Under the pieces are notes generated by a model. That model saw nothing but the letters and a program-made list of their open reading frames with translations, was not told the origin of the DNA and searched no databases. This document shows positions 1 through 39,760 of a stretch of 39,760 nucleotides of DNA, one piece after another; position 1 is the first letter of the stretch, and each line of letters begins with the position of its first letter. The translations under genes were made by a program, and so were the position numbers. Source of the DNA: an uncultured Lachnospiraceae bacterium (GTDB lineage Bacteria; Bacillota; Clostridia; Lachnospirales; Lachnospiraceae); NCBI GenBank assembly GCA_905235435.1, contig CAJOLD010000016.1:1-39760 (forward strand), given 5' to 3'.

Positions 1-2
1 CC

Positions 3-226
3 AACTTCGGCACCGTGAAGCGGGTCGTGGAGAACACCGACCTGTTCGTGGAGATCGGTGGCGGCATACGGGACATGTCCGTCATCGAAAAGTACCTGGC
101 CGCGGGCGTCAGGCGGGTCATACTGGGCACGGCGGCGATCGCCGACGAGGCCTTCACCCGTGAAGCCATCCAGCGCTTCGGCGAGGGCATCGCCCTTGGC
201 GCGGATGTAAAGAACGGCAGGATCGT
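3..226 (+). CDS. hisA: HisA fragment, truncated at both ends
   Basis: This is an internal piece of the histidine-pathway isomerase HisA (ProFAR isomerase), a TIM barrel that converts ProFAR to PRFAR. The frame is open from the first bases of the window. It carries the typical segments VEIGGGIRDM, GVRRVILGTAA and a GADVKNGRI strand. From about base 226 the reading no longer resembles HisA: the frame continues RPSAILTWICPKL to a stop at 269. The usual C-terminal half (second phosphate-binding region and catalytic Asp) is missing. The sequence after the break belongs to queT on the opposite strand. The start lies outside the window. The identification is firm for this short piece; whether the break is biological or an assembly join cannot be decided here. 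Confidence 0.8.
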
Positions 227-352
227 AAGGCCTTCGGCGATCCTCACCTGGATCTGTCCGAAGCTGTAGGCGGCAAATAATACCGTCAGAATGACATAGA
301 TGGCCGCGATCATCGCTGCCTGGGCAATAAAGGTTACTTTTCTGTCTCTCAT
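203..352 (-). CDS. queT: QueT-type queuosine-precursor ECF transporter, N-terminal part only
   Basis: Reading the minus strand from the ATG at 352, preceded by TAAAGGAGAC, gives MRDRKVTFIAQAAMIAAIYV, then a hydrophobic stretch and VRIAEGLTILPFFT. This matches the start of QueT (DUF988), the membrane S component of an ECF transporter for a queuosine precursor. QueT proteins normally continue with a PAAIPGLF-like segment and several more helices. Here the resemblance stops at residue 49, near base 206, where the sequence becomes the antisense of hisA. The gene has its own promoter and a candidate preQ1 leader, which fits the assignment. The rest of the gene is absent. Confidence 0.65.
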
Positions 353-407
353 ATTCTGTTGTCTCCTTTAGTATTTTTTTAACGAGTGGAAGGTCTCGAA
401 CACTCGA
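353..407 (-). promoter_or_regulatory. Candidate preQ1-I riboswitch upstream of queT
   Basis: On the minus strand a 6-bp stem CGAGTG/CACTCG (406-401 with 388-383) encloses a 12-base loop TTCGAGACCTTC, followed by TTAAAAAAATACTAAAGG. From memory, the Bacillus queC aptamer has a 12-base loop starting UUC and ending C, then an A-rich tail ending ACUAAGG. Loop length, the initial UUC, the final C (preQ1-pairing position) and the A-rich tail leading into the Shine-Dalgarno all agree. The pseudoknot helix is weak here (GA-C/AG-CU type pairing, one mismatch), and the tail is about 3 bases longer. The queT context supports it. Confidence 0.5.
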
Positions 408-426
408 CTGCGTGACAGCAAGACGC

Positions 427-455
427 AGTATATCATATCCCGGGACCGCCCGCAA
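427..455 (-). promoter_or_regulatory. Predicted sigma-A promoter of queT
   Basis: The minus strand shows TTGCGG (455-450), 17 bases, then TATACT (432-427). The predicted transcript would start near 419 and run straight into the candidate preQ1 aptamer. The -35 overlaps the ribosome site of lctP on the other strand. Confidence 0.5.
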
Positions 456-467
456 GGAGGAAGTTTT

Positions 468-2168
468 ATGTTTTACGCGCTGATAGCAGCGATACCCATT
501 ATCCTGACTGTCGTCCTGATGGTCTTTTTCTCGCAGCCTGCGAAGAGAGCGATGCCTCTTGCCTGGCTCCTGACTGCCCTGATCGCCTGTTTTGTCTGGG
601 GCATGGAGACCAGGGAGATCGGCGCACGGTCTGTCGCGGGATGCCTGGGCGCCTTTGAGACGATCTGCATCATCTTCGGGGCGATCCTTCTGATGAATAT
701 TCTGCGCCAGTCCGGCGCCATGGCGACGATCAACCGGATCTTCGCGCATGTGACGAGGGACGCGCGCATACAGACCGTGATCGTCGGCTATGTCTTCGCG
801 GGCTTTATCGAGGGCGTGGCGGGCTTCGGATCGCCGGCGGCCCTTGCGGCCCCCATCCTGATCAGCCTCGGTTTTCCGCCGCTCGCGGCGGCTTCCGTCT
901 GCCTCATCTACAATTCGACGCCTGTCTGCCCGGGACCGGTCGGCGTGCCGACCCTGACCTGCGCGGCGATGGTGAAGGAGGCGGTGACGGGCCTCGGCGG
1001 CGACGCGGATAAGTTTACGCACCTTCTGACTGTCTGGACCTGCATTCCGCACATGGTCGGCGGCATCGTGATCATCTTTGTCGGCGTCGCGGTCCTCTGC
1101 AAGGTGTTCGGAAAAAATCACTCCTTCCGGGACGCGCTCCCCGCGCTTCCCTTCTGTCTGTTTACGGGCCTGTTTCTGGGGACCATCTATATCCTCACCG
1201 CCATTTTTGCCGGTCCGGAGCTTGTGACGATGACGGCCTTCCTCGGGACGCTGCCGGTGGTCATTTTCGCGGCGCGCAAAGGCTTCCTGATGCCGAAAGA
1301 GGTGTGGACCTTCGAAGGAAGTGAAGAAAAAATAAGCCCCGCTGTCAGCGGGGACGGGGAGGAGAGGCGCCAGAGCCTTCTGATGAGCCTGCTTCCTTAT
1401 GTTGTGATCTGCCTGATCCTTTTCGCTACAAGGCTCAACCTTTTCGGCCTCAAGGACACACTGAACGCGGACCCGTTCATCCTGCACATAGGCAATATCT
1501 TCGGCTATGAGGATATCAGCTGGAATTTCAAGTTCCTGTACAATCCGGGGATCATGCCCTTTATCGCTGTCGCGCTGGTGACGATCTTCCTGCACAGGAT
1601 GAGCGCGAAGCAGGCGAAGCAGGCGCTGAAGGATTCGCTGCGCCAGGTATCCGGCGCGGCCGTCGCGCTGCTCTTCGGCGTTGCCATGATCAATATCTAC
1701 CGCTACACCTCCAGCGAGGCGGTCGGCAGGCTGTTCGATCCCGGCACCGCATCCTATACCTACGCCAACAGCAGCATGCTTTACGCCATGGCCCAGGCGG
1801 TCGCCCGTCTGTTCTCCGGCGTCTATGTGCTGTTCGCGCCGCTGATCGGCGTTCTCGGAGCCTTCATGTCCGGCTCCTGCACGGTATCCAACACCCTGTT
1901 CGCCGGCCTGCAGTTTGAGGTGGCAACGGTGCTGACGCTCCCGCAGGTGCTCATCCTGGCGCTCCAGAACATGGGCGGCGCCATCGGAAACATGATCTGC
2001 ATCAACAACATTGTCGCCGTATGCGCCACAGCGGGAACAAACGGGAAGGAAGGGAAACTCATCCGCACCAACATCCTTCCCTGCCTGCTCTACGCGCTGA
2101 TCGTGGGCGTGATCATGGCCATTCTGATCGCGGCGGGCTTAAATCCCATGCCGGAGCTTCTGGGGTGA
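468..2168 (+). CDS. lctP: L-lactate permease family transporter (LctP/LldP)
   Basis: A 566-residue polytopic membrane protein of the lactate permease family, which imports lactate or glycolate with protons. It is very hydrophobic throughout with more than ten predicted helices. The family signature region is visible as FIEGVAGFGSPAALAAPILI (about residues 113-132), followed by NSTPVCPGPVGVPT. Length matches the family (about 530-580). The start is set by AAGGAGG seven bases before the ATG. A polar, glutamate-rich linker around residues 283-303 lies in a loop and contains an unusual DNA hairpin (see separate entry). No lactate dehydrogenase or lutABC gene lies next to it, so the substrate within the family is not fixed by context. 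Confidence 0.85.
   Translation: MFYALIAAIPIILTVVLMVFFSQPAKRAMPLAWLLTALIACFVWGMETREIGARSVAGCLGAFETICIIFGAILLMNILRQSGAMATINRIFAHVTRDARIQTVIVGYVFAGFIEGVAGFGSPAALAAPILISLGFPPLAAASVCLIYNSTPVCPGPVGVPTLTCAAMVKEAVTGLGGDADKFTHLLTVWTCIPHMVGGIVIIFVGVAVLCKVFGKNHSFRDALPALPFCLFTGLFLGTIYILTAIFAGPELVTMTAFLGTLPVVIFAARKGFLMPKEVWTFEGSEEKISPAVSGDGEERRQSLLMSLLPYVVICLILFATRLNLFGLKDTLNADPFILHIGNIFGYEDISWNFKFLYNPGIMPFIAVALVTIFLHRMSAKQAKQALKDSLRQVSGAAVALLFGVAMINIYRYTSSEAVGRLFDPGTASYTYANSSMLYAMAQAVARLFSGVYVLFAPLIGVLGAFMSGSCTVSNTLFAGLQFEVATVLTLPQVLILALQNMGGAIGNMICINNIVAVCATAGTNGKEGKLIRTNILPCLLYALIVGVIMAILIAAGLNPMPELLG
1337..1353. other. Perfect GC hairpin inside lctP
   Basis: CCCCGCT-GTC-AGCGGGG forms a 7-bp stem with a 3-base loop within the coding sequence. 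On the plus strand it is preceded by an A-rich run, so on the minus strand it reads as a stem followed by CTTATTTTTTC, like a rho-independent terminator for antisense transcription. It may be chance. Confidence 0.4.
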
Positions 2169-2191
2169 CCGCCAGGGCGATCTTGAATGAA

Positions 2192-2581
2192 TTACTTCTG
2201 GATGATCTCGATCTCGACTCCGTTCGGATCTTTGATGAGCATGGTGCTGCAGCCGAGCGCTTCCACCCGTCCGGGCTCTTTCGTGACCGGGACGCCGGCG
2301 GCGCGGCAGGCGGCTGCGACGCCTTCGATATCATCCGTCTCGACACAGAAATGTCTGTAAATGCCGAGGTCCGTCTCTTTGGGACGGGCCTCTTTTTCTG
2401 CCGTGAGATAGCAGATCAGCTCAAGCCGGGTCTCCGGAGTCAGCGTAAAATAGGTGAGCGTGTGGTCTCCCATGTGGATAAAGCCCGCTTCCGGCAGTCC
2501 GAGGACGCCGCCGTAGAAGGCCCGTGACGCTTCGAGGTCTTTGACATTGACAGTGATGTGGTTGACAGCGAGGATCTTCAT
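2192..2581 (-). CDS. VOC/glyoxalase-fold protein
   Basis: A 129-residue vicinal-oxygen-chelate (glyoxalase I/bleomycin resistance) fold protein. It starts MKILAVNHITVNVKDLEASR, the typical first beta strand with a metal-ligand-like His, and ends with DPNGVEIEIIQK, the typical last strand with a Glu metal ligand. Two beta-alpha-beta-beta-beta modules are present (about 1-60 and 70-129). The substrate cannot be told: such proteins include lactoylglutathione lyases, dioxygenases and resistance proteins. It follows the 138-residue gene on the same strand with a 21-base gap, so the two are probably co-transcribed. AAGGAGA precedes the start. Confidence 0.8.
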   Translation of the reverse strand: MKILAVNHITVNVKDLEASRAFYGGVLGLPEAGFIHMGDHTLTYFTLTPETRLELICYLTAEKEARPKETDLGIYRHFCVETDDIEGVAAACRAAGVPVTKEPGRVEALGCSTMLIKDPNGVEIEIIQK

Positions 2582-2602
2582 GGCCCTTCTCCTTTCTGTG
2601 CT

Positions 2603-3019
2603 TCAGAACGGGATCATCCCGATCAGGGAGCGGATGTTCTCGGCGGAAGGCAGGTCGTCCATGGTCTGCGCGTCATTTTCGCAGACGGCGATGGCGATCA
2701 GCGCCTTCTTTTTTTCGTCGGGGAGAGCATTCCCGGAGCGGCGGTCGTACCACGCCCGGATCGCGCCGTTGCGGTAGGCGGTCTTTGCCTCCGGGTGTTC
2801 CTCCGCCGAATCAAGCATGGCTTCGCGCAGATTGAGCAGATGGAAGTGTTCGTCCCGAACGCTTTTCTGGCGCGGGAAGAGGGCCTTCAGGATGCCAAGC
2901 TCCCACTCCTTCTGCCCGGCGGGATCGATGGGGTAGACCTTCGCCTCAAATGCTTCCTGCTTTTTCCGCCTCTGCTCGGGGGATTCAAATCTGAACCAGG
3001 ATTCAATGCCTAATCTCAT
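2603..3019 (-). CDS. Unrecognised 138-residue protein
   Basis: I do not recognise a family. The predicted protein is soluble, charged and probably mostly helical, with no signal peptide or membrane segment. The N-terminal third (about 14-45) is rich in Lys, Arg, Glu and Gln. The middle has an HFHLLNLREAML segment and the C-terminal third ends in a short hydrophobic MIPF tail. GGAG seven bases before the ATG fixes the start. A good promoter (TTGACA, 17 bases, TACAAT) lies upstream, and a VOC gene follows in the same direction. Composition resembles neighbouring genes, so there is no sign of recent transfer. Confidence 0.7.
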   Translation of the reverse strand: MRLGIESWFRFESPEQRRKKQEAFEAKVYPIDPAGQKEWELGILKALFPRQKSVRDEHFHLLNLREAMLDSAEEHPEAKTAYRNGAIRAWYDRRSGNALPDEKKKALIAIAVCENDAQTMDDLPSAENIRSLIGMIPF

Positions 3020-3058
3020 ATGTCATCTCCATTCCGACGATCCTCAAGAATCAGTCAA

Positions 3059-3087
3059 ATTGTATAATGAATGATTCGGCGTGTCAA
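3059..3087 (-). promoter_or_regulatory. Predicted promoter of the 138-residue gene and VOC gene
   Basis: Minus strand TTGACA (3087-3082), 17 bases, TACAAT (3064-3059). It lies about 40 bases upstream of the start codon at 3019. Confidence 0.6.
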
Positions 3088-3180
3088 GGCGGCCGTCCGC
3101 CGCCTGCCGGCGGGGAGAAGTCTCTTCCGCGCGCGGCGCATGCATGATATTTTCGGAAAAACAGAGCGATTTTTGGTGAA

Positions 3181-3210
3181 TTGACAATCACGGCGGCAGG
3201 GATATAAAAT
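3181..3210 (+). promoter_or_regulatory. Predicted promoter of the FGGY kinase gene
   Basis: TTGACA at 3181-3186, 16 bases, TATAAA at 3203-3208 (or 18 bases and TAAAAT at 3205-3210). It leaves a leader of about 80 bases before the ATG at 3295. Confidence 0.6.
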
Positions 3211-3294
3211 TAAATGCAGAGAGAGACGGAGAGCGGAACAGAGATCGTGTCTGGCAAGACAAAAAGACAAATTACATCTTAACGGGAGGTGCGT

Positions 3295-4797
3295 ATGGGT
3301 AATTATCTTGCAGCGCTGGATCTGGGAACACAGAGTGTAAAGACTGTCGTCATGGACGCGCAGGGCCGCCTTCTGGCGGTCAGCCATGAGGGCTACGGAC
3401 TGAATACACCGAAGATCGGTTTTGCGGAGCAGGACCCGGAGGAGTGGTGGCGCGCGGGCGCAAAGACCATCCGCGAGGCCGTATCGAAGGCCGGGATCGC
3501 CCCGGAGGAGATCGCGGGCTTCGGTTTTTCGGGGCAGATGCACGGCATGGTGGCCCTCGATGAGCAGGGCAGGCCGGTCTGTCCGGCGATCATCTGGATG
3601 GATCAGCGCTCCGCGGCGGAGGCGGAGGAGATCCGAGCCGCGGCCGGAGATCTGCTTGAGACCAAACTGCTGAACCGCCCGGTACCGGGCATGATGATCA
3701 GCTCGCTGCTGTGGCTTAAGAAGAATCAGCCCGCGGTCTATGACAGGATCCATACGGTGATGCTGCCCAAGGACTATATCCGCTTCCGCATGACCGGCGA
3801 GATCGGCACCGATCTTGCGGACGGGAGCGCGACCGGCGCGTTTTCCGTGGCGGAGCAGAGATGGTGCACGGAGCTTTTAGAGAGGATCGGCATCCGCACG
3901 GAACTCTTTCCGCCGGCGCGGGAGTGCACGCAGATCGCAGGCACCGTCTCCGCAAAGGGCGCGGAGGAGACCGGGCTTGCAAAGGGGACGAAGGTCGTCT
4001 TCGGATCCGGCGATGCCGCCGCGCAGCTTGTCGGAAACGCGGTCGTAAAAGAGGGGATCATCTCCTGCAATATCGGCACGGCCTCGCAGATCGCCGCCGC
4101 GGTGACGGTTCCCCATTTTGACGCGCAGATGCGCGTGCAGACCTTCTGTCACGCGGTCCCCGGAAGATGGCTCTTCCAGGGGGGCACCCTGAACGGAGGC
4201 AGCACACTGAGCTGGCTGAGGAACCGCGTTCTGCGGGACAGCCGCCCGTTCGCGGATCTGGATATGGAGGCTTCGCAGGTCCCCGCAGGCTCGGAGGGGC
4301 TCATCTTTATCCCCTATCTGGCCGGGGAGCGGACTCCCTACATGGATCCGAAGGCAAAGGGCGTTTATTTCGGCCTTTCGATGAAACATGAGCAGGGGCA
4401 TATGATCCGCGCGACGATGGAGGGCGTCATCTACAATCTCCGCGAGTGCCTGCGGATCATGGATGAGAACGGCGTGCCGAAGGAAAAGATCATTTCCTCC
4501 GGCGGTGCGGCAAAGGGAAAGATCTGGAAGCAGATCCAGGCCGACGTCCTCGAGATGCCCGTCTACACCACCGCCACCGAGGAGGAGGCGTGCCAGGGCG
4601 CGGCCATTCAGGCGGCAGTCGGCGCAGGGATCTACGGGAGCATCGATGAAGCCTGCGATGCCATCGTACGGCTGGACCCGGTCCCGACGGAGCCGATCGC
4701 GGAGAATATCCCCGTATACCGGGAGATGCAGGCGCTCTTCCGGGAGGTCTACCTGGCGGGAACACCGATCTTTCAGAAGCTTCCGGGACAGGATTAA
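3295..4797 (+). CDS. xylB: FGGY-family carbohydrate kinase, xylulokinase-like
   Basis: A 500-residue ATP-dependent sugar kinase of the FGGY family, closest in appearance to xylulokinase; it phosphorylates the terminal hydroxyl of a ketose or polyol. The N-terminal domain opens with ALDLGTQSVKTVVMD (phosphate 1 region) and has GFGFSGQMHGMVALD and IIWMDQRS. The second domain has GSGDAAAQLVGN with the likely catalytic base Asp240, then NIGTASQIA, and ends with SSGGAAKGKIWKQIQADV. Length is normal. ATG at 3295, six bases after GGGAGG, is preferred; the in-frame GTG at 3289 overlaps that ribosome site. The gene has its own promoter and terminator, just upstream of the ABC importer, so it probably acts on the imported sugar. 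Xylulose is only one possible substrate. Confidence 0.8.
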   Translation: MGNYLAALDLGTQSVKTVVMDAQGRLLAVSHEGYGLNTPKIGFAEQDPEEWWRAGAKTIREAVSKAGIAPEEIAGFGFSGQMHGMVALDEQGRPVCPAIIWMDQRSAAEAEEIRAAAGDLLETKLLNRPVPGMMISSLLWLKKNQPAVYDRIHTVMLPKDYIRFRMTGEIGTDLADGSATGAFSVAEQRWCTELLERIGIRTELFPPARECTQIAGTVSAKGAEETGLAKGTKVVFGSGDAAAQLVGNAVVKEGIISCNIGTASQIAAAVTVPHFDAQMRVQTFCHAVPGRWLFQGGTLNGGSTLSWLRNRVLRDSRPFADLDMEASQVPAGSEGLIFIPYLAGERTPYMDPKAKGVYFGLSMKHEQGHMIRATMEGVIYNLRECLRIMDENGVPKEKIISSGGAAKGKIWKQIQADVLEMPVYTTATEEEACQGAAIQAAVGAGIYGSIDEACDAIVRLDPVPTEPIAENIPVYREMQALFREVYLAGTPIFQKLPGQD

Positions 4798-4810
4798 ATA
4801 AGCAGACCAG

Positions 4811-4839
4811 GGCCATGCCTTCACGGCATGGCCTTTTTT
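4811..4839 (+). terminator. Rho-independent terminator after the FGGY kinase
   Basis: GGCCATGCC (4811-4819) pairs with GGCATGGCC (4825-4833) around a 5-base loop and is followed by six T. It separates the kinase transcript from the ABC operon. Confidence 0.9.
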
Positions 4840-4897
4840 ATGTTCATTTGCGATTTTTTACGTTTATTTAACATCGAAACAAATTTAAGTACATAAA

Positions 4898-4952
4898 ATT
4901 GCAAATAGCCCTTGCAGGCATTGTCTAAATGTACTATAATTGTCATTGCAAA
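4898..4952 (+). promoter_or_regulatory. Promoter of the sugar ABC operon, flanked by ATTGCAAA repeats
   Basis: TTGCAG at 4912-4917, 17 bases, perfect TATAAT at 4935-4940. Two identical ATTGCAAA octamers lie at 4898-4905 and 4945-4952, 47 bases apart, one just upstream of the -35 and one at the expected transcription start. They are plausible operator half-sites for a local regulator such as the DeoR protein, but this is inference. Confidence 0.6.
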
Positions 4953-5007
4953 GGACATATAAACAATAAAATGTCACAAAACAACTATCATCTAAAGGAG
5001 GAGCAAC

Positions 5008-6072
5008 ATGAAGAAATCACTTGTGGCACTTCTGGCTGCCGGCGCTCTGGCAGTCTCGGCATTCTCTATGGCAGCTTTCGCAGAGGCGGAGCTTCCGGAG
5101 GATATCGGCGAGTATCATCTCGGTATCTGCGTTCTTTCTCTGGACAATGAGTACTGGGCACAGGAAGCAGCGGCCGCTCAGCTTGCAGCTGAGGCTTACG
5201 GCGTTGAGTCCGAGATCCTTACCTGCAACTCTGACCCCAACGTACAGCTGCAGGGCATGAAGGATTTCATCGCGCAGTACGGCGACAAGGCATGCTTCGT
5301 TGTTGACCCGGCTACCACAGCCAACACCGCCAGCATCGCAGAGCTCTGCGAAGAGTCCGGCAACTATGTGACCATCCTTGCTCACAGGGCTGAAGGCCTG
5401 TTCCCGAAGGATTATCCGCATTTCGTCGTTTCCCTGATGCTGGATGACCTTGCAAACGGCGCTAAGACGGCAGGCGCTCTGTTCGAAGCGATCGGCGGCG
5501 AAGGCCAGGTCGTTGAGATCACCGGCCTCCTTGGCGATGACTCCGCTACGAACCGTCATGCTGCTTTCGAAGCTGCTCTGGCCGACTATCCGGACATCGA
5601 AGTCGTTGACAGCCAGACCGCTTCCTGGGATCAGTCCCAGGCTATGACCCTGACCGAGAACTGGCTGGTACAGTATCCGGATCTGAAAGCGATCTTCACC
5701 TCCGGTGACGCAATGGCTCTCGGCGCGATCGAGGCAATGGCCAACTACGGCGTTTCTCTTCCGATCGTTGGCTGCGACGGCACCAAGGCTGCTCTGGAAG
5801 CCATCCAGAACGGAACCCTGACCGCTACCATCCTGAATGACGCATACAACATCGCCGGCTACGGCGCTGCTTACGCGATCCAGGCTGCCTGCGGCATGCT
5901 TGACCCGACCTCCATCCCGGATGATGAGAGACTGATCTTCGCCGGCACCCAGCTGGTTACCGCTGACAACGTAGATGAGATCTACGAAGGCTGGATCGTA
6001 AACGGCAACCCGGGTTACGACTACTTCGATCTTGACTTCACGGTCGATCATTATCAGGATCCGTCCAAATAA
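5008..6072 (+). CDS. Sugar ABC transporter substrate-binding protein (RbsB type)
   Basis: A 354-residue periplasmic-binding-protein-like sugar receptor of the ribose/galactose type (Peripla_BP_4). The N-terminus is a clear signal peptide: KK, a hydrophobic core, then AAFA before EAELPE. There is no lipobox cysteine, unlike most such proteins of Gram-positive cells. The mature protein shows the two-lobe pattern: LGICVLSLDNEYWAQ opening, MKDFIAQYG..VVDP, GQVVEITG, AIFTSGDAMALGAIEA and PIVGCDGTKAALEAI. AAGGAGG lies seven bases before the ATG. It is first in an operon with permease, ATPase and second permease. The ligand cannot be read from the sequence; the neighbouring kinase suggests a pentose, ketose or polyol. 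Confidence 0.9.
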   Translation: MKKSLVALLAAGALAVSAFSMAAFAEAELPEDIGEYHLGICVLSLDNEYWAQEAAAAQLAAEAYGVESEILTCNSDPNVQLQGMKDFIAQYGDKACFVVDPATTANTASIAELCEESGNYVTILAHRAEGLFPKDYPHFVVSLMLDDLANGAKTAGALFEAIGGEGQVVEITGLLGDDSATNRHAAFEAALADYPDIEVVDSQTASWDQSQAMTLTENWLVQYPDLKAIFTSGDAMALGAIEAMANYGVSLPIVGCDGTKAALEAIQNGTLTATILNDAYNIAGYGAAYAIQAACGMLDPTSIPDDERLIFAGTQLVTADNVDEIYEGWIVNGNPGYDYFDLDFTVDHYQDPSK

Positions 6073-6129
6073 TCCGGATCAAAAAGAATAATGTAAAAGG
6101 ACCTGTCTGTACCAGATAACGGTCCACGG

Positions 6130-6159
6130 ATGTGGGCTTGCCTTTGGGCAAGCCCACAT
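6130..6159 (+). other. Strong hairpin between binding-protein and permease genes
   Basis: A perfect 13-bp stem (6130-6142 with 6147-6159, loop TTTG) sits in the 123-base gap, without a real T-run after it. Such structures typically protect the 3' end of the abundant binding-protein mRNA or cause partial termination, lowering expression of the membrane parts. Confidence 0.75.
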
Positions 6160-6195
6160 TTAAGATACGAACTACTGTTTATGCGAGGACTGAAT

Positions 6196-7221
6196 ATGAA
6201 TAATAAATGGGAAGCGTCCATGGCCTCACTGTCTGTCGGCGAACAGTTCGCCGAAAAAGTGAAAGACAATGCGAGGAAGGACCGAATCAGGAGACTGATG
6301 CCGATCATTCTTCTGGTCGTGATGACAGCGATCGGAGCGATCACCCAGAAGAATTTCTTCAGCGCAAGAAATCTCGTTAATATTCTGTACCAGATGTCGA
6401 TCCCGCTTGTGATATCGGTCAGCCTGATGTTTGTCCTTCTGCTTGGCAGCATCGATCTTTCCATCGAGGGCGTCATGGGCTTTGCCGGTTCCTTCACGGC
6501 GTTTCTTGTGCAGAACCGTACGAATAATAATAATTTTGGTATTTTCGGTATTATCCTTGTCCTTTTGATCTGTACCTGCGTGGGTGCCATCACCGGCTTT
6601 ATCCATACAAAGGGAAGGATCGCTTCTTTCATCACTACGTATGCGGTGGGCCAGATCATGACCGGCGTTGCCGTCCTGGTCTACAATTCCACCCCGATCG
6701 CCGTTACGGAGCCCGCGTTCGTTACGATCTCCCAGAGCCGCCTGTTTGGCATCCCGTACCTTACCCTGATCGCTTTTGCGATCTTTGCGGTCGGCGCGAT
6801 CATTTTGAATTTTACGGCGTTCGGACGCGCTGTTTATGCCATCGGTGACAATGAGACCGCGGCTGCCTCGACGGGAATCAATGTACAGAGGACCAAGATC
6901 AAGGTATTTGCCCTCTCTGCGTTAATGGCAGGCTCCGCCGGCGTCCTGATGTGCATCCGCCTGAAGCTGGGCCAGTCCAGCATCGGCCTGAACCAGATGT
7001 TCCCTGTTGTGACGGCGATCGTCCTCGGCGGCGGTTCTCTGTACGGCGGCAAGGGCGGCGCGCTCTGCTCGTTCGTCGGCGTCCTGGTCTACACAGAGCT
7101 TACGAACTGGCTGACGCTGATGGGCGTTGATACGTACCTCCGCGGCGTTATTCAGGGTATTATCATCATCGTTGCGGTCACGCTTACCATCGAGCGCACC
7201 CGCAAGACGATTTCCAAGTAA
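6196..7221 (+). CDS. Sugar ABC transporter permease 1 (RbsC type)
   Basis: A 341-residue inner-membrane permease of the ribose/xylose class (BPD_transp_2), forming part of the channel for sugar import. A roughly 30-residue polar cytoplasmic N-terminus precedes about eight to ten helices. Typical segments are LGSIDLSIEGVMGFAG, TYAVGQIMTGVAVLVYN, GRAVYAIGDNETAA and VTAIVLGGGSLYGGKGG, the last being the family signature near the C-terminus. ATG at 6196 is chosen because GAGGA lies six bases upstream; earlier in-frame ATGs lie in the intergenic hairpin or lack a ribosome site. It differs clearly from permease 2, so the transporter is probably a heterodimer in the membrane. Confidence 0.9.
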   Translation: MNNKWEASMASLSVGEQFAEKVKDNARKDRIRRLMPIILLVVMTAIGAITQKNFFSARNLVNILYQMSIPLVISVSLMFVLLLGSIDLSIEGVMGFAGSFTAFLVQNRTNNNNFGIFGIILVLLICTCVGAITGFIHTKGRIASFITTYAVGQIMTGVAVLVYNSTPIAVTEPAFVTISQSRLFGIPYLTLIAFAIFAVGAIILNFTAFGRAVYAIGDNETAAASTGINVQRTKIKVFALSALMAGSAGVLMCIRLKLGQSSIGLNQMFPVVTAIVLGGGSLYGGKGGALCSFVGVLVYTELTNWLTLMGVDTYLRGVIQGIIIIVAVTLTIERTRKTISK

Positions 7222-7235
7222 GACGGGAGGAGAAT

Positions 7236-8759
7236 ATGGCGGGACAACTTTTATTTAAAGCGAATGGCGTAGGCAAGACCTACGGAATGAACACCGTTCT
7301 CCGCAACATCGACATGGAAATCTACAGCGGTGAGGTCATCGGCCTGATCGGCGAGAACGGCGCAGGGAAATCGACCCTGATGAAACTGATCGCGGGCGTT
7401 ACCAAGCCCTCCATGGGAAGCATGGAACTGATGGGACAGCCTTATTCCGTAAACTCCATTCTGGAGGCGAATAAGCACGGCATCGGCATGGTCTTCCAGG
7501 AGCAGTCGCTGGTGGCGAACCTGACGATCTCGCAGAATATCTATCTCGGCCGCGAGAAGAAGTATTCTACGATGGGATTTGTAAACTGGGCAAAGATGAA
7601 TGCGGACGCGAAGAAGGCGCTGGACCGCATCGGGATCGATCTTGACGTGACGAAGAAGGTCCGCGACATCGATTTCGCGATGCGCCAGATGGTCGAGATC
7701 GCGAAGGTGCTCGACGTCGTCACGGAGACGGCGAACGGACACGCGATCATCCTCCTGGACGAGCCGACGACGGTCCTCTCGGACGATGAGATCAAGGCTC
7801 TGTTCGAACAGGTCCGCAAGATGAAGGAAGCTGGCAACGCCATCATCTTCATCTCCCACAGACTGGACGAGGTCCTGGAGATCACGGACCGCATCTATGT
7901 ATTCAAGGACGGCGATGAGACGGGCGTGTTCCCGACCGAGGGCGCGGACACGAACATCCTTTACGAGCGCATGGTCGGCCGCGTCGCCACCGGTGAATTC
8001 TATATCGAGAACCGGCAGACGGTCGCGACGGACGAAGTCGTGATGCAGGTGCAGGACCTGAGCGTCTTCGGCGCGTTCAACCATGTTTCCTTCGACCTGC
8101 ACAAGGGCGAAGTGCTGGGCCTCTGCGGTGTTGAGGGATCCGGCAAGGAGGATGTGTGCGCGGTGCTGATCGGCGATATCGCGCCGACCTCCGGCAAGGT
8201 GATCATCGGCGGCCAGGAGAGGACGTTCAAGAATCCCTATAAGGCCAGACACGCCGGCATCCTTTCGGTTCCGAAGGAGCGCCGCGATGAGGGCATGATC
8301 GGTATTCTCTCGATCGAGAACAATATCGTCATCTCCCATATGGAGGCCCTTCAGGACGGGCTCATCCTCTCCGGAAAGAAGACAGAGAGGATCGCGAACG
8401 AATGGGTCAAGAAGGCCGGCGTCAAGTGTGTCGGCATCAAACAGCACATCAACCAGCTCTCCGGCGGCAATGCCCAGAAGGTCATCTTCGCGCGCGCCCT
8501 TGAGAGCCAATGCCCGGTGCTGATCCTGAACCACCCGACCCGTGGCGTGGATGTGGGCTCCAAGGAAGAGATCTACACCCTGATCCGTGAAATGACAGAG
8601 GCAGGCAATTCCATCATCGTGATCGGCGATACGCTGGATGAGTGCATCGGCCTTTCCAGCCGCATCATCGTTCTGAAGGATGGTCTCGTTACCGCCGAGT
8701 TCGACTGCCCTGTCGGGAGCAAGCCGACACAGATGGACATTGTCCAGACAATGATGTAA
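7236..8759 (+). CDS. Sugar ABC transporter ATPase, two nucleotide-binding domains (RbsA type)
   Basis: A 507-residue tandem ATPase that powers sugar uptake. Domain 1 (about 1-245) has an intact Walker A, GENGAGKST, at about 39-47 and Walker B ILLDEPTT with Asp175, followed by IIFISHRL. Its ABC signature is degenerate: the position of LSxGQ reads IDFAMRQMVEIAK. Domain 2 (about 260-507) has the relaxed P-loop CGVEGSGKED and a canonical LSGGNAQKV signature, then LNHPTRGVDVGSKEEI, where the Walker B region has Asn-His in place of the usual Asp-Glu pair. This asymmetry means one composite ATP site is probably catalytic and one mainly structural, as in other RbsA/MglA proteins. It lies 14 bases after permease 1 and has GGGAGG before the ATG. 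Confidence 0.92.
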   Translation: MAGQLLFKANGVGKTYGMNTVLRNIDMEIYSGEVIGLIGENGAGKSTLMKLIAGVTKPSMGSMELMGQPYSVNSILEANKHGIGMVFQEQSLVANLTISQNIYLGREKKYSTMGFVNWAKMNADAKKALDRIGIDLDVTKKVRDIDFAMRQMVEIAKVLDVVTETANGHAIILLDEPTTVLSDDEIKALFEQVRKMKEAGNAIIFISHRLDEVLEITDRIYVFKDGDETGVFPTEGADTNILYERMVGRVATGEFYIENRQTVATDEVVMQVQDLSVFGAFNHVSFDLHKGEVLGLCGVEGSGKEDVCAVLIGDIAPTSGKVIIGGQERTFKNPYKARHAGILSVPKERRDEGMIGILSIENNIVISHMEALQDGLILSGKKTERIANEWVKKAGVKCVGIKQHINQLSGGNAQKVIFARALESQCPVLILNHPTRGVDVGSKEEIYTLIREMTEAGNSIIVIGDTLDECIGLSSRIIVLKDGLVTAEFDCPVGSKPTQMDIVQTMM

Positions 8760-8774
8760 AGGCGGGAGGTTAAC

Positions 8775-9743
8775 ATGGCAGCAGAAAACGGAAAAACGAA
8801 ATTTTCATTACAGTTCTTAAGCAAGTACATGTATCTGCTCAGTATCGTGGTCGTGTTCGCGATCTTTACGATCCTGCAGCCGAATTTCCTCAGTCTGTAC
8901 TCGATCCAGAATATGTGCAGCGAGATCGCGCCGAGACTGATCATGGCATGCGGCCTGACTTTCATCATTTACACGGGCGGCATTGACCTCGGCGCAGGCT
9001 ACATGGTCTCCGCGACCTGCGTTCTGACCGGTCTGTATCTGCCGAAGGCCGGCAACTGGATCATCATCCTGGTCGCGCTCGCCGGCATCTGCATGGGCAC
9101 CCTGAACGGCCTGATCACCACAAAGCTGAAACTGCCGTCGTTCATCGTCACGCTCTGCACGCAGAACTTCTGGAACTATATCGCGCTGACGCTCTGCCCG
9201 GACGGTTCCGTGATCGTCCCGATGAATATGAGAAACGTCACCGAATGGATGACCGCTCCCATTCTCGGGCTCCCGGCGACCTTCTGGCTGTCCCTGGTCG
9301 GACTTGCGGCACTGTATGTATTCCAGCAGTTCACCAAGAACGGCCGCGCGATCTACTCGGTCGGCGCGAACGCGCAGGCGGCGCGCGTGGCGGGCGTCAA
9401 TATCGACGCCGCGCAGATCTCCGCATTTGCGGTCAGCGGCCTTTGCTGCGCCATCGCGGGCATCATGTATGCTTACAAGCTGAGAGCGGCCAACCCGACG
9501 GTCGGCTCCACGCTGCAGCTGTCCTCACTGGCGGCAGTCGCGCTGGGCGGCACCTCCATGGCCGGCGGCTTCGGCTCCGTGACCCGCACGCTCTGCGGCG
9601 TCATCACGATCACGGCGGTCACCTCCGGACTGAATATCCTGAGCGTCAACCCGCTGTGGCAGAACATTATCATCGGTATCATCCTGATCGTGGCAGTCAT
9701 CCTGAACTCCGACAACGGCGACAGGAACCTGATCATCAAATAA
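8775..9743 (+). CDS. Sugar ABC transporter permease 2 (RbsC type)
   Basis: A 322-residue second permease of the same family as permease 1, but clearly divergent. It has a short N-terminus, about eight to ten helices, YTGGIDLGAGYMVSAT (the equivalent of GxIDLS), GRAIYSVGANAQAARVAGVN and SLAAVALGGTSMAGGFGS. The gene follows the ATPase by 15 bases with GGGAGG before the ATG and ends the importer operon. Two unlike permeases flanking one ATPase suggest a heterodimeric channel. Confidence 0.9.
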   Translation: MAAENGKTKFSLQFLSKYMYLLSIVVVFAIFTILQPNFLSLYSIQNMCSEIAPRLIMACGLTFIIYTGGIDLGAGYMVSATCVLTGLYLPKAGNWIIILVALAGICMGTLNGLITTKLKLPSFIVTLCTQNFWNYIALTLCPDGSVIVPMNMRNVTEWMTAPILGLPATFWLSLVGLAALYVFQQFTKNGRAIYSVGANAQAARVAGVNIDAAQISAFAVSGLCCAIAGIMYAYKLRAANPTVGSTLQLSSLAAVALGGTSMAGGFGSVTRTLCGVITITAVTSGLNILSVNPLWQNIIIGIILIVAVILNSDNGDRNLIIK

Positions 9744-9765
9744 GCTTTGCAAGTAGTGTTGAAAA

Positions 9766-9808
9766 GGCGGCAGCCGCCGGATCTTCGATCCGGCGGCTGC
9801 CGCCCTGT
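9766..9808. terminator. Bidirectional terminator between ABC operon and aldolase operon
   Basis: An 18-bp perfect stem (9766-9783 with 9787-9804, loop TTC). On the plus strand it is followed by CTGTTTATTCTT; on the minus strand by TTTTC. It separates two convergent operons. Confidence 0.85.
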
Positions 9809-9838
9809 TTATTCTTATCTTTTATCCTGTCTGTTCTT

Positions 9839-10681
9839 TCAGAATTTGCTCAGTTCCATCTTCTTTTCAAGATACTCCATCAGAACGCCCTGGAGGTAGG
9901 TCGGGAAGTCGAGCATCCATCTGCCGTTCAGGTTGCGGGTGAATTCGCCCATCGTGTCGAGATAGAGCTGCAGGAACTCGGTGCCGACATTGAACTTGTT
10001 GATGCCGTTTACGAAGGCTTCCTCGAGCTGGTCATTCGGGATGCCGCTGCCGCCGTGGAGAACGAGGGGCGCGTCGGTCGCCGCGTTGATCTCGGCGAGG
10101 CGTTCGATCTGCAGATGCGGGGTCTCTTTGTAGAAACCGTGGGCGCTGCCGATGGCGACCGCGAGAGAGGTGCAGCCGCTGCGCTCGATGAAGTCCGCTG
10201 CGACATCCGGTTTGGTATAGAGATCCAGGTTGCTCTGCTCGGAGGCGGCGGCGAAGCCGACATGGCCGAGCTCGGCCTCGACGGTCACACCGAAGGCGTT
10301 CGCGACATCGACGACCTTGCGGGTATTGGCGATGTTCTCCTCGATCGGAAGAGAGGAGCCGTCATACATGACGCAGGAGAAACCGGCGCGGATGGCGCGG
10401 ATGATGTAGTTGAAATCGTAGCAGTGATCCAGATGCATGCCGATCGGAACGCTGACGGTGGAGGCGACGTCCTTCACAGCGGCCGCGAAGCCTTCCGGAT
10501 CGATCCATCTGTTGAGGGTGTGATGCTCCGGATAGAGCATGACCAGCACGGGCTTGCCGACGTTCTCGGCTGCGTGGCAGACAGAGTAGATCGTGTTGTA
10601 ATCGATCGCGTTGAAAGCGATGACGGAGGTATTTTTTTCAACAGCCATATCGAGGATATCTTTTACGGGTACAAGTGACAT
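9839..10681 (-). CDS. Class II (zinc) ketose-phosphate aldolase, FbaA/GatY/KbaY family
   Basis: A 280-residue zinc aldolase that reversibly cleaves a ketose (phosphate) into a three-carbon ketone unit and an aldehyde. Visible features: GMHLDHCYDF with catalytic Asp85 and zinc ligand His86, DGSSLPIEENI, VEAELGHVG (Glu ligand region), AIGSAHGFYK with His181, LVLHGGSGIP with His209 and the phosphate-binding glycines, and KFNVGTE. All zinc ligands are present, so it should be active. The exact substrate (fructose, tagatose or other) is not fixed; this is not obviously the housekeeping glycolytic enzyme because it is last in an operon with dhaK-like and dhaL genes. AAAGGAG lies about nine bases before the ATG. 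Confidence 0.85.
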   Translation of the reverse strand: MSLVPVKDILDMAVEKNTSVIAFNAIDYNTIYSVCHAAENVGKPVLVMLYPEHHTLNRWIDPEGFAAAVKDVASTVSVPIGMHLDHCYDFNYIIRAIRAGFSCVMYDGSSLPIEENIANTRKVVDVANAFGVTVEAELGHVGFAAASEQSNLDLYTKPDVAADFIERSGCTSLAVAIGSAHGFYKETPHLQIERLAEINAATDAPLVLHGGSGIPNDQLEEAFVNGINKFNVGTEFLQLYLDTMGEFTRNLNGRWMLDFPTYLQGVLMEYLEKKMELSKF

Positions 10682-10771
10682 TGTGTGATTCTCCTTTCAT
10701 GTTGTGAATGTTCCCTTTGTATATATGAGACCATTTTCCGCGCGCTCCCGCAGGGGGCACCCGGAAAAGGA

Positions 10772-11404
10772 TCAGGCAAAATAATCCGCGAGCGCCCGGA
10801 AGATCAGGCTCGTGGAGACCGCGCCGGAATCCGGATGTCCGACGGTCCGGTCACGGAAGTTTTTGGAGCGCCCGATGCGGGACTGCATGGGCTTCGTCGC
10901 TTCGGCGCCCTGCTCGGCGCCTTCCGCGCCCGCGCGGAAAAATTCGCTCACATCCGCGCCCTCGCGGGCAGCCTGTACCATTGCGTCCCTGGCGGCGGAG
11001 AGGGCGTCGTACATGGTCTTATCCCCCTTCGAGACCTTGCCGCGGCGGGCGATCGCCTGCGTGCCGAGGTCGATGTACCCGGCAAAATCCTGCACGGTGA
11101 CGGGATCCTTGTCCTTCAGGGCCTGGTGCCCTCCGATGAAGAGCGTCCCGTAGATAACGCCCGAGGTGCCGCCCATGACCTTGAGCAGCATCATGCCGGT
11201 CTCCCGCATGAGGGCGTCGGCGGTCTCGAACTGTTTGTCCTGCAGCATGGTGCGGACGGCCGAGAACCCGGTCTTCATCCCGATCCCGTGATCGCCGTCG
11301 CCGATAATGGTGTCCAGGTTCGTCAGCATGCCCTCCGCGTCAATGACGACGTCGCACGCGTGCAGCAGTGCTTCCTGAAGCTGGGCGGTCGTAATCGTAT
11401 TCAT
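10772..11404 (-). CDS. dhaL: DhaL-type ADP/ATP-binding kinase subunit
   Basis: A 210-residue protein of the DAK2/DhaL family, the nucleotide-binding half of dihydroxyacetone kinases. The magnesium-nucleotide motif is intact: NLDTIIGDGDHG with Asp31, Asp36 and Asp38. GGTSGVIYGTLF and GHPDSGAVSTSLIF, the other nucleotide-contacting loops, are also intact. ATG at 11404 has GGAGG nine bases upstream; ATG at 11410, three bases after it, is the alternative (212 residues). It sits between the DhaK-like gene and the aldolase gene, on the same strand. No DhaM (PTS donor) is in the window, so an ATP-dependent or distantly encoded PTS-dependent mode cannot be separated. Confidence 0.85.
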   Translation of the reverse strand: MNTITTAQLQEALLHACDVVIDAEGMLTNLDTIIGDGDHGIGMKTGFSAVRTMLQDKQFETADALMRETGMMLLKVMGGTSGVIYGTLFIGGHQALKDKDPVTVQDFAGYIDLGTQAIARRGKVSKGDKTMYDALSAARDAMVQAAREGADVSEFFRAGAEGAEQGAEATKPMQSRIGRSKNFRDRTVGHPDSGAVSTSLIFRALADYFA

Positions 11405-11449
11405 ACGCATCTACCTCCGTTGGGGCCTGCGGGAAAGAGCGCTGCGGCA

Positions 11450-12418
11450 TCAGAAAATATAGGATGTCGTATTGTACTTTTCCGCCAGATATTTCATCAG
11501 ATCCTTCGGGCAGCACAGCATGGAGACGCCGAAACCGTAGTAATAGTAGTGGCGCCCGAAATGGCCCGGCGTCATGCGGCGGATGGGGACGATCCCTTCC
11601 GCGTGCTTCATCATGGCGTGGGCAAAGATGTAAGTATCCTCGTAATTCGTGACAAAAGGCCGGTTGACCAGTACGCACAGGACCTCGTCCTCCTTCGGGG
11701 ACAGATCCTTAAGGAGGTGGTCGTAGGCCTTCGCGGCGGCGAACTCCAGGGAGAATTCCTCATCGAAGGTGATGCGCGCCGGCTCGCCGGAGATCCCGCG
11801 GCCGAGCTCGACAAGATTCTTCTCCGTGTCGAAGGAGACATTCAGGCTGGCCGTGCGGGTGCGCACCCTGCCGATCACATCGGTCAGCGTGCAAAGATCG
11901 GCACCCTCGCGCGCCATGAGCCCGGCGATGCGGATGCCGAAATGCTGCCCCAGAAGTCCCGTCCGCTCCTCGCGGGGAGCCGAAGGATCCACGGAAAGAC
12001 AGTCATCATTGTAGGTGATCAGACTGCTCTTTAAGCCCTCGATCTCCATGAGCTCCCGGGCCATGTCGTTATTCAGGCAGTCTCCCATAAAGTTGTTGTA
12101 GATCAGGAGATAGCCCGGCTTTGCGTCGATATATTTAGCCGCCTCGTAGATATCATAGGCGCTGGGTGCCGCGTGAAGTCCCCCTACGACGCTGGCGTCC
12201 GCCATGGACTGGCAGGTGACCATCGAGTCCGGGAAGGGAGCTCCGGCCCCGCCGGCGCTGACGATCAGGTTGACCCGGTCGTTCTCGATGGGGACGCGCA
12301 GCAGTGCCCGGTTGTTGAAGGAACCGGGGACCGTGCAGACCCGGTCGGGATGGATGGCGGCCATTGCCTCGGTGAAATCACTGGAGATCGTATCGGAGTT
12401 GCACAGGTTTGTGATCAT
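11450..12418 (-). CDS. Divergent DhaK-like (DAK1) protein lacking the key histidines
   Basis: A 322-residue protein with the DAK1 fold. Alignment from memory with E. coli DhaK: SAGGAGAPF replaces SGGGSGHEP, so His56 becomes Ala60; NNFMGDCLNN matches KNYTGDILNF and keeps the Asp (Asp113); ELGRGISGEP matches EFGVGIHGEP, so the substrate-anchoring His218 becomes Ser210. The C-terminal GFGVSMLCC strand matches GFSITLLKV. Thus the fold and one catalytic acid are kept, but covalent hemiaminal binding of dihydroxyacetone is impossible. The Phe/Tyr-rich RHYYYYGFG segment is also odd. ATG at 12418, eight bases after AAGGAGG, is preferred over 12424 (two bases). First gene of the operon dhaK-like, dhaL, aldolase. 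Function: likely a kinase or binding subunit with a different substrate. Confidence 0.75.
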   Translation of the reverse strand: MITNLCNSDTISSDFTEAMAAIHPDRVCTVPGSFNNRALLRVPIENDRVNLIVSAGGAGAPFPDSMVTCQSMADASVVGGLHAAPSAYDIYEAAKYIDAKPGYLLIYNNFMGDCLNNDMARELMEIEGLKSSLITYNDDCLSVDPSAPREERTGLLGQHFGIRIAGLMAREGADLCTLTDVIGRVRTRTASLNVSFDTEKNLVELGRGISGEPARITFDEEFSLEFAAAKAYDHLLKDLSPKEDEVLCVLVNRPFVTNYEDTYIFAHAMMKHAEGIVPIRRMTPGHFGRHYYYYGFGVSMLCCPKDLMKYLAEKYNTTSYIF

Positions 12419-12471
12419 GGTCATATCCTCCTTGAAACAGGCAGGAAAACGAAGCATGCCTTATATTCATC

Positions 12472-12500
12472 ATGATAGCATCCGCCCCTGTCCGCGTCAA
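12472..12500 (-). promoter_or_regulatory. Predicted promoter of the dhaK-like/dhaL/aldolase operon
   Basis: Minus strand TTGACG (12500-12495), 17 bases, TATCAT (12477-12472). Directly upstream of the -35 the minus strand is almost pure T/A for about 40 bases (12501-12541), like an UP element. Confidence 0.65.
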
Positions 12501-12552
12501 CAAAAAAACAAGAAAAAACAATTTAAAAAAATAAAATGAAATCCCAGAATTG

Positions 12553-12581
12553 TTGACAAAATGGGTGATTTTTAATATACT
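12553..12581 (+). promoter_or_regulatory. Predicted promoter of the DeoR-family regulator gene
   Basis: TTGACA (12553-12558), 17 bases, TATACT (12576-12581). The expected transcription start is near 12588, only a few bases before the ATG at 12592. Confidence 0.7.
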
Positions 12582-12591
12582 GATTTTGCAT

Positions 12592-13407
12592 ATGAACAAA
12601 AACGAAAGCATACGAAAGGACAAAAACAAGACTGTGTTTACATCGGAAAGGCAGAAACTGATAGAAGCCTACATACTTGAGCGCGGATCGGCGACCGTGC
12701 AGGAACTGTCGGGGAGGTTTCAGGTCTCGGCGGTAACGATAAGAAAAGATCTTGACGAGCTGGAGAAGGGCGATCTGGTCCAGCGCACGCACGGCGGCGC
12801 CGTATCGAAATATAAGTCTGCGCAGGGGGGACAGTTCCAGACGCTGACGGACCGGAACAGAGAAGAGAAGCAGCGGATCGGAAAGAAGGCGGTGAGTTTT
12901 ATAGAGAACGGGGACACGATTTTTCTGGACGCCTCCACGACCGCCCATGTGTTTGCGTCGCTTCTTGCGGAGGCGGGCTTTACGGGACTCACGGTGATCA
13001 CGACCTCCCTGTATGTCGCCCAGCTCCTCCTGGCGCAGGGCATCCGCGTCATCATGATCGGAGGGGAGATGAACCGGAACATCAACGCCGCCGAGGGGCC
13101 GGCCGCCCTGGAGCAGATCTCCGGGATGAGCGCCGACAAGGGATTCATCGGCGTAAACGGGATCGATAAGCAGTTCGGCTTTTCCGTGGACAGCCTGGAG
13201 GAGGCGGCGATCAAGCAGCGGAGCATCTGCCAGTCCTCCCGCAGGACCTTCATCCTTGCCGACTATACGAAGTTCAACCGCCGGTATATGGCCAGGATCT
13301 TCGGCACGGAAGAATGCGCCGCGGGCTGCCTGATCACAGACGGCCCGCGGGAGAATATCGATTATGGATTTCTGAAAAATAAAATGAAGCTTGTCTTTGC
13401 GGAGTGA
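12592..13407 (+). CDS. DeoR/GlpR-family transcriptional regulator
   Basis: A sugar-phosphate-responsive repressor, 271 residues from ATG 12592. The N-terminal winged helix-turn-helix reads ERQKLIEAYILERG, VQELSGRFQVSAVTIRKDLD and LVQRTHGGAV, which are hallmark DeoR segments. The C-terminal sensor domain, related to ribose-5-phosphate isomerase, has DASTTAHVFASLL, VITTSLYVAQLL, GGEMNR and KGFIGVNGID. The start is uncertain: ATG 12592 has no ribosome site and nearly coincides with the predicted transcript start, while GTG 12634 has GAAAGGA 13 bases upstream and gives the more usual short N-terminus (257 residues). Divergent from the dhaK-like operon, so it most likely controls that operon and perhaps the importer and kinase. 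Confidence 0.9.
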   Translation: MNKNESIRKDKNKTVFTSERQKLIEAYILERGSATVQELSGRFQVSAVTIRKDLDELEKGDLVQRTHGGAVSKYKSAQGGQFQTLTDRNREEKQRIGKKAVSFIENGDTIFLDASTTAHVFASLLAEAGFTGLTVITTSLYVAQLLLAQGIRVIMIGGEMNRNINAAEGPAALEQISGMSADKGFIGVNGIDKQFGFSVDSLEEAAIKQRSICQSSRRTFILADYTKFNRRYMARIFGTEECAAGCLITDGPRENIDYGFLKNKMKLVFAE

Positions 13408-13410
13408 CTC

Positions 13411-14391
13411 TTATTCGATTCCGGGGAAGACGATCCCGAACTGGCTGCGGATCTCGTCCATCTGCCGCATGATCCTGATCGTCTCCTGATGCGGCATCTC
13501 CGGGCACTCGAGGGCGCCGGCGCGGATCGCCCTGTCACAGGCAGCCACCTCGTACTCATAGCCGGTGATCTGCTCCGGCACGCGGATCTCCTGCTGCAGG
13601 ACAAGCCCCCCGGAAGTGCGCTTCCACAGGCGGACGACATCCGGGTTGTTGATATGGCTCACCTCGATATAGCCGTCCCTGCCGTAGATATAGCCGGTCT
13701 GGTCGGTCGCCGCGTAGATGGTGGTGAAAAGGGAGGCCATGCGTCCGTCTTTGTACTCGATAAAGATGCTGTCCTGCCCGTCGACACCGGTATCGGTCTT
13801 TACGCAGGAGGCGCTGATCCGCGCAATATCGTCGCCGAAGAACATGCTCGCGAAGTTCAGGGGATAGACCGAAAGGTCAAGAAGCGCGCCGCCGGCGAGC
13901 TCCGGGCGGATGATGCGCTCGTTCATATCGATCGGGTAGCCGAGGTTCGCGGTGAGCGTATGGACCTCGCCGATCTCCCCGGAGGCGAGCAGGCCGTTTA
14001 CGATCTCCCGGTAAGGCATATAGCGGGTCCAGATGGCCTCCGTAAGGAGCAGCCCGCGGCTTTTTGCAAAGTCGGTCATCGTCTCCGCCTGCCCGGCGTT
14101 GACCGAGAAAGCCTTCTCACAGAGCACATTTTTCCCTGCCTGGAGGGCAGCCATCGTCCACGTAAAATGGTGAGAGTGGGGGACCGCGATGTACACCAGG
14201 TCGATATCGGGATCCGCAAGCATCTCCGCGTAGGATCCGTATGCCGCGTCAAAGCCGAATTCTTTCCGGAACGCTTCCGCGCGTCCCGCGTCCCTGGCCG
14301 CAATGACCTTTCTTGTCACCAGCGGCATCCCGTTTACCGTTAAAGCCATGGAGCGGGCAATACCGCCTGCGCCGAGAATACCGATCTTCAT
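13411..14391 (-). CDS. Gfo/Idh/MocA-family NAD(P)-dependent oxidoreductase
   Basis: A 326-residue sugar-type dehydrogenase. The N-terminal Rossmann domain starts KIGILGAGGIARSMA and continues VYIAVPHSHHF; GKNVLCEKAFSVN is the family EKP-like motif (here EKA). The C-terminal alpha/beta domain carries the substrate site (GGALLDLSVYPLNF). It resembles the dihydrodiol/xylose dehydrogenase branch, but the substrate is unknown. The 3' end is three bases from the regulator's stop codon on the other strand, with no terminator between. The start ATG overlaps the stop of a mini-ORF (see repeat entry) and has GGGGAGG nine bases upstream. It may serve the sugar locus, or be co-transcribed with typA. Confidence 0.85.
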   Translation of the reverse strand: MKIGILGAGGIARSMALTVNGMPLVTRKVIAARDAGRAEAFRKEFGFDAAYGSYAEMLADPDIDLVYIAVPHSHHFTWTMAALQAGKNVLCEKAFSVNAGQAETMTDFAKSRGLLLTEAIWTRYMPYREIVNGLLASGEIGEVHTLTANLGYPIDMNERIIRPELAGGALLDLSVYPLNFASMFFGDDIARISASCVKTDTGVDGQDSIFIEYKDGRMASLFTTIYAATDQTGYIYGRDGYIEVSHINNPDVVRLWKRTSGGLVLQQEIRVPEQITGYEYEVAACDRAIRAGALECPEMPHQETIRIMRQMDEIRSQFGIVFPGIE

Positions 14392-14402
14392 AAAGCCGCC
14401 TC

Positions 14403-14430
14403 CCCGTTCATACCTTCCCGTTCATACCTT
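14403..14430 (-). repeat. Tandem 14-base repeat carrying two mini-ORFs
   Basis: CCCGTTCATACCTT is repeated exactly at 14403-14416 and 14417-14430. On the minus strand each unit reads AAGGTATGAACGGG, so each supplies an ATG. The first frame is MNGKV-stop, the second MNGEAAL-stop. The stop of the first overlaps the second ATG, and the stop of the second overlaps the oxidoreductase ATG, both as ATGA. Confidence 0.8.
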
Positions 14431-14433
14431 CTC

Positions 14434-16263
<1,830 letters not shown>

Positions 16264-16339
16264 ATTTCTCCTTCTTTTCTGCAAGTGACCTGTTTTGCAG
16301 ATCGTCTTTTCTTTCTTCCGACTGTGGACTATCTTTGCT

Positions 16340-16367
16340 ATTTTAACACAATTTATTCGGAAAACAA
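16340..16367 (-). promoter_or_regulatory. Candidate promoter of typA
   Basis: Minus strand TTGTTT (16367-16362), 16 bases, TAAAAT (16345-16340). The leader contains a CTGCAA/TTGCAG inverted pair. The -35 is weak. Confidence 0.4.
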
Positions 16368-16374
16368 GCCAAAC

Positions 16375-16403
16375 TTGCATTTCGGCGGGCGTTGTAGTAG
16401 TAT
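16375..16403 (+). promoter_or_regulatory. Candidate promoter of the cobO/dap/lysC operon
   Basis: TTGCAT (16375-16380), 17 bases, TAGTAT (16398-16403), about 70 bases before the first ATG at 16477. It is divergent from the typA promoter. Confidence 0.45.
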
Positions 16404-16476
16404 TAAAGAACTATCTGCGCCGTCGGCAGGTCCGGCGCGCCTGTCCTGAAAAGGGAAAGATGAGGGAAGAGAGAGA

Positions 16477-16995
16477 ATGAACGGATCATATATCCACATA
16501 TACTGCGGCCGCGGTTCGGGGAAATCCTCAGCGGCGATCGGAAACGCGATACGGGCAGCCTGTGCCGGGAAGTCCGTGTACGTTATCCAGTTTATGAAGG
16601 GAAAAGCGAACCAGGAGCTGGAATATCTCCGGCGGCTGGAGCCGGAGATCAAGCTGTTCCGCTTTGACAAGTATGACAAGTGCTATGAAGAGCTTACGCC
16701 GGAGGAGCAGGATGAGGAGCGGATCCACATCCGCAACGGCCTTGGCTTCGCCAAGAAGGTCGTGGATACCTCGGAATGCGAACTGATCGTCCTGGACGAA
16801 GCGCTGGAGCTTCTGGACAGCGGGATCGTGGAGCTGGAGGAGCTGACGGCCCTTTTCGACGCCATGCCGGAGGGGAGCCAGATGATCCTCACGGGCACGC
16901 ACCGCTGCAGGCAGCTGTGGCCGTACGTGGACGAAGTAACAGAAGTGACAACGGATTACAAAGCAGGGGAAGAGCAGCCTGAGGAGCAGCTGTAA
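16477..16995 (+). CDS. CobO/CobA-type ATP:cob(I)alamin adenosyltransferase-like protein
   Basis: A 172-residue P-loop protein of the CobA/CobO/BtuR fold, which transfers adenosyl from ATP to cobalt of corrinoids. The N-terminus reads YIHIYCGRGSGKSSAAIG; the P-loop GRGSGKSS (residues 11-18) departs from the usual GxGKGKTT form. VYVIQFMKGK, a Walker-B-like LIVLDEALELLDSG and MILTGTHRCRQL follow and match the family layout. It is slightly short and has an acidic C-terminal tail. No other cobalamin gene is nearby; instead dapA follows after 16 bases. Adenosyltransferase activity is therefore family-based inference. The ribosome site is weak (GAAGAGAGAG). Confidence 0.7.
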   Translation: MNGSYIHIYCGRGSGKSSAAIGNAIRAACAGKSVYVIQFMKGKANQELEYLRRLEPEIKLFRFDKYDKCYEELTPEEQDEERIHIRNGLGFAKKVVDTSECELIVLDEALELLDSGIVELEELTALFDAMPEGSQMILTGTHRCRQLWPYVDEVTEVTTDYKAGEEQPEEQL

Positions 16996-17011
16996 GAAAG
17001 GAAAGGGAAGG

Positions 17012-17899
17012 ATGTCTGTTTTTACTGGTTCGGGCGTTGCGATCGTGACACCGATGCATGAAGATACGACGGTTAACTACGAAAAGCTGGGAGAGATGCT
17101 CGAGGAGCAGATCGAACAGGGCACGGACAGCATTATCATCTGCGGGACGACCGGTGAGGCGTCCACCTTGAGCCACGAGGAGCATCTCGAGACGATCCGC
17201 TATACCGTGGAGCGTGTCGCGGGACGCGTCCCCGTCATTGCGGGCACCGGCTCCAACAGCACGGAGACCGCCGTCTACCTCTCTGTGGAGGCGGAAAAAT
17301 ACGGGGCGGACGCGCTGCTTTTAGTTACTCCCTATTATAATAAGGCTACACAGAAGGGCCTGAAGCTTCACTTTGAGACGACGGCAAGGGCGGTAAACAT
17401 TCCGTGCCTGCTTTACAATGTGCCCAGCCGCACAGGCTGCACGCTCCTTCCGGAGACGACGGCCTGGCTGGTCAATAACGTGGAAAACATCGTGGGCATC
17501 AAGGAGGCGAGCGGCAATTTCTCGCAGATCGCAAAGCTCATGAGCCTCTGCGGAGACAAGATCGAGCTCTACTCCGGCAATGACGACCAGATCGTGCCCC
17601 TGCTTGCGCTGGGCGGCCGCGGCGTCATCTCGGTGCTCGCCAATGTCGCGCCCAGGCAGACGCACGAGATCGTCGCCTCCTGGATGGAAGGCGATACGGA
17701 GCGGAGCAAAAAGCTGCAGCTCGAAGCCATCGACCTGATCGAGGCTCTGTTCTGCGAGGTCAATCCCATCCCCGTCAAAACGGCGCTGAACCTGATGGGC
17801 AAAGAGGCGGGACCGCTTCGCGCGCCGCTGTGCGAGATGGAAGAGAAGAATCTGGAGCGGCTTCGCCGCGCCATGACCGAATATGGTATCCTGGCCTGA
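17012..17899 (+). CDS. dapA: 4-hydroxy-tetrahydrodipicolinate synthase
   Basis: A 295-residue TIM-barrel aldolase that condenses pyruvate and aspartate semialdehyde, the first step committed to lysine and diaminopimelate. GTTGEASTLSHEEH holds the active-site Thr pair, VTPYYNKATQKGL and LYNVPSRTGCTL the catalytic Tyr (about 135), and VGIKEASGNF the Schiff-base Lys (about 164). Length is typical. GGGAAGG precedes the ATG. Second in the operon and followed at once by dapB. Confidence 0.97.
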   Translation: MSVFTGSGVAIVTPMHEDTTVNYEKLGEMLEEQIEQGTDSIIICGTTGEASTLSHEEHLETIRYTVERVAGRVPVIAGTGSNSTETAVYLSVEAEKYGADALLLVTPYYNKATQKGLKLHFETTARAVNIPCLLYNVPSRTGCTLLPETTAWLVNNVENIVGIKEASGNFSQIAKLMSLCGDKIELYSGNDDQIVPLLALGGRGVISVLANVAPRQTHEIVASWMEGDTERSKKLQLEAIDLIEALFCEVNPIPVKTALNLMGKEAGPLRAPLCEMEEKNLERLRRAMTEYGILA

Positions 17900-17924
17900 A
17901 GCCGGGGGAATGGAGCGTGGACAG

Positions 17925-18689
17925 ATGATTAATATGATCTTATGCGGATGCCGCGGACAGATGGGACAGGTGATCACACAGCTGGCGCTTGAGGATGAGG
18001 AGATCTCCATTGTGGCAGGGATCGATTCCGCGCCGGGACCCGACCCGGGCTATCCCGTTTTTGAATCCTTTGAGGCCTGCACCGTGCAGGCAGATGTTAT
18101 CGTAGATTTCTCCTCGCCGAAGGTCTTTGATTCGCTCGTGGATCATGCCGTCGCGAACCGGATCCCCGCGGTGGTCTGCACCACGGGCCTTACCCCGGAG
18201 CAGACGGCGCGTCTTCAGGAGGAGAGCGCGCGCAGTGCCTTCCTGCGTTCCGCAAATATGTCCCTCGGAATCAACCTTCTGCAGAAGCTGGTCGCGGACG
18301 CGGTCCGCACGCTTGGCCCGGCGGGCTTTGACGTGGAGATCGTAGAGCAGCACCACAACCGCAAGAAGGATGCTCCCAGCGGTACGGCGCTCGCGCTGGC
18401 GGACAGCATCAACGAGGCTGCCGGCGGTCAGTACGAGTATATTTATGACCGGTCCGGGCGCAGCGCGGCAAGAGACAAGAAGGAGCTCGGCATCAGCGCA
18501 GTGCGCGGCGGCACCATCACCGGCATCCATGAGGTCATCTTCGCGGGGACCCAGGAGACGATCACCATTACGCACACCGCCTACTCGCGGACCGTTTTCG
18601 CAAAAGGCGCGCTGCAGGCCGCGAAATTCCTCGCGGGGAAGGCGCCCGGCATGTACGATATGTCCGATGTGATCGAAGCGGCCCAGTAA
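17925..18689 (+). CDS. dapB: 4-hydroxy-tetrahydrodipicolinate reductase
   Basis: A 254-residue NAD(P)H-dependent reductase, the step after DapA. The nucleotide-binding loop is LCGCRGQMGQ near the N-terminus. The C-terminal catalytic segment EQHHNRKKDAPSGTAL contains the His pair (about 143-144) and Lys147/148. It is followed by AVRGGTITGIHEVIFAG. ATG at 17925 is chosen for GGAG nine bases upstream; earlier in-frame ATGs at 17883 and 17910 overlap the dapA end or a misplaced ribosome site. Confidence 0.95.
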   Translation: MINMILCGCRGQMGQVITQLALEDEEISIVAGIDSAPGPDPGYPVFESFEACTVQADVIVDFSSPKVFDSLVDHAVANRIPAVVCTTGLTPEQTARLQEESARSAFLRSANMSLGINLLQKLVADAVRTLGPAGFDVEIVEQHHNRKKDAPSGTALALADSINEAAGGQYEYIYDRSGRSAARDKKELGISAVRGGTITGIHEVIFAGTQETITITHTAYSRTVFAKGALQAAKFLAGKAPGMYDMSDVIEAAQ

Positions 18690-18741
18690 TGACATCTTTG
18701 CATTCTGACAGCTGTTCCTGGAGGAGAGAACCGAGGAGAAT

Positions 18742-20061
18742 ATGAAAAAAGTAGTGAAATTCGGCGGCAGCTCACTGGCGAGCGCCGCACAGATCAAAAA
18801 GGCAGGGCAGATCATCCGCGAGGATGAATCCCGCAGATATGTGGTCCCGTCCGCGCCCGGAAGGAGATATTCCGACGACGTGAAGGTGACGGACCTTCTC
18901 TATCAGTGTTATGACGCCGCGATGAGCGGAGAGGATATTACGGAAAAGATCGCGGTGATCAAGGGCCGCTATGACGAGATCATCAGCGGACTGGAGCTGG
19001 ACCTTGACCTTACGGAAGAGTTCGAGGTCATCCGGGATCTGTTTATGAGAAAGGCAGGGCGGGACTACGCCGCTTCCCGCGGCGAGTACCTGAACGGGCT
19101 TGTGATCGCGGAATATCTGGGTTACCGCTTTATAGACGCGGCAGAGGTGATCCTCTTTGACGAGAAGGGCGCCTTCGACAGCGAGGCGACGAACGAACTG
19201 CTGCGCCGCAGGCTGGAGAACGTGGAGCGCGCGGTCATCCCGGGCTTTTACGGCGCCATGCCTGACGGCAGCGTCAAGACCTTCTCCCGCGGAGGCTCCG
19301 ACATCACCGGCTCTATCGTTGCCCGCGCCGTCCGCGCGGACGTCTATGAGAACTGGACCGACGTTTCCGGCATGCTTACAAGCGACCCGAATATCGTTGA
19401 CAATCCGGAACCGATCGAGACGATCACCTACCGCGAGCTGCGCGAGCTGGCCTACATGGGGGCCACGGTCATGCACGAGGACGCCATCTTCCCGGTCCGC
19501 CGCGAGGGCATCCCGATCAACATCCGCAACACGAATCGTCCGCAGGATCCCGGGACGATGATCGTGGAGAGCACCTGCCGCCAGCCGAAGCACCTGATCA
19601 CGGGCGTCGCCGGCAAGAAAGGGTTCTGCTCCATCAACATAGAAAAAGAAATGATGAACTCGGAGATCGGGTTCGGCAGGAGGGTCCTGCAGGTGATCGA
19701 GGAGAACGGGATCTCCTTTGAGCACACCCCCTCCGGCATCGACACCTTCTCCATCCTGCTGCACCAGTCGGAGTTCGCGGAAAAGGAACAGGCGGTGATC
19801 GCCGGCCTGCACCGCGCCGTGCAGCCGTCCAGCATCGATCTGGAGACGGATCTGGCGCTGATCGCGATCGTTGGCCGCGGCATGAAGGCCGCGAAGGGTA
19901 CTGCCGGGCGCCTGTTTTCGGCGCTGGCACACGCGAATATCAACATCAAGATGATCGACCAGGGCTCCAGCGAGCTGAACATCATCATCGGCGTCCGCAA
20001 CGACGACTTTGAGGAAGCCATCCGCGCGATCTATGCCTGCTTTATCGATTCCGATATTTAA
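18742..20061 (+). CDS. lysC: Aspartate kinase
   Basis: A 439-residue aspartokinase, phosphorylating aspartate at the head of the lysine/threonine/methionine pathway. It opens KKVVKFGGSSLASA (the kinase signature) and has SRGGSDITGSIVARA and a tandem ACT regulatory region from about 275 to the end (GVAGKKGFCSINIEKEMM, then DLALIAIVGRGMKAAKG). The N-terminal region with VVPSAPGRRYSDDVKVTDLL is of the clostridial type, lacking the VVSAMG form. ACT domains imply feedback control by lysine or threonine. GAGGAG precedes the ATG. Last gene of the operon, ended by a hairpin terminator. Confidence 0.95.
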   Translation: MKKVVKFGGSSLASAAQIKKAGQIIREDESRRYVVPSAPGRRYSDDVKVTDLLYQCYDAAMSGEDITEKIAVIKGRYDEIISGLELDLDLTEEFEVIRDLFMRKAGRDYAASRGEYLNGLVIAEYLGYRFIDAAEVILFDEKGAFDSEATNELLRRRLENVERAVIPGFYGAMPDGSVKTFSRGGSDITGSIVARAVRADVYENWTDVSGMLTSDPNIVDNPEPIETITYRELRELAYMGATVMHEDAIFPVRREGIPINIRNTNRPQDPGTMIVESTCRQPKHLITGVAGKKGFCSINIEKEMMNSEIGFGRRVLQVIEENGISFEHTPSGIDTFSILLHQSEFAEKEQAVIAGLHRAVQPSSIDLETDLALIAIVGRGMKAAKGTAGRLFSALAHANINIKMIDQGSSELNIIIGVRNDDFEEAIRAIYACFIDSDI

Positions 20062-20082
20062 AGAGAGACCGGCGTAAGCCGC

Positions 20083-20117
20083 AAAAAAATGACCTGCCGT
20101 GGCAGGTCATTTTTTTC
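20083..20117. terminator. Bidirectional terminator between lysC and ilvE
   Basis: A7 precedes and T7 follows the inverted repeat ATGACCTGCC (20089-20098)/GGCAGGTCAT (20101-20110), so it works on both strands for two convergent genes. Confidence 0.88.
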
Positions 20118-20130
20118 TTGATCGTTTGAA

Positions 20131-21156
20131 TTACTCGATGACTCTGATCCAGCCCTCGGGAGCTTCGAGGCGTCCCATCTGGATGCCGGTCAGGGTATCG
20201 TAGAGCTTCTTCGTGACAGGACCCATCTCCTCCATGCCGCTGGGGAAGCAGATCTCTTTGCCGTGATCCACGATCTTGCCGACCGGGGAAATGACGGCAG
20301 CGGTACCGCACAGGCCGCACTCCGCGAAATCTTTCACTTCGTCGAGCAGGACCTCGCGCTCCTCGACCTTCAGGCCGAGATAGTGCTCCGCGACATAAAG
20401 CAGGGAGCGGCGGGTGATGGACGGAAGGATGCTGGAGGACTTCGGCGTGACAACGGTGTTGTCCTTTGTGATGAACAGGAAGTTCGCGCCGCCGGTCTCC
20501 TCGACCTTCGTCCTTGTGCCGGGATCCAGGTACATGTTCTCATCGAAGCCCTGTCTGTGGGCATCCATGATCGCGTACAGGCTCATTGCGTAGTTCAGGC
20601 CGGCTTTGATGTGGCCGGTGCCGTGGGGTGCCGCGCGGTCATAGTCGCACACGCGGATGGTGATGGGCTTTGCGCCGCCCTTGAAGTACGGGCCGACCGG
20701 CGTGCAGAACATACGGAACTGGTATTCATCCGCGGGCTTAACGCCGATCACGGCGCTGCTTCCGAACATGTAGGGGCGGATATAGAGGGTCGCGCCGCTT
20801 CCGTAGGGAGGTACCCATGCGTCATTGGCCTTTACGACCTGATCGACCGCTTCCACCCATTTGTCGACCGGATAGACCGGCATCTCAAGGCGCTCGCAGG
20901 AATCCTTCATGCGGGCCGCGTTCATATCCGGGCGGAAGGTGACGATGTGCCCGTCCTGGGTGGTGTAGGCCTTAAGACCTTCGAAGCAGGACTGGGAATA
21001 CTGCAGGACGCCTGCGCACTCGGTGATCCGGACCTGCGAATCGGAGGTCAGGACGCCTTCGTCCCAGGCTCCGTCTTTATAATTGGCTACAAAACGTTTG
21101 TCGGTCTCGAGGTAGGCAAAGCCGAGGCTCGACCAGTCGATATTTTTCTTTTCCAT
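20131..21156 (-). CDS. ilvE: Branched-chain amino-acid aminotransferase
   Basis: A 341-residue fold-type IV PLP aminotransferase making or degrading Leu, Ile and Val. Visible features: QYSQSCFEGLKAYTTQDG, RPDMNAARM, YIRPYMFGSS, the PLP Lys in TGHIKAGLNYA (about 185), EETGGANFLFI and GTAAVISPVGKI. The long eukaryotic/Gram-positive BCAT type. ATG at 21156 is used; the upstream in-frame extension to 21288 covers the promoter. Its ribosome site (AGAAGAG) is modest. Confidence 0.95.
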   Translation of the reverse strand: MEKKNIDWSSLGFAYLETDKRFVANYKDGAWDEGVLTSDSQVRITECAGVLQYSQSCFEGLKAYTTQDGHIVTFRPDMNAARMKDSCERLEMPVYPVDKWVEAVDQVVKANDAWVPPYGSGATLYIRPYMFGSSAVIGVKPADEYQFRMFCTPVGPYFKGGAKPITIRVCDYDRAAPHGTGHIKAGLNYAMSLYAIMDAHRQGFDENMYLDPGTRTKVEETGGANFLFITKDNTVVTPKSSSILPSITRRSLLYVAEHYLGLKVEEREVLLDEVKDFAECGLCGTAAVISPVGKIVDHGKEICFPSGMEEMGPVTKKLYDTLTGIQMGRLEAPEGWIRVIE

Positions 21157-21227
21157 ATCTCTTCTGGACTCCTTTTTCTCTTTTCTCAGTGCGCGAAAAG
21201 GCGCGTGTTTCCGGATGCATTGAAACA

Positions 21228-21257
21228 AGTTTACCACCGTGGGGAAGGGTGCGTCAA
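21228..21257 (-). promoter_or_regulatory. Predicted promoter of ilvE
   Basis: Minus strand TTGACG (21257-21252), 18 bases, TAAACT (21233-21228). It is back-to-back with the trp promoter, the two -35 boxes being 24 bases apart. Confidence 0.6.
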
Positions 21258-21281
21258 GAATGTTTGAGCGCTCCCGGAGGG

Positions 21282-21310
21282 TTGACATTAACGCGATGAA
21301 GTGTTAAACT
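21282..21310 (+). promoter_or_regulatory. Predicted promoter of the trp operon
   Basis: TTGACA (21282-21287), 17 bases, TAAACT (21305-21310). The transcript would begin near 21317, just before T-box stem I. Confidence 0.65.
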
Positions 21311-21316
21311 AATTCC

Positions 21317-21602
21317 AATTTGATATATCCAAACCGTTGAGGCGGAGATAAAGGTGGATATGACCGCACAGAGAGCCCGGGAAGCTGAGAGCCGGGCGGG
21401 TCCCAGTTCATCAAATGGACCGCTGAGGGCGCAGTCAAAGGCACCGGCCCGGTGCTGAGTATTCTGCGACGTCAGGGCATACGTCAGGTGCCCGGGGTAT
21501 GAACGTACCCGCAGAGTGTATGGAATTCCATAAAGCAGGGTGGCACCGCGGAAGAGATTTCGTCCCTGGCAGGATCTGAAAGTGATTCTGCCGGGGTTTT
21601 TA
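21317..21602 (+). promoter_or_regulatory. T-box riboswitch (tRNA-Trp sensing) of the trp operon
   Basis: The invariant T-box AGGGTGGCACCGCGG lies at 21537-21551. Upstream are stem I elements AGAGAG (about 21370) and GCTGAGAG, and a specifier region AAATGGACC in which TGG (21416-21418) is the likely Trp codon, followed by GCTGAGG. The 3' end is a 13-bp terminator stem. Uncharged tRNA-Trp should stabilise the antiterminator and switch on trpE-A. The specifier fits the operon below. Confidence 0.93.
21564..21601 (+). terminator. Regulated terminator of the trp T-box
   Basis: A 13-bp stem (21564-21576 with 21584-21596, 7-base loop, two G-T pairs) followed by TTTTT. It competes with the antiterminator formed by the T-box sequence. 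Confidence 0.9.
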
Positions 21603-21624
21603 AGTTTATAAGGGAGGAAAAAAC

Positions 21625-23091
21625 ATGAAAGTTTCACCCGGTCTTGATGAAGTCCGCCGTACGGCGGCAGAGGGAAAGTACCGGTGCATGCCGGTGAGCA
21701 CGCAGATCCTCTCGGACGTGAAAACGCCCATAGAGGTCCTGCGCATCCTGAAGAACGTCTCGGGACACTGCTATATGCTCGAGTCTGTCGGGGATGATGA
21801 GGCCTGGGGAAGGTACACCTTCCTCGGCTATGACCCGGGGCTCTGCATCTCCTGCAGGGACGGGGTCATGCGCGTCGGGAGCATGACGATCGAGACGGAC
21901 GATCCGGGAAAATATATCCGCCAGGTGCTGGAAGAGCATAAAAGTCCGAAGGTCCCCGGCCTTCCGCCGTTTACCGGCGGCCTGGTCGGCTACTTCGCCT
22001 ATGACTACCTCAAGTATTCCGAACCCACACTGCGGCTGGACGCGCAGGATACGGAGGGCTTCAACGATGTGGACCTGATGCTCTTCGACAAGGTGATCTG
22101 CTTTGATAATTACCGGCAGAAGATCATTCTGATCGTGAACATCTCCCTGGACGAGCCGGAGACCGGATATAACCGGGCCGTCCTGGAGCTTGAGCAGATG
22201 ACCGCTCTCATCCGCGGCGGAAAGCCCTGTCCGGAAGAACCCGGCAGGTTCCTCGGCGAGGTGACGCCGCTGTTCGAAGAAAAAGAATTCTGCGGGATGG
22301 TGGAAAAGGCCAAGCACCACATCCTGGAGGGGGATATCTTCCAGATCGTCCTCTCGAACCGGCTGGAGGCTCCCTTTGAGGGCAGCCTGCTGGACACCTA
22401 CCGCGTTCTGCGGACGGTCAATCCCTCCCCGTACATGTTTTATTTCTCGGGAAGTGATATGGAGGTCGCGGGCGCTTCGCCGGAGACGCTGGTGAAGCTG
22501 GAGGACGGCGTCCTGCACACCTTCCCGCTGGCGGGGACGAGGCCGCGCGGGAAGACCCCGGAGGAGGACGAGGCGCTGGAGAAGGAGCTCCTCGCGGACC
22601 CGAAGGAGCTGGCGGAGCACAGCATGCTGGTGGACCTGGGGCGGAATGACATCGGTCGGATCAGCCGCTTCGGCACCGTCGGGGTGGAGAGCGCCTATCA
22701 GATCCTGCGGTTCTCCCACGTGATGCACATCGGCTCGACGGTGCGCGGGCAGATCCGTGACGACTGCACGGCGCTGGATGCGGTGAACGCCGTACTGCCG
22801 GCGGGAACGCTCTCCGGCGCGCCGAAGCTGAAGGCCTGCCAGCTGATCAACGATTTTGAGGACAACAAGCGCGGAATCTACGGAGGTGCCATCGGCTACC
22901 TCTCCTTTACAGGGAACCTGGATACCTGCATCGCCATCCGGATCGCCTACAAAAAGAACGGAAAGGTCTTTGTCAGGAGCGGCGCCGGGATCGTGGCGGA
23001 CTCTGTTCCCGAAAAGGAATACAGAGAATGCATCAATAAGGCGGCGGCCGTGATGGAATCGCTGCGGAAAGCGCAGGAGGGAGATCTATGA
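21625..23091 (+). CDS. trpE: Anthranilate synthase component I
   Basis: A 488-residue chorismate-using enzyme that with TrpG makes anthranilate. The N-terminal tryptophan-binding motif is kept as CYMLESVGDDEAWGR, so feedback inhibition is expected. The chorismate domain has LHTFPLAGTRPRG, LVDLGRNDIGRI, AGTLSGAPKLKACQLI and FVRSGAGIVADS, ending with the PEKEYREC segment typical of the family. GGGAGG precedes the ATG. Its end overlaps trpG by four bases (ATGA), giving coupled 1:1 synthesis. Confidence 0.97.
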   Translation: MKVSPGLDEVRRTAAEGKYRCMPVSTQILSDVKTPIEVLRILKNVSGHCYMLESVGDDEAWGRYTFLGYDPGLCISCRDGVMRVGSMTIETDDPGKYIRQVLEEHKSPKVPGLPPFTGGLVGYFAYDYLKYSEPTLRLDAQDTEGFNDVDLMLFDKVICFDNYRQKIILIVNISLDEPETGYNRAVLELEQMTALIRGGKPCPEEPGRFLGEVTPLFEEKEFCGMVEKAKHHILEGDIFQIVLSNRLEAPFEGSLLDTYRVLRTVNPSPYMFYFSGSDMEVAGASPETLVKLEDGVLHTFPLAGTRPRGKTPEEDEALEKELLADPKELAEHSMLVDLGRNDIGRISRFGTVGVESAYQILRFSHVMHIGSTVRGQIRDDCTALDAVNAVLPAGTLSGAPKLKACQLINDFEDNKRGIYGGAIGYLSFTGNLDTCIAIRIAYKKNGKVFVRSGAGIVADSVPEKEYRECINKAAAVMESLRKAQEGDL

Positions 23092-23669
23092 TACTTCTGA
23101 TCGATAATTACGACAGCTTTTCCTACAACCTTTACCAGATGCTCGGTACGCTGTCCCCGGATATCCGGGTCGTGCGAAACGACGCTTTAAGCGTCGATGA
23201 GATCCGCGCCCTCTCCCCGGAGGGGATCGTGCTCTCGCCGGGACCGGGACGCCCGGAGGACGCCGGTGTCTGCATGGAGGCGGCCGCGTCGCTGGGCGCG
23301 CAGATCCCGATCCTCGGCGTATGCCTGGGGCATCAGGCGATCTGCGAAGCCTTCGGAGGGACCGTGAGCTACGCGAAGACGCTGATGCACGGCAAGCAGT
23401 CCCTGACCCGGATCGATACTTCGGATCCCATCTTCCGGGGCCTTCCGGAGGAGATACCGGTCGCGAGGTACCACTCGCTGGCCCTTCTGGAGGAGACGCT
23501 GCCGGAGAGCCTTGAGGTGACCGCGAGGGCGGACGACGGAGAGGTGATGGCCGTGCGCCATAAGGAGCAGAACGTGCGCGGCCTGCAGTTTCACCCGGAA
23601 TCGATACTGACGCCGGACGGCGCAGTCATATTAAAGAACTGGATGCAAATGATCGGAGAAATATCCTGA
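23088..23669 (+). CDS. trpG: Anthranilate synthase component II (glutamine amidotransferase)
   Basis: A 193-residue class I amidotransferase supplying ammonia to TrpE. It has [26 protein letters not shown] (oxyanion loop), [15 protein letters not shown] with the nucleophile Cys, and GLQFHPESI with the catalytic His-x-Glu. Pathway is Trp here by context; the same family also serves folate synthesis (PabA). Confidence 0.95.
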
Positions 23670-23682
23670 GGAGGAAAATGGA

Positions 23683-24708
23683 ATGATCAAGGAAGCTATA
23701 GCAAAAATCGTGAACAAGCAGGACCTGACCTATGAAGAGGCCTATACGGTGATGGGCGAGATCATGAGCGGGGAGACCACGCAGACCCAGAACGCCGCCT
23801 TCCTCGCAGCCCTTTCCACGAAGAGCGCGAAGGCCGAGACGACCGATGAGATCGCGGGCTGCGCGCAGGCGATGCGCGAGCACGCTGTTCCCGTGGAGCA
23901 CGGGTACGAGACCCTGGAGATCGTCGGAACGGGCGGGGATAACGCCCACAGCTTCAATATTTCCACGACAGCCGCCATCATCGCCGCCGCCGGCGGCGCG
24001 AAGGTCTCCAAGCACGGGAACCGCGCCGCGTCTTCCCTGAGCGGGGCTGCGGACTGCCTGGAAGCGCTGGGTATCAATATCGATCAGGATCCGGAGCAGG
24101 CAGTGCGCCTCCTGGGCGATCCGGGCATCTGCTTTTTCTTCGCGCAGAAATACCACACCTCGATGAAGTACGTCGGCGCCATCCGCAAGGAGCTCGGGTT
24201 CCGCACGGTCTTCAATATCCTCGGGCCGCTGACGAACCCCGGCAACCCGAAATTCTTTGTTCTCGGCGTTTATGACGAGTATCTTGTAAAGCCGATCGCC
24301 CAGGTCTTAAAGTCTTGCGGCGTAAAGCATGCTATGGTAGTCTACGGGCAGGACAGGCTCGATGAGATCAGCATCAGCGCGCCGACAACGGTCTGCGAGC
24401 TGAGGGACGGTCTGTTCATCGACTATATCATCACCCCGGAGCTCTTCGGCATGGAGAGAGGGACGAAGGAAGACCTGCTCGGCGGTACGCCGGAAGAGAA
24501 CGCGCAGATCACCCGCGCCATCCTCTCCGGAGAGGAGAGAGGGCCGAAGCGCGACGCCGTCCTTCTGAACGCGGGCGCGGGCCTGTATGTGGCCGGGAAG
24601 GCACCCATCCTCTCGGACGGCATCCGTCTTGCCGCGGAGCTGATCGATAACGGATCCGCCACGCGGAAGCTGGAGGAGTACATTGAAGCCTCCAATGCGA
24701 AGGCGTAA
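23683..24708 (+). CDS. trpD: Anthranilate phosphoribosyltransferase
   Basis: A 341-residue enzyme joining anthranilate to PRPP. The PRPP/metal site reads [17 protein letters not shown], then [26 protein letters not shown]-like region appears as [14 protein letters not shown], followed by [10 protein letters not shown]. Helical N-terminal domain (about 1-70) and alpha/beta C-terminal domain are complete. GAGGAGG precedes the start; 13 bases after trpG. Confidence 0.96.
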
Positions 24709-24719
24709 AGGAGAACGCG

Positions 24720-25535
24720 GTGGAAGACAACATACTGACAAGGATCGCCGCGCGCGCCGCGGAGCGGGCGGAGGCGGCAAAGAAAGAAGTCTCCCCTGAA
24801 GAGATGGAGGAGAGGGCTCTTCGCCGTTTGGAGGAAGACGCGGCGGCCGGGACGGAGGCGTTCCGGTTTGAGAAGGCGCTTTCCGGAGGAGATATCGGCT
24901 TTATCTGCGAATGCAAGAAGGCCTCCCCGTCAAAGGGACTCATCGCGCCGGATTTTCCGTACCTGGACATTGCCCGCGACTACGAGGCGGCCGGCGCCGC
25001 CTGCATCTCCGTGCTGACGGAGCCGTACTGGTTCATGGGCTCTGACCGGTATCTCGAGGAGATCGCCGGTGCTGTGAAGATCCCCTGCATCCGCAAGGAT
25101 TTTACCGTTGATCCCTATATGATCTATGAGGCAAAAACGCTGGGGGCGTCCGCGGTCCTGCTGATCTGCGCGCTGCTCCCGGAGGAGGAGCTTCGCGCCG
25201 ATATTGAGATCTGCGACAGGCTGGGCCTGTCGGCGCTCGTGGAGGCCCACGACGAGGACGAGATCGCGTCCGCGCTGAGGGCGGGCGCCCGCATGATAGG
25301 CGTCAACAACCGGAACCTGAAGGACTTTACCGTAGACGTGCATAACAGCGAGCGGCTGCGGAAGCTCGTGCCGCCGCAGGTGCTGTTCGTCGCGGAGAGC
25401 GGGATCCGGACTTCGGCGGATATCGATGTGCTGCGCGCCGCCGGCGTAAACGGCGTTCTGATCGGAGAGACGCTGATGCGCGCGTCTGATAAAAAGGCAG
25501 TGCTGGACGGCCTGCGCGGCAGAGGGGCCAGGTAA
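24720..25535 (+). CDS. trpC: Indole-3-glycerol phosphate synthase
   Basis: A 271-residue TIM barrel forming indole-3-glycerol phosphate from CdRP. ECKKASPSKGLI holds the catalytic Lys; VLTEPYWFMGSD, CIRKDFTVDPYMIYEAKT, GVNNRNLKDFTVD and AESGIRTSAD are family segments. The start is GTG at 24720, eight bases after AAAGGAG. The approx. 40-residue charged N-terminal helix is usual for the family. Confidence 0.95.
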   Translation: MEDNILTRIAARAAERAEAAKKEVSPEEMEERALRRLEEDAAAGTEAFRFEKALSGGDIGFICECKKASPSKGLIAPDFPYLDIARDYEAAGAACISVLTEPYWFMGSDRYLEEIAGAVKIPCIRKDFTVDPYMIYEAKTLGASAVLLICALLPEEELRADIEICDRLGLSALVEAHDEDEIASALRAGARMIGVNNRNLKDFTVDVHNSERLRKLVPPQVLFVAESGIRTSADIDVLRAAGVNGVLIGETLMRASDKKAVLDGLRGRGAR

Positions 25536-25562
25536 AGAAAAGAACGAAGCGGGAGGTGCGGA

Positions 25563-26174
25563 TTGGATATCAGGATCAAAATGTGCGGCCTGCGGCGAAG
25601 GGAGGACATCGGCTATGTCAATGAGGTCCTTCCGGACTATGCGGGATTTATCCTTTCGCGGCCGTTCTGGCGGAGCATCAGCCGGGAGGAGCTTAAGGAG
25701 CTGACAGGGCTCCTGGATCCGTCCGTAATGCCGGTAGGCGTCTTTGTGGATGAGACAGAGGAGACGGTGGCTTCGTACCTGGAGAGCGGGCTTATTGCCG
25801 CGGCGCAGCTGCACGGGCAGGAGGACGATAAGTATATCCGCAGGCTCAGGGAGCTGACGGACCGGCCCCTCATCAAGGCTTTCCGCATAGAAAGCCGGGA
25901 GGACGCGCGCAGGGCGGAGGCGTCCGCCGCGGACTATATTCTGCTGGATCACGGGACGGGGACGGGCTCGTCCTTTGACTGGTCCTTCCTGCAGGGGATA
26001 GAGCGGCCGTACATACTGGCCGGCGGACTGACTCCGGACAACGTGGAGGAGGCACTGGAGCGGACGAAGCCTTACGCGCTCGACGTAAGCTCCGGGATAG
26101 AGACAGACCGGTGCAAGGACCCGGAAAAGATGCGGCTGTTCGCCCTGAGGGCGCGCGGCTTTCAGGAAAAATGA
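25563..26174 (+). CDS. trpF: Phosphoribosylanthranilate isomerase
   Basis: A 203-residue TIM barrel converting PRA to CdRP. The catalytic Cys lies in [11 protein letters not shown] near residue 8; [37 protein letters not shown] (catalytic Asp) and [14 protein letters not shown] follow. The start is TTG at 25563, five bases after GGGAGGT; no better start is available. Rare start codon, in line with low expression. Confidence 0.94.
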
Positions 26175-26188
26175 GATCGGAGGAAGAG

Positions 26189-27379
26189 ATGACGAACATG
26201 AGAGGAAGATTCGGGGATCACGGGGGACAGTACATCCCCGAGACGCTGATGAACGCCGTGATCGAGCTGGAAGAGGCCTACAACCATTACAAGGAGGATC
26301 CGGAATTCAACAGGGAGCTTGAGACCCTGTTCAACGAGTACGCCGGAAGGCCCAGCCGCCTGTACTTCGCGGAGAAGATGACGGAGGACCTCGGCGGGGC
26401 AAAGATCTGGCTCAAGCGCGAGGATCTGAACCATACCGGAGCGCACAAGATCAACAACGTGCTGGGACAGGCCCTGCTCGCGAAGAAGATGGGGAAGACC
26501 CGCCTGATCGCGGAGACCGGCGCCGGCCAGCACGGCGTGGCGACCGCGACCGCCGCGGCCCTGATGGGCATGGAGTGCGTCGTCTTCATGGGTGAGGAGG
26601 ATACGAAGAGACAGGCGCTGAACGTGTACAAGATGCGCCTGCTCGGCGCGGAGGTCATTCCGGTCACGACCGGGACGGCCACCCTGAAGGATGCTGTCTC
26701 CGAGGCGATGCGCGAATGGACGAACCGGATAGAGGATACGCACTACTGCCTCGGTTCGGTGATGGGGCCGCATCCCTTCCCGACGATCGTGCGCGACTTC
26801 CAGTCCGTCATCTCGAAGGAGATCAAAGAGCAGATGCTTGAAAAGACGGGAAGGCTCCCGGACGCCGTCCTGGCCTGTGTCGGCGGCGGCAGCAACGCGA
26901 TCGGATCCTTCTACCATTTCATCGGTGACGAGGGCGTGCGCCTGATCGGCTGCGAGGCAGCGGGCCGCGGGATCGATACCTTTGAGACGGCCGCGACCAT
27001 TGCGACGGGAAAATCGGGCATTTTCCACGGCATGAAATCTTATTTCTGCCAGGACAAGTACGGGCAGATCGCGCCGGTCTACTCGATTTCCGCCGGCCTT
27101 GACTACCCGGGCGTCGGCCCGGAGCACGCATGGCTCCATGATATCGGGCGCGCCGAGTACGTCCCGGTCACCGACGATGAGGCCGTGAACGCCTTCGAGT
27201 ACATGAGCAGGACGGAAGGCATCATTCCCGCCATTGAATCCGCCCACGCGGTGGCTTACGCGATGAAGCTCGCGCCGCAGATGGACAGCAGCAGGAACAT
27301 CGTGATCACGATCTCCGGCAGGGGCGACAAGGACTGCGCGGCGATCGCAAGATACAGAGGGGAGGATATTTCGGAATGA
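26189..27379 (+). CDS. trpB: Tryptophan synthase beta chain
   Basis: A 396-residue PLP enzyme condensing indole and serine. The PLP Lys is in [60 protein letters not shown] and the C-terminal ISGRGDKD are all canonical. It is the trpB1 type that pairs with TrpA. ATG at 26189, four bases after CGGAGGA, is likely; ATG 26198 is the alternative. Upstream in-frame codons overlap trpF. The stop overlaps trpA as ATGA. Confidence 0.96.
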
Positions 27380-28149
27380 GTCGGATCAGAGAAGCATTTG
27401 CCGGAGGAAAGGCGTTTATTCCATTTATCACCTGCGGGGATCCGGACCTTGAGACAACGGCTGCCGTTGTCCGCGAGGCCGCCGCGGCAGGCGCGGACCT
27501 GATCGAGCTGGGAATCCCCTTTTCGGATCCGACCGCCGAGGGGCCGGTGATCCAGGGCGCAAACCTGCGCGCGCTCTCGGGCGGCGTAACGACCGACAAG
27601 GTCTTCGACCTGGTGAGGGATCTGCGAAAAGACGTGACCATCCCGATGGTCTTTATGACCTACGCGAACGTGGTGTATTCCTACGGAACGGAGGCGTTCG
27701 CGCGCACCTGCGCGGAGATCGGGATCGACGGCGTGATCCTGCCGGATGTGCCGTTTGAAGAGAAGGAGGAGTTCTCCTCCGTATTCGGGCCGTTCGGTGT
27801 GGATGTGATCTCCCTGATCGCGCCCACCTCCGAGCAGCGGATCGCCATGATCGCCCGGGAGGCGGAGGGCTTTATCTATATCGTCTCCAGCCTCGGCGTG
27901 ACCGGTGTGCGCAGCGAGATCACAACGGATATCGGCGCCATGGTCCGCCTGGTCAGGGAGAACACGGACGTCCCCTGCGCAGTGGGCTTCGGAATCTCGA
28001 GGCCGGAGCAGGCCGCGAAGATGGCCGCCCTCTCGGACGGCGCGATCGTCGGGTCGGCGATCATCCGCATCCTCGAGGAATACGGCCGGGATGCCGCGCC
28101 CCATGTCGGGGAGTATGTGCGCAGCATGAAGGACGCGGTCCGTTCCTGA
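27376..28149 (+). CDS. trpA: Tryptophan synthase alpha chain, with Glu in place of the catalytic Asp
   Basis: A 257-residue TIM barrel cleaving indole-3-glycerol phosphate to indole, which channels to TrpB. It opens with [32 protein letters not shown] has catalytic Glu44 (E. coli Glu49), but the second catalytic residue, Asp60 in E. coli, is Glu55 here (AEGP for ADGP). The spacing of 11 is unchanged. [15 protein letters not shown] and [15 protein letters not shown] complete the phosphate site. I believe this substitution recurs in clostridial TrpA, so activity is still likely. Last gene of the operon, with no terminator before the convergent CYTH gene nine bases away. Confidence 0.95.
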
Positions 28150-28158
28150 ATCAATGAA

Positions 28159-28659
28159 TCAATGCTCCTGCCCCTGCAGGCGGGTCTTTATCCAGTAGGC
28201 GCCCATGGTCTGCCCGGGATCCCCGGTGACCTCGCGGGAGAGATATTCCGCGAGGGCGCCATCTTCGGCCTTCCAGGAGAGGGCCTGTTCTTCCGTCTCA
28301 TATTCGATCTCCGCGTACCAGAATTCGGAGGGGAGACCGCCGTCTACGCAGTTGACCTCGAGCTTTTGACCGTCCGGCAGCCCGTAGGTCCTGCGCAGCT
28401 TCGGGATGAGCGGAAGACCGATGAGATCCTCCAGCTGGGCAAACTGTTCCTTTTCGATCGGGAATTCGATCTCTTTTCTTGCGAGGGTGCCCGGCGACTT
28501 AAAGCAGAGGATGTACTGCACATCCCCGCCGGTGACGGCCTCCTCCCGGATGCGCACGGTCGGGCGCACGGTGATATATCCCTGCCGCATGCTCTGTTCA
28601 TACAGGAGCGGGAGATTCTCCGGCCAGTCATTTACGAGCCATTTTCTTTCTATTTCCAT
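28159..28659 (-). CDS. CYTH-domain protein (triphosphate-tunnel fold)
   Basis: A 166-residue protein of the CYTH superfamily (class IV adenylate cyclase, thiamine triphosphatase, tripolyphosphatase). It starts with the signature MEIERKWLV (ExExK), and has the alternating charged strands RPTVRIREE, LCFKSPGTLARKEIEFPI, LRRTYGLPDGQKLEVNCVD and FWYAEIEYETEEQA that form the beta tunnel. Bacterial members like this mostly hydrolyse inorganic triphosphates. The true substrate is unknown. AAAGGAG precedes the start, and the gene has its own promoter. Confidence 0.85.
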   Translation of the reverse strand: MEIERKWLVNDWPENLPLLYEQSMRQGYITVRPTVRIREEAVTGGDVQYILCFKSPGTLARKEIEFPIEKEQFAQLEDLIGLPLIPKLRRTYGLPDGQKLEVNCVDGGLPSEFWYAEIEYETEEQALSWKAEDGALAEYLSREVTGDPGQTMGAYWIKTRLQGQEH

Positions 28660-28694
28660 TCGTTCTCCTTTCAGATCCCGTTTTTTTCCCTTTG

Positions 28695-28723
28695 AGTATA
28701 CCCGTCCGCAGACCCCGCGTCAA
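28695..28723 (-). promoter_or_regulatory. Predicted promoter of the CYTH gene
   Basis: Minus strand TTGACG (28723-28718), 17 bases, TATACT (28700-28695). Divergent from the purO promoter, the two -35 boxes lying 18 bases apart. Confidence 0.65.
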
Positions 28724-28741
28724 AGAAAGATAGAAATAGTT

Positions 28742-28770
28742 TTTACACAGACCGTCTGATGTTGTATACT
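28742..28770 (+). promoter_or_regulatory. Predicted promoter of the purO operon
   Basis: TTTACA (28742-28747), 17 bases, TATACT (28765-28770). The leader of about 60 bases holds a 12-base palindrome CGCGCATGCGCG (28798-28809), a possible protein-binding or hairpin site. No purine aptamer was recognised. Confidence 0.6.
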
Positions 28771-28836
28771 GTATGCGTTAACATGAAGAAATACTTCCGC
28801 GCATGCGCGTGGAGTAAAGAATGAAAGGAGCATTTC

Positions 28837-29553
28837 ATGAAACGTATCTCTCTGGAAGAGGAACTTCGCGGCAACAGTTATCCCGGACGCGGGATCATTG
28901 TGGGAAGGACGCCGGACGGCCGGTATGCCGTGACCGCGTACTTCATCATGGGACGCAGCGAGAACAGCCGGAACAGGATCTTTGTCCGGGACGGAGAGGG
29001 TATCCGCACGCAGGCGTATGATCCATCAAAAATGACGGACCCGAGTCTCATCATCTATGCGCCGGTGCGCGTTCTGGGGCCGGATACGATCGTTACGAAC
29101 GGAGACCAGACAGATACGGTCTATGACGGGCTTTCGGCCGGACTGACCTTTGAACAGTCCCTTCGCAGCAGGACCTTTGAGCCCGATGCCCCCAATTATA
29201 CGCCCCGCATTTCGGCACTGCTTCATGTGCAGGACAAAAGCTTTGACTACAGGATGTCGATCTTAAAGAGCAGTGACGGCGATCCGGCTTCCTGCATCCG
29301 GTCCGAGTTCTCCTATGAGGACCCGATTCCCGGCGAGGGACGCTTCATCCACACCTACCAGGAAGACGGAGATCCGCTTCCGAGCTTTGAGGGCGAGCCC
29401 GCCCGCGTGGGGATCGATGGAGATATCGACAGTTTCACTTCCCTTGTATGGGAAAACCTGAACGCAGATAACAAAGTTTCTCTGTTCGTCCGGTTCATCG
29501 ATATTGAGACCGGGGCTTATGAAACCAGGATCATTAACAGGCACAGCAAATAA
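28837..29553 (+). CDS. purO: IMP cyclohydrolase, PurO-like
   Basis: A 238-residue protein of the PurO (archaeal-type IMP cyclohydrolase) family, closing FAICAR to IMP in the last step of purine synthesis. Supporting segments are NSYPGRGIIVGRTPDGRYA and YFIMGRSENSRNRIFV near the N-terminus, the family hallmark. Downstream, 14 bases away, is a stand-alone AICAR formyltransferase, which makes the FAICAR substrate. The two together replace bifunctional PurH. AAAGGAG precedes the ATG. Confidence 0.88.
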   Translation: MKRISLEEELRGNSYPGRGIIVGRTPDGRYAVTAYFIMGRSENSRNRIFVRDGEGIRTQAYDPSKMTDPSLIIYAPVRVLGPDTIVTNGDQTDTVYDGLSAGLTFEQSLRSRTFEPDAPNYTPRISALLHVQDKSFDYRMSILKSSDGDPASCIRSEFSYEDPIPGEGRFIHTYQEDGDPLPSFEGEPARVGIDGDIDSFTSLVWENLNADNKVSLFVRFIDIETGAYETRIINRHSK

Positions 29554-29567
29554 GGAGGAACCGGCTC

Positions 29568-30752
29568 ATGAATGAACTTCAGCTGAAATACGGATGCAAC
29601 CCGAATCAGAAACCGTCCCGCATTTTTATGGAGGACGGGGCAGAACTTCCGGTCACGGTCTTAAACGGCCGCCCGGGATATATCAATTTCCTTGACGCTC
29701 TTAACGGCTGGCAGCTGGTCAGGGAGCTGAAGGAGGCATCAGGCCTTCCCTCCGCGACCTCCTTTAAGCACGTTTCGCCGGCAGGCGCCGCGGTCGGCCG
29801 TCCTCTCACCGAAACACTGGCAAAGATCTATCGTGTGGACGACATGGACTATGAGGCCTTTTCACCGCTTGCCTGCGCTTACGCAAGGGCCCGCGGCGCT
29901 GACCGCATGTCTTCCTTCGGCGACTTTGTCGCGCTTTCCGACGTATGCGACGCGGATACCGCAAAGCTGATCCGCCGCGAGGTATCCGACGGCGTGATCG
30001 CTCCGGGTTACGAGCCGGAGGCGATGGAGATCCTTAAGCAGAAAAGAAACGGAAATTACAACGTCATCCAGATCGATCCGGATTACAGGCCGGCTCCGAT
30101 CGAACGCAAGCAGGTCTTCGGCGTTTCCTTTGAGCAGGGCAGGCAGGAGCTTGCCATCGACGATGCTCTGATGGAGAAGGTCGTGACGGCGAGAAAGGAG
30201 ATCCCGGCCGACGCGATGACGGACCTTAAGATCGCCCTGATCACGCTCAAATATACCCAGTCGAACTCCGTCTGCTATGTAAAGGACGGACAGGCGATCG
30301 GCATCGGCGCCGGGCAGCAGTCCCGCGTCCACTGCACGCGCCTTGCCGGCCAGAAGGCGGACAACTGGTTCCTGCGCCAGCATCCGAAGGTGCTTGCGCT
30401 TCCCTTTGCGGAAGGCACCTCCCGCCCCGACAAGGACAATGCGACGGACGTTTACATCGGTTCCGATCCGATGGACGTTCTGGCTGACGGAAAATGGCAG
30501 CGCGTATTTACAGAGAGACCTGAGCCGCTGACGGAGCAGGAGAAGAGGGAATGGCTGGATACGATGAGCGGGGTGGCTCTCGGTTCGGATGCGTTCTTCC
30601 CCTTCAGCGACAATATCGACCGCGCGGTGAAGTCGGGCGTGGAGTACGTCGCCCAGCCCGGAGGCTCTGTCAGGGATGATGCCGTGATCGCCGCCTGCGA
30701 CGCATACAACATGGCGATGGTATTTACCGGCATCAGGCTTTTCCACCATTGA
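29568..30752 (+). CDS. purH: AICAR formyltransferase, stand-alone (PurH C-terminal domain type)
   Basis: A 394-residue protein matching only the transformylase part of PurH, which formylates AICAR with 10-formyl-THF. It begins LQLKYGCNPNQKPSRIF and has TSFKHVSPAGAAVG (the Lys-His active-site pair), SVCYVKDGQAIGIGAGQQSR and SDAFFPFSDNIDRA. The N-terminal IMP-cyclohydrolase (MGS-like) domain of PurH is absent; PurO supplies that function. AAGGAGG precedes the start. The stop overlaps the next gene (TGATG). Confidence 0.93.
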   Translation: MNELQLKYGCNPNQKPSRIFMEDGAELPVTVLNGRPGYINFLDALNGWQLVRELKEASGLPSATSFKHVSPAGAAVGRPLTETLAKIYRVDDMDYEAFSPLACAYARARGADRMSSFGDFVALSDVCDADTAKLIRREVSDGVIAPGYEPEAMEILKQKRNGNYNVIQIDPDYRPAPIERKQVFGVSFEQGRQELAIDDALMEKVVTARKEIPADAMTDLKIALITLKYTQSNSVCYVKDGQAIGIGAGQQSRVHCTRLAGQKADNWFLRQHPKVLALPFAEGTSRPDKDNATDVYIGSDPMDVLADGKWQRVFTERPEPLTEQEKREWLDTMSGVALGSDAFFPFSDNIDRAVKSGVEYVAQPGGSVRDDAVIAACDAYNMAMVFTGIRLFHH

Positions 30753-32707
30753 TGAAAGTGATCACTTTTAACAGAAAAAGAAGGAACGCGGGGATCGTTA
30801 CAGCCGCGGCTGCCGTCCTTGCCGGCTTTCTGCTCGGCGAGGATGTGCGGACGGGGATCGCCGCGCTCCTTTTTGCCCCGCTGATCATCTTTGTGTGGGG
30901 CCTTCGCTTTTCCGTCTCCGGAGAGAGGGGAAGCGTCCGGGTCCGGCGCATAGCGGGGCTTTTCCTATTCCTGCTGAGCATCTTCGGGATCTACGCCTGC
31001 ACCCAGCTGATCGTAAATGTGGGGCATATCCTTTACATCGGGCATGTAAAGATCCTGCTGGAGATGGCGCTCGTGCTCCTTCTGGTCCTCCCGCTGTTCG
31101 CGGTCACCGGGCGGATGCGGCTTTCTCTTACGGCCGCCTCCGCTGTCTTCTGCTTCATCAGCCTGGTATCGTACTTTGTCTTCCGTTTCCGCGGGACAGA
31201 GCTGATGCCTCTGGACATCCTTTCCGTAAAAACGGCGATGGGGGTGTCCGGGGAATACTCCTTCCGCGTGGAGCCCATGACATACTGCGGAATCCTATTG
31301 TGGATCGTGCTTGTGGGATTCTGGTATGCCTTCCCGCCTGAGGGAAAGGGCGCCCGCGCATGGCTGCGGCTTGCCGCGCTGGCCCTCTGCCCCGTGCTGA
31401 TCGCGGCGTGGTATGCCGCCGGAAGCGGCATCTATATAGAGACCTGGGGAAACAACGGCTCCAAGTACAACGGATATCTTTTGAACTTCAGCCTGCAGCT
31501 GCGCAGCGAGATGGAGATAAAGCCCCCGGAGGGCTACAGCGAAGAGGCGGTCCGGAGGCTGGAGGAGAAATACGGCGGGAGCGGGGAGACCCCATCCGGA
31601 GGCGGACAGCAGCCGGACATCATCCTCATCCTGGAGGAATCCTTCGCGGACCTGTCCATGCTCGGCTCACCGGTGAGAACAGAGCAGCCCGTGACGCCGT
31701 ACTGGGACAGCCTTGAGGAGAACGTGACCAGGGGATATGTGCTCTCCTCCGTCTACGGAGGAGGGACGGCAAACTCGGAATTCGAGGTGCTGACCGGCAA
31801 CACGATGGGCTTTCTGCCCTACGGGGCGACTCCCTATCAGCTGTACATCCACGAGCCCTCCGCTTCCATGGCATCGTGGCTGAAGGATCAGGGGTATGTC
31901 TGCAAAGCGACACACCCGTACCTTTCCGGCGGATGGTCCAGGACAAAGGTCTACCCGCTGCTCGGCTTTGACAGCTGGAGCTTTATCGATGATTATCCGC
32001 AGCAGGACATGATCCGCGATTATGTGAGCGACAGGGAGATGTTCGGAGAGGTCATACGAATCTGGGAGGAAAGGGACGAAGACCAGCCGCTTTTCCTGTT
32101 CGGGATCACGATGCAGAACCACGGAGGCTTCGGATATGACGGGGAGGGGTATACGCCCTGCATGAAGCTGGAGGGATACAGCGAGGAATACCCGGACGCG
32201 GAACAGTACCTGGGACTGATCCACGAAAGCGACAGCGCAATCGAAGATCTTCTTTCCTACTTTGAGCAGCAGGACAGGGACGTTATCGTCGCGATCTTCG
32301 GCGATCATTACCCGGGCCTTAACATCCGCTTTTACGAGGAGATCCATCAGGGACCCTTTGATACGCTCGACGAGCAGGAACCGGAGTACGCCGTACCCTA
32401 TGTGATCTGGACGAATTTTGACAGGGAATCCGGGGATACGGGCCTGATCAGCATGAGCGATCTGGGCCTTCGGGTGCTTCAGACGGCGGGGATAGAACTT
32501 GCGCCCTACGACCGGTTCCGCCTGGACCTGGAACAGGTGATCCCCGTGTGGAACTCACAGGGCTTTTATTCAAAGACAGCCGGAGGGTTTATACCCTACC
32601 GGGAGGCGGAGGGGGAAGAAAAGGAATGGCTGCAGACCTACCGCATCTGGCAGTACAACTACCTCTTCGACAGCGGGGGCAGGAGCGATATCCTGTTTCC
32701 GGAATAA
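30752..32707 (+). CDS. LTA synthase family membrane phosphoglycerol transferase
   Basis: A 651-residue protein with about five N-terminal membrane helices (roughly 10-210) and an extracellular sulfatase-like domain (about 285-620), as in LtaS. The metal site has LILEESFADLS, the nucleophile Thr (about 339) in YGGGTANSEFEVLTGN, and IVAIFGDHYPG. Such enzymes polymerise glycerol phosphate from phosphatidylglycerol or transfer it to glycans. A long C-terminal region after the sulfatase domain is normal for this size class. The ATG at 30752 has no ribosome site and overlaps the upstream stop codon, so it should be translated by coupling. The TTG at 30749 is an alternative. Ended by a terminator. 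Confidence 0.87.
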   Translation: MKVITFNRKRRNAGIVTAAAAVLAGFLLGEDVRTGIAALLFAPLIIFVWGLRFSVSGERGSVRVRRIAGLFLFLLSIFGIYACTQLIVNVGHILYIGHVKILLEMALVLLLVLPLFAVTGRMRLSLTAASAVFCFISLVSYFVFRFRGTELMPLDILSVKTAMGVSGEYSFRVEPMTYCGILLWIVLVGFWYAFPPEGKGARAWLRLAALALCPVLIAAWYAAGSGIYIETWGNNGSKYNGYLLNFSLQLRSEMEIKPPEGYSEEAVRRLEEKYGGSGETPSGGGQQPDIILILEESFADLSMLGSPVRTEQPVTPYWDSLEENVTRGYVLSSVYGGGTANSEFEVLTGNTMGFLPYGATPYQLYIHEPSASMASWLKDQGYVCKATHPYLSGGWSRTKVYPLLGFDSWSFIDDYPQQDMIRDYVSDREMFGEVIRIWEERDEDQPLFLFGITMQNHGGFGYDGEGYTPCMKLEGYSEEYPDAEQYLGLIHESDSAIEDLLSYFEQQDRDVIVAIFGDHYPGLNIRFYEEIHQGPFDTLDEQEPEYAVPYVIWTNFDRESGDTGLISMSDLGLRVLQTAGIELAPYDRFRLDLEQVIPVWNSQGFYSKTAGGFIPYREAEGEEKEWLQTYRIWQYNYLFDSGGRSDILFPE

Positions 32708-32737
32708 AAAACAGGGGCGTGCGCCCCTGTTTTTTTG
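32706..32737. terminator. Bidirectional terminator between LtaS-like and GT2 genes
   Basis: ACAGGGGC (32711-32718) pairs with GCCCCTGT (32723-32730); an A-run precedes and seven T follow, so it serves both convergent genes. Confidence 0.9.
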
Positions 32738-32751
32738 TTCAAGGAAAAGGA

Positions 32752-34038
32752 TCAAAAACGTTCGGTGATCCGGTCTGCTTCCGTACCGTAATGATCGATC
32801 GGCGTCCAGGACACTTTGCGGAAAAGCGCCGTGATGGAGATCGGTATGTAGGTCAGCATGAAGAGCGGGAACGTAAAGCAGTAGAGGATCTTTTTGTATG
32901 CCGGACACTGAATGCTGTTCCATTCAACGATGACCGTCAGCAGTCCGTAGAGCAGCATGAGCAGATAGTACTCAAGCAGCAGGCGCATTCCCAGCCTGCC
33001 GCAGCGCCGCAGGACAAAGTGGGCAAGCCAGCCGGGAAGCCCCCAGACGCTGATGCAGATGCCTCCGAAGATCAGGATCTCCGCGAGGACCAGAATGGTC
33101 CCGGGAGCGATGGTCGCCAGCATGTCAAAGCAGGACCAGGCGGCCTTCCCCTGTTTCTGGATGGCTCCGGCGATCAGGGATCCGGCGTATCTGCCGTTTA
33201 CCTGGTAAAAGCCCTTGGACCAGCGAAGGCGCTGGCGCCAGGACTGCCGGAAGGTCGTGGGCTGTTCGTCGTAGACGACCGCGCTCTCACAGTATCCGAT
33301 GCGGATATTCTGTGCCGCGCAGTTGACGGAAAACTGGATATCTTCCGTGAGAAGGAAGAAGGGCCAGCCGTTGTTCTTGCGGATCACGTCGGCGGATACC
33401 AGAAAGCCGGTCCCGGAGACATGGCAGTTCGTGCCGAGATACATCCGCGGACCGTTCAGGAACCGCGCTTCACGCAGGAACCAGATGGCATAGCCGGAGG
33501 AGATCCAGTTGTCTCCGAAATTGGTGGAGTTGCGGTAGCCGGTGATGGCTCCGTATTCGCCGGTGTCAAAGACCCGGTTGATCTCCTTTGTGAAATTCGG
33601 ATCTACGATATTATCTGCGTCGAAGACCATGTAGCCTTCGTATGAATCTTTTTTGTCGCGCTGCAGACAGCGGAAAAAGTATTCCAGCGCATAGCCTTTA
33701 CCCTGGTGCGTGCTGTCGCTGCGCTCATAGACGAAAGCTCCGCAGTCTCTTGCGATCTGCGCCGTCTGATCGGTACAGTTGTCGGCGATCACATAGATAT
33801 CCAGCTTGTCCTTCGGATAATCCTGGGCTTTCAGGCTTTCTATCAGGTTTGAGATGACTTTTTCCTCGTTCCTTGCCGAGATCACAGCGGCATACCGGTG
33901 GAGCCGGGAAACCGGCTGCTTGGGCATGATCCTGTGGAACAGGCCGATCACCGTATAGACCATCTGGTAGAAGTAGAGGATAAAAAACACTGTTCCGACG
34001 ATGGCAAGGACCGTCCTCAAAGTGCGTATAGCAGACAT
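32752..34038 (-). CDS. Membrane glycosyltransferase, family 2
   Basis: A 428-residue processive-type GT2 enzyme. One N-terminal helix (about 8-30), then a GT-A catalytic domain with AAVISARNEEKVISNLI, YVIADNCTDQTAQIA, MVFDADNIVDPNF (metal-binding DAD, about 139), FLLTEDIQFSVN (ED acceptor-base motif) and the QRLRWSKG (QxxRW, about 268) motif, followed by three to four C-terminal helices. This layout fits hyaluronan/chitin-synthase-like or teichoic/glycolipid enzymes that make and export a polysaccharide. ATG at 34038 (five bases after GAGGG) is preferred to TTG 34050. Own promoter, downstream of mutS2. Confidence 0.88.
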   Translation of the reverse strand: MSAIRTLRTVLAIVGTVFFILYFYQMVYTVIGLFHRIMPKQPVSRLHRYAAVISARNEEKVISNLIESLKAQDYPKDKLDIYVIADNCTDQTAQIARDCGAFVYERSDSTHQGKGYALEYFFRCLQRDKKDSYEGYMVFDADNIVDPNFTKEINRVFDTGEYGAITGYRNSTNFGDNWISSGYAIWFLREARFLNGPRMYLGTNCHVSGTGFLVSADVIRKNNGWPFFLLTEDIQFSVNCAAQNIRIGYCESAVVYDEQPTTFRQSWRQRLRWSKGFYQVNGRYAGSLIAGAIQKQGKAAWSCFDMLATIAPGTILVLAEILIFGGICISVWGLPGWLAHFVLRRCGRLGMRLLLEYYLLMLLYGLLTVIVEWNSIQCPAYKKILYCFTFPLFMLTYIPISITALFRKVSWTPIDHYGTEADRITERF

Positions 34039-34103
34039 AACATCCCTCAAATTTCCCGCAAATGCGGTATTTTTCGCTTAATTAACCAATTGCGGCAAAC
34101 ACA

Positions 34104-34132
34104 ATAATAGTATAAGGAATGAAATGCGTCAA
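34104..34132 (-). promoter_or_regulatory. Predicted promoter of the GT2 gene
   Basis: Minus strand TTGACG (34132-34127), 17 bases, TATTAT (34109-34104). The -35 lies just after the mutS2 stop codon, so the glycosyltransferase can be expressed on its own. Confidence 0.65.
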
Positions 34133-34137
34133 GCTTT

Positions 34138-36510
34138 TTATGCTTTAAAGGTCACGATGGTCACGCCCGCGTCGCCCTCTCCGAACTCTCCGAGACGGAA
34201 GCTGTCGACATGTTTCTGCTTCCGGAGATAATTATGTACGGCCTTGCGCAGGGCGCCGGTCCCCTTGCCGTGTACGATCCGGACAGAGGGAAGATGCGCC
34301 AGGTACGCGTCGTCGAGATACTTGTCAAGCTGCACGACCGCCTCGTCCGTCGTCATGCCGAGAAGGTTGATCTCCGTGGAGACCGAGGCGGATTTGCTCA
34401 TGCCGATCTTCCCGGATGAGACGCGGCCCTTCGGGCCCGCGGATGTGTCTTCCTCAAGGAGCTCCAGGTCACTGACATTTACCTGGGAGCGCAGGATGCC
34501 CATCTGGACGAACAGATTGCCCTTTGCGTCCGGAAGGCTGCTGACGGTCCCCTTCAGGTTCATGCTGATCACGCGGACCGAATCGCCGAGACGCAGCTTT
34601 TTCGGGTCCGTGCCCTTCCCCTTTGCCGGGGAGGCGGCCGGTGTGCCGGCGGTATCAAGACCGGTCATCTTCTCGCGGAGCTTCGTGCGCTCCCTCTCCA
34701 TTTCCCTGGCCATGTCGGGGCTGGCGCCCAGCTTGTTGTAGCGGCGGATCACGGCGTCCGCGTACTCCTTGGCTTCGCGGAGCACTGCCTGCGCCTCCTC
34801 CTGTGCCTCCTTCATGATGCGGTCTCGGCTGCTTTCGAGCTTCGCTTCCTTCTGCTCCAGACGCTTTCTGAGCTGCGCGATCTGCTGCCGGTCCTCCTCG
34901 ATCTGTTCCTGCGCGGCGCCGGCCTGTCTGCGCCGGTCCTCGAGATCGGCGATCACATCTTCAAAGCTCTCCTGCTCCTGGGAGATATGTTCCTTTGCCT
35001 CATCGATCACCTCGTCCGGAAGACCCAGGCGGGATGAGATGGCAAAGGCGTTGCTCTTGCCGGGGACGCCGATGAGGAGACGGTAGGTGGGGCGCAGGGT
35101 CTCGACGTCAAATTCGCAGCACGCGTTTTCCACGCCGGGCGTGGACAGCGCAAAGACCTTCAGTTCGCTGTAGTGCGTTGTGGCGATGGTCCTGATCCCC
35201 CTGCGGTGCAGGGAGGAGAGGATGGCGATCGCAAGCGCGGCGCCCTCCGTGGGATCGGTCCCGGCGCCGAGCTCGTCGAAGAGCACGAGGGAATGTTCAT
35301 CCGCCTGCTCCCAGAAGGAGACGATGTTCGTCATATGGGAGGAGAAGGTGCTCAGGCTCTGTTCGATGCTCTGCTCATCCCCGATATCGGCAAAGACCTC
35401 CGTGAACAGGGCGAGCTTTGAGTGATCGAAGGCCGGAATGTGCAGACCGGCCTGACCCATCATGGTAAAGAGCCCCACCGTTTTCAGCGAGACGGTCTTG
35501 CCGCCGGTATTGGGACCCGAGATGACGAGCAGGTCAAAGGAATCGCCCAGCGAGATATCGACCGGGACGACAGTCTTCGGGTCCAGCAGCGGATGGCGGC
35601 CCCGGCGGATATCGATCACGCCGTCCTCGTTAAAGACGGGCTCCGTCCCTTTATAGCTCTTTGAGAGCATGGCGCGGGAAAAGATGAAATCCAGCTCCGT
35701 CATGACCTCGATGTCCGTCAGGATGTAATCGGATCTCTCGTCCACCTGCGTGCTGAGTTTTGCGAGGATGACCTCGATCTCTTTTTTCTCCTGCAGCTCC
35801 AGCTCCCGGATATCATTGTTGAGTCTGACCACGGACATCGGCTCGACAAAGAGTGTTGAGCCGGAGGATGACTGGTCGTGGATCATGCCGGGGACCATGG
35901 ATCGGTGTTCCGCCTTTACGGGCACGCAGAAACGGCCGTTCCGCTGTGTGATCACCGCGTCCTGCAGATAGGTGCGGGCGCTCCCGTTGATCAGGGAGGC
36001 CAGCTGGGAGCGGATGCGGTCATTGGCGGCGGTGATGGAGCGGCGAACCTTGAGCAGGGCGGGGCTGGCGTCGTCGGCGATCTCCTCCTCGGAGAGGACG
36101 CAGCGGCGGATCTCCCGGGAGAGGGAGGCCAGAGGCTCAATGCGGGCAAAGAGAGGAGCAAGAGAATCCTCCGGTGTCTCTTCGTCCGTGTGGGACCAGG
36201 CCTTTACCCGGGCGCAGGCGTCAAGCAGACGGGCCGTCTTAAGAAGCTCCACAGTGCTCATGGAGCTGCCGATCTCCAGGCGCTTCAGCTGCATGCGAAG
36301 GTCGCCTACGCCGGAAAAGGAAATGCTGCCCGATTTGAGGATCCTGCTGAGCGCGTCAGAAGTCTGCGTCTGCATGATCCGGACCTGTGTCAGGTCGGAG
36401 GAGGGGACCAGTTCCCGGCAGAGTTTTTTGCCCGGTTCAGAGCCTGCAAAACCGACGAGACGGTCAATGATCTTCGGGTATTCAAGCACTCTCAGCGCGC
36501 GTTCGTTCAT
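34138..36510 (-). CDS. mutS2: MutS2 ATPase/endonuclease
   Basis: A 790-residue MutS2, which acts in suppression of recombination and in rescue of collided ribosomes. The N-terminal core and clamp region (about 1-310) is followed by the ATPase with Walker A ISGPNTGGKTVSLK (about 327-340), LFDELGAGTDPTEGA (Walker B) and ATTHYSELKVFA. A coiled-coil of about 110 residues (Gln/Glu/Lys-rich) comes next, then a KOW-like segment, and a C-terminal Smr domain beginning INLLGMTTDEAV with VRIVHGKGTGALR. ATG at 36510 follows AAGGAGA by five bases; TTG 36525 overlaps that site. Confidence 0.96.
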   Translation of the reverse strand: MNERALRVLEYPKIIDRLVGFAGSEPGKKLCRELVPSSDLTQVRIMQTQTSDALSRILKSGSISFSGVGDLRMQLKRLEIGSSMSTVELLKTARLLDACARVKAWSHTDEETPEDSLAPLFARIEPLASLSREIRRCVLSEEEIADDASPALLKVRRSITAANDRIRSQLASLINGSARTYLQDAVITQRNGRFCVPVKAEHRSMVPGMIHDQSSSGSTLFVEPMSVVRLNNDIRELELQEKKEIEVILAKLSTQVDERSDYILTDIEVMTELDFIFSRAMLSKSYKGTEPVFNEDGVIDIRRGRHPLLDPKTVVPVDISLGDSFDLLVISGPNTGGKTVSLKTVGLFTMMGQAGLHIPAFDHSKLALFTEVFADIGDEQSIEQSLSTFSSHMTNIVSFWEQADEHSLVLFDELGAGTDPTEGAALAIAILSSLHRRGIRTIATTHYSELKVFALSTPGVENACCEFDVETLRPTYRLLIGVPGKSNAFAISSRLGLPDEVIDEAKEHISQEQESFEDVIADLEDRRRQAGAAQEQIEEDRQQIAQLRKRLEQKEAKLESSRDRIMKEAQEEAQAVLREAKEYADAVIRRYNKLGASPDMAREMERERTKLREKMTGLDTAGTPAASPAKGKGTDPKKLRLGDSVRVISMNLKGTVSSLPDAKGNLFVQMGILRSQVNVSDLELLEEDTSAGPKGRVSSGKIGMSKSASVSTEINLLGMTTDEAVVQLDKYLDDAYLAHLPSVRIVHGKGTGALRKAVHNYLRKQKHVDSFRLGEFGEGDAGVTIVTFKA

Positions 36511-36532
36511 GTCAGTCTCCTTCAAAAGATAT

Positions 36533-36561
36533 TTTACATTACTGCCATTTTACAATATAAT
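36533..36561 (+). promoter_or_regulatory. Predicted promoter of yhaM
   Basis: TTTACA (36533-36538), 17 bases, perfect TATAAT (36556-36561). Before the yhaM ATG a 15-codon frame with its own AGAAAGG runs from 36578 to 36625 and overlaps the yhaM start. Confidence 0.65.
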
Positions 36562-36611
36562 AATTAAAAAAGAAAGGATGGCCGGAGGGCCCGGAAAAGA
36601 GGAAAAACCGA

Positions 36612-37562
36612 ATGAGATTCATTGACACATTCCGCGAGGGCGACCATATCGCGGATGTTTATCTGTGTAAGTATAAACAGTCCGCAGTATCCAAGAACGG
36701 CAAGGCCTATGAGAACGTCATCCTGCAGGACCGGACGGGGACCATCGACGCAAAGATCTGGGAGCCTTCATCCTCGGGGATCGACAGCTTTGAGGCGATG
36801 GATTACGTGGACATCAAAGGCGAAGTCACCAACTTTCAGGGCTCCCTCCAGCTGAATATCCGGCGCGCAAGGAAGGCTTCCGAGGGAGAGTACATTCCGG
36901 CGGATTACCTGCCGGTCAGCGAAAAGAATATCGAAGAGATGTACACGGAGCTGACGGCGCTGCTCGATACCGTCGGGGATCCGTACCTGAAGCAGCTGAT
37001 CGCGAATTACTTCGGAGACGATAAATTCGCGGAGGCCTTCAAGGCGCATTCCGCCGCAAAGAGCGTGCATCACAGCTTCGTGGGCGGACTTCTTGAGCAC
37101 ACGCTGAACGTTGTAAGGTTCTGCGATTACTTTGCGCAGATGTATCCATATCTTAACCGCGATCTGCTGCTGACGGCGGCGGCCTTCCACGATGTAGGGA
37201 AGCTCAAGGAGATCTCTGCCTTCCCCGAGAACGACTACACCGACGATGGCCAGCTCCTCGGGCATATCGTGATGGGGAGCGAGCTGGTGGGCTACGGATG
37301 CCGCTGCATCAAGGGCTTCCCGAAGAAGCTCTCCAGCGAACTGCAGCACTGTATCCTGGCGCATCACGGGGAATACGAGTTCGGATCGCCGAAGAAACCG
37401 GCCATTCCCGAGGCGCTGGCGCTGAACCTTGCGGATAACGCGGACGCCAAGCTGGAGACGATGAAGGAGCTTATAAAGGGGGCGCCGGACGGGTCCGGGT
37501 GGCTCGGATACAACCGCCTCTTTGAATCAAATATCAGAAGAAGCACCCCGGCGGAGGGGTAA
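36612..37562 (+). CDS. yhaM: 3'-5' exoribonuclease YhaM (OB fold plus HD domain)
   Basis: A 316-residue protein of the YhaM/CBF1 family that trims RNA (and single-stranded DNA) from the 3' end. N-terminal OB-fold: VYLCKYKQSAVSKNGKAYEN and VILQDRTGTIDAKIW. C-terminal HD phosphohydrolase domain: HHSFVGGLLEHTLNVVRF, then AAAFHDVGKLKEI (the HD pair), HIVMGSELV, and ILAHHGEYEFGSPKKP. All metal ligands are present. Length is typical (about 310-330). AGAGGAA lies nine bases before the ATG. Confidence 0.92.
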   Translation: MRFIDTFREGDHIADVYLCKYKQSAVSKNGKAYENVILQDRTGTIDAKIWEPSSSGIDSFEAMDYVDIKGEVTNFQGSLQLNIRRARKASEGEYIPADYLPVSEKNIEEMYTELTALLDTVGDPYLKQLIANYFGDDKFAEAFKAHSAAKSVHHSFVGGLLEHTLNVVRFCDYFAQMYPYLNRDLLLTAAAFHDVGKLKEISAFPENDYTDDGQLLGHIVMGSELVGYGCRCIKGFPKKLSSELQHCILAHHGEYEFGSPKKPAIPEALALNLADNADAKLETMKELIKGAPDGSGWLGYNRLFESNIRRSTPAEG

Positions 37563-37578
37563 AAATAAAGAAAGGCTT

Positions 37579-37594
37579 CCGGGAAAAGTCCCGG
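37579..37594 (+). other. Intergenic hairpin after yhaM
   Basis: CCGGGA-AAAG-TCCCGG, extendable by G-T pairs, without a T-run. Probably an mRNA-processing or stability element; the next gene follows 19 bases later. Confidence 0.5.
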
Positions 37595-37612
37595 GGAAAG
37601 GGAGGCGTCTGT

Positions 37613-38047
37613 ATGTTGAAGGATCTTGTGACAGGGTATCAGCATCTTGGCATTCCGACCAATGACATCGCTGCGACAAAGGAATTTTACACTTCCATGG
37701 GGTTTGAACCTATCTATGAGACGATGAACGGCACGAGCCAGGTGTGCTTCCTTGCGATGGGCGAGGTCGTGATCGAGACCTACCAGAACGGGAAAGCGAC
37801 GATGGCGCGCGGCGCCGTGGATCATATCGCCCTCAATACCCGGGATCTGCCTGCCTGTGTGGCAGAGGTGAAAAAGAACGGGTATACCGTGGTGGAAGGA
37901 CCGAACTTCCTGCCCTTCTTTGACCACGGCGTGGCCTACATCTCCGTCTTCGGACCGAATAAAGAGGTCGTGGAATTTAACCAGATGTTCGAATCGGAGG
38001 AAGAAAAACAGCAGGTGACCGGAGCGCTTGGGATCTCCGCACTGTGA
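37613..38047 (+). CDS. VOC/glyoxalase-fold protein
   Basis: A 144-residue VOC-fold protein, different from the one at 2192-2581. It begins TGYQHLGIPTNDIAATKEFY with the first metal-ligand-like His and ends FGPNKEVVEFNQMF with the terminal Glu ligand. A middle DHIALNTRDLPACVAEV is the start of the second module. The substrate is unknown. GGGAGG precedes the ATG; it probably belongs to a unit with yhaM and rlmD. Confidence 0.8.
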   Translation: MLKDLVTGYQHLGIPTNDIAATKEFYTSMGFEPIYETMNGTSQVCFLAMGEVVIETYQNGKATMARGAVDHIALNTRDLPACVAEVKKNGYTVVEGPNFLPFFDHGVAYISVFGPNKEVVEFNQMFESEEEKQQVTGALGISAL

Positions 38048-38054
38048 GGAAAAA

Positions 38055-39689
38055 ATGAAGAAAAATGATCTGATCGAACTGACAATAGAAGACATCAGCA
38101 CCGAAGGACTCGGAATCGGCCATGCGGAAGGCATGGCCGTTTTTGTGAAGGATACCGTCATCGGCGACCGGCTCCTTGCCAGGATCACCGCCGTCCGAAA
38201 GAACCTCGCGTACGCAAGACCCGAAGAACTTCTCTCTCCGGGGGCGTGCCGCGTCCCGGCGCCCTGCCCGCAGGCGAGGCGCTGCGGCGGATGCCAGATC
38301 CAGGAGATGGATTATGCCGCGCAGCTTGCGTTCAAGGAGAAAAAAGTCCGCGGCAGCCTTGAGAGGATCGGCGGCTTTAAGGAGATACCGATGGAGCCCG
38401 TCATGGGCATGGAAGAACCCTTCCGCTACAGGAACAAGGCGCAGTTCCCTGTCGGAACGGACCGGGAGGGGAACCTGACCGCCGGCTTTTACGCGGGGCG
38501 GACCCACAGCATCATCGATCATCACGACTGCCTGCTGGGCGCTGAGGAGAACAGGGAGATCCTGGAGACCGTTCTTGACCACATGCGCAGGTACGGGATA
38601 CCGGCCTATAACGAGGAGACCGGAAAAGGACTGGTGCGGCATGTCATGACGCGCAAGGGCTTTGGAACCGGGCAGATCATGGTCTGCATCGTCATGAACG
38701 GGACCGCCATGGAGGCGGAGGAGGAGCTCGCGGACCGACTCATGGAGATACCGGGTGTCTGCAGTGTGATCGCGGACGTAAACCGTGAGCGGACAAATGT
38801 GATCATGGGCAAAGAGCTGCGTGTCATCCGGGGCCGCGATGTGATCGAGGATACGATCGGGGATCTCAGGTACCGCATATCGCCCCTTTCCTTCTATCAG
38901 GTAAATCCCGCGCAGACGGAGAAACTCTACGGAACCGTCCTGGAATTTGCGGACCTGCAGGGGACGGAGACCGTCTGGGATCTCTACTGCGGGACGGGGA
39001 CGATCTCCCTGTTTCTCGCCCGCAGGGCAAAGAGCGTGATCGGCGTGGAGATCATCCCGGAAGCAGTGCGCGACGCCCAAAAGAATGCAGAGCTCAACGG
39101 GATCGGAAATGCGCGATTCCTGACGGGCAGAGCGGAGGACGCGGCGCCCGAAATATACCGGAGCGGAAAAGAAAACGCGGACGTGGTCGTGGTGGATCCG
39201 CCGCGCAAGGGGTGCGCGGCTTCTCTTCTGGAGACTATCCTCCTGATGAGACCGGGAAAAATAGTCTATGTGAGCTGCGATCCGGCAACCCTGGCCCGGG
39301 ACCTGAAGGTCCTCTGCGCGGGTGGATACGAGCTGCGCAGGGTGCGCTCCTGCGATATGTTCCCGCAAACGGTGCATGTGGAGACGGTATGCTTATTGTC
39401 CAAACTTCATGAAGCAAAGCATCACATCGAGGTTAAAGTGGATATGGATGAGTTGGATCTCACCAGTGCGGAAGCTAAGGCTACATACAAGGAAATCCAA
39501 GACTGGGTGCAGGAAAAGTACGGATTTCATGTGACGAATCTGAATATTGCCCAAGTGAAACAGAAGCATGGGATCATCGAGCGGGAAAACTATAATAAGC
39601 CCAAATCTGAGGATATTAAACAACCGGGATGTCCTGAAGAAAAAGTGGAAGCTATAGAGGATGCTCTGAGGTATTTTCAGATGATATAA
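38055..39689 (+). CDS. rlmD: 23S rRNA (uracil-5-)-methyltransferase RlmD with a C-terminal extension
   Basis: A 544-residue SAM-dependent tRNA/rRNA m5U methyltransferase of the RumA/TrmA family. N-terminal TRAM domain (about 1-60); four iron-sulphur cysteines Cys71, Cys77, Cys80 and Cys159; Rossmann domain with VWDLYCGTGTISL and VVVDPPRKGC; catalytic Cys in YVSCDPATLARDL. The family normally ends at about residue 450 (VETVCLLSK). Here a further 94 residues follow (from base 39405), starting LHEAKHHIEVKVDMDELDLT and containing IAQVKQKHGIIERENYNKPK. This tail has about 40-45 % GC against about 60 % in the body, and its codon use differs. ATG at 38055 has GAGG upstream; the in-frame 38028 start overlaps the VOC gene. 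Confidence 0.9.
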   Translation: MKKNDLIELTIEDISTEGLGIGHAEGMAVFVKDTVIGDRLLARITAVRKNLAYARPEELLSPGACRVPAPCPQARRCGGCQIQEMDYAAQLAFKEKKVRGSLERIGGFKEIPMEPVMGMEEPFRYRNKAQFPVGTDREGNLTAGFYAGRTHSIIDHHDCLLGAEENREILETVLDHMRRYGIPAYNEETGKGLVRHVMTRKGFGTGQIMVCIVMNGTAMEAEEELADRLMEIPGVCSVIADVNRERTNVIMGKELRVIRGRDVIEDTIGDLRYRISPLSFYQVNPAQTEKLYGTVLEFADLQGTETVWDLYCGTGTISLFLARRAKSVIGVEIIPEAVRDAQKNAELNGIGNARFLTGRAEDAAPEIYRSGKENADVVVVDPPRKGCAASLLETILLMRPGKIVYVSCDPATLARDLKVLCAGGYELRRVRSCDMFPQTVHVETVCLLSKLHEAKHHIEVKVDMDELDLTSAEAKATYKEIQDWVQEKYGFHVTNLNIAQVKQKHGIIERENYNKPKSEDIKQPGCPEEKVEAIEDALRYFQMI

Positions 39690-39760
39690 TAGCTAAATTT
39701 CTGTATTTATGTGGCTGACAGCCGTAATGTTCAAGGAATAGTTTGGAATAATAGCTGACA
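39690..39760. other. AT-rich end of window with short direct repeats
   Basis: No gene is seen in these 71 bases. ATAATAGCT occurs at 39686-39694 (across the rlmD stop) and again at 39748-39756; GCTGACA occurs at 39714-39720 and at 39754-39760. The low GC content continues from the rlmD tail, so the window may stop inside a different compositional segment. Confidence 0.5.

Follow-up and report, generated by a model that had tools for sequence, protein, structure and literature searches.

The window, meaning the whole 39,760-nucleotide stretch of DNA analysed here, encodes a DhaK-like DAK1 protein that lacks both His56 and His218 and keeps the catalytic Asp109. We write DhaK* (gene dhaK*) for this protein and its relatives with serine at position 218, and give residue positions in E. 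coli DhaK numbering unless stated otherwise. Judged from alignments, three points go beyond an earlier note on this DNA: the protein belongs to a conserved clade with serine at position 218 (Ser-type), a second His-less clade carries asparagine there (Asn-type), and Lys104 is replaced too. We tentatively propose, with a probability of roughly 0.45, that DhaK* and the neighbouring DhaL would together make up an ATP-dependent kinase, hold a ketose non-covalently and phosphorylate its C1 hydroxyl, feeding a ketose-1-phosphate aldolase.

A DAK1 protein without His56 and His218

By profile score and residue alignment, the window protein is a member of DAK1 and not of DhaK proper. Pfam Dak1 (PF02733) matches residues 18–317 with 129.6 bits, against a gathering cut-off of 31.4, and Asp113 (window numbering, as for the other window residues) aligns with E. 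coli Asp109, which bears out the DAK1 scaffold and catalytic Asp described in the earlier note. The DhaK equivalog TIGR02363 gives 109.4 bits with a cut-off of 406.25, and both histidines that characterize DhaK proper are replaced: Ser210 aligns with His218, as the note had read it, and Gly59 with His56. The note was right that His56 is lost and wrong about its replacement, since the Ala60 that it named aligns with Glu57. Asn108 takes the position of Lys104. The predicted structure of the single chain (pLDDT 92.8) has DhaK structures as its fold matches, with the DhaQ structures 2iu4 and 2iu6 among the top ones. Dak1 is the sole Pfam match (E up to 0.001), with no DegV domain, and the protein is the only DAK1 found in its own genome, which is 97.9% complete.

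Relatives were collected by a single-sequence search (38) and a profile search (the best 120 of 198, E up to 1e-40). Ser218 and Asp109 are invariant (123/123 each) and His56 is absent (0/123) in a first alignment of the complete sequences. The 130 Ser-type rows, window included, were gathered as the top relatives found with a Ser-type query, plus genome rows, so that their counts measure how far residues are conserved inside the clade: Ser218, Asp109 and an Asn in place of Lys104 each occur in 130/130, and His56 in 0/130. Fragments P0030 and P0031 were left out of both counts, and L049 (237 aa) out of the 130-row count and the trees. Ser210 thus marks a conserved clade, a prospect for which the earlier note had suggested a profile search.

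The note had also allowed that close homologues might keep the His, or that another His might fill the same position. None of the 123 complete relatives or 130 clade rows has kept it, and neither clade alignment (34 and 30 invariant columns) has an invariant His or Lys; a near-invariant His is likewise absent from both, spatial position being judged by alignment. Cys302 is near-invariant in one clade alignment, which leaves another covalent binding mode formally open. Among the relatives listed, all that carry a source name are called dihydroxyacetone kinase or dihydroxyacetone kinase-like; this automatic annotation is probably wrong about the substrate of Ser-type members.

Two uncommon His-less lineages

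In E. coli DhaK, work by Shi and colleagues from 2011 reportedly assigns His56 to serving the His218 bond, and Asp109 to acting as the base in phosphoryl transfer. Such a division of labour predicts that the two histidines are lost as a pair and that the Asp is always kept. A structure of E. coli DhaK H56N is entitled as a complex with Dha (PDB 3pnq).

The family survey covered 299 genomes, 72 of them with a DAK1 match; at most seven candidates were scored per genome, and DAK1 genes may be missed. Together with class-level and named loci, the DAK1 matches listed by the survey gave 126 genome rows (128 with E. coli present twice). Of these, 111 carry His56, Asp109 and His218, 8 are Ser-type, 6 are Asn-type (with Asn at 218 and either Asn, Cys or Leu at 56) and one is a fragment that retains His218. 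Loss of a single histidine was found in none of these genome rows readable at both sites: all 14 rows without His218 also lack His56, and all 111 readable rows with His218 have it. Asp109 is kept in every row of the census, in line with the prediction above. Such counts run over related rows and are not independent. Ten further stretches have His wherever the site is readable.

Ser-type genes occur in five of the 299 genomes (G000, G226, G121, G038 and G170) and Asn-type genes in six (G005, G038, G148, G178, G179 and G225); both are uncommon. A class-wide search (391 genomes, E up to 1e-60) gave no further Ser-type locus, nor did a phylum-wide search (398 genomes, E up to 1e-68), in which the genome of the window was the only match. 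The nine other class loci comprise eight rows with both histidines and fragment L049, which keeps His218; L049 comes from a class-level genome and is a His-type dhaK interrupted by a stop codon in frame. The viral contig collection gave no match, and 568 matching records in the plasmid collection, compared by identity, were all below 60%.

In a tree of 149 rows built with the trait columns removed, in which 22 listed Ser-type proteins stand for the rest, the His, Ser and Asn rows each lie on one side of a branch (SH-aLRT 94, 99 and 89, respectively). One change separates His-less from His-bearing rows in this tree, which was also run with all columns; because it is unrooted, gain and loss of the His pair cannot be told apart.

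Gene neighbourhood of dhaK*

dhaL and a class II aldolase gene follow dhaK* on the same strand, a DeoR-family regulator gene is divergent, and a convergent ABC set comprises an SBP, a permease, an ATPase and a second permease (Table 1).

Table 1 Features of the dhaK* locus in the window
Feature	Position	Strand	Evidence
Xylulokinase-like FGGY kinase	3289..4797	plus	TIGR01312, 462.8 bits versus 380.25
Ribose/allose-type substrate-binding protein (SBP), ABC transporter	5008..6072	plus	Peripla_BP_4, 126.6 bits; ortholog in L003 locus
ABC permease 1	6130..7221	plus	orthologs in dhaK* loci
ABC sugar-type ATPase	7236..8759	plus	sugar ATPases lead the NCBIfam matches, scoring under their cut-offs
ABC permease 2, convergent with the aldolase gene	8775..9743	plus	orthologs in dhaK* loci
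Class II aldolase (PF01116) lacking Arg/Lys where Giardia has Arg259; predicted to act on a ketose 1-phosphate	9839..10681	minus	Pfam, 257.9 bits; residue alignment
DhaL-like subunit (DAK2) for nucleotide binding, with an intact metal-binding Asp motif	10772..11410	minus	TIGR02365, 168.1 bits versus 138.3; alignment to E. coli DhaL
DhaK-like subunit (DAK1) without His56/His218, 322 aa: Gly59, Asn108, Asp113, Ser210	11450..12418 (start 12418)	minus	Pfam, alignments, model, fold matches
Predicted sigma-70-like promoter of the dhaK* operon: TTGACG, 17-base spacer, TATCAT	12472..12500	minus	sequence
DeoR-family regulator, divergent from dhaK*	12550..13407	plus	Pfam DeoRC and HTH_DeoR; DeoR match in the locus of all relatives compared

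Seven Ser-type loci come with gene context, most of the Ser-type proteins counted above being without it. Six of the seven hold dhaK*–dhaL–aldolase with DeoR, and the contig of the seventh (L040) breaks off after dhaL. ABC genes are likewise present in six, the exception (L002) being a 4.3-kb locus too short to show a transporter. The gene set is kept in L001/G226, L002 and L003, with 74–84% DhaK identity, and at far lower identity in L036, L039 and L040. In G226 the dhaK* contig ends inside the aldolase gene and the transporter lies on a second contig, which reaches the end of the last permease after its first 320 bases; this layout is consistent with the gene order of the window. Upstream of dhaK*, TTGAC and ATGCTAT.AT are identical in all four aligned regions, and short repeats resembling TTTCGTTTT, considered as a candidate operator shared with the transporter promoter, are present; no such repeats occur in the transporter promoter of the window. 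In the two genomes of the genus (window and G226) the FGGY gene immediately precedes the transporter. It is absent there in L003, where a ROK regulator and, on the far side of the transporter, an allose-kinase-like gene are found instead.

We compared genes within 1.5 kb of DAK1 between the 14 His-less and 111 His rows, which are related, so that the P values serve as a guide only. An aldolase is found in 7/14 His-less against 4/111 His rows (P about 1e-5), a DeoR gene in 7/14 against 2/111 (P about 1e-6) and a FruK-like PfkB gene in 4/14 against 0/111 (P about 1e-4). dhaL is near in 14/14 and 104/111, respectively, and ABC genes at this distance are not significantly enriched (4/14 against 18/111).

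In genome G121, a single dhaL and the aldolase gene are preceded by a tandem pair of distinct Ser-type dhaK genes (L036, 10358–12329), 46% and 38% identical to that of the window, which possibly form a heteromeric DhaK. Some 6 kb from this pair lies a dhaK of the His type, accompanied by dhaL and deoC.

All six Asn-type loci (L132–L137) contain dhaL and a FruK-like PfkB gene, and five contain ABC sugar-transporter genes. Four have a full class II aldolase and a fifth (L133) a partial match. The presence of two kinases, and of an aldolase in which the bisphosphate residue is mostly retained, suggests that these loci encode a pathway through a ketose bisphosphate. L132 has a PfkA-like gene in addition. 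An MtaA/CmuA-like methyltransferase-family gene lies between dhaL and PfkB in L134 (6479–7723, profile-tested) and L136 (9256–10506, by sequence likeness).

A predicted ketose-1-phosphate aldolase beside dhaK*

The adjacent aldolase offers a clue to the substrate. Its Pfam match (Table 1) notwithstanding, it falls below every NCBIfam cut-off listed. In the Giardia fructose bisphosphate aldolase, we take Arg259 and Arg280 to hold the 6-phosphate. Both residues bind F1,6P (PMC6692403). We located the Arg259 position from the spacing of the motif (N253-V254-x-x-x-x-R259) instead of aligning to the Giardia chain. On this basis none of the 15 aldolases of the window type has there the Arg or Lys of a ketose-1,6-bisphosphate aldolase (Leu in the window). 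For comparison, seven of eight class II aldolases from the same and Asn-type loci keep it, the exception being the first copy in L135, beside an Asn-type dhaK. The window aldolase is accordingly predicted, from its residues, to act on a ketose 1-phosphate.

A family-wide search with this aldolase gave 22 matches, 18 of them without dhaK*. Context was examined for 10 of these 18 and not for the other eight (G005:C28 twice, G215, G107, G272, G271, G102 and G110). All ten examined loci have a sugar kinase on the same strand: seven an ADP_PFK_GK-type kinase of about 400 aa adjoining the aldolase, and three a PfkB, which adjoins it in two and lies three genes away in L176. None of these ten loci gave a match to DhaK or DhaL. 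D-lyxose isomerase occurs in five of them and a fucose-isomerase-like gene in two (Pfam was run on two of the seven ADP_PFK_GK-type kinases, all three PfkB and one of the five D-lyxose isomerases, the others being assigned by similarity). Since this aldolase type is accompanied by a sugar kinase in 10/10 loci without dhaK, and DhaK*–DhaL is the only kinase recurring in that place across dhaK* loci, DhaK*–DhaL appears to fill the sugar-kinase slot.

The ADP_PFK_GK-type kinase is a divergent one; it stands with a window-type aldolase in all seven of its loci (L169, L171–L175 and L177), with D-lyxose isomerase in five and with transporter-like genes. These operons may represent another route through a ketose 1-phosphate, one that employs a bacterial kinase of the ADP-PFK/GK family.

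DhaL partner and phosphate donor

The neighbouring DhaL scores as a family member (Table 1) and its motif, IGDGDHG, preserves the metal-binding Asp residues, as the earlier note had stated. Two DAK2 domains were found in the genome: this DhaL, the only stand-alone one, and a second in a 540-aa open frame of FakA size. EIIA-Man (PF03610, DhaM) has no match in the 97.9% complete genome, in a search whose control was positive in 5 of 14 known genomes. This absence leads us to reject a DhaM-dependent (PTS) donor, and makes ATP the likely phosphate donor of DhaK*–DhaL.

Proposed function

The earlier note held that a DAK1 protein without the anchoring His, paired with an intact DhaL, must bind its substrate in another way, and our results support this. 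The neighbouring genes point to a free ketose rather than to the sugar phosphate or the acid that it considered. DhaK*–DhaL would thus work in the manner of a DhaK–DhaL kinase, probably with a substrate other than dihydroxyacetone. We propose that a sugar would be imported through the ribose-type ABC transporter; as the window gene set contains no isomerase, it would already be a ketose or be isomerized elsewhere. The ketose, putatively a pentulose or hexulose and probably in its cyclic hemiketal form, would dock where Ser210, Asn108 and Gly59 replace His218, Lys104 and His56. With Asp113 serving as its base, the C1 hydroxyl, the counterpart of the hydroxyl phosphorylated in dihydroxyacetone, would receive the gamma-phosphate of DhaL-bound ATP. 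The aldolase would then split the ketose 1-phosphate into dihydroxyacetone phosphate and an aldehyde, with DeoR regulating the gene set.

A wider proposal, which we also put forward tentatively, is that both His-less lineages are ketose kinases without the covalent His bond: Ser-type members would be 1-kinases feeding a ketose-1-phosphate aldolase, and Asn-type members would work together with a bisphosphate aldolase and a kinase resembling phosphofructokinase. On this view the covalent grip would characterize a single branch of the family, having arisen or disappeared once.

Alternative roles

In the most serious rival to this reading, which we judge unlikely, another kinase, perhaps the xylulokinase-like FGGY protein, would make the ketose phosphate, the aldolase would cleave it, and DhaK*–DhaL would phosphorylate the aldehyde (glyceraldehyde, glycolaldehyde or similar), bound non-covalently as its hydrate. 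Human fructose breakdown uses such a trio of kinase, aldolase and triokinase. Human triokinase is a DAK-family enzyme that phosphorylates glyceraldehyde (PMC6429413); it binds its substrate through the His that is missing here, which speaks against the parallel. The rival stays serious because of the extra sugar kinases near several Ser-type operons: the FGGY gene of the window and of G226, a ribokinase-like gene that immediately follows the aldolase in G121, the allose-kinase-like gene of L003 and, downstream in L039, FGGY and FruK-like genes accompanied by a second aldolase. These kinases, however, differ in family from locus to locus, none was matched in L002 or L040, and the ten aldolase loci without dhaK gave no match to DhaK or DhaL (one of them, L168, having a second PfkB on the opposite strand).

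A kinase for a non-carbonyl substrate, either a polyol or an acid converted to an acyl phosphate in the manner of FakB/DegV, seems to us a good deal less probable. FakB/DegV proteins are related in fold and are partnered by a DAK2 kinase.

We consider very improbable the sensor or regulator that the earlier note offered as an alternative, modelled here on DhaQ, the DhaK paralogue of Lactococcus. The DhaQ structures among the top fold matches would suit it, as would the two tandem Ser-type copies in G121, one of which could be non-catalytic. A DhaQ-like protein is rejected by the DhaQ model TIGR02362, which gives 62.4 bits against a cut-off of 413.25; the catalytic Asp, moreover, is kept throughout the clade, a single DAK1 stands beside its own DhaL, the only stand-alone DAK2 of the genome, and the locus has its own DeoR. 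Lastly, a decayed or mis-sequenced copy of an ordinary dhaK can be dismissed, given the full open frame, the orthologs in L001, L002 and L003 (74–84% identical, with the same residue classes), Ser and Asp in 130/130 rows and the 99% SH-aLRT of the clade.

Comparison with known systems

PTS DhaK proteins (E. coli 1oi2/3pnl and L. lactis 3ct4) are about 19–24% identical to DhaK* of the window, which has Gly, Asn and Ser for their His56, Lys104 and His218; the window genome lacks the DhaM domain, and the gene neighbours are aldolase, ABC and DeoR genes. ATP-dependent dihydroxyacetone kinases and triokinases (C. freundii 1un8/1un9 and human TKFC) resemble the window system in combining DAK1 with DAK2 and in the likely use of ATP; they are single chains, whereas the window has separate subunits and no His. 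Those enzymes bind their triose covalently through His220 or His221 (PMC6429413). The DhaQ coactivator (L. lactis 2iu4/2iu6) shares the DhaK-like fold, but the window protein is far below the DhaQ cut-off and has the catalytic Asp and a dedicated DhaL. FakB/DegV with FakA (DAK2) binds fatty acids, whereas the window protein matches only Dak1 in Pfam. E. coli YdjI (6ofu), which we take to be a ketose-1-phosphate aldolase, is like the window aldolase in having no Arg or Lys at the Giardia Arg259 position (Cys in YdjI, by alignment). Its operon includes a PfkB-type sugar kinase, the aldolase and DeoR; in the window, DhaK–DhaL stands in place of the PfkB kinase.

A covalent hemiaminal bond to His is the textbook hallmark of dihydroxyacetone kinases. 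Neither a DAK1 or DhaK protein without the substrate His nor a DhaK–DhaL ketose kinase appeared in the titles and abstract openings surveyed, a sample that mostly leaves out subscription papers and does not prove absence. A clade in which both His and the active-site Lys are replaced and the Asp is kept would be a natural experiment that separates binding from phosphoryl-transfer residues. If its members are ketose kinases, they would represent a new activity for the DAK family and a new type of kinase in bacterial ketose-1-phosphate pathways, and the covalent His grip would be inessential to the DAK enzyme family as a whole.
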